DNA from: Ruminococcus sp.
GTDB lineage: Bacteria > Bacillota > Clostridia > Oscillospirales > Ruminococcaceae
Length of the DNA stretch: 49,394 nt
Assembly (NCBI GenBank): GCA_017542125.1
Contig: JAFXXU010000029.1
Span: forward strand, 1-49,394
Direction of reading: 5' to 3'
Below are positions 1 to 49,394 of the stretch, piece by piece (positions within the stretch are counted from its first letter, which is position 1; each line of letters begins with the position of its first letter). Below the pieces are notes generated by a model that saw nothing but the letters and a program-made list of their open reading frames with translations, had not been told where the DNA came from and did no database searches. A program made the translations under genes and the position numbers.

Positions 1-141
1 TTGTACATCATCCGCTTGCATATTTTCCGTCATATTACCCAAATTCTCCTTGCCTTGCGCCAGCAAGGCGGCGTCGAATTTAGGCAATCTGACGAAAAAT
101 CTGACTGCGCGTCTGACGCACAATGGTTGTGCGGTGTTGCC
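1..141 (+). repeat. Mobile repeat copy 1, left end cut off by the window
   Basis: Right-hand three quarters of an interspersed element found in four copies here. The internal blocks (CCGTCATATTACCC, GTCGAATTTAGGCAATCTGA) and the right terminus GTGCGGTGTTGCC match the complete copies at 1457-1647 and 17601-17791. The base after the terminus begins CTAA, the likely right target duplication; the left one is outside the window. It is the most diverged of the four copies internally. An ORF call across it is spurious. Confidence 0.8.
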
Positions 142-193
142 CTAATCTTTTTACTTTGCCTGCTCTTTTGCAAGCATTTACAATTCATACAAT

Positions 194-222
194 ATTATAT
201 CATCCTTTGATAACAATGTCAA
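194..222 (-). promoter_or_regulatory. Leftward sigma-A promoter
   Basis: On the minus strand TTGACA (217-222) is followed by a 17-bp spacer and TATAAT (194-199). It points out of the left edge, through repeat copy 1, so it would drive a gene beyond the window. The rest of 142-241 is AT-rich with no other feature. Confidence 0.65.
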
Positions 223-241
223 CGGTTTTTTTCACCTGATA

Positions 242-1285
242 TCACTGTTGTTCCCAGAAAACCGCGTTCTGATTTTTCAATTCCGAGATCGCTTCCTCGG
301 CAGTCATCTCACCCTTAAGCACTCCGAAAATGTAAGACGACAGATGCTCCAGCAGCTTGGGCAGATATTGTGAGATATGATCGTCTGTCTGATATCTCCT
401 TGATCTACGGAGCTCATAGTCTATCACCACAGAAAGGGTAATACAGCCGCTGCCCTTCTCATCAATAAACATCCTCGGAGTGAAGGACGTGCAGAGCCCC
501 TTCGTTTCTCCCGCGGTGACGGGCTGCTCCGTAAAGGTGTGGGCGTTGATGTAATTGAGCAGGATGTAAAGCTCCCCCTTATGTTCGCTTTTCCTGTAAA
601 TATCGGCACAGACAGAATTATAGCTGATCCTGACCTCGGAGGTGCAATCGTAAAAATGGGCCTGCCCCCGTATGAATTCTCCGGGAACGGTATCGCTCAT
701 GATCACGTAATCCACACGCGGAAGGCCGTTTTCGGAACTCATTTTACAGGCTATATGCTGCCGGTGAAGACAATTGAAGATCGACTCCGCAACATTTTTC
801 TTATCATTTACTGCATCAATTAAGGCGTCTTTGTAGACCTGTACGGGGTATTCATTGACAGGTATCCCGAGCGCAGAGCCGTTATAATACTGCTCAGTTT
901 CACGGAATCCAGCTTTCCGGATATCCTCTTCCGATGCAAACCGCAGACCCCGGCTTTTCAATAACTCGGATGTGGTCTCATAGCATTTAAACAGCCCATT
1001 TACCGTTATTTTCGGATAATACTTTTTCTTCTCGCCGTTTTCAATGTCGGACAGCGTTATCAGCACACTTTCGTCCTTGGAGCTGGGCAGAGCTCCCTCG
1101 GAGAATTGAGCATAGCAGACATCGCCCGCTATCAGCTCTACGCTTTCGATAAGGCAGAGGTTTTCTCTTTTGCGGTCACTGTACCACATATACCTTATCT
1201 CCGACCCCTGAAGGAGCTTATAAAGCTCCCAGATCGTGTCGCTGTAAATGTTTTTGGGTCTGCATATCATATCGTTTGTTATCAT
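242..1285 (-). CDS. Protein of unknown function, last gene of the leftward operon
   Basis: A 347-residue protein with no family I recognise, no signal peptide and no membrane segment. The start chosen is the ATG of MITNDM, because AGGGAG lies about 8 bases upstream; an in-frame ATG 7 codons earlier (1306) has no clear ribosome binding site. It is mixed alpha/beta, with several cysteines scattered rather than in CxxC pairs, and ends in an acidic helical stretch around EMTAEEAISEL. It lies about 30 bp after the original stop of the sigma-like gene (1317), so both were probably translated from one message. The mobile repeat now separates it from most of that gene. The context suggests a partner of the LRR/ClpP/AAA+ proteins upstream, but its role cannot be read from sequence. 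Confidence 0.75.
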   Translation of the reverse strand: MITNDMICRPKNIYSDTIWELYKLLQGSEIRYMWYSDRKRENLCLIESVELIAGDVCYAQFSEGALPSSKDESVLITLSDIENGEKKKYYPKITVNGLFKCYETTSELLKSRGLRFASEEDIRKAGFRETEQYYNGSALGIPVNEYPVQVYKDALIDAVNDKKNVAESIFNCLHRQHIACKMSSENGLPRVDYVIMSDTVPGEFIRGQAHFYDCTSEVRISYNSVCADIYRKSEHKGELYILLNYINAHTFTEQPVTAGETKGLCTSFTPRMFIDEKGSGCITLSVVIDYELRRSRRYQTDDHISQYLPKLLEHLSSYIFGVLKGEMTAEEAISELKNQNAVFWEQQ

Positions 1286-1316
1286 AAGCTCACTCTCCCT
1301 TCGCATTTTCGGTTTT

Positions 1317-1452
1317 TCATTTAAACAGATCCTTCAGATCCTCGGGCAGGGGAGCCGTCAGCAGATCGAGGGTCGCCTGCTCATCCTCTGTCAGCTGGCC
1401 GGCCTCGGCTCTTGCCCTGAACGCGGACAGCTTAACATCGGCGATGAAGGCA
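1317..1452 (-). pseudogene. Detached C-terminal end of the sigma-like gene
   Basis: On the minus strand this stretch is open in one frame, encoding about 44 residues that start NAFIADVKLSAF and end EDLKDLFK then TGA. It has no start codon or ribosome binding site. Deleting repeat copy 2 and one copy of its TTAA duplication joins it in frame to the gene at 1652-2621 (GAG CTT AAT GCC). It is therefore the original C-terminus, cut off by the insertion. Confidence 0.8.
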
Positions 1453-1456
1453 TTAA

Positions 1457-1647
1457 GGCAACACCGCACAACCCGCGGCTGACGCCTCTGCACGCCATCT
1501 GCCGTGTCAAGCCTGCTTGACGACCGGCTTATCCGTCATATTACCCAAATTCTCCTTGCCGGGCGCAAGCCCGCCTGCGTCGAATTTAGGCAATCTGACG
1601 AAAACCTGGACTTCGCATCTGACGCACAGGGGTCGTGCGGTGTTGCC
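1457..1647 (+). mobile_element. Mobile repeat copy 2 (191 bp, MITE-like), inserted in a gene
   Basis: A complete copy with terminal inverted repeats GGCAACACCGCAC at the left and GTGCGGTGTTGCC at the right. It is flanked on both sides by TTAA (1453-1456 and 1648-1651), a 4-bp target duplication. It has no coding capacity for a transposase. It interrupts the 3' end of the sigma-like gene on the minus strand, supplies that gene's new last residues and its stop codon at 1536, and may have been mobilised by an element elsewhere in the genome. Confidence 0.85.
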
Positions 1648-2621
1648 TTAAGCTCGGCCAGCGAGCTGTCGTCATCCTGACAATCGAGCACCGCCTCGAT
1701 CTTCTGCGCTCTGTTGGGGTGGCGCAGCTTGCGCAGGGCTTTCCCTTCGTGCTCTCTTACCATCGGCAGGGGAATGTGCAGCTCGAGAGCGGTCATCTCG
1801 TGAGTTCTTCTCACGCCGTCGGTGAGGCCATAGAGCTTTTCGAGCACCTGGCGCTCGGTACTTGAGAGGGTGGCAAGCGCCCCGTCCACAGCGGGCTTTA
1901 TCGCTTCATATCTGCGGTAAAGATCAAGGCGTATGTCTCCGAAGATCATATTGACGAGCAGAACATAGCCTATCCTTTCCTCGGGCATTATGGAACAATC
2001 CCCCATGAGCATCTCAAAAATGCGGTTAATGTCATCCTCGTCGAACTCCCCGAGAGTGACCGCTTTCTCATCGAAGCTGTCCTCCGAGATATCAACGCAG
2101 ACCATTTCCTCGCAGGCGCGGTTGAGGACGTATGCGCGGACGAATTCGTACTTCTCGTTGTCCAGTATCACCTCGGGAGCATCCAGCTTTGATACGATCG
2201 CAACACGGCTTCCGCGGACAAAAGCATCGTGAGCATTGAGCTTCCTGCCGAGGCGCTGCTCGGCAAGCCTGATAAGAGCCTTCTTCCTGATCTTCTTGCT
2301 GTCATACCCGCCGAAGAACAGCTCCCATACTTCCTTGAGCTGTGCAGCATAGCTGTCATCGAAGGACCCTGTAAAGTCCGGCTCGCTGCAAACGTCCCTG
2401 CCGGTATCGGCAAAGTATCTGCCTATCTCTGAGAGGGCATCGCAGTAGAAGGCCGCCTCCTCGGCGACCTCCTGTGCCTTGTCAAAGTCCCAGTTCATCC
2501 TGCACTTGTAAAAGCAGGGGTTGGAGCCGGTCTCCTCCGGCTCTATGTCCCAGCCCTTGATGATGAGAGTGCCTGTGCTGTCAGTGTTGTCAAACATATC
2601 CTTCACAATGTTCCATACCAT
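1536..2621 (-). CDS. Sigma-region-4-like protein, C-terminus replaced by a mobile repeat
   Basis: The present reading frame gives 361 residues, of which about the last 38 are encoded by the inserted repeat. Before the insertion the protein was about 368 residues and ended at 1317. The start has a good site (AAAGGAAG) upstream. The N-terminal half is acidic and unrecognised. Around residues 250-310 a segment resembles sigma-70 region 4 or another helix-turn-helix: LSSTERQVLEKLYGL followed by a helix ending in EHEGKALRKLRHP, the usual ALRKLRHP-type end of region 4. It could be a degenerate sigma-like regulator or a DNA-binding adaptor. It is third or fourth in the LRR-ClpP-AAA+ operon, 55 bp after the ATPase gene. 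Whether the truncated form works is unknown. Confidence 0.65.
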   Translation of the reverse strand: MVWNIVKDMFDNTDSTGTLIIKGWDIEPEETGSNPCFYKCRMNWDFDKAQEVAEEAAFYCDALSEIGRYFADTGRDVCSEPDFTGSFDDSYAAQLKEVWELFFGGYDSKKIRKKALIRLAEQRLGRKLNAHDAFVRGSRVAIVSKLDAPEVILDNEKYEFVRAYVLNRACEEMVCVDISEDSFDEKAVTLGEFDEDDINRIFEMLMGDCSIMPEERIGYVLLVNMIFGDIRLDLYRRYEAIKPAVDGALATLSSTERQVLEKLYGLTDGVRRTHEMTALELHIPLPMVREHEGKALRKLRHPNRAQKIEAVLDCQDDDSSLAELKATPHDPCASDAKSRFSSDCLNSTQAGLRPARRIWVI

Positions 2622-2676
2622 AAAAATACTTCCTTTCTGTCTCAGTCAGCGTGTTTGAGCCGGGGGATCTGCGGTT

Positions 2677-4719
2677 TTACACCGCAAATCCCATTCTTCT
2701 TTCTTCTTTGTCGGTCAGGCCGAGTGATACGGCTTCAAAGTCCTCGGGCAGCAGCAGGCACAGCTCGTCCTTGCCGAGAGCCTTGTCCCCGACGGAGTTC
2801 ACAAGCCTCTCTGACTGCCTGATAACAGCCTGCTCCAGGAACGTCCTGACATAGCGACCGTTGCCGTAGTTTTCATGCCCGGAGGCTTCTCTGAAAATGC
2901 CCAGGCATTTTGCTTCAGCATCCCGGTCGAGGGCGTATTCCCTCTTCCTGATGTGGAGCTTGAGTATGTCGAGGAGCTCGTCGGAGGTGTAGTCAGGGAA
3001 GTTCAGGTGGAAGGCGATACGGCTGCGCAGACCCTCGTTCTGCTCGAGGAACAGCTTCATCTTGTCGGGATAGCCCGCAAAGATAACGATGACCTTGTCG
3101 CGGTAGTTTTCCATGAGCTGGGTGATGGTGTTGATCGCTTCGGCACCGTAGGTCCTGCTGTCCTCCACCAGCGAGTAAGCCTCGTCGATGAACAGCACGC
3201 CGCCCTCGGCTTCTCTGAATTTTTCCTCGACGATCTTAGCCGTCCAGCCTACATAGAGACCCACAAGATCCTGCCTGCCGCATTCCACCAGCTTGCCGGA
3301 CTTGATGACGTCCTCCTCTTTGAGGATCTGTGTAAGGAGGCGGGCGAAGGTGGTCTTGGCGGTGCCGGGGTTGCCGGCGAAGAGCATATTGAGTGACCCG
3401 GCCTCTGTTTTCAGCCCCATCTGCTCCCGCAGGCATTTCATTTTGCCCGCAGCGATGATCCTGTCCAGCGTTGTCTTGGCGTCGGTGAGACCGATCATCT
3501 CTTTGAGCTCCTCGTAGGGCTTGTCCTCGGCCTCGGTGATGACCACCCTGCAGCAGTCCTGCTTTTTGTAGGCCTTGTAGATGTGGTTCTTCAGGCCGTC
3601 GCCGTACCAGTTGTTGTAGGCGTTGTAGATGTCGGTGACGGTGTAGGACTCGTTCTTCGGCAGATACTCAAAGACCTCGTCCATACTGTCGGGCTTGATG
3701 TCGGACTTGTCCGTAAGGTCTGCAAGATAAGCCCTTGCCTGCTCTGATGTGCCGGAGCCCTCGGTGATCTGTATGATGTCGGCCTTTGCAGTGATATTAC
3801 CCACCGCATCGGCGTTCTTGACGGACTTGCCCATGATCTCAACGAAGATGAACAGCGTGTCCTTCTTCATCTCTTCGAGTATCTCGCCTGTGACCTTGGT
3901 GAACTCGTGGAAGTCGCTGGCGAAGCGCCCCATGCCCGTGTCGCTGCAAAGCTCCAGCACGACGATGCCGCCCTCGGAGGCGATCATATGCTGGCGGTAT
4001 CTCTCGTCACGGTAGGCACCCTTCCTGAAATCCCTGAACACCGACATCCTGTTTGAGAGCAGACGGTTGTTGCTCCGGAGCGCCCTGACCAGCAGCTCGT
4101 ACATATCTCTTGCACCGCCCCAGTCGCCTGCGCTGATGAAGTAGTGTACGGGGTGGCCGTAGTAGGACTTGGCGTTCTTTCTGGAGTAGATGCGTGAAAG
4201 CTCGTCCTTGAAGCTCTTGGATGCGAGTATCTTCTCGGCCTGCCGTTTGCATTCGGCGGCGGTGAGCTTCGTCAGGTCGGTGATCTGCTCCGTCCAGTTA
4301 TAGGGCAGGGGATCGAAGATGCCCGCCATACGGTAGTCGATCTTCAGCTTGGTCAGTATCTTTCTGCCGTTGCCGTAATTGGTATCGCCCACATTCCTCT
4401 TGAACTCGTCCACAGTGACCTCGCGGTAGCGGTGGATAACGCAGTCGGGGAAGGTCCTGTTCAGGATGCCGCTGATGACCTTTTCATCAAAGCCCGCGAC
4501 CTTTGCTGCGGCGTAAACGAACAGCGTGCCCTCCTCCCGGGAGGTGATGCTGCAGATTACATCTTCCTTCGTGACAAAGTCATTGTAGAATCTGTCGTTG
4601 AGGCTCTCGAGGGTGCTCTCGGAGTAATTGAGCTCAAAGGAGCTTCTTGTCCTGTGCATCCTGGCAGCCTTGTCAGGGTCAAAGTTTTTCCATCTGAGCT
4701 CGTAAGAATAGTAGATCAT
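2677..4719 (-). CDS. CbbX/SpoVK-type AAA+ ATPase
   Basis: A 680-residue protein. The C-terminal AAA+ module (about 410-660) has Walker A GNPGTAKTT near residue 447, Walker B VLFIDEAYS near 510, and the CbbX-family sequence GLTDAKTTLDRI just before it. A second, degenerate AAA-like region is visible about 170-350: GHPVHYFISAGDWGGA stands where a P-loop would be and GGIVVLELCSD where a Walker B would be, but the catalytic residues are lost. The protein ends in RRMGFAV; an MGF tripeptide resembles the (I/L)GF motif that AAA+ unfoldases use to dock on ClpP. ClpP is the gene immediately upstream, 49 bp away, so an unfoldase-protease pair is plausible. CbbX-type ATPases normally remodel protein complexes, so ClpP partnership remains inference. 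Confidence 0.8.
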   Translation of the reverse strand: MIYYSYELRWKNFDPDKAARMHRTRSSFELNYSESTLESLNDRFYNDFVTKEDVICSITSREEGTLFVYAAAKVAGFDEKVISGILNRTFPDCVIHRYREVTVDEFKRNVGDTNYGNGRKILTKLKIDYRMAGIFDPLPYNWTEQITDLTKLTAAECKRQAEKILASKSFKDELSRIYSRKNAKSYYGHPVHYFISAGDWGGARDMYELLVRALRSNNRLLSNRMSVFRDFRKGAYRDERYRQHMIASEGGIVVLELCSDTGMGRFASDFHEFTKVTGEILEEMKKDTLFIFVEIMGKSVKNADAVGNITAKADIIQITEGSGTSEQARAYLADLTDKSDIKPDSMDEVFEYLPKNESYTVTDIYNAYNNWYGDGLKNHIYKAYKKQDCCRVVITEAEDKPYEELKEMIGLTDAKTTLDRIIAAGKMKCLREQMGLKTEAGSLNMLFAGNPGTAKTTFARLLTQILKEEDVIKSGKLVECGRQDLVGLYVGWTAKIVEEKFREAEGGVLFIDEAYSLVEDSRTYGAEAINTITQLMENYRDKVIVIFAGYPDKMKLFLEQNEGLRSRIAFHLNFPDYTSDELLDILKLHIRKREYALDRDAEAKCLGIFREASGHENYGNGRYVRTFLEQAVIRQSERLVNSVGDKALGKDELCLLLPEDFEAVSLGLTDKEERRMGFAV

Positions 4720-4768
4720 ATTGTTACCTCCGTACTGTTTTTAGTTGTTGTGGGTCTGTGTGATTTGA

Positions 4769-5350
4769 TCAGCGGTTTGTGACCACCTTGTCGATAAGCC
4801 CGTATCCCAGAGCCGAAGAGGCGGTGAGCCAGGTGTCGCGCTCGCAGTGTATGGAGATCGTCTCCAGGGACCTGCCGCAGTTTTCGGCCAGGATGCTGTA
4901 GAGCCTTTCCCGTATACTGAGGATATGCTCGGCAGCGATCTGCACATCGCTGGCCTGACCGTTTGCCGTACCGAGGGGCTGGTGTATCATGATCTCGGAA
5001 TTCGGCAGGGCAAAGCGTTTGCCCTTTGTGCCCCCCGCCAGCAAAAAGGCGCCCATGCTGGCCGCAACGCCGACACAGACAGTCGATACATCGCACTTGA
5101 TGTATCTCATGGTGTCGTAGATAGCCATACCTGCCGAAACGGAGCCGCCCTGGCTGTTGATGTAGATGCAGATGTCCTTGTCGGGCGCCTGCGCCTCGAG
5201 AAAGAGGAGCTGTGCCACCACGGAGCTTGCTGCTGCATCGTTGATCTCGCCTGAGATAAAGATCACCCTGTCTTTGAGCAGGCGGGAGTAGATGTCATAG
5301 GCGCGCTCGCCTCTTGAGGTGGTTTCAATAACTGTGGGGATAAGATTCAT
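4769..5350 (-). CDS. clpP: ATP-dependent Clp protease proteolytic subunit
   Basis: A 193-residue serine peptidase of normal ClpP length. The triad is visible as Ser98 (VAASMGA), His123 (MIHQP) and Asp172 (RDTWL), and the oxyanion GGS loop sits at residues 68-70. ClpP forms a cytosolic tetradecameric chamber fed by a AAA+ unfoldase. Here it lies between an LRR protein (19 bp) and a CbbX-type ATPase (49 bp), not next to clpX or tig. It is therefore probably an accessory paralogue dedicated to this operon and not the housekeeping enzyme. The start has a GGAAGTATCAC-type site upstream. Confidence 0.93.
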
Positions 5351-5369
5351 AGTGATACTTCCTTTCTTT

Positions 5370-6458
5370 TTAGTTATAGTAAATTGCGATCATGGGCTCG
5401 CCGATATCGCTGACGGCTCCGGGGAAGACGGATTTTGCGTTTTGGGGATAGCACAGTATCCGGTCAGGCTCAGCGTTTACAAGAGCCTTATCGACTATGG
5501 CTGTGATGCCGTCGGGAACGGCGATCTCCTTGTCCCTCCCGTTGTATTCCAGCAGCACCGTCCCGAGGATCACAAATCCGTCCCTGCGGTCTCTGTACCA
5601 TTTGGTCTGATAAAGGTCGGAGGCTTCAAGAAGGGTGAAATTGTCGGGGACGTTGATGACCGAGAGGTTAGTGCAGTCATCGAAGGCGCCAAGCTCGATA
5701 TCGCAGACGCTCTCGGGGATAGTCAGCTCCTCCAGCTTGGAGCAGCCCTTGAAGGCGTCTGCCGCTATCGTTTCCACCCCGTCGGGGATGACGAAATCGG
5801 TGGTCACAGTATCGTCGAAGCATTCCAGCCTGTTGTTGGAAATGACCGCGCAAACGCCGCCCTTATGCAGCATCTCATAGAGCCTGGCCTTCTTGGCGAG
5901 AGACTCTTTCAGCAGCTCGCAGCCGGAGAAGCACTCGTCGAACAACGCTTCGATATTTCTGGCCGGAGTCAGCTCTCTCAGGCTCGTGCAGCCGTTGAAC
6001 GCTCGGCTGCCAATCAGCTTGACGCTGTCGGGCAGGTCAACGGTCTCAAGGGAGGTGCAGCCGTTAAAAGCATCAATGCCCACCTTCTCGCAGCCGTTGA
6101 AGACCTTGACATATGTGAGTGAGGTGCATCCTCTGAAGGCTTCCTCGCCTATGGACTCGACCCCCGGGATGAGGACAGTCTCAAGGCTCGTGCAGCCCAT
6201 GAACGCCCTGGGAGGTATCTCCCCGAGGCTTTCGGGGAAGCTCACCGATCTGAGGGAGGTGCAGCCCATAAAGGCCTCGGCATCCAGACACCTGACCCCC
6301 TCGGGGATAGTGACCTTCTCGATGCACTTGTTGCCCTTGAAGGCGCCGACCCCGATCCTTACGGTGCCCCTGGGGATGACAACGCCGGTGTCCTTGCTCT
6401 CGTAAGAGCTGTAGACCGGGTCTGTGTTGATGATGTTGTCTGTCTTAGTCATAGTCAT
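5370..6458 (-). CDS. BspA-type leucine-rich repeat protein
   Basis: A 362-residue protein made mostly of LRR_5 (BspA/TpLRR) repeats of about 23 residues, each with an AFxGCTSLxxVxIP core. At least six are evident between residues 25 and 170 and more about 220-270. There is no signal peptide, sortase motif or membrane segment, so unlike many BspA proteins it should stay in the cytoplasm and act as a binding scaffold. It is first in the leftward operon, driven by the promoter at 6650-6678 after a leader of about 190 nt. As a repeat scaffold encoded with a protease and an ATPase it could recognise substrates, but that is inference. Confidence 0.85.
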
Positions 6459-6649
6459 CTCTCCTTTATAATGTCTCAGTACCGAAAACGTATGATCTAT
6501 CTTTTAAGGCCCCTTTCATGCCTTGAAAGCACTTTTGCAAACAGGTATAATTACCCCAGCCCGGCCGGGGCCGGAGCAGAGTATAATTTATTTTATATGG
6601 AATATTTATTTTATTTTATATAATGTGTTTTTTATATAGTGTATTTGGA

Positions 6650-6678
6650 ATTATACCATACATTAAATCTTTTGTCAA
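6650..6678 (-). promoter_or_regulatory. Promoter of the LRR-ClpP-AAA+ operon
   Basis: Minus strand: TTGACA (6673-6678), 17-bp spacer, TATAAT (6650-6655), a consensus sigma-A promoter. The leader to the first gene is about 190 nt and contains a GC-rich self-complementary block near 6555-6575. Within 6459-7042 the other items are a possible small RNA (6830-6882) and the rightward promoter at 6966. Confidence 0.75.
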
Positions 6679-6829
6679 CAGTTTTTTATACGCGCAGGAA
6701 ATATCGTGAAACTTCCACAAATATCATCCCGCTTCGTTGTGCAGTTTGCAGCGGGGATGGCTCTATCGTGCATATATATATAAATAGTATAAAGCAAACT
6801 CATACCCAGCAAGGGAAGCCGCAATACGG

Positions 6830-6882
6830 GCAAAAAGAAAAAGAGCATTTGAACAGATCAAATGCTCTTGAACAGAACCCTT
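6830..6882 (-). ncRNA. Possible short minus-strand RNA
   Basis: On the minus strand TTTACA (6912-6917), a 17-bp spacer and TATATT (6889-6894) form a fair promoter. About 15 bases further on comes a perfect 12-bp hairpin (arms 6841-6852 and 6858-6869, 5-base loop) followed on that strand by a U-rich run (6830-6840). A transcript would be only about 50 nt and consist largely of the terminator. No leftward gene lies upstream to need this terminator, which is why an RNA is considered. It may simply insulate against antisense transcription. Confidence 0.3.
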
Positions 6883-6965
6883 AACAATAATATACCACAC
6901 AAAAACCCGTTTGTAAACAGTTACTGCGGCTTTTTTGTGATTTCGTACAAATATACAAAAATGAC

Positions 6966-6994
6966 TTGATTTTATATGCAGAATGCGGTATAAT
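6966..6994 (+). promoter_or_regulatory. Promoter of the HTH regulator gene
   Basis: TTGATT (6966-6971), 17-bp spacer, TATAAT (6989-6994), about 50 bases before the start codon at 7043. Confidence 0.7.
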
Positions 6995-7042
6995 ATATTT
7001 GAAATTTATATGCAATTATCTTGCGGAAAAGAGGAATGCAGA

Positions 7043-7891
7043 ATGGATAAGGAAAACGCCGGCAAAAGTATGCTGGATATAGAATACGTTCCGAGATATC
7101 AGAAGGACCTTGGTGAGGCACTGCTCTTTGCCAAGGGCAAGCGGTCAATGGCTGAGTTCGCCAAGCTCTGCGGGATGAACCCTATCACCTGTTCACGGAT
7201 AGTCAAGGGCGACATACGAAAGCCGTTAAGCCAGGCTGAGATCAGAACGATCGCCGAGAAATCCGATGAGCCTACCGAGGATATATTTGAATATCTTATG
7301 CGCGCAAACGGTATGGTGCCGAAGGACGATAACACTCCCAGACGGCAGGAGTCTGAAAAGCGCTCTTTGGAAAACAGGCAGCGCCGCGACAATATGCAGA
7401 GCATAATCATGCGTCGTCTGTTTGAGGGCGGCAAGACGATCTCGCCGGTGTTCAACACACCGCTGGAGGAGAGCGATCCAATATTACGGAAAAGCCGGTT
7501 CTTCTTCTCAAGGAATGTGAATTTTGCGCTGAGCATTCCCGGCAGCGATCCCGAATACTGGAATTTCAGGATCAACGTGTTTACCGGCGCAGAATATGCG
7601 AACGATCCCGAAAAGTACAAAGACGAGATCAGTTTTGAAGTCAGGAACCTGTTCAGCTGGAGCAGCGATCTCTTCCTGCGTGATATCTGGGAGCCCGAGG
7701 CCTTTGAGAATACAAGGTTCTCCTTTGTGTTCGTCAACAAGGATCTGTTCAACGGGTTATCACAAATGCTGGAGGGGATAAAGTTCAACAACTCCTTCTC
7801 CCTCATCCTGCTTGACTTGGATACCCAGACTGTCGCGGAGGAAAAGCTCCTCCCCCGGCTCGACGGGAAAGAAGAAACAAGCCTGTTCTGA
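7043..7891 (+). CDS. XRE-like helix-turn-helix protein with unknown C-terminal domain
   Basis: A 282-residue protein. The start MDKENAG is chosen because AGAGGAA lies at correct spacing and the frame upstream overlaps the promoter. Residues about 20-75 look like a helix-turn-helix of the lambda-repressor class (MAEFAKLCGMNPITCSRIVKG, then a second helix pair). A charged linker (about 85-125) leads to a C-terminal domain, residues 140-280, that I cannot assign. Its isolated position, with its own promoter and a strong terminator, fits a single-gene regulator or a sensor with a DNA-binding head. No target can be named. Confidence 0.75.
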   Translation: MDKENAGKSMLDIEYVPRYQKDLGEALLFAKGKRSMAEFAKLCGMNPITCSRIVKGDIRKPLSQAEIRTIAEKSDEPTEDIFEYLMRANGMVPKDDNTPRRQESEKRSLENRQRRDNMQSIIMRRLFEGGKTISPVFNTPLEESDPILRKSRFFFSRNVNFALSIPGSDPEYWNFRINVFTGAEYANDPEKYKDEISFEVRNLFSWSSDLFLRDIWEPEAFENTRFSFVFVNKDLFNGLSQMLEGIKFNNSFSLILLDLDTQTVAEEKLLPRLDGKEETSLF

Positions 7892-7900
7892 TGATAAAGA

Positions 7901-7930
7901 CAGCTGCGGTGTGTGCCGCAGCTGTTTTTT
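7901..7930 (+). terminator. Rho-independent terminator of the HTH gene
   Basis: A 9-bp stem, CAGCTGCGG (7901-7909) with CCGCAGCTG (7916-7924), a 6-base loop, then a run of T. Confidence 0.9.
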
Positions 7931-7936
7931 TCAGGA

Positions 7937-8115
7937 TCAGTTTTTGGTGTCGGCAAAGACGGAGCTCTCGTAGTTTTTCGGCAATGTATCTCAGGGTATA
8001 AGGTCAAGGTCGCCCCATAATCTGACCCTTTCCGGTCTCACATCAATAGGAACGATCTGCGATGTGCCCACCGGAGCAAGTGCTTCAAAGGCATAGCAAG
8101 AATGTTATTATCCAT
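7937..8115 (-). pseudogene. Decayed small gene
   Basis: On the minus strand an ATG at 8113-8115 begins MDNNILA. After a frame change the reading continues as EALAPVGTSQIVPIDV and VRLWGDLDLIP, meets a TGA, and continues as LPKNYESSVFADTKN before the final stop at 7937. The two interruptions in one otherwise protein-like reading suggest a small gene of about 58 codons that has decayed. There is no ribosome binding site, and I do not recognise the product. It fills most of the gap 7892-8217. Confidence 0.35.
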
Positions 8116-8125
8116 ACAATTATTT

Positions 8126-8175
8126 AAGGCAGACACACAAGCCATACCTTGGCGCGTCTGCCTTCTTAGTTTTTT
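8126..8175 (+). terminator. Hairpin with T run before the Rrf2 gene
   Basis: Arms AAGGCAGAC (8126-8134) and GTCTGCCTT (8156-8164) with a 21-base loop, then CTTAGTTTTTT. It could stop rightward transcription, or also act for the leftward Rrf2 gene, whose stop is 54 bp away. Confidence 0.55.
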
Positions 8176-8217
8176 GCTGTTCCATAGGTTTGCCAGGGAT
8201 GCTGTAAGAGCAAGGGA

Positions 8218-8664
8218 TCATATATAATACATCGGTTCCCGGTTCTCGATATAGTTATCCTTGTAGGCTTTGGTGAGGTCGGCTAAGGAGAGCTGCCCGG
8301 TGAAATCACGCAGGTAGCCGTTGAGCTTCTCCCAGACGCAGACATTGACCGACTCCCGGATCTCGCTGCTCTCCTCACCTGCCGTATAGGTGTCGGCGAG
8401 GATGGAATTATCCAGGGCATTGAGTATCTCCGAGAGGAATATCCTGCTGGCGGGGCGTGAGAGCTGATAACCTCCCCGGGAGCCCTTCGTGCTGCGGACG
8501 AAGCCCCCCTGCCTCAGACCCAGGATTATCTGTTCCAGGTATTTCTGCGAGATGTTCTGCCTCTCGGCTATTCCTACGGAGGTGACGGTCCCGCCGTTTT
8601 CCGTATTGTATGCTATATCAGCGAGCACGACTACTCCGAGCTCGACTCTGGTGGGTATCTTCAT
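8218..8664 (-). CDS. Rrf2-family transcriptional regulator, CymR-like
   Basis: A 148-residue Rrf2 protein: winged helix at about 5-70 (ISQKYLEQIILGLRQGGFVRS then KGSRGGYQL, the wing) and a C-terminal dimerisation helix. IscR-type iron-sulfur regulators carry three cysteines after the wing; here only one is present (NVCVW), so it more likely resembles CymR, which senses cysteine status, often through O-acetylserine and a CysK partner. It is divergent from serine acetyltransferase, the enzyme making O-acetylserine. Boxes containing CCTAT or ATAGG occur in all three promoters of this region, including its own, where CCTATT overlaps the -35. It probably represses the sulfur locus and itself. Confidence 0.85.
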   Translation of the reverse strand: MKIPTRVELGVVVLADIAYNTENGGTVTSVGIAERQNISQKYLEQIILGLRQGGFVRSTKGSRGGYQLSRPASRIFLSEILNALDNSILADTYTAGEESSEIRESVNVCVWEKLNGYLRDFTGQLSLADLTKAYKDNYIENREPMYYI

Positions 8665-8714
8665 TTATACTTCTCCTTTCAGAAAGTAAACGGGGCGTTT
8701 TTGTTGTGATTATA

Positions 8715-8747
8715 ATTATACACTCTATCTCATAGTTTGTCAATAGG
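8715..8747 (-). promoter_or_regulatory. Promoter of the Rrf2 gene with half operator
   Basis: Minus strand: TTGACA (8738-8743), 17-bp spacer, TATAAT (8715-8720). The bases CCTAT immediately upstream run into the -35, matching one arm of the palindrome at 8832-8844, as expected for autorepression. Confidence 0.65.
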
Positions 8748-8799
8748 TTTTATATGTTTTAGTGAAATAAACTGTTAATAAAGAGTTTATATACTCTTA

Positions 8800-8844
8800 T
8801 TGATATCGTCGAATTTATATCGTATAATATACCTATTCGATAGG
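8800..8844 (+). promoter_or_regulatory. Promoter and probable Rrf2 operator of serine acetyltransferase
   Basis: TTGATA (8800-8805), 17-bp spacer, TATAAT (8823-8828), then the palindrome CCTAT-TCG-ATAGG (8832-8844) across the transcription start. The ATAGG arm begins 12 bases after the -10, the same distance as in the promoter at 9894. That operator position fits repression. Confidence 0.65.
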
Positions 8845-8887
8845 AAATATCTGTATAATAAGCATATAAATGTAAGGAGAGATAAAT

Positions 8888-9823
8888 ATGAACGCCCTGG
8901 AGGAAAGCATCAGCGGGATCGTCACCGACCTGCTTGACGGCAATGATACAGACGAGCCCGAAAGGATATTCAACCACCCCGATAAGGAGGTCATCATCGA
9001 TATCCTCACCAGCCTGCGGAAGATCGTGTTCCCGGGCTATTTCAAGAACGGCACCATAAAGGTCTTCACCCTGCGCAACAACCTTTCTATGCTGCTGGAG
9101 GACGTTATGTTCAAGCTCACCAAGCAGATCACCATTGTCCTCGGAGGTGACGAGAACGGCGAGGAGGAGATCGTCCGCACAGCCAGGGAGAAGTCTCTGT
9201 CATTCATTAAGCGCCTCAAGGTCATCCGCGAATATATCCTCACCGATGTGCAGGCAGCCTTTGACGGCGACCCCGCAGCATACAGCTCCGATGAGATAAT
9301 ATATTCATATCCCGGGCTGTTCGCCATACTGATAAACCGCATCGCCCACGAGCTTTTCCTGCTGGATGTGCCCATCATCCCCCGAATGATGACCGAGTAT
9401 GCCCACAGCGAGACCGGTATCGACATCCACCCCGGAGCCTCTATCGGCAAGTATTTCTTTATTGATCACGGCACCGGCATCGTAATAGGGGAGACCACCG
9501 TTATCGGCAATAACGTCAAGATATATCAGGGCGTTACCCTGGGAGCCCTCTCCACCAGAGGCGGTCAGGCGCTGAAAAGCAAGAAGCGCCATCCCACTAT
9601 CGAGGATAATGTTACTATCTATTCCGGAGCCTCGATCCTGGGCGGTGATACGGTCATCGGCAAGGATGTGGTCATCGGCGGAAACGCCTTTATCACCCGC
9701 TCAGTCCCCGACGGGGCTAAGGTGAGCGTGAAAAATCAGGAGCTCCGCTATAACTACGATGCCTCCCACCCCATCGAGCGCATTGATATCGACGAGGATA
9801 CCTCTTGGTTCTATACGATATAA
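8888..9823 (+). CDS. cysE: Serine O-acetyltransferase
   Basis: A 311-residue acetyltransferase of the long EpsC/SrpH kind. It transfers acetyl from acetyl-CoA to serine, giving O-acetylserine, the carbon acceptor for cysteine synthesis. Residues about 1-170 are the alpha-helical N-terminal domain. The left-handed beta-helix follows from about 175: HPGASIGKYFFIDHGTGIVIGE, then the family sequence IYQGVTLGA and KRHPTIEDNVTIYSGA. The hexapeptide turns and the catalytic His of HGTGIVIGE are intact. The start has AAGGAGA 8 bases upstream. SrpH-type acetyltransferases are known neighbours of SrpI encapsulins, and here the shell gene is two genes downstream, behind a second promoter. Confidence 0.93.
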   Translation: MNALEESISGIVTDLLDGNDTDEPERIFNHPDKEVIIDILTSLRKIVFPGYFKNGTIKVFTLRNNLSMLLEDVMFKLTKQITIVLGGDENGEEEIVRTAREKSLSFIKRLKVIREYILTDVQAAFDGDPAAYSSDEIIYSYPGLFAILINRIAHELFLLDVPIIPRMMTEYAHSETGIDIHPGASIGKYFFIDHGTGIVIGETTVIGNNVKIYQGVTLGALSTRGGQALKSKKRHPTIEDNVTIYSGASILGGDTVIGKDVVIGGNAFITRSVPDGAKVSVKNQELRYNYDASHPIERIDIDEDTSWFYTI

Positions 9824-9893
9824 ACTAAATGCTCACCTCTGCGCATACTTATGATGTGCAAAAGGGAAAATCATAAAAATCTTGTTCTGACTA

Positions 9894-9941
9894 TTGACAA
9901 CGGTAAACTGCTGTGCTATAATATAGTAAACCGATAGGAAT
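9894..9941 (+). promoter_or_regulatory. Promoter and probable Rrf2 operator of the sulfur-carrier/encapsulin operon
   Basis: TTGACA (9894-9899), 17-bp spacer, TATAAT (9917-9922), then CCGATAGGAAT (9931-9941) at the start site. ATAGG starts 12 bases after the -10, exactly as in the acetyltransferase promoter, implying shared control. Confidence 0.7.
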
Positions 9942-9979
9942 TGTATGTAATATGATCCCGACCGAAAGGAAGTATAGCT

Positions 9980-11437
9980 ATGGCAGTTACAGTGGTGATC
10001 CCCACAACGCTCAGGCTCTTTACCGAGCATAATTCCGAGGTGGAGCTTGAGGGGGGAACGGTAGGAGAGATCCTCAAGGTCCTGTCCGAGGAGTATCCTC
10101 AGACAAAAAAGGCGCTGTTCGATGAGAACGGTCAGCTGAGAGCCTTTATAAATGTGTTCGTAAACGACGAGAATATCCGCGACCTTAACGGCTTCGATTC
10201 CGAGGTCAGAGACAGAGACGAGGTGATCCTTATTCCGGCGATCGCAGGCGGATCCGGTCTCCCAAGTGTTCTGGGAGACACCAAGGGCGAAAAGCTCACC
10301 AATGAAGAGATCACCCGGTACAGCCGCCACCTGCTCCTGCAGGAGATAGGTGTCAAGGGGCAGAAGCTCCTGAAAGCCGCCAAGGTGCTCATAGTCGGAG
10401 CAGGCGGACTGGGTACGCCTCTGGTTCAGTATCTTGCTGCGGCTGGCGTGGGCACCCTGGGCATCATCGACAACGATGAGGTGGAGGAAAGCAACCTCCA
10501 GCGGCAGGTAATGCACGGCACCCGTGATATCGGCAGGCCGAAAGTTGCATCCGCCAAGGACAGCGTCAAGCAGATAAACCCGCTGGTGAAGGTCATCACC
10601 TACAATACCCGCCTCACCGCCGAAAATGCCGAGGAGATCATCTCCCAGTACGATGTGGTGGCTGATGCTTCCGATAACTACCCCACACGCTATCTTGTAA
10701 ACGATACCTGCGTGCTGCTGGGCAAGCCGGATGTTTTCGGAGCCATGTACCAGTTCGAGGGTCAGGTCTCCGTCTACTACGCCAAGGAGGGGCCCTGCTA
10801 CCGTTGTATGTACCCTGCGCCCCCTCCGGCGGGACTTGTTCCTTCCTGCGCTATGGGCGGTGTTGTGGGAGTGCTCCCGGGAGTTATCGGCACACTTCAA
10901 GCCAACGAGGTCATAAAGCTCATTGTGGGCGGGGGCAAGAACCTGATAGGCAGGGTAGTGACCTTTGATGCCTGGAACCTCAAATGGCGTGAGCTTAAGA
11001 TACGCAAGAGCGATGCCTGCCCTATCTGCGGAAAGCATCCCGCCATAACCGAGATCGAGGAATACGACTACGAGGATTTCTGCGGTCTCACTCAGCAGAA
11101 GGAAGAAGAGGAAAAGGTTGAGGGCATAGAGCCTAAGGAACTCAAGCGCCGCCTGGACGAGGGTGAAAAGGTAACGGTAGTCGATGTCCGCGAGCCCCAC
11201 GAAAGAGCCATCGCCAAGTTCCCGGAGGCGATAGTCATCCCCATAGGGCAGCTGGAGCGCCGCAAGAAGGAGCTTGACCCCACGGTGGATACCGTGTTCG
11301 TCTGCAAGGAGGGCAAGCGCAGCATCTTGGCTGTCAATACCTTGCGGGAGGCAGGCTATGAGGGTCCCCTCTACAACCTGAGAGGCGGCACCAACGCCTG
11401 GGCAGCCGAGGTGGATAAGAGCTTCCCGAAATACTGA
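9980..11437 (+). CDS. ThiS/MoaD-like, E1-like adenylyltransferase and rhodanese fusion
   Basis: A 485-residue three-part protein. Residues 1-94 form a ubiquitin-fold sulfur carrier of the ThiS/MoaD class ending in IPAIAGGSG. Residues about 110-355 are a MoeB/ThiF E1-like domain: nucleotide motif GAGGLG near 140, SNLQRQ, and zinc cysteines CYRC (273) and CPIC (347). Residues about 385-485 are a rhodanese domain with Cys442 in the active loop CKEGKRS. E1-like enzymes adenylate the carrier C-terminus and the rhodanese passes persulfide sulfur to make a thiocarboxylate. In the fusion the carrier's GG is internal, so it must be cut there to act, or it now has only a structural role. The JAMM protease of the operon is a candidate cutter. 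First gene of the second transcript. Confidence 0.88.
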   Translation: MAVTVVIPTTLRLFTEHNSEVELEGGTVGEILKVLSEEYPQTKKALFDENGQLRAFINVFVNDENIRDLNGFDSEVRDRDEVILIPAIAGGSGLPSVLGDTKGEKLTNEEITRYSRHLLLQEIGVKGQKLLKAAKVLIVGAGGLGTPLVQYLAAAGVGTLGIIDNDEVEESNLQRQVMHGTRDIGRPKVASAKDSVKQINPLVKVITYNTRLTAENAEEIISQYDVVADASDNYPTRYLVNDTCVLLGKPDVFGAMYQFEGQVSVYYAKEGPCYRCMYPAPPPAGLVPSCAMGGVVGVLPGVIGTLQANEVIKLIVGGGKNLIGRVVTFDAWNLKWRELKIRKSDACPICGKHPAITEIEEYDYEDFCGLTQQKEEEEKVEGIEPKELKRRLDEGEKVTVVDVREPHERAIAKFPEAIVIPIGQLERRKKELDPTVDTVFVCKEGKRSILAVNTLREAGYEGPLYNLRGGTNAWAAEVDKSFPKY

Positions 11438-11443
11438 TAATAG

Positions 11444-11466
11444 AAGAGGATGAGCTTCCTCTTTTA
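11444..11466 (+). terminator. Intercistronic hairpin before the encapsulin gene
   Basis: AAGAGGA (11444-11450) pairs with TCCTCTT (11457-11463), followed by TT ATT. The U tract is short, so it would attenuate and not fully stop transcription, or stabilise mRNA ends. It lies 7 bases after the fusion gene's stop. Confidence 0.5.
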
Positions 11467-11498
11467 TTGATAAATAATCTTTAACGGAGGAATTAAAA

Positions 11499-12452
11499 AT
11501 GGCAAAAGAAAACACTAACGACAAGATCGTAGCGCTGGGCAAAAAAGCCGCATATAACCTTGCGGACGTCAACAAGACCAGACCGCAGTACGGCGCACTC
11601 ACTCCCAAGTGGCTGACAAAGGTGCTTGAATTCAAGGGACTTGACTCCGGTATTTACAGGATCAACAAGGTAAAGGAGGGCGAGACCCCTCTGGATGTTC
11701 TCTGCTCTGTTGAGAAGAAGTCAGATATCATTCCACAGGGCTTCGTTCAGTATGAGGAGGAGCCCCGCGAGCTGCAGCTGGCATCCATCTCCACTATCAT
11801 CAATGTTGATACCGCTGTTGCAGACGTTTACGGCTCCCCCTACGATCAGGTAAAGGAGCAGCTGGATCTCGCCATCGAGAGCCTCCGCGAGCGTCAGGAG
11901 AGCCAGCTCATCAATAACGACGATTACGGCCTGCTGAAGAACGTTCCCGATTCTCAGCGCATCCAGACCAGGAACGGAGCTCCCACTCCCGACGATCTCG
12001 ACGAGCTGATCTCCAAGGTTTGGAAGGAGCCCTCATTCTTCCTGGCTCACCCCAGAGCTATCGCAGCCTTTGAGAGAGAATGCACCAAGAGAGGCGTTCC
12101 CCCCGTTACCACCAACATCGCAGGCGGCACCTTCATCGTATGGAGAGGCATCCCTATCATCCCTACCGACAAGCTGCTGGTGGACGGCCTCAAGAACCCC
12201 AAGAGCAAGAGCGGCAAGACCAATATCCTGCTTATCCGTACAGGTGAGGCAAAGAGAGGCGTTATCGGTCTGTTCCAACGCAATCTGAAGAACGAACAGT
12301 CCAGAGGTCTTTCTGTCCGCTTCAGAGGTATCGACGATAAGGGCGTAGCTTCCTATCTGCTTTCACTCTACTGCTCGGCTGCTATTCTTTCGGACGACGC
12401 TATCGCTGTTCTTGAGGATGTCGAGGTGGGTGAGTACTATGACTACGACTAA
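11499..12452 (+). CDS. srpI: Family 2A encapsulin shell protein (SrpI-type)
   Basis: A 317-residue protein with the HK97 phage-capsid fold as adapted in family 2 encapsulins. The N-terminal arm contains TPKWLTKVLEF and SGIYRINKV, matching the SrpI family's start of the shell domain. No cyclic-nucleotide-binding insertion is present, which places it in family 2A and not 2B. The C-terminal part (GVASYLLSLYCSAAIL and the acidic tail DVEVGEYYDYD) is typical of the family. Such subunits self-assemble into icosahedral protein compartments in the cytoplasm. Family 2A shells are known to enclose cysteine desulfurases, and one is encoded next with a 14-bp overlap. The ribosome binding site ACGGAGGAA is strong, as expected for a product needed in many copies. 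Confidence 0.92.
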   Translation: MAKENTNDKIVALGKKAAYNLADVNKTRPQYGALTPKWLTKVLEFKGLDSGIYRINKVKEGETPLDVLCSVEKKSDIIPQGFVQYEEEPRELQLASISTIINVDTAVADVYGSPYDQVKEQLDLAIESLRERQESQLINNDDYGLLKNVPDSQRIQTRNGAPTPDDLDELISKVWKEPSFFLAHPRAIAAFERECTKRGVPPVTTNIAGGTFIVWRGIPIIPTDKLLVDGLKNPKSKSGKTNILLIRTGEAKRGVIGLFQRNLKNEQSRGLSVRFRGIDDKGVASYLLSLYCSAAILSDDAIAVLEDVEVGEYYDYD

Positions 12453-14145
12453 TTACGGACTTCCCTCGGAATCGGAGCTGACAGCTCTTGCCAACTCCCT
12501 TTTTCCCGACCTCGATCCTCAGCGCTGTGCGGGTGGGATAGAGAAGCTCGTCACAAGCGGAGACACCTCCGTCATCGCTGACGCCGAGAAAAAGGCCGAG
12601 AGCTATTTCGGCGGCGCGAACTATGCATCCTCTGCGGAGCAGGCAGCAGCCTCCTACGGCAGCATATCGGAGTTTGAGAGCATAGCCAACGAGTATAACG
12701 GCGGAGCCTCGAATTACGAGAGCATTGCCGACGGCTACGGCGCTTCGCCCGTGATCGGCGCGGCAAAGCAGTACGCAGCCTACGATACATACACAGCTCC
12801 CCGGGAGCAGCCCGTCCAAGGCGGCTATTCGCCTGTTGTCCTTTCGCAGGGTCAGGCAGAGAGCTATGTCCCCAAGCAGGCACAGCCCGAGGTCAAAGAA
12901 GTCCCCACCGCAAAGAACGACAGCGGCATCATCGTCGGCACAAAGACCCTGGCTCAGATCCGCAGCGACTTCCCCATCCTCGGCGAGAAGATCAACGGCT
13001 ATGACCTTGTGTGGCTGGATAACGGCGCTACCACCCAGCGCCCCCAGGCGGTGATCGACAGGCTCAGCTACTACTACACCCACGAGAATTCCAACGTCCA
13101 CAGAGGTGCTCACGAGCTGGCGGCACGTTCCACCGACGCTTACGAGAATGCCCGTCAGATCACGGCGGATTTCATCGGTGCGCCCTCAAAGGACAACATC
13201 GTATTCGTAAGAGGCACCACCGAGGCGATCAACCTTGTGGCTCACGCTTACGTCAAGCCCCTGCTGCAGCCCGGCGACGAGATAATCATTACCATGCTGG
13301 AGCATCACGCAAATATCGTTCCCTGGCAGCTGGTATGTCAGGAGACGGGCGCTGTGATCAAGGTAGTCCCCGTTGATCAGACCGGTCAGATAATCATTTC
13401 CGAGTATGAGAAGCTGTTCTCAAAGAGGACTAAGTTCGTTTCGGCGACTCACGTTTCCAACGCTCTCGGAACAGTTACCCCTGTTGAGGAGATCGTGGCT
13501 ATCGCCCACGCCCACGGCGTAAGAACGCTGATCGACGGCGCACAGTCCATAGCGCACATCCCGATAAACGTATCCGCTCTCGACACCGACTTCTTCGTGT
13601 TCTCGGGGCATAAGATATTTGCTCCCACAGGCATCGGAGCCGTATACGGCAAGAGCGACGTCCTGGAAGCTGCAAGGCCCTATCACGGCGGCGGCAATAT
13701 GATCAAGGACGTTACCTTTGAGCGCACGATCTACAATCCGGCGCCAAATAAATTCGAGGCAGGCACAGGCAGCATCGCCGATGCGGTGGGTCTGGGCGCA
13801 GCACTTGAATACCTGAACTCCATCGGTATGCCTGAGGTCCACAGACATGAGCATGAGCTTCTCGTCTATGCGATGAAGGAGATGCGCAAGATCAACGGCC
13901 TCCACCTCATCGGTACGGCATCAAACAAGGCAAGCGTGCTCTCCTTTGTACTTGACGGTGTCAACAACGAAGCAGTAGGGCAGAGGCTCAACGAGCTGGG
14001 CATAGCAGTCCGCACCGGACATCACTGTGCACAGCCCATACTCCGCCACTTCGGCCTTGAGGGAACAGTCCGCCCCACGCTGGCGCTCTACAATTCCTAC
14101 AACGACATCGACAGGCTCGTACAGGGCATAAGAACACTTGCATGA
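12439..14145 (+). CDS. Cysteine desulfurase with N-terminal cargo leader
   Basis: A 568-residue PLP enzyme; the SufS-type core is about 405 residues, so about 160 are extra at the N-terminus. Start MTTTNYG is used (GAGGTG upstream), overlapping the shell gene by 14 bp. The leader is rich in Ala, Ser, Tyr and Gly, looks disordered, carries LTALANSLFPDL near its start, and has two related motifs, FESIANEY and YESIADGY, about 70-100. Such leaders direct desulfurases into family 2A encapsulins. In the core, Lys392 (SGHKIF) binds PLP and Cys530 (RTGHHCAQ) accepts sulfur. It converts cysteine to alanine and an enzyme persulfide, probably inside the shell. Confidence 0.93.
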   Translation: MTTTNYGLPSESELTALANSLFPDLDPQRCAGGIEKLVTSGDTSVIADAEKKAESYFGGANYASSAEQAAASYGSISEFESIANEYNGGASNYESIADGYGASPVIGAAKQYAAYDTYTAPREQPVQGGYSPVVLSQGQAESYVPKQAQPEVKEVPTAKNDSGIIVGTKTLAQIRSDFPILGEKINGYDLVWLDNGATTQRPQAVIDRLSYYYTHENSNVHRGAHELAARSTDAYENARQITADFIGAPSKDNIVFVRGTTEAINLVAHAYVKPLLQPGDEIIITMLEHHANIVPWQLVCQETGAVIKVVPVDQTGQIIISEYEKLFSKRTKFVSATHVSNALGTVTPVEEIVAIAHAHGVRTLIDGAQSIAHIPINVSALDTDFFVFSGHKIFAPTGIGAVYGKSDVLEAARPYHGGGNMIKDVTFERTIYNPAPNKFEAGTGSIADAVGLGAALEYLNSIGMPEVHRHEHELLVYAMKEMRKINGLHLIGTASNKASVLSFVLDGVNNEAVGQRLNELGIAVRTGHHCAQPILRHFGLEGTVRPTLALYNSYNDIDRLVQGIRTLA

Positions 14146-14153
14146 ACTATCAC

Positions 14154-14189
14154 AGTATACTCCCCGCCGAAAGGCGGGGCAGGTATACT
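14154..14189 (+). other. Strong intercistronic hairpin after the desulfurase gene
   Basis: Outer arms AGTATAC (14154-14160) and GTATACT (14183-14189) enclose CCCCGCC-GAAA-GGCGGGG (14162-14179), a GNRA-capped stem. Only two or three U follow, so it is more likely an mRNA processing or stability element than a full terminator. It separates the shell-cargo pair from the sulfhydrylase. Confidence 0.6.
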
Positions 14190-14225
14190 TTGATCTCGAC
14201 AATAACAGAATCGCGGTGACTTATT

Positions 14226-15458
14226 ATGAAATTCAATACCTCGCTGCTGCACACCGTCCGCCCGGAGGATCCCAACGGCTCAACGCTGCCGCCTGTCTAT
14301 CAGGCCAATGCCTTTCAGTACGAAAGCGCAGAGCAGCTTGAAAAGGTGTTCAACAACAAAGCAGCAGGCTTTTCCTACACAAGAGCCGGCAACCCCACGG
14401 TAGACGCACTTGAGCGCAGGATAGCCGCTCTGGAGGGCGGCATAGGCGCCGTCGCCTGCTCATCGGGAATGGCGGCAGTCACGGCGGCACTGATGAATAT
14501 ACTCCGTGCAGGGGATGAGGTCATCGTCAGCACAGGGCTCTTCGGCGGCACCATAGACCTCTTTGAGGATCTTGAAGCCTTCGGGATAATTCCCGTATTC
14601 CTTGAAAGTGTGACCTGTGAAGCTGTTGCAAAGGCAGTCACACCGAAAACCAGAGCTGTTTTCACCGAGCTTATCGGCAATCCCCGGCTGGATATCACCG
14701 ATATCGAAAGCGTTTCAAGGGCCTGTAAGGAAAAGGGCATCCCCCTGATAGTTGACAGCACCACCGCCACCCCCTATCTCATCAAGCCTCTCAAACACGG
14801 CGCCGATATCGTGATACACTCATCATCCAAGTATATAAACGGCAGCAGCAATTCCATAAGCGGAGTGATCGTTGACGGAGGACGCTTCAAGTGGAAAAGC
14901 GAGCGTTATCCCGGCTTCGCAGAGTATTCAAAGTTCGGGCCCTTCGCATTCCTCTCGAAGCTGCGAAACGGCATCTGGCGCAATATGGGCAGCTGCGTAT
15001 CACCCTTCAATGCATATATGAACATCATCGGCCTGGAGACCCTGGGGCTACGCATGGAGCGATGTTGTCACAACGCCAAGGCTCTCGCTGAATTCCTGGA
15101 AACGCAGGAGGGGGTAACGGTCAATTATCCCACCCTTGCTTCCTCGCCGTATAAGGAGCTTACAGAAAGGCTTCTCGGAGGCAGGGGAGGCGCGATACTC
15201 ACCCTCAGAGCCGGCAGCAGGGAGAGAGCCTATAAGCTGATAAACAGCCTGAAATATGCATCCATCGCCACCAATATCGGAGACGTCCGCACCCTGGTGA
15301 TCCACCCCGCAGGCACGATCTACACCCGCCACACCGACGAGCAGCGGGCAAGCGCCGGAGTCTATGACGACACCGTCCGCATAAGCGTGGGCATCGAGGA
15401 CACCGAGGATCTTATAGCGGATTTTGCACAGGCGATAGAGGCGCTCGATAAAGAATGA
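14226..15458 (+). CDS. metY: MetY-type O-acetylhomoserine/O-acetylserine sulfhydrylase
   Basis: A 410-residue PLP enzyme of the Cys/Met metabolism family. PLP-binding Lys lies in HSSSKYINGSSNS near residue 205, and FSYTRAGNPTVDALE near residue 55 is the family N-terminal motif. The region GPFAFLSKLRNGIWRNMG and SPFNAYMNIIGLETLGLR is characteristic of MetY and not of cystathionine gamma-synthase. It replaces an acetyl group with sulfur, from sulfide or from a carrier thiocarboxylate. Thiocarboxylate use is known for a MetY encoded with HcyS, HcyF and HcyD in Wolinella. Here the neighbours are a carrier, E1 and JAMM protease, the same set. Whether the acceptor is O-acetylserine or O-acetylhomoserine cannot be read; the acetyltransferase upstream favours O-acetylserine being available. 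Confidence 0.85.
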   Translation: MKFNTSLLHTVRPEDPNGSTLPPVYQANAFQYESAEQLEKVFNNKAAGFSYTRAGNPTVDALERRIAALEGGIGAVACSSGMAAVTAALMNILRAGDEVIVSTGLFGGTIDLFEDLEAFGIIPVFLESVTCEAVAKAVTPKTRAVFTELIGNPRLDITDIESVSRACKEKGIPLIVDSTTATPYLIKPLKHGADIVIHSSSKYINGSSNSISGVIVDGGRFKWKSERYPGFAEYSKFGPFAFLSKLRNGIWRNMGSCVSPFNAYMNIIGLETLGLRMERCCHNAKALAEFLETQEGVTVNYPTLASSPYKELTERLLGGRGGAILTLRAGSRERAYKLINSLKYASIATNIGDVRTLVIHPAGTIYTRHTDEQRASAGVYDDTVRISVGIEDTEDLIADFAQAIEALDKE

Positions 15459-15473
15459 AAGAAGGAGATCATA

Positions 15474-15719
15474 ATGGCAGATTTCAACATCACGGACAGC
15501 ATCGATATCACCGACGTCACCTGCCCGATCACATTCGTAAAGACCAAGATCGCTCTTGAGGAGCTGGACGACGGCGATATCCTCTCGGTCAAGCTCAACG
15601 ACGGCGAGCCTGTACAGAATGTTCCGAGAAGCGTCAAGGAGGAGGGGCATAAGGTACTGAGCCTCACCGATAACGGCGACGGCACCTTTGAGCTCATCAT
15701 CCGGAAAGTCGGTGACTGA
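15474..15719 (+). CDS. TusA-family sulfurtransferase
   Basis: An 81-residue protein with the TusA fold signature: DVTCPITFVKTKIALEEL with the single persulfide-carrying Cys17, then DDGDILSVKLNDGE and the PRSVKEEGHKV helix. TusA proteins accept sulfur from a desulfurase and pass it on. The usual CPxP is CPIT here, so the second proline is lost, as in several TusA paralogues. Good site GAAGGAGAT; 15 bp after the sulfhydrylase gene. Confidence 0.85.
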   Translation: MADFNITDSIDITDVTCPITFVKTKIALEELDDGDILSVKLNDGEPVQNVPRSVKEEGHKVLSLTDNGDGTFELIIRKVGD

Positions 15720-15720
15720 T

Positions 15721-16038
15721 ATGGCTGAGAGAGTAAGCGCAGAGGATTTCGAGAGCAAGGTGCTGGGTGCAGAGCTCCCCGTCCTGGCGGATTTCTATTC
15801 GGACAGCTGCATTCCCTGCAAGATGCTCTCGCCGCTGCTCAGTCAGCTGGAGAGTGAATATGCGGGAAAGATAAATATAGTCAAGATCAATGTCAATTTC
15901 GATGCGGAGCTGGCAGAGCGCTATGAAGTCCTCGCCGCCCCGACGCTGGTGCTTTTCAAGGACGGCAGCGAGGTAACGCGGCACAGAGGCACCGCATCAA
16001 AGGATCAGCTCAACGAGCTGATAAGTCAGGTCATTTAA
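15721..16038 (+). CDS. Thioredoxin-like protein
   Basis: A 105-residue single thioredoxin domain. Active-site CIPC at residues 30-33 (usual CGPC), with Trp before it replaced by Ser, and the cis-proline at AAPTLVLF. The start overlaps closely: TGA of the TusA gene ends one base before this ATG. It probably resolves persulfides or disulfides on the desulfurase, TusA or rhodanese. The altered active site suggests a partner-specific thioredoxin. Confidence 0.88.
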   Translation: MAERVSAEDFESKVLGAELPVLADFYSDSCIPCKMLSPLLSQLESEYAGKINIVKINVNFDAELAERYEVLAAPTLVLFKDGSEVTRHRGTASKDQLNELISQVI

Positions 16039-16052
16039 AGGAGAGTACAGCT

Positions 16053-16262
16053 ATGAAGATCACAGTAGCAGGAGAAAAGAAAGAGGTAGCCGAGGGGTTG
16101 ACCGTTGCACAGCTCGTCATCGACGAGAATGTGGAGATGCCCCAGTATGTCACCGTTACCGTCAACGACGATTTCGTTGAGAGCGACACCTTCGCTGAGA
16201 CCGTTCTTCACGACGGCGACAGCGTAGAGTTCCTTTACTTTATGGGCGGAGGTGCTGCGTAA
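16053..16262 (+). CDS. Free ThiS/HcyS-like sulfur carrier
   Basis: A 69-residue ubiquitin-fold carrier. The C-terminus is FMGGGAA: a diglycine followed by one or two extra residues. Carriers of the CysO/HcyS kind need such tails removed before the E1 can adenylate the glycine carboxylate, a job done by a JAMM protease, and one is encoded two genes later. The stop TAA overlaps the start of the E1 gene (TAATG). It probably carries sulfur as a thiocarboxylate to the MetY enzyme. Confidence 0.85.
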   Translation: MKITVAGEKKEVAEGLTVAQLVIDENVEMPQYVTVTVNDDFVESDTFAETVLHDGDSVEFLYFMGGGAA

Positions 16263-17074
16263 TGGCATTCACCAACGAACAGATAGAGCGCTATTCAAGG
16301 CATATCATCCTCAAAGAAGTGGGTGCAAAGGGTCAGAAGAAGCTGCTTGGCGGTAAGGTAATGATCATCGGCGCAGGCGGCCTCGGTGCACCTGCCGCTA
16401 TGTATCTGGCAGCAGCGGGCGTGGGCACCATTGGTATCGCCGATGCCGACGAGGTGGATCTTTCCAATCTGCAAAGACAGATCATCCACCAGACCGCTGA
16501 TGTGGGCAAGCCGAAAGTCCTCTCCGCAAAGGAGACTATGGAGGCCATGAACCCCGACGTCAAGGTAGTGACCTACCACGAGTTCATCACCAGCGCCAAT
16601 ATCCTTGATATCATCAAGGACTACGATTTCATCATTGACGGCACTGACAACTTTCCTGCCAAGTTCCTGATAAACGATGCCTGCGTAATGGCGGGCAAGC
16701 CCTTCTCACATGCGGGTATAATCCGTTTCCAGGGTCAGCTTATGACCTATGTCCCGGGACAGGGCCCCTGCTACCGCTGTGTATTCAAGGAGCCGCCCCC
16801 GAAGGATGCCGTCCCCACCTGCAAGCAGGCGGGAGTTATCGGCGCTATGGGCGGAGTGATCGGAAGCCTTCAGGCAATGGAGGCGGTCAAGTATCTACTG
16901 GGAGTCGGCGAGCTGCTGACCGGGTATCTGCTGACCTACGATGCGCTGAAAATGCAGTTCAGAAAGGTTAAGCTGCCCTCGGATACTCACAACTGTGCTG
17001 TCTGCGGCGACCATCCGACTATAACCAAGCTCATCGACTACGAGCAGGCGGAATGTGACGGTGTGGGACTATGA
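16262..17074 (+). CDS. MoeB/ThiF-type E1-like sulfur-carrier adenylyltransferase
   Basis: A 270-residue E1-like protein: GAGGLGAPAAMYLAAAGVG nucleotide loop, SNLQRQIIH, zinc cysteines in CYRCVF and CAVCGDHP, and a conserved cysteine in VPTCKQAGVIG. It has no rhodanese domain, unlike the fusion upstream, so it presumably serves the free carrier encoded just before it with an overlapping stop/start. A close paralogue lies at 22947-23780. Overlaps the JAMM gene by 4 bp. Confidence 0.92.
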   Translation: MAFTNEQIERYSRHIILKEVGAKGQKKLLGGKVMIIGAGGLGAPAAMYLAAAGVGTIGIADADEVDLSNLQRQIIHQTADVGKPKVLSAKETMEAMNPDVKVVTYHEFITSANILDIIKDYDFIIDGTDNFPAKFLINDACVMAGKPFSHAGIIRFQGQLMTYVPGQGPCYRCVFKEPPPKDAVPTCKQAGVIGAMGGVIGSLQAMEAVKYLLGVGELLTGYLLTYDALKMQFRKVKLPSDTHNCAVCGDHPTITKLIDYEQAECDGVGL

Positions 17075-17484
17075 TAAAGCTCAAAAAAAGCGACTATGAA
17101 AAGATAGTCGCCCACGCAAAGAAAGAAGCCCCCGTAGAGGCCTGCGGACTTATCGCCGGCGTGCTTGATGGCGAGGATAAGATCATAAAGAAGGTCTACA
17201 TCCTCACCAACACCGACCACGCCGAGGAGCATTTCACCCTCGACCCGAGAGAGCAGCTGAAAGCGGTAAAGGATATGCGTGCAGAGGGGTTCACCCCTCT
17301 CGGCAACTGGCATTCTCATCCGGTATCGCCCTCCCGCCCCTCGGATGAGGACAAGCGCCTTGCCTACGACAGCAGCGCAAGCTATATGATCCTGTCCCTT
17401 ATGGATGAGGAGCCAGTACTCAACTCCTTCCATATCGAGGGCGACAAGGCTGAAAAAGAACAGCTCGTCATCGCCGACGAGTGA
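17071..17484 (+). CDS. JAMM/MPN+ metalloprotease (Mec+/HcyD-like)
   Basis: A 137-residue JAMM domain with the complete zinc motif: Glu23 (VEACGL), His81 and His83 (HSHP), Ser91 and Asp94 (HxH-x7-S-x2-D). Bacterial members cut C-terminal to a diglycine in ubiquitin-fold sulfur carriers, either to mature the tail or to free cysteine/homocysteine from the carrier. Likely substrates are the GGGAA tail of the 69-residue carrier and perhaps the internal AGGSG of the fusion. Last gene of the operon, before a strong terminator. Confidence 0.92.
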   Translation: MIKLKKSDYEKIVAHAKKEAPVEACGLIAGVLDGEDKIIKKVYILTNTDHAEEHFTLDPREQLKAVKDMRAEGFTPLGNWHSHPVSPSRPSDEDKRLAYDSSASYMILSLMDEEPVLNSFHIEGDKAEKEQLVIADE

Positions 17485-17511
17485 GCATAAGGACTTTGTT
17501 TGATCCAAAAG

Positions 17512-17543
17512 CACCCGTATCGCAAATGATACGGGTGTTTTTT
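17512..17543 (+). terminator. Terminator of the sulfur operon
   Basis: A 10-bp stem, CACCCGTATC with GATACGGGTG, 6-base loop, followed by six T. The stretch 17485-17858 holds only this terminator, mobile repeat copy 3 and a leftward terminator. Confidence 0.93.
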
Positions 17544-17600
17544 GCGCTTGAAAAGCTCTTGCAATACAGGCCGGTATGTGTTATAATGAACAATAATAAA

Positions 17601-17791
17601 GGCAACACCGCACAACCCGCGGCTGACGCCTCTGCACGCCATCTGCCGTGTCAAGCCTGCTTGACGACCGGCTTATCCGTCATATTACCCAAATTCTCCT
17701 TGCCGGGCGGCAGCCCGCCTGCGTCGAATTTAGGCAATCTGACGAAAATCTGGACGGCGCATCTGATGCACAGGGGTCGTGCGGTGTTGCC
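17601..17791 (+). mobile_element. Mobile repeat copy 3 (191 bp, MITE-like)
   Basis: Complete copy with the GGCAACACC/GGTGTTGCC termini and the same internal blocks as copy 2. It is flanked by TAAA on each side (17597-17600, 17792-17795). It lies between two transcription units and harms no gene. Confidence 0.85.
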
Positions 17792-17820
17792 TAAATATAT
17801 CCGCAGAAGAATGAGCAAAC

Positions 17821-17848
17821 AAAAAGGCTGCCCGGATGATCGGGCAGC
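17821..17848 (-). terminator. Terminator of the leftward small-gene cluster
   Basis: GCTGCCCG (17827-17834) pairs with CGGGCAGC (17841-17848); on the minus strand the stem is followed by CTTTTTG. It ends transcripts of the gene at 17859. Confidence 0.88.
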
Positions 17849-17858
17849 GCTGTTTGTA

Positions 17859-18119
17859 TCAGAACATCCTTGAGCTGATGTCCCCGTAGGTCTTCTCGGC
17901 GCCTTTGTCGCGGCAGTCAACATCGCGGAAAGGATCCTGTATTCTGTCGTAATAGTTTTTGTTGGATCTCTCATTGTATGATCTCAGGATGCACTGAGCG
18001 TCACTGGCATCATCTTTAACTCCGCTCCTTGCGGTCTGGATGAGAGCCCAGTAATCATTTTTGTCGACGTATCCGCCGTAGATCACGGCGTGCTTGATCA
18101 TTTCAAGTTTATTATTCAT
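17859..18119 (-). CDS. Small protein of unknown function
   Basis: An 86-residue hydrophilic protein with no recognised domain and no signal or membrane segment. The site AAGGAGAAACAGCT precedes the ATG. It is helical in the first half (MIKHAVIYGGYVDKNDYWALIQ) and charged, with several Asp/Arg/Asn, in the second. It is last of a cluster of small leftward genes. Confidence 0.7.
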   Translation of the reverse strand: MNNKLEMIKHAVIYGGYVDKNDYWALIQTARSGVKDDASDAQCILRSYNERSNKNYYDRIQDPFRDVDCRDKGAEKTYGDISSRMF

Positions 18120-18167
18120 AGCTGTTTCTCCTTATTATGTTTTATATTGGTCGTTGATATGCGGCTG

Positions 18168-18512
18168 TCAGCCTGCCAGGCTGAGCATACTGCTGATAAC
18201 TGTGTCCGAGATGACTGCTCCGACATTCACAAAGGATATGAATGTTCCTTCGCAGCTCTCGCTGATCTGTACCACGGCTGTATCGTCGAAATAGAGGGTG
18301 TCGGTCTCAAAAACGCTTCCCGTGACACGTCTTCTTACGAGGAAGCCGTTGATGCGGTAGGTCTCGTGGATATCGAGCGACTCCATGGAATCGGTCACTA
18401 TCCTGAGCATTCTTGCCAGCGCCTCAAGGCTGTCTCTGCCGGTGCCGAGGCCGAGCTTGGTCATCTGAGTCAGCATAAGGTCATAACAGGTCTGGTTAAG
18501 TGGATATGCCAT
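18168..18512 (-). CDS. Small protein of unknown function
   Basis: A 114-residue protein with no family that I recognise. An alpha-helical N-terminal third is followed by beta-rich sequence: RINGFLVRRRVTGSVFE, then TLYFDDTAVVQIS and GTFISFVNVGAVIS. The ribosome binding site is strong (ACGGAGGATGATACT). It is 48 bp upstream of the 86-residue gene, in the same operon. Confidence 0.7.
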   Translation of the reverse strand: MAYPLNQTCYDLMLTQMTKLGLGTGRDSLEALARMLRIVTDSMESLDIHETYRINGFLVRRRVTGSVFETDTLYFDDTAVVQISESCEGTFISFVNVGAVISDTVISSMLSLAG

Positions 18513-18516
18513 AGTA

Positions 18517-18642
18517 TCATCCTCCGTATTCGGGTCTTTGTGGTTGTGTACGAATGCCGGGAAAGCTCCGGCAGCTGTTTGGCGGCCTTGCTCTGAAAGC
18601 CGGCCATTGCCTGATGTGATAGGGCGCTTTTGCTGTTTTCAT
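18517..18642 (-). CDS. Possible 41-residue small ORF
   Basis: It sits between two leftward genes and has a perfect AAGGAGG 8 bases before its ATG. The product (MKTAKAPYHIRQ...) is rich in Arg and Pro and resembles nothing known. Its stop overlaps the ribosome binding site of the next gene, as in coupled small genes. The opposing sign is that another frame here also reads as plausible protein, with no good start. Confidence 0.3.
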   Translation of the reverse strand: MKTAKAPYHIRQWPAFRARPPNSCRSFPGIRTQPQRPEYGG

Positions 18643-18655
18643 AAGGATTGCCTCC

Positions 18656-18979
18656 TTAAGCGGCGGGCTCATCGTACATGAGCTCATATTCTATGTATTC
18701 GTCGATCACTCTGACGAGGTGCTTTACCATGGTTTCCTTGAGGTTCTTGACGCGGGTGCCGTTTGAAGCGGCCCGGCGGTAGTTCCAGCGCCTGAGCTCC
18801 GAGAAGCGCACGCCCTTGCCTATTATGCTGTAGAGTAGAGCGTTGCCGCGGTGGAGAAGTACGAATTCTTTCTTGCCCGAGCAGATAAGGTATACGGCGA
18901 GCCTGCCCGAGGAGTCGTATTCGCCTTTGACGATGGTGTTGGGGTTTGACTTGAGTCTGTCGGCCTTGTTCGTTTTCAT
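18656..18979 (-). CDS. Small basic protein of unknown function
   Basis: A 107-residue protein. The N-terminus is basic (MKTNKADRLK), then a beta-rich stretch (GRLAVYLICSGKKEFVLLHRG), and a helical tail ending in YELMYDEPAA. There is no CxxC, P-loop or membrane segment, and I do not recognise it. AAAGGAGAA precedes the start. It is first gene of the leftward small cluster and divergent from the TPR operon at 19143. Confidence 0.7.
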   Translation of the reverse strand: MKTNKADRLKSNPNTIVKGEYDSSGRLAVYLICSGKKEFVLLHRGNALLYSIIGKGVRFSELRRWNYRRAASNGTRVKNLKETMVKHLVRVIDEYIEYELMYDEPAA

Positions 18980-19142
18980 AAAGCATTCTCCTTTTCGTTT
19001 TTATCCTGCCCTCGGATCCTTCTTCCTTGGATCTGAATAAAGTATAGCACAGTCAAGGCTTTGGAGGAACGGCTGTATGATACAAAAATAAGCTTTTTAT
19101 ATATGATTTTGCTGCACTTTATATGGGATCGCTCAGAAAAGT

Positions 19143-21608
19143 ATGAAAAATCCCTCTTTGTATGAAAATCACTCTTATGAAAGGATGTCTGATGCTATGC
19201 CAAGGACAAATTCCGTGAACCTGAATTTCTACAGCCTCTTTTTAAAAACAGACTTCACCGTCAGCAAGGTCACCAATTATAACACAGATGTCATTTTTGC
19301 GGAGCTGTTTGAAAGAGTTGACGACCCGAGCGTCCCCCTCCTTGAAGAGCACGACAGAAACCGGATAACCGGCTTCCGCAACGGTAAATACACCACCCGT
19401 GAGGAGCTTAACAAGAAAGAGAAGGACTTCCTTGACAGCCTTGAAAACTATCTTCTAACCCCCTCGGGGAACGTTGATCACGGGCATTTTCAGGTGCTGT
19501 TTGAAAGGCTCCGCAAAGGGCTGGAAGAATTCATCACTCAGACTGACAGCAGCCTGAGCAGCAATTGGTCCGAGCATGTGGATCGGTCGCTGTATGACGG
19601 CAGAAAAAAGCTGCTTGAACTGATATCCGAGCATCCCGCGCTGGAGCACGAGATCCGGAAGGTGTTTGAAAAAAACTCCGAGGATAAGAAGGGGAACAGG
19701 TTCGAGAAGGATTCCCCGAAGAAAGCCCTGCTCTGGCTAGTTGTATTCTCGCTGTTCCCACAGATCAGAGAAAACGTTCCCCACAGCAAGCAGGAAAAAA
19801 AGAGCGGCTGGAATACCGCTCTCAGCAATACCGCTATAACAGTTACCAGGCTTTATCAGGCTCTTGTTGCGCGGGACGATATGTTTAACCTGTTCAGCGA
19901 TACCCTGACCGACGGGCTCTATACCTCCGAGGCTATTGAGAACCGACTCTCCGACGAGACCGGCGGAAGGATCTGCAAAAGCACGGTGGATGAGCTGATC
20001 AGCGAGTATTACAGCAAGGGCAGGGCCCTCAGGCTGCCGGAGCTGCTGACTCTCAAGGAAAGGCACGGCAAGCCTAATCAGGTCCGTGTACTCTATGTAA
20101 GATGCATGATGATGCGGGCTTTTGAGCTTTACAGCAAGGGCGACAGCATAAGCTGCAGAGACGCCCAGGACCGATGCCGTATGATGCTCGACCTCTACGG
20201 GGATGATGAGGTCTCGGACCCCGTTCATTACGATCTTCTTAAGATCCTTCTTCTCCGTGCACTCTCCTGCTGGAGGCTGAAAGATCCGGCTGAGGAAGAG
20301 AAACAGCTCAAGCTGCTCCGCTCCAAGCTGATGAAACACAAGGAGTTCCCCTCCGAGTACAGGCTGCTTGCTCACTTTATGTTCAAACGGTTCGGCGGTC
20401 TGGCAAATACCGCACTTGATCTTGACAGAGCTGTAAGCAGCTATTCTGCGGCTTTTATGTTTGCAGCCCCCGACGATCACATAAACATCTCAACCGTGCG
20501 GAACAACCTTGCGATAGTATACAGAAAGTTTATGAAGCTCGACAGCGCCTGCTATGCCTATGAGCAGTCATATGAGCTGAAAAAGAACAGCTTCCCGGAG
20601 GATTCGGAGGTCACGGCACGCCACAAGACCAATTATTCCAACCCCCTCAGGCTCGGCAAGCTCTATGATAAAGCACTTGAACTCATAACCCCCGCATTTG
20701 AGGTGCGCAGCAGATTGTACGAAGAGGACCCCTCAAACGACAGCCGGATGAGGAGCTTGAATTATACCATACTGAGCTATGCGCTGATATACATATGTCA
20801 GGCAGAGGATAAGCTGTGCAGCGATGGCGTCGGAGCCGATCTGAGGGAGCTGCTTGCAAGGGCCGAGGACAGGCTGAAGGCTTTGCCCGAACACCTGCTC
20901 CGTCCGGAGAGGAGCAGCGTGAACCGATTGTCCTATATCAACCGCATCATTGTAAAAGGCAAGATAGAGTATCTGCGGTCGTTTTCGGATCCCGGCTTTT
21001 CCGACGACAGCCTCTTTGACTTCGATAAAGCCCGCGTTATGCTGGCTGACCCCGGCATAAGCGATAAAACTCAAAGGAGCCTTTACGGGCTCTGCGGGTT
21101 CGCCTGTGCAAAGGTGCGTCTCTTCCGTACCGGGAGAGATCTCGGCAGCACCCTTGAGGATGTATGTGACAACGTGCTGGAGGGCTGGAACAGCATAAGG
21201 ACAGTATATGAAAGCATTCACGACCGCAGCAGCTACGGTTATTATCAGGCAGCCGCCTGCTTCCATTTCGGAGCTCTGATCGACCTGCTTTCCGACCGCG
21301 GCGAGCAGGAGCTTCTCGACAGATGTCTCGAAGAGGTGAGGCTGTCTTTCAGGCAGGAGCTCACGGCAGCAGAAGCAGCCAAAAAGCTGCTTAGCGATGC
21401 TCTGGATATGCTCCGTGAATGCCAGCAGCCGGATCTCAGCCTCCCGGAAGAGAGCCTGGGCATCAGGTGGCACGAGATAAACTATAATGCATTCCACGGT
21501 CTGGAAATGATCGTGCAGCGCTTTGCCGAGCTCTGCGGCAGCGGCTCCGCCGGGAAGGAGAAGGCAGAGCTGTTTATGAAATATCCCCTTGACTTTTATC
21601 TGGCTTAG
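19143..21608 (+). CDS. Large TPR-containing protein of unknown function
   Basis: An 821-residue cytosolic protein. Residues 1-310 match nothing I recognise. From about 320 to 560 helical repeats of TPR type appear (for example STVRNNLAIVYRKFMKLDSACYAYEQSYELKK, then KALELITPAFEVRSRLYE). The last 250 residues are also helical. TPR arrays bind other proteins. The start is uncertain: the ATG at 19143 has a weak site, and MSDAM or MPRTN 14-18 codons later could be used (AAAGGA nearby). It is followed after 8 bp by a metallopeptidase and then an E1-like enzyme, so the TPR protein may present substrates to one of them. Confidence 0.75.
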   Translation: MKNPSLYENHSYERMSDAMPRTNSVNLNFYSLFLKTDFTVSKVTNYNTDVIFAELFERVDDPSVPLLEEHDRNRITGFRNGKYTTREELNKKEKDFLDSLENYLLTPSGNVDHGHFQVLFERLRKGLEEFITQTDSSLSSNWSEHVDRSLYDGRKKLLELISEHPALEHEIRKVFEKNSEDKKGNRFEKDSPKKALLWLVVFSLFPQIRENVPHSKQEKKSGWNTALSNTAITVTRLYQALVARDDMFNLFSDTLTDGLYTSEAIENRLSDETGGRICKSTVDELISEYYSKGRALRLPELLTLKERHGKPNQVRVLYVRCMMMRAFELYSKGDSISCRDAQDRCRMMLDLYGDDEVSDPVHYDLLKILLLRALSCWRLKDPAEEEKQLKLLRSKLMKHKEFPSEYRLLAHFMFKRFGGLANTALDLDRAVSSYSAAFMFAAPDDHINISTVRNNLAIVYRKFMKLDSACYAYEQSYELKKNSFPEDSEVTARHKTNYSNPLRLGKLYDKALELITPAFEVRSRLYEEDPSNDSRMRSLNYTILSYALIYICQAEDKLCSDGVGADLRELLARAEDRLKALPEHLLRPERSSVNRLSYINRIIVKGKIEYLRSFSDPGFSDDSLFDFDKARVMLADPGISDKTQRSLYGLCGFACAKVRLFRTGRDLGSTLEDVCDNVLEGWNSIRTVYESIHDRSSYGYYQAAACFHFGALIDLLSDRGEQELLDRCLEEVRLSFRQELTAAEAAKKLLSDALDMLRECQQPDLSLPEESLGIRWHEINYNAFHGLEMIVQRFAELCGSGSAGKEKAELFMKYPLDFYLA

Positions 21609-21616
21609 GAGGAACA

Positions 21617-22897
21617 ATGGTAAACGATCAGGAATACAACAGAATATTCGGGATCCTTAACGACACTCAGGTGGATGTCATAGAGCTTCTTAACGATACC
21701 GCCCCCGAGGCAAAGCAGGCTTTTATAAACGACCCCTTACTTGCGGTGCCTGCAAGCCGATACGACGGCCTTGACCCCTCGGTGCTGGAGCATAACATCG
21801 AAGCTTTGACAGAGCTCATGTCAGAGCTCCCCGGATCGGAAAGCACTATGGCGATGCTGATAAGGCTGATCACCGAGGACTCCCTTGCCCGCAACAGATT
21901 TGCCCTTGCGAACTATCGGTTCGATTCGGGGGATGCGTCGGCAGAGGCGGAGCACAGGCAGCTGAATGCAGAGATCTTCGGTATGCCCGAAAAGAACGTG
22001 TTTATGGATATCCTGTCATATCTGCTTGAAAGGATACATCAGAGCGATCCGGACACAGTTATGTATAATGAGCTGATAGGACTGCTCCCCGAGCTGCCCG
22101 GAGAAGGATGCAGGCTCTATACTCCTCCGAAGCAGCTGCTTGACGAGCTCCGCCGCGCAGCAGGGGAGTTCTATGAGCCTTTGCTGCGGCATATCCCCGA
22201 CAAAGAGACCTTCGGGATGGAGGAGATCGCCGGTATCGCTGAGGAGATACTCAGCAGCGAGTTGGGCGGCGCAGCCGGCAAATGGAGCATCGTTTACGAT
22301 CAGAACCGCTCCTATGCGTCGGTCAACCAGCTCGATCGCAGGATAATCTTCCCCGGCAGGCGCAATGTTCCTGTCTATACACGCGAAAAGCTCACGGCTC
22401 TGCTCGTCCATGAGGTGGGCGTGCATTTCCTGCGTGAGCTTGTGTTCGATGATATATCCCTCGGGCTGCTGCGTACAGGGCTCCCCGGCTATGAGGAGAT
22501 CGACGAAGGTATCGCCAAGGTAATGGAGCAGGCTGTGACAGGCAGATTTGAACACTCGGGGCTGTATCATTACATCAGCATCGGGCTGGCAGTATTCTAC
22601 GGCCTCGGCTTCCGCGAGATCTATGAGATACAGCGGCGGATCCTCTGCCTTATCGGAGCAGGAGCAGAGGGTATGGCTTATGACAGCGTGCGGAGAGCTC
22701 TCCGCGGGACAAACCGGCTCCCGAACTGCAAGGATCTGGTCTATTACAACGGGGCAGCCAAGATCTGGAGATATGTTTCCGAAAACATCGACAGCCCCTG
22801 CCTTTTTGACGATCTGCTGCTTTCCGGCAAGACCGACATCTTCGATCCCGACCACCGCAGGATAATATACCAGCTCAAGACCGGGCTTGTCCTTTGA
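21617..22897 (+). CDS. DUF1704-type zinc metallopeptidase (MATCAP-like fold family)
   Basis: A 426-residue protein. The zinc site reads His265-Glu266...His270 in LLVHEVGVHFLRE, with the downstream glutamate in YEEIDEGIAKVME (Glu297). This HEVGxHxLRE...EEGxA layout is that of DUF1704, whose animal members remove a C-terminal tyrosine from tubulin; bacterial substrates are unknown. The N-terminal 200 residues are helical and unrecognised. GGAGGAACA precedes the start, 8 bp after the TPR gene. Its operon partners are a TPR protein and an E1-like activator, so a peptidase acting on a carrier or conjugate is possible but unproven. Confidence 0.8.
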   Translation: MVNDQEYNRIFGILNDTQVDVIELLNDTAPEAKQAFINDPLLAVPASRYDGLDPSVLEHNIEALTELMSELPGSESTMAMLIRLITEDSLARNRFALANYRFDSGDASAEAEHRQLNAEIFGMPEKNVFMDILSYLLERIHQSDPDTVMYNELIGLLPELPGEGCRLYTPPKQLLDELRRAAGEFYEPLLRHIPDKETFGMEEIAGIAEEILSSELGGAAGKWSIVYDQNRSYASVNQLDRRIIFPGRRNVPVYTREKLTALLVHEVGVHFLRELVFDDISLGLLRTGLPGYEEIDEGIAKVMEQAVTGRFEHSGLYHYISIGLAVFYGLGFREIYEIQRRILCLIGAGAEGMAYDSVRRALRGTNRLPNCKDLVYYNGAAKIWRYVSENIDSPCLFDDLLLSGKTDIFDPDHRRIIYQLKTGLVL

Positions 22898-22946
22898 TAC
22901 CGGGTATAACTGCATCAAAGGTGAGCTATATAAGGAGAGTAAAGCT

Positions 22947-23780
22947 ATGAGTATCACAGCACCGGAAGAAAACAAGGACGCAGTCCGGGAGCTGACCGCC
23001 CCGCAGACAGAGCGCTATTCAAGGCATATCGTTATGAAAGAAGTGGGCGCCGAGGGTCAGAAGAAGCTGCTTGGCGCCAGGGTGCTTGTAATCGGTGCGG
23101 GCGGCCTGGGCTCACCCGTCGCTATGTATCTGGCGGCAGCGGGGGTGGGTACTATCGGCATCGCCGATGCCGATGAGGTGGATCTTTCCAACCTGCAAAG
23201 GCAGATCATCCACCGTACCGCCGACGCGGGCAAGCCCAAGGTGCTCTCCGCCAAGGAGACTATGGAGGCTATGAACCCGGACGTTAAGGTCATCCCCTAC
23301 CGTATGTTCATCACAGGTGAGAACATACTTGATATCATCAAGGACTATGACTTTATCATCGACGCCACGGATAATTTCCAATCAAAGTTTCTGATAAACG
23401 ACGCCTGTGTTATGGCGAAGAAGCCCTTTTCTCACGCGGGTATCATCCGCTTTCAGGGGCAGCTTATGACCTATGTCCCCGGACAGGGTCCCTGCTACCG
23501 CTGCATATTCAAGGAGCCGCCCCCGAAGGATGCCGTCCCCAGCTGCAAGCAGGAGGGGGTTATCGGTGCAGCGGCAGGTGTGATCGGCAGCCTCCAGGCG
23601 ATGGAGGCTATCAAATACATCCTGGGCATCGGTGAGCTGCTGACAGGATATCTGCTGACCTACGACGGGCTGGAAATGCAGTTCCGCAAGGTGAAGCTGC
23701 CCTCGGATACTCACAGCTGCCCGGTCTGCGGCGACCACCCAACCATAACCGGGCTCATCGACTGCGAGCCTTCGGAATGA
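22947..23780 (+). CDS. Second MoeB/ThiF-type E1-like enzyme
   Basis: A 277-residue paralogue of the E1 at 16262-17074, almost identical over most of its length, with the same GAGGLG loop, SNLQRQIIH, CYRC and CPVCGDHP zinc pairs and VPSCKQEGVIG cysteine. The start is MSITAPE, with AAGGAGAG upstream; the N-terminal 20 residues differ from the paralogue. No carrier, rhodanese or JAMM gene accompanies this copy, so it must use a carrier from elsewhere, most simply the 69-residue one. High DNA identity points to recent duplication or conversion. Confidence 0.92.
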   Translation: MSITAPEENKDAVRELTAPQTERYSRHIVMKEVGAEGQKKLLGARVLVIGAGGLGSPVAMYLAAAGVGTIGIADADEVDLSNLQRQIIHRTADAGKPKVLSAKETMEAMNPDVKVIPYRMFITGENILDIIKDYDFIIDATDNFQSKFLINDACVMAKKPFSHAGIIRFQGQLMTYVPGQGPCYRCIFKEPPPKDAVPSCKQEGVIGAAAGVIGSLQAMEAIKYILGIGELLTGYLLTYDGLEMQFRKVKLPSDTHSCPVCGDHPTITGLIDCEPSE

Positions 23781-23820
23781 ACAGAAAGGCGCTGTCGGTT
23801 ATTGTTCCTTATAACGAGAA

Positions 23821-23859
23821 AAACGAATGGACTGCTTCGGCGGTCCATTCGTTTTTTTA
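23821..23859. terminator. Bidirectional terminator with UUCG loop
   Basis: Long hairpin: arms AAACGAATGGAC (23821-23832) and GTCCATTCGTTT (23843-23854), extended by a wobble pair and GC-TTCG-GC at the tip, with T run on the right and A run on the left. It serves both the E1 gene and the convergent MATE gene. Confidence 0.92.
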
Positions 23860-23876
23860 GCAGTGCAGATTTGATC

Positions 23877-25631
23877 TTACTGCTCGTTGGATATACGTAT
23901 CATTGTACAGTTCATGCCTATTGAACGGTCATATTTTATTGATGCTGCGATCTTGTTCAGCACCGAGATGTTGTCAAATCCCTGCTCACGACCCTCTTCA
24001 ACTACGGTGGGATTGAAGGTCTCTCCCATATCCCGCATGGAGATAACAACGCATTTGTCCTCCTGCCGGAGCACTACATCGACTACCTCCTCGGGGGAGG
24101 ATCTGTTGACCGAGGCGATGCCGGTCAGCATCTCTTCAAGAGCGAGACAGGTCTTCACGGATACTGACGAATCGAGCCTTTCCTTTACCCAGGTCTCCGC
24201 CTCGGCCGAAAGCCTGACAGAGTCCGGCAGGTCCATTTTAACCGTGAATTCAAGCCTGTCAGGTGAGGGCTCGGCGGGCAGCATAAAGCTGACGGCCCCC
24301 TCCTTGCTGTGCTTTCTCTTTGAAAGGATCAGATGAACGATGATAACTGCAGAAGCCACAGTATCCGTGGCAATGATAGCGATCCATACACCTGTCATTT
24401 TGAATAACGGCGCAAAGACCGCCATAAAGCTTACGGGGAAGACCAGACCCTCCAGCGCTGTCATGATCGCCGCGAGCCGCGCCCTCTTTATCGCCTGGAA
24501 ATAGTAGGACATGATATAGAAGAACGCCAGCCCGGGATAGGATAACACATACAGCCGGATACCCGTCCTGCAGGCGTCGATCACCTCGGGATCCTTTATC
24601 CCGTAAAGGAACTGTATGATCTGGGGGAAAACAGCAAACAGCAGCCCGATGCCTACGGCGCCGCCCAGCGCTGTCTTTATTGAACGCTTCAAAGTATATC
24701 TGGCCCGGTCGTAGTCTCCCTCGTGAGCGTATACCGAAACTATGGGCGAAAGGGTCTGGGCTGTCCCGATGAAGATTATATATACCAGGAAAAGGCTGTT
24801 GCTGTAAATGGAATATATCTGCAGACCCACAGAGCCCACATTCGAGGTTATCAACGTATTGAGTATCTGTGTTTTAAGCATGATATAGAGCTGTGACGAG
24901 GCCGTCGGTATGCCCTTTGCGGATATGCTCATCAGATCCCTGAAAAAGCTGCCGCCCCGGAAAGGATCCACAAAGCGCATCTGCCGCTTTTGGCTGCACA
25001 GGTAGCGAAGCATGAACAGTGAACCGCAGATATACCCGATCACGGTTGCAAGTGCTGCTCCCGTGACCCCCAGACCGCAGAATTTAATCAGCACGGTATC
25101 CATACACAGGTTCACGCAGTTGGATATGACCACCGCCCAGAACCCGATCTTGGGCGAGCCGTCCGCTCTTGAGAAGTAGGAAAGGCTCATTATAAAGCAG
25201 AGCAGAGGCATACCGCAGACAAGCACCCTGCCGTAAGCGCGGACATCTTCGAGGTAGAGCTCATCCTTGCATAGCAGCTTTGAGATCCCCGGCATGAACA
25301 GGGTACCCAGTATTGCCACGGCGATGCCGAAGACCACCACAGAGATCATTGACACGGTAAAGATGCGGTTCGCCTTGTCCCTGTTGTGATCCGCTGTCAG
25401 ATTTGAAGCCAGCAGGCTTCCCCCGAGGCCCAGCATCCAGTAGACCATATTCACAAAGGCCACGATGGGGAAGCACAGCTGCACCGCCGGCATCTTTTCA
25501 ACGCCTATGAAGGTACTTACCAGCACTGAGTCAACGAACAGCGCCATGTTGTTCGCCATAGTCATTGCTAAGGTAGGCCAGAAGAAATCCTTGTATTTTT
25601 TTGAGATAAGTTTGTATTTGTTGTCAGTCAT
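23877..25631 (-). CDS. MATE-family exporter with C-terminal RsbW-like ATPase domain
   Basis: A 584-residue protein. Residues about 1-440 form a MATE transporter with some twelve hydrophobic segments (for example PTLAMTMANNMALFVDSVLV at the start), of the DinF/NorM kind. Residues 455-584 are an extra cytosolic domain resembling the RsbW anti-sigma/histidine-kinase ATPase fold: CLALEEMLTGIAS as the N box, RDMGETFNP as the G1 box, FDNISVLNKIAASIKYDR as the following helix. The usual N-box asparagine is not evident, so ATP binding may be weak. The start ATG overlaps the NRPS stop by 8 bp (ATGACTGA), indicating translational coupling. It probably exports the NRPS product. Confidence 0.88.
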   Translation of the reverse strand: MTDNKYKLISKKYKDFFWPTLAMTMANNMALFVDSVLVSTFIGVEKMPAVQLCFPIVAFVNMVYWMLGLGGSLLASNLTADHNRDKANRIFTVSMISVVVFGIAVAILGTLFMPGISKLLCKDELYLEDVRAYGRVLVCGMPLLCFIMSLSYFSRADGSPKIGFWAVVISNCVNLCMDTVLIKFCGLGVTGAALATVIGYICGSLFMLRYLCSQKRQMRFVDPFRGGSFFRDLMSISAKGIPTASSQLYIMLKTQILNTLITSNVGSVGLQIYSIYSNSLFLVYIIFIGTAQTLSPIVSVYAHEGDYDRARYTLKRSIKTALGGAVGIGLLFAVFPQIIQFLYGIKDPEVIDACRTGIRLYVLSYPGLAFFYIMSYYFQAIKRARLAAIMTALEGLVFPVSFMAVFAPLFKMTGVWIAIIATDTVASAVIIVHLILSKRKHSKEGAVSFMLPAEPSPDRLEFTVKMDLPDSVRLSAEAETWVKERLDSSVSVKTCLALEEMLTGIASVNRSSPEEVVDVVLRQEDKCVVISMRDMGETFNPTVVEEGREQGFDNISVLNKIAASIKYDRSIGMNCTMIRISNEQ

Positions 25632-28600
25632 CCCAATAACCCATACCTTTCAGGAAATCAATAAAGTCGGCAAGGTAGTGCTCGGAAAGTATCGGCCAGT
25701 ATATGTCATCGTTGCACAGAGCCAGTATGGTATAATCGTTGCTGACCGGCGTCAGGATCCTTTCCTTTCTGGTGCCCATTCCCACGGTGGTCACCAGGCC
25801 GTAGAGGCCCTTCTGTTTATCCTTGTCGTGCATCGCTTCTTCAAGGGCTGCTGCGAATTCCTTATCCTCTGCCGGCTTGACGGGGATACCCTTTTCGTTG
25901 GCGGCTTTCAGGATATCTGCATAGGTCACAGTATGATTGTTATAGCAGTTGAACAGACAGCATTCCTTGGGTGAGGAAGCAAGCGCAACGATAGCCCTTG
26001 CAGTTATATCTATGGGGCTGAATTCCACCTTGCCGAGCATCTTGCTGTAAGGCATCATATGCATCGTAACATAGGCTTTCAGCCTGCTTATGAAGCCGTT
26101 GGAGCGGAAGTTGATCTGGAATATGCTGTCGGAGTCCCTTGCCATAAGGTTCCCCACACGGATGACCTTTGCATCAGCACCCTCCGCGGCAGCCCGTAGC
26201 ACCAGCCTTTCGGACAGGAATTTTGAGCTCAGGTATTGATTGTCGAGTATCTGCCCCTTATAAAGTACCTGCTCATCGTAGGTGAACAGCTCGTGCTCTT
26301 CATCTGCGGGTATCTCTCCCGCAGAGCTGGTGGTGGAGATCTGGATATACCTGATGCCTCTCGCCGCAGCATAGTCAAGACCGTTTTTCACGCCCTTGAC
26401 ATTGGTGTCGTAGATATCCGTTCCTGCAGAGAAATGCTTTACCGAGGCAGCGCAGTTGATGACCGTATCCAGCTCCACATCATCAAAGGCCTTGAAGGCC
26501 TCCGGATCGGTGATGGCACCCTCCTTCACGAAAAGGCGGATACCGTTCAGTTCGGAGTAGTCATTGTCAAAGTAATAGAAGAGCTGTGCTTCCAGCCTGG
26601 CAAGAGGAGCCTTGCCCTTCTTCCCTCTGAGCATACAGTAGACCAATACATCCCCTGTCTCCAGCAGCTCACGGAGAACGTGGATGCCTAAAAAGCCGGT
26701 GGCTCCCGTAAGCAGAACGCGGCGCAGCTTCCGCCTCTGGCCGGAGGTGTAATTGGCAATAGTGTTGTTTTTGAGATGGTCGTGGATGGCTGTGTAATCA
26801 TACTCCCTGATATCCCGATCGTCTGCATCGGTAACGGTAGAAGCAGAGCCGCTGTTTTCCCTGACAAAGGCTGCCAGCTTTCTGGGAGTGGGATTATCGA
26901 AGATGTCCTTGTACCTGATCTCATACCCTCCGTTGGAGGAGGCGATGGTGAGCTGTGTTGCCAGCAGCGAGCTGCCTCCTATGGCGAAGAAATCATCGGT
27001 GGCACCCACCTCTTCTGTCTCAAGTATCTGCTCAAATATCCGGCAGAAGAATTCCTCCTCGTCATTCACGGGGGCTGCATAGCTCCTTGTTATGACAGGC
27101 TCGGGCAGGGTCTTTCTGTCCAGCTTGCCGTTGGGAGTGTAAGGCATACTGTCAAGCTGCATCAGTACCGTAGGCACCATATAGGGCGTCAGCCTCGAAG
27201 CAAGGAACTCCTTTAACTGTGCCGTGTCAACGCTTCCCTCAGCGGTGAAGTAGCCGCAAAGGTGGTCGGTCTTTCCTATCTTGCGGATGATGACCGCAGC
27301 CTCACGGACAGAGGGGTATGCCAGCATCGACTGTTCGATCTCACCGATCTCCACCCGGAGGCCCCGCAGCTTGATCTGATTGTCCCGGCGTCCCAGTACC
27401 ATAAAGTTGCCGTCCGGCAGCCTGTAACAGAAGTCGCCGCTCCTGAAATAGGGAACGTTGTTTATCCTGATAAACCCGGCGGCGGTCTTCTCGGGGAGGT
27501 TGTGGTAGCCTCTGCCCACGCCGTAGCCGCCGATATACATTTCGCCCACAACCCCGTCGGGCAGCATCTTGCCGTCCAGGTCGCGGATATCGCACTGAAC
27601 GTTGTAAAGGGCATTGCCCACAGAGGTCATAAGCTCCTCCCGGGCGATACGGGTATTGGAGATGATGGTGGTCTCGCTGGGGCCGTAGGCGTTGTAGATA
27701 TCCATATCCGAATACTCGCGGATCCTCTCATACAGCGCAGGCAGGAAGGGCTCGCCGCCCACGGAGCACATCTTCGCAGGAGCGGCAGCCTCGGCAAATT
27801 CCGGCACCGACATATATTGCAGCAGCCTCGAAGGTGTCATCATACCGATGGCCTCGGGCTTGGTTTCCTTGATCAGCTTCACCATCAGGCTGATATCACG
27901 GTTCTCCTCATCGTCTGCAAATATCAGCTTCATACCGTTGGTCAGGCAGCCGATGATATCCAGCACGGAGATGTCAAAGGATACCGTGGCGGTCTCCAGC
28001 ACGCTGGCAGGCTTGTCGGGTCTGGTGTAATAGTAATTGTTCTCGGGGACGGGCAGCATAACATTTGTCAGACCTCTGTTGGTGAGCTCCACGCCCTTGG
28101 GTCTGCCGGTGGAGCCGGAGGTGTAGATCATATAGCTGAGCCTGTCGCCGTCGATGGTGGTGGGCAGGTTTGTCTCATCGGTCTCTTCAAGAAGCTCGCT
28201 TACCGAGATATGCTTCGGCAGGTCGCGGTCGGTGATGATGAAGTCTGCCTCGGAATCCTCAACAACGTAGTTGACCCGCTCTTCAGGGTACTCCACATCC
28301 ATGGGGATGTAGCAGGCACCGGCTTTCAGTACCGCCACCATGGACACTATGAGGTCAACTGTACGCGGCATCAGCAGCACTACTCTTCCGTCGTCCTTAA
28401 CGCCCCGCTTTCTGAGGGCGTGAGCGATCCTGTTGGCTCTGCGGTTCAGCTCATCGTAGGTCAGAGTTACTCCCTTGCATGTGACTATGGGCAGATCGGG
28501 ATGCTTTGCAGCCATACCCTCGATGACCCTGTTCACCATAGTCTCCTCAAGCGGGTGGAAATCGTAGGTTATATTCTCGTCTCCCAGAGAGATGTCGCAG

Positions 28601-31600
28601 ATCCTGAGGACGGACAGATCCTTTGTGCAGGACCATTTTTCGATCAGGTCGCTCATACACTGCACAAAGCAGCGGATATACTCCGGCGAATAGAGCACAT
28701 CGTTGTACTCTGCCTGGATATAGTACCGGTCTTCCAGCACCACGTTTACCATAGTCTTGTAGCGGAGTGAATCAAAGGCGATGCGCCCTCTCGGATAGGT
28801 CTTGCCGCCCAGGGCGATCTCATCGTAGATCTTCCCGTGATAGGTGTAGAAAAACTCCGGGTGGATATCGAACTCTCCCGCCAGCTTTGTGAAGGGATAC
28901 AGCTGGTTCGCCATAGTATCCATCCAGACGCTGCCCACATTCCTGAACAGCTCCTCTATGCTCTCGCTTCTGTCCTCTTTCAGGACCAGCGGGAGCGTCC
29001 TTACCAGAAGAGCTGCGGTATTCTGGGCAGAGGGATCCAGACGGCCGTTGGAAACGGTCGCCAGCAGCAGCTTATCCTCGGAATTGAATTTGCTCAGCAC
29101 GATAAACAGCGCAGACATAAACAGAACATTCTGGCTGATGCCCTGCTCCCGGCAAAGCTTATCCACAAGCTCGGCGCTTATGCCGACTCTCTCGACGCCC
29201 AGCTTTCCTTCGCTCGCTTCTCCCTTGAGATTGGGGGTAAGTATCGTGGGCGAATCGGCAACGGCAAATCTGCCGGCATAGTATTCTCTGCTCTGAACAT
29301 AAGCCGGGCTGTTCTGCATGATCTTTTCGTTGACAGCCAGCTGATAGCCGTCTGTCCTTTCGGCTGAAAGCTCTCTGCCGTCATAGGCGGCGGCAATATC
29401 CCTGAATATGATGTTGAGAGATCCTCCGTCCGCGATGAGATGGTGGAACACGGAGAGCAGTATGGTGGCAGACGGGGTCTTGACTATCCTGAAACGGAAC
29501 AGAGATCCGCCGTTCAGATCAAAGGGGATAGCCGCATATTCCTTGGCCTCGTTCTCCGTAAAGTCCTCCGCCTCGACTACCGTGATATCCTGCGAGACAG
29601 GTCTTGTGTCATCCCGCTTTTGCAGGATATCGCCGCCCTTGGATACCAGGGTGACTTTAAGATACCTGTGGTGGCCTATGGTCATCGCTATGGCGTTTTT
29701 GAGCCTATCGGCGTCAACATCCCCGTCAAATCTGATGATGTTCGGCAGATGGTATCCGATGCTCTCCGGGTGCGAGATGCAGTCAAGGTATATTCCCAGC
29801 TGGTTTTCCGTCAGGGGGTAATACTCCCTTGCGGGAGCAGTATTCGGGCTCTCCGACCCGGCTTTCGCGGTATCGGCCGCAGCTTTCAGCCTTGCGATCT
29901 CCTCTGCCAGCTGAGCCACATTGCGAAGCTTCATAAAATCTGTAACGCGGAGAGAGATCCCGTATTTTTCATATATAGCCGATATAACAGAGATCATGGT
30001 GAGGGAGGTGAGACCCACCGTGAAAAGATCGTCACGGACGCCGAAATCCTCCGTTCCCAGAGTCTTGGAGACCAGCCCGAAGATCTGTTTTTCATCCTCT
30101 GTCGAGGGCGCTTCAAAGGCCCTGCCTTCTGAGGTGTCGATCTCATATTCCTTAAGCGCCTTCACCGCCACCTTGCCGTTGGGGGTCATGGGGAATTCTT
30201 TAAGGCAGGTGTAATAGGAGGGCACCATATAGCCGGGGAGCTTCCTGCTGATATGCTCCCTTACGGACTCTGCCTTGATACCTGCGGTATTCTTTTTCAG
30301 GGTGTAGAAAGCGCAGAGGTGCTCCGTCCCCTGGACATTGCGCACCACCACTCTGGCGTGAGCAATGCCGGGATAGTTGCCGATAGTGTTCTCTATCTCC
30401 TCAAGCTCGATCCTGAGACCGCGGAGCTTTATCATACCGTCATTGCGCCCCAGGACAAACACTTCGCCCTTGGCGTCCTTGTATGCAAGGTCTCCGGTAT
30501 TGCAGTATCTTTCGCCGTCTATGACGGGGAATCTCTTTGCCGTCATCTCTGCGTCACGGAAATAGCCGATGGCTACGCCTGCTCCGCCTACATACAGCTC
30601 GCCCGCAGCATAGGGCGGGAGCTCGTTGCCGTCCGGGTCTGCGATCCGATCCCAGACATTGAGCATGGTAAAGCCGGCGGATACCCTCGAGGATTCCATC
30701 TTCTTCTGATGCGAAGCCACAGTTACCTCGGTGGGCCCGTAGGAATTGAAGATATCACAGGCCGAATGCTTTCTCAAAGCATTGTAAAGCCTCCCGGGGA
30801 AGCCTTCGCCGCCGATGATCATCAGCTTGATATCGCTGAGGGCATCCGCGAACTTCGGCACCTCTATATACTGTAAAAGCCTTGTGGGGGTGGAGCCCAT
30901 GGCGTCTATGTGAGCGGTTGTTATCATATCAGCGATAGCAGAGGGATCCACAGCCTGCTCCTCACTGCACAGCACCACCTGTACTCCGTTAAGTATCGTG
31001 CCGAAGATCTCCCGCAGGAATACGATAAAGGATACGCTGGAAAGGCACAGCATCTTTGAGCATTTTTCTTTCAGGCAGTATATGGGAGCATTTTCCGGCT
31101 CGGCTGCCACATAGTTGGTGATGCCCCGGTGGGAGAGCACGACTCCCTTGGGGCGCCCTGTGGTGCCGGAGGTGTAGATGATAAAGCACATACTGTCGGG
31201 AGTGACAGCTACCGGCGGCTTGGCTGTATCGGTCTCCTGCGCAAGGGAATGATAGCCCGCCGCTTTGGGCATAGAGCTTTCGATCTCCGGGATATCCGTC
31301 AGTATCAGCGCAGCTTCGCTGTCCTCTACGATCTGGTCGATCCTTTCTCTCGGGTAATCGGGGTCCATAGTTATGAACACCGCTCCCGCCTTGAGCACGC
31401 CGAACACGCTGACCACAAGGGCGCTTGTGCGCCTCATAAGCAGCAGCACTCTGTCTCCCGGCTTTACGCCGCGCTTTATCAGAGCGTTGCCCAGCCTGTT
31501 CGCAGCGTCGTCCAGCTGCTTGTAGGTCATATTTCTGTCGGCGGCAAAGAGTATCTCCTTGTCGGGAGAAGCTGCGGCAAGCCTTTCAAATACTGCGTTG

Positions 31601-33522
31601 ACGGTACCCTCGTTGGCAAGGGCGATGAGGTGCTTCCCGGCATTCCCCGATACCAGCCGGATGTCCCTGAGAGCCTTCTGTGAGCTCATCTCACCGTATA
31701 AGAGCTTCAGGCTCTTAAAGAACGTGTCCATATATTCATCGGTGTATAAAAGTCTGCTGTAAAGTATCTTTGTTCCCTCGCCGGTAACGCATACGGATAT
31801 GGCGGTGCTGCCGTTTATCTCCGCAGCCTCTCTGAACGAAAGGATGACCGAAGGCTCAAAGCTGATATCAGTGCGGCAGCTCATATCGTATCCGGAGAGC
31901 TTTTCCGTCAGAGCAAGCTTGTCCTTGACCTGACCGGCAAGCTCCGAGGCCGGGAGAGCAGTATCCACACTTAGCCCGAAGGGGAGTACTGATACCCCGT
32001 ATTTTACGCCGATCAGAATATCCTTAGTCATACCAAAACGGACAAGGGTATCCATAAGGGCAGCTGTCAGGCGGCTCTTATCCGTCATATCCTTGTCATT
32101 TATCATCCCGGCAGCCGCCGGCTTCTGGCCCTGCTCATTGTCGCTGCGGTTCATCCCGGACTGGAGATATACAGGCTCGTCCGCCGCTGCGATATTCCGC
32201 TCGATCATACACTCGGTACTGATCAGACGGCTTTCCGAAGTCATAAATTCAGAAACCGCCCTGTCGGGAGCCTCCGCAGCCTGCTTCAAGAGTTCGGCTA
32301 TCCCGTCTCTGATCTGTTCGATATCCTCACGGGCAAACAGCGTGCTGTTGTACTCAAAGGTCAGGCTTTGTAAGCCCTCGCTGTCCCTGCGGTTGAGATT
32401 GACCCGGATATGGAAGGGCACATCCGTCTCATCGGGCAGGATAACCTCGCCGCCGTTTTCGGGCATGGGGTTTGAAACTGCCGAGAAGCTCGTCAGCGCA
32501 CGGGGATCGCCCCCTGCCTTTTTCAGCTCTCCGAAATACTCGTTGGTGTCTGTCCTCGCGTGGGCAAGCCCCGCCTTCATCTCGGACTTGACATATTTCA
32601 TACTGTCGGTAAAGCTCAGTGAGGGGTCATATTCGAGCCTCAGCGGCAGGGTGGCAACGTACATACCGGGGTCATCTGCGATATCCTCGCCGAAATACCG
32701 CCCGTGAACGCTGATCTCCCAGACCATATCCTTTGAAGCAGAGCCCGCAGCACGTCTGCATCCCATAAAGTACAAGAATGCAGACCCCAGCCCCAGAACG
32801 AAAGGTGAGATACGCTCTCTGCTCTGCATAGCTCTCAGCTTTTCGGTGATATACGCCGGGATCTCGCAGCTTATAACTCCCTTGTCGAGCCCCTCCGCCT
32901 TGTAGCCGATACCGTGATAGCCCGTGAGCTTATCGACCCAGTAGTCCACATCGGCCTTTGCTTCATCGGTGGCGGAATAGTTCTTTACCCGCTCGATATA
33001 AGTGCCGTATGTGACCTTCTGAGCGGCAGGCTCATTCCCGGCTTTCAGCTCCCGGACAGTATCTCTCAGAAGCCGCGGAAAAACAGACTGCACCGTAGTG
33101 CCGTCGGCAATGAGATGATGAAATACGCAGAACAGTATCAGCTCCGACTCTGTACGGATAAGATGTATCCTGTAAAGGGGGCTGTCAAACAGGGGAGCGA
33201 TGCCCCGCTTTTTGATCTTTGAGAACAGCTCTTCTGTATCCTCTCCGCTCCCCGAGGTCTCCTCATACCGAACGTCCTCTCCAGAGCTGTAAAGCATATA
33301 GCCCGAGCCTTTGCTGTTGCCCAGCCGCAGGCTGAAATTCCCGCAGAAGATATAGGGCATGGCCTTGATGATCCATTCCCTCTCTTCGGGAGCAAAGTTC
33401 AGCCTGGAGTACAGGTGATATGCCCTTGTACCCGGATGGTTCAGCTCCGCCAGCAGTATCCTGGTCTGTGAGGATGATAATTCCATATAAGTCTCTGTTG
33501 TGCTATCCTGTCGGTCGTTCAT
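25624..33522 (-). CDS. Two-module NRPS with terminal reductase (C-A-T-C-A-T-R)
   Basis: A 2632-residue synthetase. C1 has HHLIADG at 135-141; a second half-C-like segment lies about 440-640. A1 (about 650-1120) has IIYTSGTTG near 781; T1 carries Ser1173 (VGLTSL). C2 has HHLIADG from 1360; A2 (about 1710-2170) has IYTSGSTG near 1798 and FDIS with Asp1850; T2 carries Ser2185 (GGSSL). The reductase has TGATGFLG near 2274 and Tyr2430-x3-Lys2434. NAD(P)H release as an aldehyde is expected. Gut Clostridia NRPSs of this layout make N-acyl dipeptide aldehydes and the pyrazinones derived from them; a first-position C domain fits N-acylation. In A1 the usual substrate-binding Asp is replaced by Ile833. 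Start has AAAGGAG upstream. Confidence 0.93.
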   Translation of the reverse strand: MNDRQDSTTETYMELSSSQTRILLAELNHPGTRAYHLYSRLNFAPEEREWIIKAMPYIFCGNFSLRLGNSKGSGYMLYSSGEDVRYEETSGSGEDTEELFSKIKKRGIAPLFDSPLYRIHLIRTESELILFCVFHHLIADGTTVQSVFPRLLRDTVRELKAGNEPAAQKVTYGTYIERVKNYSATDEAKADVDYWVDKLTGYHGIGYKAEGLDKGVISCEIPAYITEKLRAMQSRERISPFVLGLGSAFLYFMGCRRAAGSASKDMVWEISVHGRYFGEDIADDPGMYVATLPLRLEYDPSLSFTDSMKYVKSEMKAGLAHARTDTNEYFGELKKAGGDPRALTSFSAVSNPMPENGGEVILPDETDVPFHIRVNLNRRDSEGLQSLTFEYNSTLFAREDIEQIRDGIAELLKQAAEAPDRAVSEFMTSESRLISTECMIERNIAAADEPVYLQSGMNRSDNEQGQKPAAAGMINDKDMTDKSRLTAALMDTLVRFGMTKDILIGVKYGVSVLPFGLSVDTALPASELAGQVKDKLALTEKLSGYDMSCRTDISFEPSVILSFREAAEINGSTAISVCVTGEGTKILYSRLLYTDEYMDTFFKSLKLLYGEMSSQKALRDIRLVSGNAGKHLIALANEGTVNAVFERLAAASPDKEILFAADRNMTYKQLDDAANRLGNALIKRGVKPGDRVLLLMRRTSALVVSVFGVLKAGAVFITMDPDYPRERIDQIVEDSEAALILTDIPEIESSMPKAAGYHSLAQETDTAKPPVAVTPDSMCFIIYTSGTTGRPKGVVLSHRGITNYVAAEPENAPIYCLKEKCSKMLCLSSVSFIVFLREIFGTILNGVQVVLCSEEQAVDPSAIADMITTAHIDAMGSTPTRLLQYIEVPKFADALSDIKLMIIGGEGFPGRLYNALRKHSACDIFNSYGPTEVTVASHQKKMESSRVSAGFTMLNVWDRIADPDGNELPPYAAGELYVGGAGVAIGYFRDAEMTAKRFPVIDGERYCNTGDLAYKDAKGEVFVLGRNDGMIKLRGLRIELEEIENTIGNYPGIAHARVVVRNVQGTEHLCAFYTLKKNTAGIKAESVREHISRKLPGYMVPSYYTCLKEFPMTPNGKVAVKALKEYEIDTSEGRAFEAPSTEDEKQIFGLVSKTLGTEDFGVRDDLFTVGLTSLTMISVISAIYEKYGISLRVTDFMKLRNVAQLAEEIARLKAAADTAKAGSESPNTAPAREYYPLTENQLGIYLDCISHPESIGYHLPNIIRFDGDVDADRLKNAIAMTIGHHRYLKVTLVSKGGDILQKRDDTRPVSQDITVVEAEDFTENEAKEYAAIPFDLNGGSLFRFRIVKTPSATILLSVFHHLIADGGSLNIIFRDIAAAYDGRELSAERTDGYQLAVNEKIMQNSPAYVQSREYYAGRFAVADSPTILTPNLKGEASEGKLGVERVGISAELVDKLCREQGISQNVLFMSALFIVLSKFNSEDKLLLATVSNGRLDPSAQNTAALLVRTLPLVLKEDRSESIEELFRNVGSVWMDTMANQLYPFTKLAGEFDIHPEFFYTYHGKIYDEIALGGKTYPRGRIAFDSLRYKTMVNVVLEDRYYIQAEYNDVLYSPEYIRCFVQCMSDLIEKWSCTKDLSVLRICDISLGDENITYDFHPLEETMVNRVIEGMAAKHPDLPIVTCKGVTLTYDELNRRANRIAHALRKRGVKDDGRVVLLMPRTVDLIVSMVAVLKAGACYIPMDVEYPEERVNYVVEDSEADFIITDRDLPKHISVSELLEETDETNLPTTIDGDRLSYMIYTSGSTGRPKGVELTNRGLTNVMLPVPENNYYYTRPDKPASVLETATVSFDISVLDIIGCLTNGMKLIFADDEENRDISLMVKLIKETKPEAIGMMTPSRLLQYMSVPEFAEAAAPAKMCSVGGEPFLPALYERIREYSDMDIYNAYGPSETTIISNTRIAREELMTSVGNALYNVQCDIRDLDGKMLPDGVVGEMYIGGYGVGRGYHNLPEKTAAGFIRINNVPYFRSGDFCYRLPDGNFMVLGRRDNQIKLRGLRVEIGEIEQSMLAYPSVREAAVIIRKIGKTDHLCGYFTAEGSVDTAQLKEFLASRLTPYMVPTVLMQLDSMPYTPNGKLDRKTLPEPVITRSYAAPVNDEEEFFCRIFEQILETEEVGATDDFFAIGGSSLLATQLTIASSNGGYEIRYKDIFDNPTPRKLAAFVRENSGSASTVTDADDRDIREYDYTAIHDHLKNNTIANYTSGQRRKLRRVLLTGATGFLGIHVLRELLETGDVLVYCMLRGKKGKAPLARLEAQLFYYFDNDYSELNGIRLFVKEGAITDPEAFKAFDDVELDTVINCAASVKHFSAGTDIYDTNVKGVKNGLDYAAARGIRYIQISTTSSAGEIPADEEHELFTYDEQVLYKGQILDNQYLSSKFLSERLVLRAAAEGADAKVIRVGNLMARDSDSIFQINFRSNGFISRLKAYVTMHMMPYSKMLGKVEFSPIDITARAIVALASSPKECCLFNCYNNHTVTYADILKAANEKGIPVKPAEDKEFAAALEEAMHDKDKQKGLYGLVTTVGMGTRKERILTPVSNDYTILALCNDDIYWPILSEHYLADFIDFLKGMGYWDD

Positions 33523-33625
33523 TTTCCGGTGCTCCTTTCGGTATAAATATCAGGCGGATCCGGCATCCTGCCCGATAGTATTATTGCTGGCCGCAGCCTT
33601 GCTTAAATTCAAATATTTCATTCAT

Positions 33626-33654
33626 ATTATAACTTATTTTTCTTAATAAGTCAA
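33626..33654 (-). promoter_or_regulatory. Promoter of the NRPS-MATE operon
   Basis: Minus strand: TTGACT (33649-33654), 17-bp spacer, TATAAT (33626-33631). The spacer contains the inverted repeat CTTATT...AATAAG, a possible operator. The leader is about 95 nt. Confidence 0.7.
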
Positions 33655-33684
33655 CCTGTTCCGAGCCGTGAAAGGCCTTTTATT

Positions 33685-33717
33685 CCAATAAAAATAACGC
33701 GGCCGTTCCCGACCGCG
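33685..33717 (-). terminator. Terminator of the glycosyltransferase gene
   Basis: CGCGG (33698-33702) and CCGCG (33713-33717) form a GC stem, extended by G-U pairs, followed on the minus strand by TTATTTTTATT. Confidence 0.65.
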
Positions 33718-33768
33718 CTGTGTTGTTATTCCTGACCCTCTGGAGCTTGTTGGTGACGCTCCTTCTGC

Positions 33769-35250
33769 TTAACGATCCGTATTGTCCTGCCCCGGAAGAT
33801 GCCTGTCACCCATTGCCGCTCTCACCGCTTCATAAGCCCCGTTGTAGGTGCCCCGCTCCTTTGCGGCGATGATGTTTTCGCACATAAATCTGAGTATGCT
33901 CCCATCGCTTTGCAGGGCTCTCATCATTCCGATGATCTCCCTCGGAGTCTCACACTCAAAGGTGCCGTCGCCCAGCTCCGCAGCTCTGATCGCTCCCCAG
34001 GCCTCGTGCCCGCCCACGCGCTTTATCATCAGCTTGGGTACCGGGTAGAACGCCAGCTCCGAGGGCTTGGTGATCAGATGATCACAGGCTCTCATCAGCA
34101 GATTTGTGGAATAGACCGCCGCGAAGATATCCTTGTGGCAGAAGGCATGGATACCCGAGACTTCATTGTCCAGAGCCCTTTCGGCAAAGGACTTTGTTTC
34201 CGAAAAATCGTCGATGTGCTCTACGGAGAGCTCCTCCAGCTCGGGGAGCTTCTTCTTTATCGTTTCCCAGACTCCGAGGTGGTCGCCGAGGTTTATGAAC
34301 AGCGCCGCCTTGTTTTTCCTGATCCTCGGGATCAGCCACCTGATGATCGCAATAAAGATGTCCTGCTGGGCTCCCGCTCCGCCGATGGTCAGCAGATAGC
34401 GTTTTGCCTCGCCCCTGTCCTGACGCGCAAGTCTCCGTGCGCAGTCCTCCTCGATGTTTGAGACCAGCTCGTGGTCGATGTAGTGCCCCGTGAACCTGAT
34501 ATCCGCATCCTTCATTGGTCTGAGGATGCGCTTCTTGTCCATACCGCGCAGCACCTTGTAGCCCAGATAAGCCGATTGGGTCTGAACTGTATGCAGCGAG
34601 CCCTCGGAAAGGTGAAGAGCCATAGGCCAGTTGTCGGGGACGACGTTCACCACATTGGTGAGCCCCGCGTGTACGGCGGCCTGGGCAGGCCATACGTGGG
34701 TGGCCGCAAAGGGAATGTTTTTCGGGAGATCCCGGTAAAGCCCCGTCATCAGCTCAGAGACAGCCTGATCCGAGCAGTTGTAGGTCAGCTTGCGGAAGCC
34801 CTCACTGTTGATGGGCTCCCACACCAGCTTGTTGAACAGCCGGCTCTTCTGCGAAAGCCTGGAGCCCAGAGAGTAAAGCTCGTTCTGCGCCGAGATCATA
34901 TTTGTCGCAGCAGTTCCCTCAAAGGAATTGAGGTCGAACCAGTAGGGCGTCAGCCCCATTGAATTCGCCGCTGAGGCTATGGCCATAGAGATCCGGTAAT
35001 GACCGAAGCCCATCCTGATGTTGCCGATGACTATGCTCTTTGCAGGGTCGAGCTCCAAAGGTTCGTCCGAGAGCACAAGGTTCTTTACTCCCAGGGCTTC
35101 GCCTATGACAGCGTTATCCACCGCTGCAAGGTGATAGACCTTTTCTCTGTCATCACCGTATTTCTTTGCAAAGGAGCGCTGCTTTTTCTGCGCAGCCTTA
35201 ACATCTCTTTTCTTCATTCTGTTCCCGAATATGACCGACGATCTGTCCAT
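33769..35250 (-). CDS. GT-B glycosyltransferase resembling MurG/MGDG synthases
   Basis: A 493-residue protein; start MDRSSVIF is chosen because CAGGAGGAACAGCT precedes it. The N-terminal half has SIVIGNIRMGFGHYRISMAIA (about 77-97), like the glycine-histidine loop of MurG and diacylglycerol glucosyltransferases, and NVVPDNWPMALHL. The C-terminal half has the nucleotide-sugar site LITKPSELAFYPVPKLMI and GGHEAWGAIRAAELG. No membrane span is seen. The first 75 residues are extra and basic. Acceptor and sugar donor are unknown. It is divergent from the TetR-GPH-GH36 operon, with the operator palindrome between, so it may share its regulation. Confidence 0.65.
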   Translation of the reverse strand: MDRSSVIFGNRMKKRDVKAAQKKQRSFAKKYGDDREKVYHLAAVDNAVIGEALGVKNLVLSDEPLELDPAKSIVIGNIRMGFGHYRISMAIASAANSMGLTPYWFDLNSFEGTAATNMISAQNELYSLGSRLSQKSRLFNKLVWEPINSEGFRKLTYNCSDQAVSELMTGLYRDLPKNIPFAATHVWPAQAAVHAGLTNVVNVVPDNWPMALHLSEGSLHTVQTQSAYLGYKVLRGMDKKRILRPMKDADIRFTGHYIDHELVSNIEEDCARRLARQDRGEAKRYLLTIGGAGAQQDIFIAIIRWLIPRIRKNKAALFINLGDHLGVWETIKKKLPELEELSVEHIDDFSETKSFAERALDNEVSGIHAFCHKDIFAAVYSTNLLMRACDHLITKPSELAFYPVPKLMIKRVGGHEAWGAIRAAELGDGTFECETPREIIGMMRALQSDGSILRFMCENIIAAKERGTYNGAYEAVRAAMGDRHLPGQDNTDR

Positions 35251-35305
35251 AGCTGTTCCTCCTGTCAGGATAATGCGTATTTTTGTATTATTCACAAAAA
35301 AACTC

Positions 35306-35370
35306 TTGACAAAACCTCATTTGTGTGATACACTGTTTATCAAGGCGATAGTCATCATATCACCTTGATA
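35306..35370 (+). promoter_or_regulatory. TetR-operon promoter with palindromic operator
   Basis: TTGACA (35306-35311), 17-bp spacer, TACACT (35329-35334). Immediately downstream lie arms TATCAAGGCGATA (35338-35350) and TATCACCTTGATA (35358-35370), 12 of 13 positions symmetric around a 7-base centre. The palindrome over the start site is the expected place for TetR autorepression. A possible leftward promoter (TTGTCA, TAATAC) for the glycosyltransferase overlaps the same region. Confidence 0.7.
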
Positions 35371-35402
35371 GTAATTCTATCACAGAATGGAGAGTTTGTC
35401 AA

Positions 35403-36062
35403 GTGGAATATAAAAAAATAATTGAAAATGCCCGCAACGACAGGATGCAGGACGCTGTGGAGGTCACAGCCAGGATGCTCCTGGAGCGGGATGTGTTCGA
35501 GCTCAAGATGAACGATATCGCCCTTGAATGCGATATCGGCGTGGCCTCCCTCTACCGCTATTTCGGAACAAAAGCCAGCCTTGTGGTCAAGGCGGGCTGC
35601 CTGCTCTGGAAGTCGGTAAGATCGCTGTTCGACGGCGTATTTGAGTGCGACTACTATCAGGAAAAGGACGGCCTGGGCAGGCTGCTGGAGCTGATGAAGG
35701 TCTTCAAGGTACTCTATATCTCCCATAAGGATTTCCTGCGGTTCCTCGACAGCTTTGACCGCTATATAGTCTCCGAGAACATCAGCTCCGAGGATATGCA
35801 GGTCTACCGCGCCAGCGTTATGGATTTCTATACTCTCTTTGAGGACGCCTATAATAAAGGCGTCAGCGACGGCTCCCTGAAGCCGGATGTGGATTTTCAG
35901 ACCCTCTACCTCTCGCTGACCCACGCCCTTATGCTTATGAGTGAGAAATTCTCCCGCGGGGATATCTTCGCCGGCGAGAATGAGCACGCCGAAAAGGAAC
36001 TTGATTTTATGATAGGTATGGCAGTAGAGTATCTCCGCAACAAAAAGGAGGAGCAGTTATGA
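35403..36062 (+). CDS. TetR-family regulator
   Basis: A 219-residue regulator. Residues about 10-60 form the TetR helix-turn-helix: MNDIALECDIGVASLYRYFGTKASLV. The C-terminal 150 residues are the helical ligand-binding domain. The start is GTG with TGGAGAG upstream. Its stop overlaps the MFS gene by 4 bp (TTATGA). It probably represses the alpha-galactoside operon and itself through the palindrome at 35338-35370; the inducer would be a galactoside or a product of it. Confidence 0.88.
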   Translation: MEYKKIIENARNDRMQDAVEVTARMLLERDVFELKMNDIALECDIGVASLYRYFGTKASLVVKAGCLLWKSVRSLFDGVFECDYYQEKDGLGRLLELMKVFKVLYISHKDFLRFLDSFDRYIVSENISSEDMQVYRASVMDFYTLFEDAYNKGVSDGSLKPDVDFQTLYLSLTHALMLMSEKFSRGDIFAGENEHAEKELDFMIGMAVEYLRNKKEEQL

Positions 36063-37426
36063 AAAAGATAACCAATAAGGTCCTTTGGATATTTGCTATC
36101 GGTCAGCTGGGCTGGTCGATGCTCTCGGGCATAGTTTCAAACTGGCTCGTGTTCTTCTATATGCCAGAAGAGAAAGAGCTTATCGAGAACGGCCGCTCAA
36201 CCTTCATAACCCAGGAGGCTATATTCTTAGGGCTTACAGTCATAGGCGTTATCACAGCCATAGGCCGTCTCTTCGATGCTGTCACCGACCCGATGATCGC
36301 CTCGAAGTCCGACCGCTCCTGCCACAAGGACGGCAGACGCATACCCTTTATGCGTGCCATAGCCGTGCCCTTTGCGGCTGTGACGGTGCTGGTGTTCGTT
36401 TCCCCCGTCAGCGGCGAATCCTGGATCAACAACGGCTTCCTGCTGGTAACGCTCCTGCTGTTCTATCTCTTTATGACTATCTACTGCACCCCCTATAACG
36501 CCCTGCTCCCCGAGCTGGGACGTGACCCCAAGGACAGGATAAATGTTTCGACCTATATCTCGGTGACCTTCTTCGTGGGCAACGCCATAAGCTATCTGGT
36601 GCCGAACATCGCCGGGATATTCCGCGACGCCATGGGCTACGAGAATTCTTTCAGGCTCACGGTAGGCATACTTGCAGCTGTTGCAGCGGTATGTATGCTG
36701 GTGCCCGTTTTCGGCATCAGGGAAAAGGACTATGTTGACACCACCCCCTCTGAGACCCCGGCCTTCGCATCCCTTACCAAGACCTTCAAGAACAAGGAGT
36801 TCCGCAAGTTCGTGGCCTCGGATATATTCTACTGGGTAGCCCTCACTATGTTCCAGACCGGGCTTTCCTTCTACATCACCACCCTCATCGGCCTCGGAGA
36901 GGACAAGACCTTTATGCTCTTTGCGATAATGACAGTGATGAGCCTGGTGTTCTATGCTCCGGTAAATATCTTTGCGAAGAAGCTGGGCAAGAAAAAGCTC
37001 GTTATCGCGGCATTCGTATTTTTCAGCTTTGTATTCCTGTTCACAGCCTTTGCAGGTATGCTGGGCCTGCCGAAAATGGTCAACGGAATAATGATCTCCG
37101 TGCTGGCATCTGTTCCCATGGCTGTCCTCGGCATACTTCCCCAGGCTATCGTTGCCGACGTTGCACAGGCTGACGGCATAAAGACCGGCGAGAGCCGCGA
37201 GGGTATGTTCTTTGCGGCAAGGACCTTTGCAATGAAGCTAGGTCAGGCGCTGGCAATGGTGCTCTTCACCTCCATCAAGGGCATAGGCTCCGACGGCCTG
37301 GGTCTGCGCATCACCGCAGCGGCGGCAGCAGTCCTCTGCCTGATCGGCGGAGTGATCCTCGGCCTCTACAGAGAGAAGGATGTCACCGGCGTGATCAATG
37401 AACACATCGAGGCTGAGGAACAGTAA
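36059..37426 (+). CDS. GPH-family sugar:cation symporter
   Basis: A 455-residue membrane protein of the glycoside-pentoside-hexuronide (MelB-like) branch of the MFS. About twelve hydrophobic segments are visible, with the family motif after helix 2: IGRLFDAVTDPMIASKSDRS, and PYNALLPEL in the middle. It probably imports an alpha-galactoside such as melibiose or a raffinose-type sugar, or a galactosylated glycan fragment, with a cation. It lies between the TetR and GH36 genes. Confidence 0.9.
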   Translation: MKKITNKVLWIFAIGQLGWSMLSGIVSNWLVFFYMPEEKELIENGRSTFITQEAIFLGLTVIGVITAIGRLFDAVTDPMIASKSDRSCHKDGRRIPFMRAIAVPFAAVTVLVFVSPVSGESWINNGFLLVTLLLFYLFMTIYCTPYNALLPELGRDPKDRINVSTYISVTFFVGNAISYLVPNIAGIFRDAMGYENSFRLTVGILAAVAAVCMLVPVFGIREKDYVDTTPSETPAFASLTKTFKNKEFRKFVASDIFYWVALTMFQTGLSFYITTLIGLGEDKTFMLFAIMTVMSLVFYAPVNIFAKKLGKKKLVIAAFVFFSFVFLFTAFAGMLGLPKMVNGIMISVLASVPMAVLGILPQAIVADVAQADGIKTGESREGMFFAARTFAMKLGQALAMVLFTSIKGIGSDGLGLRITAAAAAVLCLIGGVILGLYREKDVTGVINEHIEAEEQ

Positions 37427-37444
37427 CGAAAGGAGAGTCCCGGT

Positions 37445-39103
37445 TTGGCAGACAGATCATTTACACCAGTTGCGATAATCAGAGCGGGAAGCGCTGTGGT
37501 AAAGTTCACCGACAGCTATGACGGCAGCCGCTTCTCGGCCTCCCTCACCTATGAAAACGACAGGCTCACTCTTGCTGTGGCACCCAAGGAGCCCATGATC
37601 TTTGATGAGCTGTCGGTGGTGGGCTTTGCCGAGGTCTCTGAGCAGGACAGGATCTTTATGAACGGCTATCAGTCCTGGACGGACAGCCGCGAGCTGACGG
37701 TAAACGACAGAATGGTGGGCATCGACCACATCCCCGCCCCTATAGTCAAAAAATACAGCTTCGATAAATACGGCGACTACGGCTTTACCCGCTACACCGT
37801 CAAAAGAGGTGTGCTCCACGGCTGGACTTACGCTTATATCCGCAGCGATCTGGGCTTCAGGCTGGTGGGCTCCCTCTCCGAGAGATGCGGCTTCACAAGA
37901 ATAAAGCTGCTCACAGACAAGCAGCGCATAAAGCTCTCCCGGGAGTGCGAGGGAGCGATCTATTACGAGCCCTTCAACGCCATCGACTGCGCCTTGCTCT
38001 CCGGCTCCGAGAAGGAGGTCTTTGACCGCTGGCAGGAGATGTGCGGCACATCCGCTGACAGAGAGAAGCTACCGCTCCTCAGAGGCTATACCAGCTGGTA
38101 CAGGCACTATCAGGATATCTCCCAGGAAAAGCTGGAGCACGACCTGGATGCCCTCATCGCGTCGGATATGCCCGCAGATATCTTCCAGATCGACGACGGC
38201 TATCAGACTGCTGTTGGTGACTGGCTGTCCATAGACAGCAGCAAATTCCCCGAGGGCATTAAGCCCCTTGCCGACCGCATTCACAGCGAAGGGCTGAAAG
38301 CAGGGCTTTGGCTGGCTCCCTTCGTCTGCGAAAGGGGATCTGCATTGTTCAGGGATCACCCCGGCTGGATAATGCGAGATGCCGACGGGAAGCCCCTCTC
38401 CGCTGGCTGCAACTGGAGCGGCAGCTATGCTCTGGACATCTACAACGATGAGGTAAGGGCATATCTGCGGCAGGTGTTCGATACGGTGCTGAATGACTGG
38501 GGCTTCGACCTGGTGAAGCTGGATTTCCTCTACGCTGCCTGCATACGTCCCGTCAACGGCAGGAGCCGGGGACAGGTGATGTGCGAGGCTATGGACTTCC
38601 TGCGGGAGCTCTGCGGCGATAAGCTCATCCTTGCCTGCGGAGTGCCCCTCGGAGCTGCCTTCGGCAAGGCGGACTACTGCCGGATAGGCTGCGATGTGGG
38701 TCTCAGCTGGAACGATAACCCCTTTATGCGCCAGACTCACCGTGAGCGGGTCTCCACCAGGAACTCTATGTTAAACACTATCTTCCGCCGTCAGCTGAAC
38801 GGCAGGTTTTTCCGGAACGACCCGGATGTGTTCCTGATGAGGGACAAGAACATCTCCCTTTCCGGCCATCAGAAACAAAGCCTTGCCCTGGTGAACCACC
38901 TGCTGGGCAGCGTGCTGTTCACCTCGGACGATGTGAGCGCATACGGCAAGAAGCAGATAGAGGCTGTCGAAAGATCAAAGCGCTATATCGGCGCCGAGAT
39001 CACTTATGCCGACATCACCAGCGGGCTTGTAAAGATCAAGGGCATCTGCCGCAGCAAAGAGTTCACCTTCCGCATAGATATGACCGACGGAAGGCTGTTA
39101 TAA
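37445..39103 (+). CDS. GH36 alpha-galactosidase
   Basis: A 552-residue glycoside hydrolase. Start codon TTG with AAAGGAGAG upstream. The N-terminal beta domain (1-190) is followed by the (beta/alpha)8 barrel: IFQIDDGYQ, AGLWLAPF, nucleophile Asp360 in VKLDFLY, acid/base Asp417 in GCDVGLSW. It is shorter than typical 720-residue Aga/MelA enzymes and lacks a signal peptide, so it works in the cytosol on sugars brought in by the symporter. Specificity could be alpha-galactose or alpha-N-acetylgalactosamine; GH36 includes both. Confidence 0.9.
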   Translation: MADRSFTPVAIIRAGSAVVKFTDSYDGSRFSASLTYENDRLTLAVAPKEPMIFDELSVVGFAEVSEQDRIFMNGYQSWTDSRELTVNDRMVGIDHIPAPIVKKYSFDKYGDYGFTRYTVKRGVLHGWTYAYIRSDLGFRLVGSLSERCGFTRIKLLTDKQRIKLSRECEGAIYYEPFNAIDCALLSGSEKEVFDRWQEMCGTSADREKLPLLRGYTSWYRHYQDISQEKLEHDLDALIASDMPADIFQIDDGYQTAVGDWLSIDSSKFPEGIKPLADRIHSEGLKAGLWLAPFVCERGSALFRDHPGWIMRDADGKPLSAGCNWSGSYALDIYNDEVRAYLRQVFDTVLNDWGFDLVKLDFLYAACIRPVNGRSRGQVMCEAMDFLRELCGDKLILACGVPLGAAFGKADYCRIGCDVGLSWNDNPFMRQTHRERVSTRNSMLNTIFRRQLNGRFFRNDPDVFLMRDKNISLSGHQKQSLALVNHLLGSVLFTSDDVSAYGKKQIEAVERSKRYIGAEITYADITSGLVKIKGICRSKEFTFRIDMTDGRLL

Positions 39104-39110
39104 AACGAAA

Positions 39111-39146
39111 AACAAGAGGCCGCAGTCAGCAGCCTCTTGTTTTGTT
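39111..39146. terminator. Bidirectional terminator between GH36 and HAD genes
   Basis: AACAAGAGGC (39111-39120) pairs with GCCTCTTGTT (39132-39141), followed by TTGTT; the reverse side has a run of A/T (TTTTTCGTTTT on the minus strand). Confidence 0.85.
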
Positions 39147-39151
39147 ATCAC

Positions 39152-40039
39152 TTATGCTTTCTCATTCGCAGCACGATCCCGCTTGCATTCATAATGGATG
39201 CTCTCAAGGGTCTCGTTCGTCTCGGTGCGGTCTATGATGGCTTTTACCAGCCTGTCCAGCTCCGTGCCCTCGGAGTAATCTGCGGGGGCGAAATATCTTA
39301 TCCTGTTGTCGCGGAGCATCTTGTATACCTTGCGCTTATCCGCGGTCTCGCTGTTGTATATGCCGATGGAATGCCCGCCGTTGGTGTTCACCAGCTTCAT
39401 GCAGGGAATATCGGTGTCGCTGTCTCCGATGTAGACGATGTTTCTGAAAGGCACACGGAGATCCTCGGGGGCAAAGTATTCGTTCACGCCGGGGTCGTTC
39501 ACATCAAGTACGCCCTTTTCTATCCTGAAAAGGAACTGGGTCTTGTTGGTGTAGTTGACCACCTGTGCAGGCCAGACGGCAACCCCACGCTCGTTGTAAT
39601 AGAATGAGCTTGCATATATGCGCTCGAAGGCTCCGGCCTTAGCCACAGATGTCCCCTCGATCATTTCCTTCAGCCCCGAGGAGATTATGTAGTGCTCAAC
39701 GATGACCCCGTGCTCCCCGCCGTACTGCCTGATACGTTCAAACCAGCTCTCCACCCCCGGGAACAGCGCCACCTTTGAGCCGTATTCCTCAAGCTTCCTG
39801 CGGCTGAATATCTCTCTGCCCTCGGCCTCCTGCTTCATCATATACATATATGCAAGGTTTGAGTCCATATCGCCGCTCTCGGCAAGTTTATTCGTCTCTC
39901 TCCAGAAGGATCTGACATCGCCGTCATAGACCTTCTGTATATATCCCTGCGCCTGCATATCATCGGGCGAAAGGGTCTTGTCAAAATCATAGCATATGGC
40001 CAGCACGGGTTTGGCTTCCTTGACTTTTCTTTCGTACAT
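39152..40039 (-). CDS. HAD-superfamily phosphatase
   Basis: A 295-residue protein. Start MYERKV is used, because GGGAGG precedes it and an upstream in-frame ATG lies inside the promoter -10. Motif I is CYDFDKTLS with nucleophile Asp; motif IV is IGDSDTDIPCM. Motif II serine lies in YIISSGLKEMI. The insert between motif I and II is large and helical (about 90 residues), typical of phosphoserine-phosphatase-like C1 caps. The substrate is unknown. Single gene with its own promoter. Confidence 0.83.
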   Translation of the reverse strand: MYERKVKEAKPVLAICYDFDKTLSPDDMQAQGYIQKVYDGDVRSFWRETNKLAESGDMDSNLAYMYMMKQEAEGREIFSRRKLEEYGSKVALFPGVESWFERIRQYGGEHGVIVEHYIISSGLKEMIEGTSVAKAGAFERIYASSFYYNERGVAVWPAQVVNYTNKTQFLFRIEKGVLDVNDPGVNEYFAPEDLRVPFRNIVYIGDSDTDIPCMKLVNTNGGHSIGIYNSETADKRKVYKMLRDNRIRYFAPADYSEGTELDRLVKAIIDRTETNETLESIHYECKRDRAANEKA

Positions 40040-40070
40040 TTCACAGACCTCCCTCTGCTCTTCTTGCATC

Positions 40071-40099
40071 ATTATATCGTTTTTTGATTACAATGTCAA
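40071..40099 (-). promoter_or_regulatory. Promoter of the HAD phosphatase gene
   Basis: Minus strand: TTGACA (40094-40099), 17-bp spacer, TATAAT (40071-40076). The -10 lies over the upstream ATG, which excludes that ATG as start. Confidence 0.75.
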
Positions 40100-40134
40100 T
40101 GCTTTGCCCGCAGACCCGCGATCACATAGCTTGA

Positions 40135-40163
40135 ACCCGGCCGGACAGTCCGTCAGGCCGGGT
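40135..40163 (-). other. GC-rich hairpin downstream of the transglutaminase gene
   Basis: ACCCGGCC (40135-40142) pairs with GGCCGGGT (40156-40163). There is no U run on the minus strand, so termination is uncertain. It may be the original 3' structure of the transglutaminase operon, now moved away from the stop codon by repeat copy 4. The gap 40040-40367 contains only the HAD promoter, this hairpin and that repeat. Confidence 0.4.
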
Positions 40164-40174
40164 CGTTATCTTTA

Positions 40175-40363
40175 GGCAACACCGCACAACCCGCGGCTGA
40201 CGCCTCTGCACGCCATCTGATTGCCAGCTTTCCGTCATTATTACCGTGTCAACTTGTTGACACTATTCTCCTTGCCGGGCGCCAGCCCGCCTGCGTCGAA
40301 TTCAGGCAATCTGACGAAAACCTGGACTTCGCATCTGACGCACAGGGGTCGTGCGGTGTTGCC
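40175..40363 (+). mobile_element. Mobile repeat copy 4 (189 bp, MITE-like)
   Basis: Complete copy with the same termini, flanked by TTTA on both sides (40171-40174, 40364-40367). Internally it differs from copies 2 and 3 around 40220-40275, where it has a different hairpin-forming block (GTCAACTTGTTGAC). It inserted directly behind the stop codon of the transglutaminase gene. Confidence 0.85.
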
Positions 40364-40367
40364 TTTA

Positions 40368-42587
40368 TCATCTGTCCCCGATAAGGATCATCAGGCGGTT
40401 CCTTAGCCGGCGCTTCTTTGCCAGCCTGCGGAGAGCCCGGGCGGTCTGCTCCGCCGAGCGCAGCTCCTCCTCGGTCAGCGAAAAGTCGGAATAAAGCACC
40501 CTTTCATATACGGGTATAAAGCCTGTGTGCTCCTTGAGCTGCTGATCATCCGAGGCAGTTATCCTCCCGGAGTATTCGGACAGGGTCTCACCCTCCTCCA
40601 GCGGCAGCCCCAGATACCCGATATAGCGTATGCATTGCTGCGCCAGATATCTGAACTTGTCATAGCTGCTCATACGCCTGTATCGCTTTGCCGCCAGAGC
40701 GCGGCTCACCGCATAGAACAGCAGCAGGAAGCTTATCACTCCCAGGGAGGGGATAATGAATATCAGCGGGCTGATGCCCGACTTCTCGTCCTCGGTCTCT
40801 CCGGCAATAGCGGCGGAATCGGGGGGCGTGATGTCAATATCGAGCTGTGCGTTCCAATTCTCCGGCAGGGAAGCGTTCCTATCATCTACCTCCCAGCCCG
40901 CAGGGACGGAGTAGCCCGGCGTAGGCTCAAATGCCACCCAGCCCACGTTGTCAAAGTAGACCTCCGGCCAGGCGTGAGCCTCGTTCTCCCTTACGGTGAC
41001 GGTGCTGCCGGAGCCTTTCTTGACAGAATAGCCCTGTACCTGCCGGCAAGGGATGCCCATTTCATTGGCCATAAGCACGAAGGCTGTGGAATAGTGCATA
41101 CAGTAGCCCTTCTGCGAGGTGAAGAGGAAATAGTCAAGGAAGCTTTCAGCGTCGGTGACAGAGTCAGGGAAGGCTCCGCAGTCCCTTGAATAATCCATTT
41201 GGTTCAGGAAGGCCTCCAGCCTTTTGGCGGTCTCGTATCTGCCCGACGAGCCGCTCTGTATCCTGTCAAGTATCTCAGCCACTTTGTCGGATACCCCGCA
41301 GGGGCGGCAGTATTTCTCGTAGACCGTCTTTCGGTATTCCTGATAGTCTGCAAAGGAGAGCCCCGCCTTGCCGGATACTCCCTCCGCAGCCGCAGCTGCC
41401 GTCCATTCGCTTTCGGTAAGAGGCTCTGCATTGTCCAGCAGCTCCTTCAGCGACGGGTTGTCGTAATTGAGCAGGAAGCAGGATATCCGGTAGTTATCCT
41501 TGTAGCCCAGGCTCTTGTCCGAGATAAGGCTGCCGCTGCGCTCGCTCATAGCGAGGCTCTTTTCCCTTGAAGCATCCAGCCTGATCTTTGCGGGTGCGAA
41601 GATGTATCTCGTGTTGTAAAAGCGGGTCTCAAAGCTCATCTCCGTACCCTTGAGGTAATCGTACAGGGAGGAGGATGCAAACTTCCTGACAGCTGCCGAG
41701 GTCTCCACGGTGTCCGTCACTCTGTAGCTGCTTTCGGTGCTGTTGTCGAAGACCCAGTTGAGGCCCCTGAACTCTCCGCTCATACAGCCCACCAGCCTGA
41801 ATTCCTTTATCGAGGTGTTGTTGACGGTGATGAAAAGGACTTCATCGTTATTGCTGCTGAGCCCCGAAAGGAAGCCTCCCTCGTCGGAGAAGCCTATCAT
41901 CCCGTAATCCTCGGAGCTGTCGGAGCCGAAGCCGAAGAGCCTGCTGAAATAGGATATGGTCTTGTTGAAAATATCCTTTGCGAACTCCCAGCCGAAGGGC
42001 TCGGCAGGGGCGGGGATCAGGTAAACGATCAGGCACAGCGCCGCGAGGAAGGGTGCTGTCCTGGTGATGTGGCCGTCAGTTTCGGGGCTGCCGCTCTTGA
42101 CCCATCTCCTTTGTATCTCCTCCGTCAGACGGATAAGCACCACAAAGCAGATCAGCGCAAAGATCTCCTTGCTCACACCCAGCTCCTTTACGGTTATCCC
42201 CGCCAGAGCGTAAGCAAGAAAGCCCAGGGCGGCAGCACGCCGCAGCCAGATGTTCTTATACATTATCAGCCCGGCTGCCGTTGCCCCGATGCAGAAGCAG
42301 ATAAGCCATATGACCCAGAAGTGCTTCTCAAAGAACACCTGCCGGTGCTCTTCCCCTGCGGCAAGCAGGAGCCCCACCGTGAACACGGCTACTATGCCTG
42401 TGCTGCGCAGCCTGTTTTTAAGCTTCATATTCCGCAGGGCGATCAGCCATAGGGTGAAGGCGGTGCAGATCATAAAAGCGGGTAAGCTCCGCTGGGGGAT
42501 CCCGGCATAGGAGCCGAAGATCAGCATGGAGAGCAGCGAAAGGGGCAGGATGTTTACTGCGTCGAAAAGTGTGCTCATCATACTCAT
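40368..42587 (-). CDS. TgpA-type membrane transglutaminase-like protein
   Basis: A 739-residue membrane protein. Residues 1-205 hold about six hydrophobic segments. An extracytoplasmic part follows (about 210-600), with the transglutaminase core: nucleophile Cys in QKGYCMHYST and His in NEAHAWPEVYFDNVGWVAFEPTPGY. One more membrane span lies near 620-645 (SPLIFIIPSLGVISFLLLF), then a cytosolic DUF4129-like tail. Proteins of this layout are encoded with MoxR and DUF58 partners and are thought to act at the cell envelope. The start ATG overlaps the DUF58 stop by 4 bp. Confidence 0.88.
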   Translation of the reverse strand: MSMMSTLFDAVNILPLSLLSMLIFGSYAGIPQRSLPAFMICTAFTLWLIALRNMKLKNRLRSTGIVAVFTVGLLLAAGEEHRQVFFEKHFWVIWLICFCIGATAAGLIMYKNIWLRRAAALGFLAYALAGITVKELGVSKEIFALICFVVLIRLTEEIQRRWVKSGSPETDGHITRTAPFLAALCLIVYLIPAPAEPFGWEFAKDIFNKTISYFSRLFGFGSDSSEDYGMIGFSDEGGFLSGLSSNNDEVLFITVNNTSIKEFRLVGCMSGEFRGLNWVFDNSTESSYRVTDTVETSAAVRKFASSSLYDYLKGTEMSFETRFYNTRYIFAPAKIRLDASREKSLAMSERSGSLISDKSLGYKDNYRISCFLLNYDNPSLKELLDNAEPLTESEWTAAAAAEGVSGKAGLSFADYQEYRKTVYEKYCRPCGVSDKVAEILDRIQSGSSGRYETAKRLEAFLNQMDYSRDCGAFPDSVTDAESFLDYFLFTSQKGYCMHYSTAFVLMANEMGIPCRQVQGYSVKKGSGSTVTVRENEAHAWPEVYFDNVGWVAFEPTPGYSVPAGWEVDDRNASLPENWNAQLDIDITPPDSAAIAGETEDEKSGISPLIFIIPSLGVISFLLLFYAVSRALAAKRYRRMSSYDKFRYLAQQCIRYIGYLGLPLEEGETLSEYSGRITASDDQQLKEHTGFIPVYERVLYSDFSLTEEELRSAEQTARALRRLAKKRRLRNRLMILIGDR

Positions 42588-43750
42588 TCCATCAGCCCCT
42601 TTGCGATATCACCGTAAGGCGAGAGCTGTATGAGATCGCAGCCGCGGTGTCCCGAGAGATCGGGCCTGTTGTCCTCGCTGCCGCTGATATGGAATATGAC
42701 TACCCGGAGCTGATGGCGCTCCAGCTCCTGCAGCAGGGCTTCGGTGTACTTGTCCCAGGAGGAGAGTATCAGATATACCATAGAGCTGCCGAGGATGTCC
42801 TGCCTCCCGGCAACAGACCTGTAAAGCAGCTTGTGGGTGTTAAGGCTGCTGAACCCGATCTCCGAGACGGTATCGTAGAATTCCTCGAACACGCCCCTGC
42901 TGTCGATATTGAGGCAGACCAGCCTCTGAGCCAGATGGTACTCCGCCGCGGAGATGCTGTTACGCCTGAAATAGTAGGAAATTGCCAGCATAACCTCAAG
43001 TATCTTGTTTTCAGCCGGCAGGAATTCCGCCTGCTCGGTGCTGCTCCGGAAGGTGTCGGTGATGACCGCTATCTCCTGATGATCCGAGCCGGTGAACAGC
43101 CTTGTCATAAGGACGCCCGTTCTGGCGGTCTGGTTCCAGTCGATGAGCCTGCGGTCGTCCCCGGGAACGTATTCCCGGCTGAGAACATCCGGCTCGCTGC
43201 GGCTGAAAGCATTCTCTCTTACCGCATCCGTAAGCTCGATCTCGCCCAGCCTGTCGGTGTTTATCAGCTGCGGCTTCACAAAGGCGCGGATGCATTCCTT
43301 GTTTTTGTATCTCACCCGGAACAGCCGGAAGTAATCCTGTATCTCGATCTCCTTTATGCCGATCTCGTATTCTCCCCGGTATCTGCAAATGAGCCGGGTC
43401 TCCTTTTCGATCCTTGACCCCGGCTTCAGCTCGTATTCCGTCTCGTCGTCAAGATCGGTGATCGCGGAAAAGGAGGAGAAGAACTTCACCCTGATCCCCA
43501 CGAACTGTATAGGGTATTCGTCCACCAGAGCAAAGCGGTATTTGACCGGCTCGTTCACCGTAACGAATCTCTGATCCAGCTCCTGATATATATGGAACAG
43601 CTTATATACTGCCAGCAGATAAAGTGCGGAAACTATGGGGACAAGGGTCAGTGCGGTGAATAACCCGTATGTCACCGCGCCGCCCCAAAAGCTTATCCCT
43701 ATGAGCGAAAGCACCCACAGGCAGCCCCAGGTGATCCTGTTTCTTTTCAT
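42584..43750 (-). CDS. DUF58 protein with N-terminal membrane anchor
   Basis: A 388-residue protein with two hydrophobic segments near the start (WGCLWVLSLIGISFWGGAV and a second before residue 50). The DUF58 signature is REYVPGDDRRLIDWNQTARTG near residue 190, followed by a vWA-like domain (IAVITDTF with the start of a MIDAS-type site). DUF58 proteins are substrates or partners of MoxR ATPases. It is the middle gene of the MoxR-DUF58-transglutaminase unit. Confidence 0.88.
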   Translation of the reverse strand: MKRNRITWGCLWVLSLIGISFWGGAVTYGLFTALTLVPIVSALYLLAVYKLFHIYQELDQRFVTVNEPVKYRFALVDEYPIQFVGIRVKFFSSFSAITDLDDETEYELKPGSRIEKETRLICRYRGEYEIGIKEIEIQDYFRLFRVRYKNKECIRAFVKPQLINTDRLGEIELTDAVRENAFSRSEPDVLSREYVPGDDRRLIDWNQTARTGVLMTRLFTGSDHQEIAVITDTFRSSTEQAEFLPAENKILEVMLAISYYFRRNSISAAEYHLAQRLVCLNIDSRGVFEEFYDTVSEIGFSSLNTHKLLYRSVAGRQDILGSSMVYLILSSWDKYTEALLQELERHQLRVVIFHISGSEDNRPDLSGHRGCDLIQLSPYGDIAKGLME

Positions 43751-43819
43751 ATGATATCCTCTTAATTACCCAAAAACTGCGGTGCCTTTACCGAAGACCC
43801 TGAGCCCGGTGAAAGAACG

Positions 43820-44737
43820 TCACACCGGGACCTTTGCCTTCTTGATGAGCTTTGCTATGATGTCTTCCTTGTTTTCCTTGGCGCTCCTGGCTTCGGAGGT
43901 AAGGGTCAGCCTGTGTGAGATCACAAAGGGCGCCACCGCCTTGATGTCATCGGGTTTTACGAAATCCCGACCCTCGATCATCGCTCTTGCCTGGGATGCC
44001 TTTACCAGAGCCAGCACCGCTCTCGGGCTGATGCCCAGGGTAAAACGCTTTTCCTCACGGGTCAGCTCTGCGATGTTGCGGGCGTAGAGTATCACCTCAT
44101 CCTTGACCGTGACCTTTTCCGCCTGCTCCTTTATTTTTATGACCTCTTCGGCGGTGATGATGCTCTCCACGGTGTCAGCTGTCCTGCCCGCCAGCATATT
44201 CTTGGTCATGCGGAGCTCCTCGGCTTCCTCGGGATAGCCAAGGGTCAGCTTCATCATGAACCTGTCTATCTGAGCCTCCGGCAGGGGATATGTGCCCACG
44301 AAGGTGGCGGGGTTCTGTGTCGCTATCACCATAAAGGGCTGGGGGAGGCTGTGCTTCACACCGCTGACGGTAGCCTGCTCCTCGGCCATTGCTTCAAGCA
44401 GGGCAGCCTGCGTCTTCGGCGAGGTGCGGTTTATCTCGTCGGCCAGGATGATCTGATGCATCACCGCTCCCTCACGGTATTCAAAATCCCCGGTCTTCAT
44501 ATTGAAGACCTCTGTCCCCGTCACATCCGAGGGCAGGGTGTCGGGAGTGAACTGTATCCTTCCGAAATCGCATTTCACCGACCTGGCAAGCGTGGAAGCA
44601 AGGGTGGTCTTGCCTACTCCGGGAACACCCTCCAGCAGTATATGCCCCCCCGCAAAGAGGCAGATCAGCAGGCAGTCTACGGTCTCCTGTTTGCCCACAT
44701 AGTATTCGCTTATATGCTTTCTCAGTTTGTTTATCAT
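43820..44737 (-). CDS. MoxR-family AAA+ ATPase
   Basis: A 305-residue ATPase: Walker A EGVPGVGKTTLA (about 36-47), Walker B ILADEINRTSPKTQAALLEAM, sensor 1 VIATQNPATFVGTYPLPEAQIDRF, and the MoxR lid domain. MoxR proteins act as chaperones for vWA-domain partners. Start has CAAGGAGGAGC upstream. Driven by the promoter at 44794-44822. Confidence 0.93.
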   Translation of the reverse strand: MINKLRKHISEYYVGKQETVDCLLICLFAGGHILLEGVPGVGKTTLASTLARSVKCDFGRIQFTPDTLPSDVTGTEVFNMKTGDFEYREGAVMHQIILADEINRTSPKTQAALLEAMAEEQATVSGVKHSLPQPFMVIATQNPATFVGTYPLPEAQIDRFMMKLTLGYPEEAEELRMTKNMLAGRTADTVESIITAEEVIKIKEQAEKVTVKDEVILYARNIAELTREEKRFTLGISPRAVLALVKASQARAMIEGRDFVKPDDIKAVAPFVISHRLTLTSEARSAKENKEDIIAKLIKKAKVPV

Positions 44738-44793
44738 TAGTGCTCCTCCTTGCCGCTTGCTGCGGCGTCAGCATTCGGATGCCCGATGAGTTC

Positions 44794-44822
44794 ATTATAG
44801 CACATACCGCAATGGAATACAA
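44794..44822 (-). promoter_or_regulatory. Promoter of the MoxR operon
   Basis: Minus strand: TTGTAT (44817-44822), 17-bp spacer, TATAAT (44794-44799). The gene-free stretch 44738-45039 holds this promoter and the divergent one at 44943, and nothing else that I can see. Confidence 0.65.
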
Positions 44823-44942
44823 GGGAATAACTGTAAATTAAGGCAGCACCATTCATTCCTCGGTTTAGCCTCAATATTTTATTGTTTTGACAAAAACACA
44901 TTAAATTTTCATAGATTTCCGTGCAAAGTGACGAGAAAACTC

Positions 44943-44971
44943 TTGACAGAACTGTGAATTGATGCTATAAT
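44943..44971 (+). promoter_or_regulatory. Promoter of the tandem VOC genes
   Basis: TTGACA (44943-44948), 17-bp spacer, TATAAT (44966-44971), about 70 bases before the first start codon. Confidence 0.8.
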
Positions 44972-45039
44972 GGCAATGTCAGGAAAAGCAGGAAAACTCT
45001 CCCTCGCACGATAAAAACCAAAAGAAAAGAGGAACAATT

Positions 45040-45414
45040 ATGAAGATCACATCCTTCAACCCGCTCATTCTCACCGCCGATGCCGAAGCCGCTATCAAGG
45101 TCTTTGAGGACATGGGCTTTGAAAGGCGCCACAAGATCACCATTACCGAGGACGGCAAGGACATAACCACCGTCCGTATGAAGAACGAGGGCGGGTTCTA
45201 TGTTGACGTAGCTCACGTTGCCGGGCTCCCCCGCGATATGCAGCTCATCAGAATGAATGTGGATAATTTCGAGGAGGCCTACGAGTTCCTGAGATCCAAG
45301 GGCTTTGTGAACGTCAAGGGCGACCATACCGTGGATACCAAGACCAACAGATCCTGCATGATGAAGTCGCCTACCGGTTTCGCATTCGATCTTTGCCAGC
45401 ATATCAAGGAATAA
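45040..45414 (+). CDS. VOC-superfamily (glyoxalase-like) protein, first of a tandem pair
   Basis: A 124-residue single VOC domain with the paired beta-alpha-beta-beta-beta layout: FNPLILTADAEAAIKVFEDMGFERRH at the start and AYEFLRSKGFVNVKG then MMKSPTGFAFDLCQH at the end. Metal ligands typical of glyoxalase I are not all clear, so it may be a dioxygenase-like, binding or resistance protein. It is strongly similar to the next gene, evidently a tandem duplication. AGAGGAACA precedes the start. Confidence 0.8.
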   Translation: MKITSFNPLILTADAEAAIKVFEDMGFERRHKITITEDGKDITTVRMKNEGGFYVDVAHVAGLPRDMQLIRMNVDNFEEAYEFLRSKGFVNVKGDHTVDTKTNRSCMMKSPTGFAFDLCQHIKE

Positions 45415-45427
45415 TGGGGAAACAGTT

Positions 45428-45799
45428 ATGAAGATCACAGCTTTCAATCCGCTGATACTCACTAAGGACGCACAGTCCGTAAAAGAGCTTTTCGAGGCTA
45501 TGGGTTTCGAGCACAGGCACACCAAGACCGGTATCAACGATCAGGATATCACCAGCTACGATATGAAGCTCCCCGAGGGGTTCAGAGTTGACGTTACCCA
45601 GGTGCCGATGCCCCAGGATATGACCGTCATCAGAATGAACGTCCGGGACTTCGACGAGGCCTATCAGTTCCTGCTGGACCGTGGCTTCAAGAACGCTCAG
45701 GGCGATAAGGTCACCGACACCGGTTCATCCAAGGCGACGCTTATGGTATCTCCCACCGGCTTCGCTATCAGCCTTGCGGAGCATATCAGAAAAGAATGA
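45428..45799 (+). CDS. VOC-superfamily protein, second of a tandem pair
   Basis: A 123-residue VOC domain, roughly half identical to its neighbour and colinear along its length (FNPLILTKDAQSVKELFEAMGFEHRH; MVSPTGFAISLAEHIRKE). It begins 13 bp after the first gene and shares its promoter. The two may form a heterodimer, since single-domain VOC proteins usually work as dimers. Confidence 0.8.
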   Translation: MKITAFNPLILTKDAQSVKELFEAMGFEHRHTKTGINDQDITSYDMKLPEGFRVDVTQVPMPQDMTVIRMNVRDFDEAYQFLLDRGFKNAQGDKVTDTGSSKATLMVSPTGFAISLAEHIRKE

Positions 45800-45912
45800 T
45801 CAAACAGAATACTATCTTTGCCGACGGCGCACTCTGCGGGCTCCCCAATACCCGCGGGGTGCGCTTTGCGTTCCCGGTGATAAGCAGCCAGCTGCCCCGG
45901 AGGATTGACTAA
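45796..45912 (+). CDS. Possible 38-residue small ORF
   Basis: ATG overlaps the stop of the second VOC gene (ATGA), and the frame runs 38 codons (MIKQNTIFADGALCGL...) to TAA. It has no separate ribosome binding site; translation would depend on coupling. No similarity is recognised. The end lies inside the promoter of the patatin gene. Confidence 0.25.
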   Translation: MIKQNTIFADGALCGLPNTRGVRFAFPVISSQLPRRID

Positions 45913-45933
45913 ACCCGGGCGGTGTGATATAAT
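45905..45933 (+). promoter_or_regulatory. Promoter of the patatin-like gene
   Basis: TTGACT (45905-45910), 17-bp spacer, TATAAT (45928-45933), about 50 bases before the start. Confidence 0.7.
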
Positions 45934-45984
45934 ACTATCATCAATCGGTCGGGGTAGCCCGCCGGGAAAGGCGATAACAGGCTT

Positions 45985-46845
45985 ATGGATGAACAGATAA
46001 AAAGAGGTCTCGTACTGGAGGGCGGCGCTATGCGCGGGCTCTTTTCGGCGGGAGTGCTGGATGTATTTATGGAGAACGGCATCCAATTTGAGGGGATGGC
46101 GGGTATCTCCGCCGGGGCGATCTTCGGGCTGAATTTCAAGTCCCACCAGATAGGCAGGGCGATACGATACAACAAGCGCTTCTGCAAGGATAAGCGCTAT
46201 TGCAGCCTGCGCTCCCTGTTTTTCACCGGCGACCTCTACGGCGTTAAGTTCTGCTATTCGGAGCTGCCCGAAAAGCTGGATGTCTTTGATACCGAGACCT
46301 TTGCAAAGGACCCGACGGAGTTCTTCGTGGGGGCTACCGATGCCTCAACCGGCAAGGCAGTCTATCACCGCTTGACCGACGGCGGCAAAAGGGATATGCG
46401 CTGGATACGGGCTTCCGGCTCCATGCCGCTGGTGTCCCGCCCCGTAAGGGTCGGCAAGCGCCTGCTGCTGGACGGCGGCATTGCGGATTCAGTACCTTTT
46501 GAGTTTATGGAGCGTCAGGGCTATGACCGCAATGTTATCATCCTCACCCAGCCCGACGGATATTTCAAGGAGCCCCCCCCTCATCCTGGAGTGATAGAGT
46601 TCCTGCTGCGCAGATATCCTAAGACCGCCGAGGCGATGATCGCCCGCAGCGATATGTATAACGGTCAGATGCTGGGCATAAAGCAGCGCGAGGAGGAGGG
46701 CAGAGCCCTGGTCATCCGTCCCCGGGAGAGCCTGGGCATCAGCCGCACGGAGAATGATCCCTCGGAGCTGGAGCGGGTCTATCAGGAGGGCCGCCGTATC
46801 TGCGAAGAGCGGCTTGACGAGATAAAAGAATTCCTGGGGGAGTGA
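45985..46845 (+). CDS. Patatin-like phospholipase
   Basis: A 286-residue cytosolic serine hydrolase. The oxyanion loop is GGAMRG (residues 13-18), the nucleophile Ser42 lies in GISAG, and the catalytic Asp163 in LDGGIADSVPFEF. This is the YjjU/RssA-like bacterial branch, probably acting on acyl esters of lipids. The last 60 residues form a helical tail. The ribosome binding site is weak (AACAGG). It has its own promoter and terminator. Confidence 0.9.
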   Translation: MDEQIKRGLVLEGGAMRGLFSAGVLDVFMENGIQFEGMAGISAGAIFGLNFKSHQIGRAIRYNKRFCKDKRYCSLRSLFFTGDLYGVKFCYSELPEKLDVFDTETFAKDPTEFFVGATDASTGKAVYHRLTDGGKRDMRWIRASGSMPLVSRPVRVGKRLLLDGGIADSVPFEFMERQGYDRNVIILTQPDGYFKEPPPHPGVIEFLLRRYPKTAEAMIARSDMYNGQMLGIKQREEEGRALVIRPRESLGISRTENDPSELERVYQEGRRICEERLDEIKEFLGE

Positions 46846-46909
46846 GCAGAGCTGTTTTTCACAGAGGGCTGCTGTCACCGCAGCCGGGAGGATCACCGAT
46901 AAGAATATC

Positions 46910-46947
46910 GCCGCCGCGCAGGCTTTTCTGCCGGCGGCATTTTTGTT
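46910..46947 (+). terminator. Terminator of the patatin gene
   Basis: GCCGCCG with one bulged C then GCAG, 6-base loop, CTGCCGGCGGC, followed by ATTTTTGTTTT. The rest of 46846-47183 holds the injection-system promoter and its structured leader. Confidence 0.9.
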
Positions 46948-47044
46948 TTGGGCGGGCAGGGAGGCGCCGATCTTCACGCAGGGATAATATACAAAAAATG
47001 TGTATTTTTTTGATAAAAAATATGACTCTTATAGGGCTCGGGTC

Positions 47045-47073
47045 TTGCATTTTGAACAATTATGTGCTATAAT
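47045..47073 (+). promoter_or_regulatory. Promoter of the contractile injection system genes
   Basis: TTGCAT (47045-47050), 17-bp spacer, TATAAT (47068-47073). The untranslated leader is about 100 nt. Confidence 0.65.
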
Positions 47074-47102
47074 ATAAAAGAATTGTTGCTAATTGGAAGA
47101 AT

Positions 47103-47150
47103 TATGCCAAACGGCTCCCGGCGGGATACCGAAGAGCCGTGAGAGGCATA
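47103..47150 (+). promoter_or_regulatory. Structured 5' leader
   Basis: Nested complementary segments: TATGCC (47103-47108) with GGCATA (47145-47150), and ACGGCTC (47111-47117) with GAGCCGT (47134-47140), with a possible inner CGG/CCG pair. The whole folds into one long interrupted stem within the leader. I cannot match it to a known riboswitch. It could be a regulatory or stabilising element. Confidence 0.45.
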
Positions 47151-47183
47151 TGACCGTACAAGAATATTAAAGGAGTGTTTTCG

Positions 47184-47552
47184 ATGTTTGAGACGGAATT
47201 CAGGTTCACATTACCCAAGGGATATCTGGATATGAACGGCAATCTTCACCGTGAGGGAGTTATGAGACTAGCCAATGCGGGCGACGAGATAATCCCCCTT
47301 AAGGACCCCCGCGTCCAGCAGAATCCCGGGTATCTGACAATAATCATACTTTCTAGAGTCATCAAGAGCCTCGGCACCCTCCCTGCGGTGGATACCCGTA
47401 TCGTTGAGGGGCTCTATACCATCGACCTTGCCTATCTGCAGGATCTCTATTCCAAGATCAACACTATGGATATTCCCGTTTACAGATCCGTCTGCCCCCA
47501 CTGCGGTCAGAAGATCGAGATACCCGTAAATTTTCTGGAAGCCGGAGTATAG
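47184..47552 (+). CDS. Phage-tail-like assembly protein of a contractile injection system
   Basis: A 122-residue protein; start MFETEF follows AAAGGAG at proper spacing. It starts FRFTLPKGYLDMNGNLHREG and contains PGYLTIIILSRVIKSLG, like the tail assembly proteins found at the head of phage-tail-like clusters. One CPHCG motif lies near the end (about 108-112), possibly half of a zinc site. The last codons GTA AAT TTT contain a slippery heptamer. The next gene lies in the -1 frame without a usual start, the arrangement of tail-assembly chaperones such as lambda G/GT. Confidence 0.75.
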   Translation: MFETEFRFTLPKGYLDMNGNLHREGVMRLANAGDEIIPLKDPRVQQNPGYLTIIILSRVIKSLGTLPAVDTRIVEGLYTIDLAYLQDLYSKINTMDIPVYRSVCPHCGQKIEIPVNFLEAGV

Positions 47553-47565
47553 CAGCTTATCCGGC
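47528..47565 (+). promoter_or_regulatory. Probable programmed -1 frameshift site
   Basis: Slippery heptamer A_AAT_TTT (47528-47534) in the frame of the 122-residue gene, 6-base spacer, then a 6-bp stem GCCGGA (47541-47546) with TCCGGC (47560-47565). Slipping back one base puts ribosomes into the DUF6760 frame, which is open from the site to 47728. Both tRNAs can re-pair (AAU on AAA with a wobble mismatch, UUU on UUU). Confidence 0.65.
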
Positions 47566-47728
47566 TGACAGGATCTATGAGGAGATCGCCTTTATCGGCT
47601 ACTATATGCACTGGCCGCACGATGAGATCGCTGCACTCAGTCACAGAGAGCGCCAGCGCTGGTGCAGGGAGATCTCCAAGATAAACAGCAAGCTGAACGA
47701 CGAGCCCGAGAACGCATTCAAGATTTAG
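47549..47728 (+). CDS. DUF6760-like protein, probably made as a -1 frameshift fusion
   Basis: The frame reads AAYPADRIYEEIAFIGYYMHWPHDEI and RERQRWCREISKIN, the signature of DUF6760 proteins of contractile injection systems. It has no ATG, GTG or TTG before the conserved part; the only codon at the expected place is ATA (47549), overlapping the upstream stop as ATAG. It is missed by ordinary ORF finders. The best explanation is synthesis as the tail of a fusion of about 181 residues by -1 frameshifting. Rare AUA initiation is the alternative. Confidence 0.7.
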   Translation: MAAYPADRIYEEIAFIGYYMHWPHDEIAALSHRERQRWCREISKINSKLNDEPENAFKI

Positions 47729-47740
47729 AGGTGAGGCAAA

Positions 47741-48178
47741 ATGGCATCCGCAGATGATCTCATACCCAGTTATTCCTTTGAGGTGACGCTGGACGGCATT
47801 TCCTTCAGCTTTACCAAGGTCTCGAACCTCTCCGGGTCCATCGAGGTGGATACTATCGTCAACGGCGGGAACAACGATGCCCCCGTTGTATTCCGAAAGC
47901 CCAAGCGCAGCCCCGATATGCTGCTGCTCGAAAAGGGCGTCTACACCTCGGTGAAGGATGTGGCAATGGCTCTCTTCAAAGAGGGCACCAAGATCGACGC
48001 GATCAACATAAACGTCCTCCGCAACGGAAAAACTGTGAGGATGTTCTTCATTTCGGGCGGGCTGGTAGTCAGGCGGGAATTCTCTCCGCTGGATTCCATG
48101 GAGAGCGCGGTGTTTATGGAAACGCTCCAGATCGCTCATACCGGGATGACCGAGATCCCTCTGCCCTTCGGAGTTTAA
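47741..48178 (+). CDS. Phage tail tube protein (T4 gp19-like) of a contractile injection system
   Basis: A 145-residue tube protein: YSFEVTLDGISFSFTKVSNLSGSIEV at the start, VVFRKPKRSPDMLLLEKGV, and a C-terminal ESAVFMETLQIAHTGMTEI. This matches the gp19/Afp1-type inner tube subunits of contractile injection systems. Site GAGGTGAGGC. Subunits stack as hexamers inside the sheath; the sheath gene is not in the window and should lie to the right. Confidence 0.88.
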   Translation: MASADDLIPSYSFEVTLDGISFSFTKVSNLSGSIEVDTIVNGGNNDAPVVFRKPKRSPDMLLLEKGVYTSVKDVAMALFKEGTKIDAININVLRNGKTVRMFFISGGLVVRREFSPLDSMESAVFMETLQIAHTGMTEIPLPFGV

Positions 48179-48202
48179 GGCAGAATTGGGGAGGGGCAGT
48201 AT

Positions 48203-49394
48203 ATGAAGCTTACGGCAGAAAAAAGCATAGCCCTTAACCCGCCGATGAGAAGGCTTTCTCTGACGGCGGGCTTTGCTGCGCTTACAAAGGCTGTGAGCTT
48301 CGCCGAGGAGATACTCAGAAAGTACGAAAAATCCGAGGAAGGCCCCGGCTTCGGAGAGACGCTGGTGTTCCTGCGCAATATAAACGGCGAGCTGCGCCGT
48401 GCCGAAGCGGTCAGGAACGAATATCTGCTCACTCTCAGGCTGACGGTCGCCAGACAGCTCTCCGTTACGGGCCAGATCGACAGCCGGGCCATCGGCAGAG
48501 AATATCCCGCAGCAGCGGAGCGTCTCATAGAGCGGATGAGCACCGACCTGCGCAGCTATGACCGTTCCTCCTGGGAGAAGCTCACCGAGCTGCGCCGCCT
48601 GATCGAGAGCGGCGAGGCACTTGAAGCTGTTTCCTCCCGGACAGTCGTAACTGAGCAGGGAGAGCCGCAGCTTCTCAGAGTCGATGCCGCCTCGCTGATA
48701 CGCACCGTCTATGAGAGCCACGAAAGTGAAGCCCCGGAGCTCCGCTCGGCAGCAGTATTGCAGCTCCCTGCGGAAACGCTGCTGTTCAGAACAAATATCC
48801 GCTGCCCCGCAGATGCCGCAGCCCCCGCAGTGACCGCTCCGGAGACCCATTCTTTCACCGAGACCTCACATCAGACCGCTGTTACAGAGCAGAACACAAC
48901 CCTCACCCGTGAGGGCGATAACGTCACCGTTGGGAACGAGATAAACGTCTCGTCGGCTGACTATAACTACAACACCGAGAGCCTTATCCACAGGGACGAA
49001 ACCTCCACCACGACCGAGACCACAGAGCAGAATACAACCCTCACCCGTGAGGGCGATAACGTCACCGTTGGGAACGAGATAAATGTCTCCTCGTCTGATT
49101 ATAACTATAATTCCGAGAGCCTTATCCACAGGGACGAAACCTCCACCACGACCGAGACCACAGAGCAAAATACAACCCTCACCCGTGAGGGCGATAATAT
49201 CACCGTGGGGAATGAGATAAACGTTTCGTCGGCTGATTATAACTATAATTCCGAGAGCCTTATCCACAAGGAAGAAACCTCCACCACGACCGAGGCCACA
49301 CAGCAAAATACAACCCTCACCCGTGAGGGCGATAATGTCACCACCGGGAACGAGATAAATGTCACCTCGGCTGATTATAACTATACCACCGAAA
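48203..49394 (+). CDS. Injection-system-associated protein with 46-residue repeats, partial
   Basis: Open from ATG (GAGGGGCAG upstream) to the window end, 397 codons. Residues 1-215 are a helical, mostly charged domain (KLTAEKSIALNPPMRRL, AFAEEILRKYE-like helix and LRRLIESGEALEAVS) that I do not recognise. From about residue 230 the protein consists of nearly identical 46-residue units rich in Thr, Ser, Asn and Glu (TLTREGDNVTVGNEINV, DYNYNTESLIHRDE, TSTTTET). There is no signal peptide. It lies in the tail operon directly after the tube gene, so it may be a structural, adaptor or length-setting component. The end of the protein is not visible. Confidence 0.75.
   Translation, partial: MKLTAEKSIALNPPMRRLSLTAGFAALTKAVSFAEEILRKYEKSEEGPGFGETLVFLRNINGELRRAEAVRNEYLLTLRLTVARQLSVTGQIDSRAIGREYPAAAERLIERMSTDLRSYDRSSWEKLTELRRLIESGEALEAVSSRTVVTEQGEPQLLRVDAASLIRTVYESHESEAPELRSAAVLQLPAETLLFRTNIRCPADAAAPAVTAPETHSFTETSHQTAVTEQNTTLTREGDNVTVGNEINVSSADYNYNTESLIHRDETSTTTETTEQNTTLTREGDNVTVGNEINVSSSDYNYNSESLIHRDETSTTTETTEQNTTLTREGDNITVGNEINVSSADYNYNSESLIHKEETSTTTEATQQNTTLTREGDNVTTGNEINVTSADYNYTTE
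48891..49394 (+). repeat. 138-bp tandem coding repeat
   Basis: Unit starts at 48891, 49029, 49167 and 49305, exactly 138 bp (46 codons) apart; three are complete and the fourth runs off the edge. Differences between units are mostly at third codon positions, with a few substitutions (for example VSSADY/VSSSDY, VTVG/VTTG), showing selection on the protein. Confidence 0.95.

What the first reader, a model, noticed from the sequence alone, without database searches (positions are those of the whole stretch)
8218..17543. Encapsulin nanocompartment built into a protein-thiocarboxylate sulfur pathway
One locus encodes a family 2A encapsulin, a desulfurase with a cargo leader, TusA, thioredoxin, two E1-like enzymes (one fused to a carrier and a rhodanese), a free ubiquitin-fold carrier, a JAMM protease, a MetY sulfhydrylase and, from the adjacent promoter, serine acetyltransferase. 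Known separately: SrpI shells holding desulfurases, often near serine acetyltransferase; and carrier/E1/JAMM/MetY sets (HcyS-HcyF-HcyD, CysO-Mec+). Their union in one operon suggests sulfur made inside the shell is passed as persulfide to a carrier and used for cysteine or homocysteine. I do not know of a described system with all these parts.
Basis: partly seen in the sequence, partly recalled or inferred. Interest (0 to 1): 0.9.

Follow-up and report, generated by a model that had tools for sequence, protein, structure and literature searches.

The report
Sulfur nanocompartment linked to protein sulfur carriers
In a group of gut bacteria the genes for a virus-like protein shell holding a sulfur-releasing enzyme sit beside genes for ubiquitin-like proteins that carry sulfur to make amino acids, which suggests where the sulfur from these shells goes.

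Summary
The window, from a genome close to Ruminococcus flavefaciens, encodes a family 2A encapsulin, a desulfurase with a leader, a ThiS-E1-rhodanese fusion, a MetY-type enzyme, TusA, thioredoxin, a tailed ThiS carrier, a MoeB-type E1, a JAMM protease, and serine acetyltransferase behind its own promoter-like site. It is not a one-genome accident. Among the best 80 of 555 encapsulin relatives, 79 keep the fusion gene and 77 the desulfurase; of 39 with 6 kb on both sides, 39 keep both, 36 have a JAMM gene and 26 the ThiS-MoeB-JAMM set, in several gene orders. In 394 genomes of the order the fusion (once split) occurs in 5, all among the 6 with an encapsulin. New details: 51 of 53 free carriers have residues beyond the glycines, and the fused carrier has an invariant AGG before a low-confidence linker, so both seem to need trimming. 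Best reading: cysteine sulfur released in the shell is handed to JAMM-matured carriers for homocysteine and, in relatives, cysteine. The hand-off is inferred. Both halves were known; I found no paper joining them in the library searched.

The parts
8218..8664 (-). Rrf2-family transcription regulator (one cysteine, so probably not an IscR-type cluster protein; ligand rule recalled)
   Evidence: Pfam Rrf2 92 bits; IscR and CymR equivalog cut-offs not reached
8715..8743 (-). consensus sigma-70-type promoter-like site before Rrf2
   Evidence: 12 of 12 (scan found 15 sites in 10 kb, 7.7 expected)
8800..8828 (+). promoter-like site before SAT
   Evidence: 11 of 12
8838..8848 (+). motif CGATAGGAAAT just after the -10-like box, possible operator (weak)
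8888..9823 (+). serine O-acetyltransferase-like protein; C-terminus ends FYTI
   Evidence: aromatic..Ile ending in 59 of 62
9894..9922 (+). promoter-like site before the fusion gene
   Evidence: 12 of 12
9932..9942 (+). second copy of the motif, CGATAGGAATT
9980..11437 (+). ThiS - E1 (ThiF/MoeB) - rhodanese fusion
   Evidence: model pLDDT 83; first-ranked PDB match Uba4 6yub, TM 0.44/0.50
10244..10252 (+). codons of A89-G90-G91, end of the fused ThiS domain; predicted JAMM cut after G91
   Evidence: invariant in 32 aligned fusions; pLDDT under 50 for 91-122
11499..12452 (+). family 2A encapsulin shell protein
12439..14145 (+). SufS-like cysteine desulfurase with N-terminal leader (ATG overlaps the shell gene by 14 bases)
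12478..12504 (+). leader motif LTALANSLF
   Evidence: compare 'LARLANEFFS' in PMC8049743
14226..15458 (+). divergent MetY-type sulfhydrylase family enzyme
15474..15719 (+). TusA/SirA-like sulfurtransferase, motif CPIT
15721..16038 (+). thioredoxin, CIPC
16053..16262 (+). ThiS-like carrier with a tail after the glycines (ends FMGGGAA)
16262..17074 (+). MoeB/ThiF-type E1 without rhodanese
17071..17484 (+). JAMM (Prok-JAB) metalloprotease, HSHP..S..D intact; the only Prok-JAB match in the genome
17827..17848 (+). terminator-like hairpin

Best explanation
A sulfur compartment with its own exit machinery. (1) The desulfurase enters the encapsulin shell by its leader and takes sulfur from cysteine (inferred from family and leader motif). 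(2) The sulfur leaves the shell as sulfane sulfur on TusA or on the rhodanese domain of the fusion, with thioredoxin as likely reductant (inferred). (3) JAMM trims the free ThiS (GGG-AA) and cuts the fused ThiS after AGG, giving carriers with free GG ends; the E1 domains adenylate them and they become thiocarboxylates (inferred from tails, intact motifs and known relatives). (4) MetY uses the free carrier's thiocarboxylate to make homocysteine; in relatives a CysM-like enzyme and SAT suggest that the fused carrier feeds cysteine. An Rrf2 regulator probably sets the two transcripts by cysteine status (inferred).
For: Core: fusion in 79 of 80 loci and desulfurase in 77 of 80; the misses (L077; L062, L064, L085) lie at contig edges. 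ThiS+MoeB+JAMM in 43 of 80, and in 26 of 39 with 6 kb on both sides; with TusA and MetY 24 of 39; SAT 32 of 39. The MoeB of that set lies 3' of the shell in 38 loci, 5' in 6 and 5' on the other strand in 1 (orders). Two-way linkage: fusion in 5 of 394 order genomes (one split), encapsulin in 6, overlap 5 (P about 8e-11 if genomes were independent, which they are not). Residues beyond the glycines on 51 of 53 free ThiS; the genome's other ThiS, beside a ThiH-like gene, ends VGGG without any. In L018 the carrier is a free protein ending AIAGGCL, beside a JAMM gene. Rhodanese C..G.RS in 85 of 85, JAMM motif in 47 of 47 (window type) and 51 of 52 (second type). The synthase directly before JAMM scores higher with cysM than cysK in 5 of 5 scanned (L017, L018, L034, L035, L047; none reaches the cysM cut-off). 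No sulfite reductase domain found in the genome (about 90% complete). Precedents: thiocarboxylates in L-methionine and L-cysteine synthesis (PMC6225789 passage); ThiS/JAB/E1/SirA/sulfhydrylase operons (PMC1779556 passages and table).
Against: No biochemistry. A desulfurase that spends cysteine beside SAT and cysteine synthase would cycle unless separated in time or place. 13 of the 39 well-flanked loci lack the free carrier set, and 3 (L068, L101, L103) show no JAMM match within reach. Six divergent family 2A loci of the phylum with desulfurase show none of the carrier genes, so the shell can work without them. The genome has a second, ordinary MetY and a MetA-type gene, so homocysteine may be made without the cluster. 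S. elongatus shell and desulfurase knockouts had no growth defect (PMC8049743 passage). A TtcA-like tRNA-thiolation gene lies in 5 of 92 loci.
Confidence: 0.5

Rival explanations
1. Two sulfur modules under one regulator but with no direct hand-off: the shell stores sulfur, and the carrier set draws on free sulfide.
For: E1 genes like MoeB occur in 25 further order genomes that have no fusion, and carrier sets without shells are described in many bacteria (PMC1779556). A gene like sulfite reductase subunit C lies in 5 of 92 loci (three scanned, all under the model's cut-off). A storage role for sulfur shells is stated in PMC10960027 (passage).
Against: The fused carrier with a rhodanese domain, a kind that takes sulfane sulfur, sits before the shell gene in 79 of 80 loci (median 109 bases between matches) and in none of the 394 sampled order genomes without the shell (at most 4 candidates per genome were scored).
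Confidence: 0.25
2. The fused carrier serves another thio-product (tRNA thiolation, a cofactor or a natural product), and the amino acid genes are only co-regulated.
For: The first-ranked structural match is Uba4, which serves tRNA thiolation in eukaryotes (recalled). A TtcA-like gene (L072: 177 bits, cut-off 272) belongs to a cluster found in 5 of 92 loci: L042, L049, L058, L072, L091.
Against: SAT (55 of 80), MetY (49 of 80) and cysteine synthase (at least 15 of 80) are far commoner neighbours, and the TtcA-like genes lie kilobases from the core.
Confidence: 0.12
3. Ubiquitin-like tagging: carriers are conjugated to shell or desulfurase and JAMM removes them.
For: Both E1s match the SAMP-activating UbaA model and JAMM the desampylase model, all under their cut-offs.
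Against: Among 23 gene clusters found in 5 or more loci I recognised no E2, though most unlabelled clusters were not scanned; the set carries TusA, rhodanese and MetY, which point to sulfur transfer.
Confidence: 0.06

Closest known systems
Family 2A encapsulin-cysteine desulfurase systems (SrpI-CyD; PMC8049743, PMC8346489, passages read)
   Same: Shell family, leader-bearing SufS-like cargo, SAT and rhodanese as enriched neighbours
   Different: Main texts hold none of ThiF, JAB, ubiquitin, adenylyltransferase, MoeB (0 occurrences in both). Here the rhodanese is part of a ThiS-E1 fusion. Their supplementary neighbour tables were not readable here and may hold ThiF rows.
Operon class 4e of Iyer et al. 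2006 (PMC1779556, passages and table)
   Same: ThiS, JAB, E1 without rhodanese, SirA/TusA, O-acetylhomoserine sulfhydrylase
   Different: Their 4e sets go with sulfate/sulfite assimilation; here with an encapsulated desulfurase
[quoted passage not shown] not held; recalled, cited)
   Same: Tailed carrier, E1, JAMM and MetY (recalled)
   Different: No shell or dedicated desulfurase (recalled)
CysO-Mec+-CysM of Mycobacterium tuberculosis (recalled; cysteine route mentioned)
   Same: Carrier, JAMM and CysM-like synthase in relatives such as L017
   Different: Carrier fused to E1-rhodanese; SAT rather than phosphoserine supply (recalled); window lacks the CysM-like gene
Sulfur-storing shell of Benisch et al. 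2024 (not held; title seen in a reference list)
   Same: Family 2A shell with desulfurase (recalled)
   Different: No carrier machinery known to me in that system

Membership tests
Family 2A encapsulin | Shell protein over the curated family model, no cNMP domain | tested here: met
   NF041162 482.9 over 380, while 2B stays under its cut-off; Pfam finds only SrpI-like
Family 2A encapsulin | Adjacent desulfurase with a leader | tested here: met
   Desulfurase overlaps the shell gene; leader motif
Family 2A cargo desulfurase model NF041166 | Score over the curated cut-off | tested here: not met
   787 under 800; leader part of the profile not aligned
Family 2A encapsulin | Shell assembly and cargo loading | not testable with these tools
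   needs expression and microscopy
Thiocarboxylate homocysteine pathway (Hcy type) | Carrier, E1, JAMM and MetY together | tested here: met
   24 of 39 well-flanked loci have these with TusA; MetY under its model's cut-off
Thiocarboxylate homocysteine pathway (Hcy type) | Carrier with residues beyond GG to be trimmed | tested here: met
   window GGGAA; 51 of 53; the precedent is recalled
Thiocarboxylate homocysteine pathway (Hcy type) | MetY accepts carrier thiocarboxylate | not testable with these tools
   biochemical
CysO-type cysteine pathway | CysM-like synthase with carrier and JAMM | tested here: not met
   absent from the window's operon; present before JAMM and fusion in relatives such as L017, L035

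The most novel reading that the evidence does not exclude
A protein organelle for sulfur with a closed cycle: cysteine sulfur is banked in the encapsulin shell, and two JAMM-matured ubiquitin-like carriers are its dedicated exits, one (fused to its own E1 and rhodanese at the shell) towards cysteine and one towards homocysteine. The fusion would be a self-activating pro-carrier, cut after AGG.
Probability: 0.3. Interest if true: 0.9.

Novelty: new variant of a known kind. Interest (0 to 1): 0.75.

Why it matters
The eLife paper on SrpI says the shell's role may be found by learning the fate of the sulfur from cysteine (passage). This conserved operon offers a concrete answer, with genes, and a cultured relative holds every part (R. 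flavefaciens ATCC 19208, L029), so it can be tested. It would join two fields, protein nanocompartments and protein thiocarboxylates.

Tried and rejected
The operon's ThiS as the thiamine carrier: unlikely, since another ThiS lies beside a ThiH-like gene on contig C84. A one-genome accident: rejected. First extraction of desulfurase leaders was faulty, because many hits began in the overlap with the shell gene; redone, counted (88 loci read; 76 of the 80). The motif CGATAGGAAWT as operator is weak: one mismatch allowed gives 3 matches against 1.4 expected, and of 14 loci looked at (window included) only the window, L028 and L031 show it before SAT or fusion. Transfer between phyla: the shell tree places Fibrobacter (L086), Ruminobacter (L091) and Treponema (L096) rows among Lachnospiraceae, but bins may be wrong and the tree's bootstrap had not settled. 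CysK counts (15 of 80) rest on strict clustering and mix CysM-like genes beside the core with ordinary CysK (L029 and the outer copy in L035). The 80 loci are the best of 555, so they favour close relatives; single-linkage at 95% identity leaves 34 groups. L021 and L092 come from contigs of the same length with matching hits and are taken as one record; L023 and L095 have the same shell protein; both pairs stay in the counts. Control that did not ring: the SrpI-like family search found nothing in 14 control genomes, which include a Synechococcus elongatus (named); its shell gene is on a plasmid, perhaps not held.
Full report
What is there. The window is contig C29 of a 2.9 Mb genome, about 90% complete; its nearest named encapsulin relatives are a Ruminococcus sp. 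(98% identity) and R. flavefaciens ATCC 19208 (97%). Promoter-like sites with 11 and 12 of 12 consensus bases precede SAT and the fusion gene. From the fusion to JAMM no gap exceeds 80 bases and three gene pairs touch or overlap.

Is it conserved? One scan of the species genomes with an encapsulin alignment kept the best 80 of 555 relatives. In these, matches within about 10 kb of the shell: ThiS-E1-rhodanese fusion 79, desulfurase 77, SAT 55, MetY 49, second divergent JAMM 48, ThiS 47, MoeB 45, TusA 44, JAMM of the window's kind 43, cysteine synthase at least 15 (kinds told apart by identity to the window's proteins). Among the 39 with at least 6 kb each side: fusion 39, desulfurase 39, any JAMM 36, SAT 32, ThiS+MoeB+JAMM 26, with TusA and MetY 24, with SAT also 19. 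Gene order varies around the fusion-shell-desulfurase core. Six more distant family 2A loci of the phylum (46-69% identity) show shell and desulfurase alone; two of them have short flank on one side. In the shell tree, with a midpoint root, these six fall outside the 85 rows that hold the carrier-linked loci.

The reverse question. In draws of 394 genomes of the order, a SrpI-like shell was found in 6 and a fusion-length match in 4, plus one (G180) where carrier and E1-rhodanese are separate genes; all 5 lie beside a shell. The other 25 genomes with an E1 match at E up to 1e-60 cover only the E1 part or E1 plus rhodanese (at most 4 candidates per genome were scored). Under independence the overlap has P about 8e-11, but the genomes are related, so this is only a guide.

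The carriers look like precursors. Of 53 complete free ThiS proteins 51 have 1 to 11 residues after MGG(G); the two without are second copies in L023 and L095. The genome's thiamine-type ThiS has none. In 32 aligned fusions only L11, Y39, F56 and A89-G90-G91 are invariant within the ThiS part, and the model's confidence is under 50 from residue 91 to 122. AGG was read in 84 of 84 fused copies, L080 and L081 on a second look; in L018 the same domain is a free protein ending GGCL. E1 enzymes of this family act on a free C-terminus (established for MoaD and ThiS), so an internal AGG calls for a cut; JAMM proteases are the natural candidates. Active-site motifs of rhodanese (85 of 85), JAMM (47 of 47 and 51 of 52), MoeB (50 of 50) and desulfurase (85 of 88) are kept.

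Two arms. In L017, L018, L042, L047 and L049 the order is cysteine synthase, JAMM, fusion, shell, desulfurase, SAT, and L034 and L035 have two synthases there. The synthase next to JAMM scores higher with cysM than cysK in 5 of 5 scanned, though under the cysM cut-off (L017 320 against 281 bits), while the genome's own enzyme on C16 is cysK (367.5 over 350.95). SAT proteins end in an aromatic residue and Ile in 59 of 62, like the tail that docks in cysteine synthase (recalled). The other arm is MetY, TusA, thioredoxin, ThiS, MoeB, JAMM, close to the known class 4e of Iyer et al. (PMC1779556). The window holds the second arm whole and the first without its synthase.

Metabolic setting. No sulfite reductase domain was found; two full-length enzymes of the Cys/Met PLP family exist, the cluster's and an ordinary MetY, so a cystathionine route by this family is not evident, though other enzyme families could supply it; a MetA-type gene is present. 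Such a cell would need a way to move sulfur from cysteine to methionine, which the cluster could supply. This is inference from an incomplete genome.

What is known and what is new. PMC8049743 (passages) leaves the fate of the sulfur open. Neither main text holds ThiF, JAB, ubiquitin, adenylyltransferase or MoeB. Searches of the held library for encapsulin with JAMM, sulfur carrier, thiocarboxylate or MoeB gave 2, 0, 0 and 1 papers; the three are by title on other subjects and were not opened. Supplementary tables and papers outside this library were not seen, so 'not described' is limited to that.

Noticed in passing
window 19143-23780: Downstream three-gene set: a protein with a weak TPR match, a peptidase-like protein matching MATCAP/QEGLA models, and a third E1 84% identical to the operon's MoeB. 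A carboxypeptidase-type protein next to a duplicated E1 may be another carrier-trimming or tagging set.
   Followed up: partly
L020, L021, L029, L030, L032, L092, L093: A thioredoxin reductase-like gene follows JAMM in these loci (L030 over the model's cut-off), suggesting that the operon's thioredoxin has its own reductase. L049 has one after SAT.
   Followed up: partly
L086, L091, L051, L096, L095: The core in records named Fibrobacter, Ruminobacter, Succinivibrionaceae, Treponema and Selenomonas; possible transfer between phyla, or wrong bins.
   Followed up: partly
L023 4853-5713, L036, L086, L094, L095: A gene like sulfite reductase subunit C lies in these five loci, a second possible sulfur input.
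   Followed up: partly
L042, L049, L058, L072, L091: A TtcA-like tRNA thiolation gene in the neighbourhood (L072 scanned).
   Followed up: partly
window 8838-8848 and 9932-9942: Same 11-base motif, differing at one base, right after both -10-like boxes; possible Rrf2 operator, weak.
   Followed up: partly
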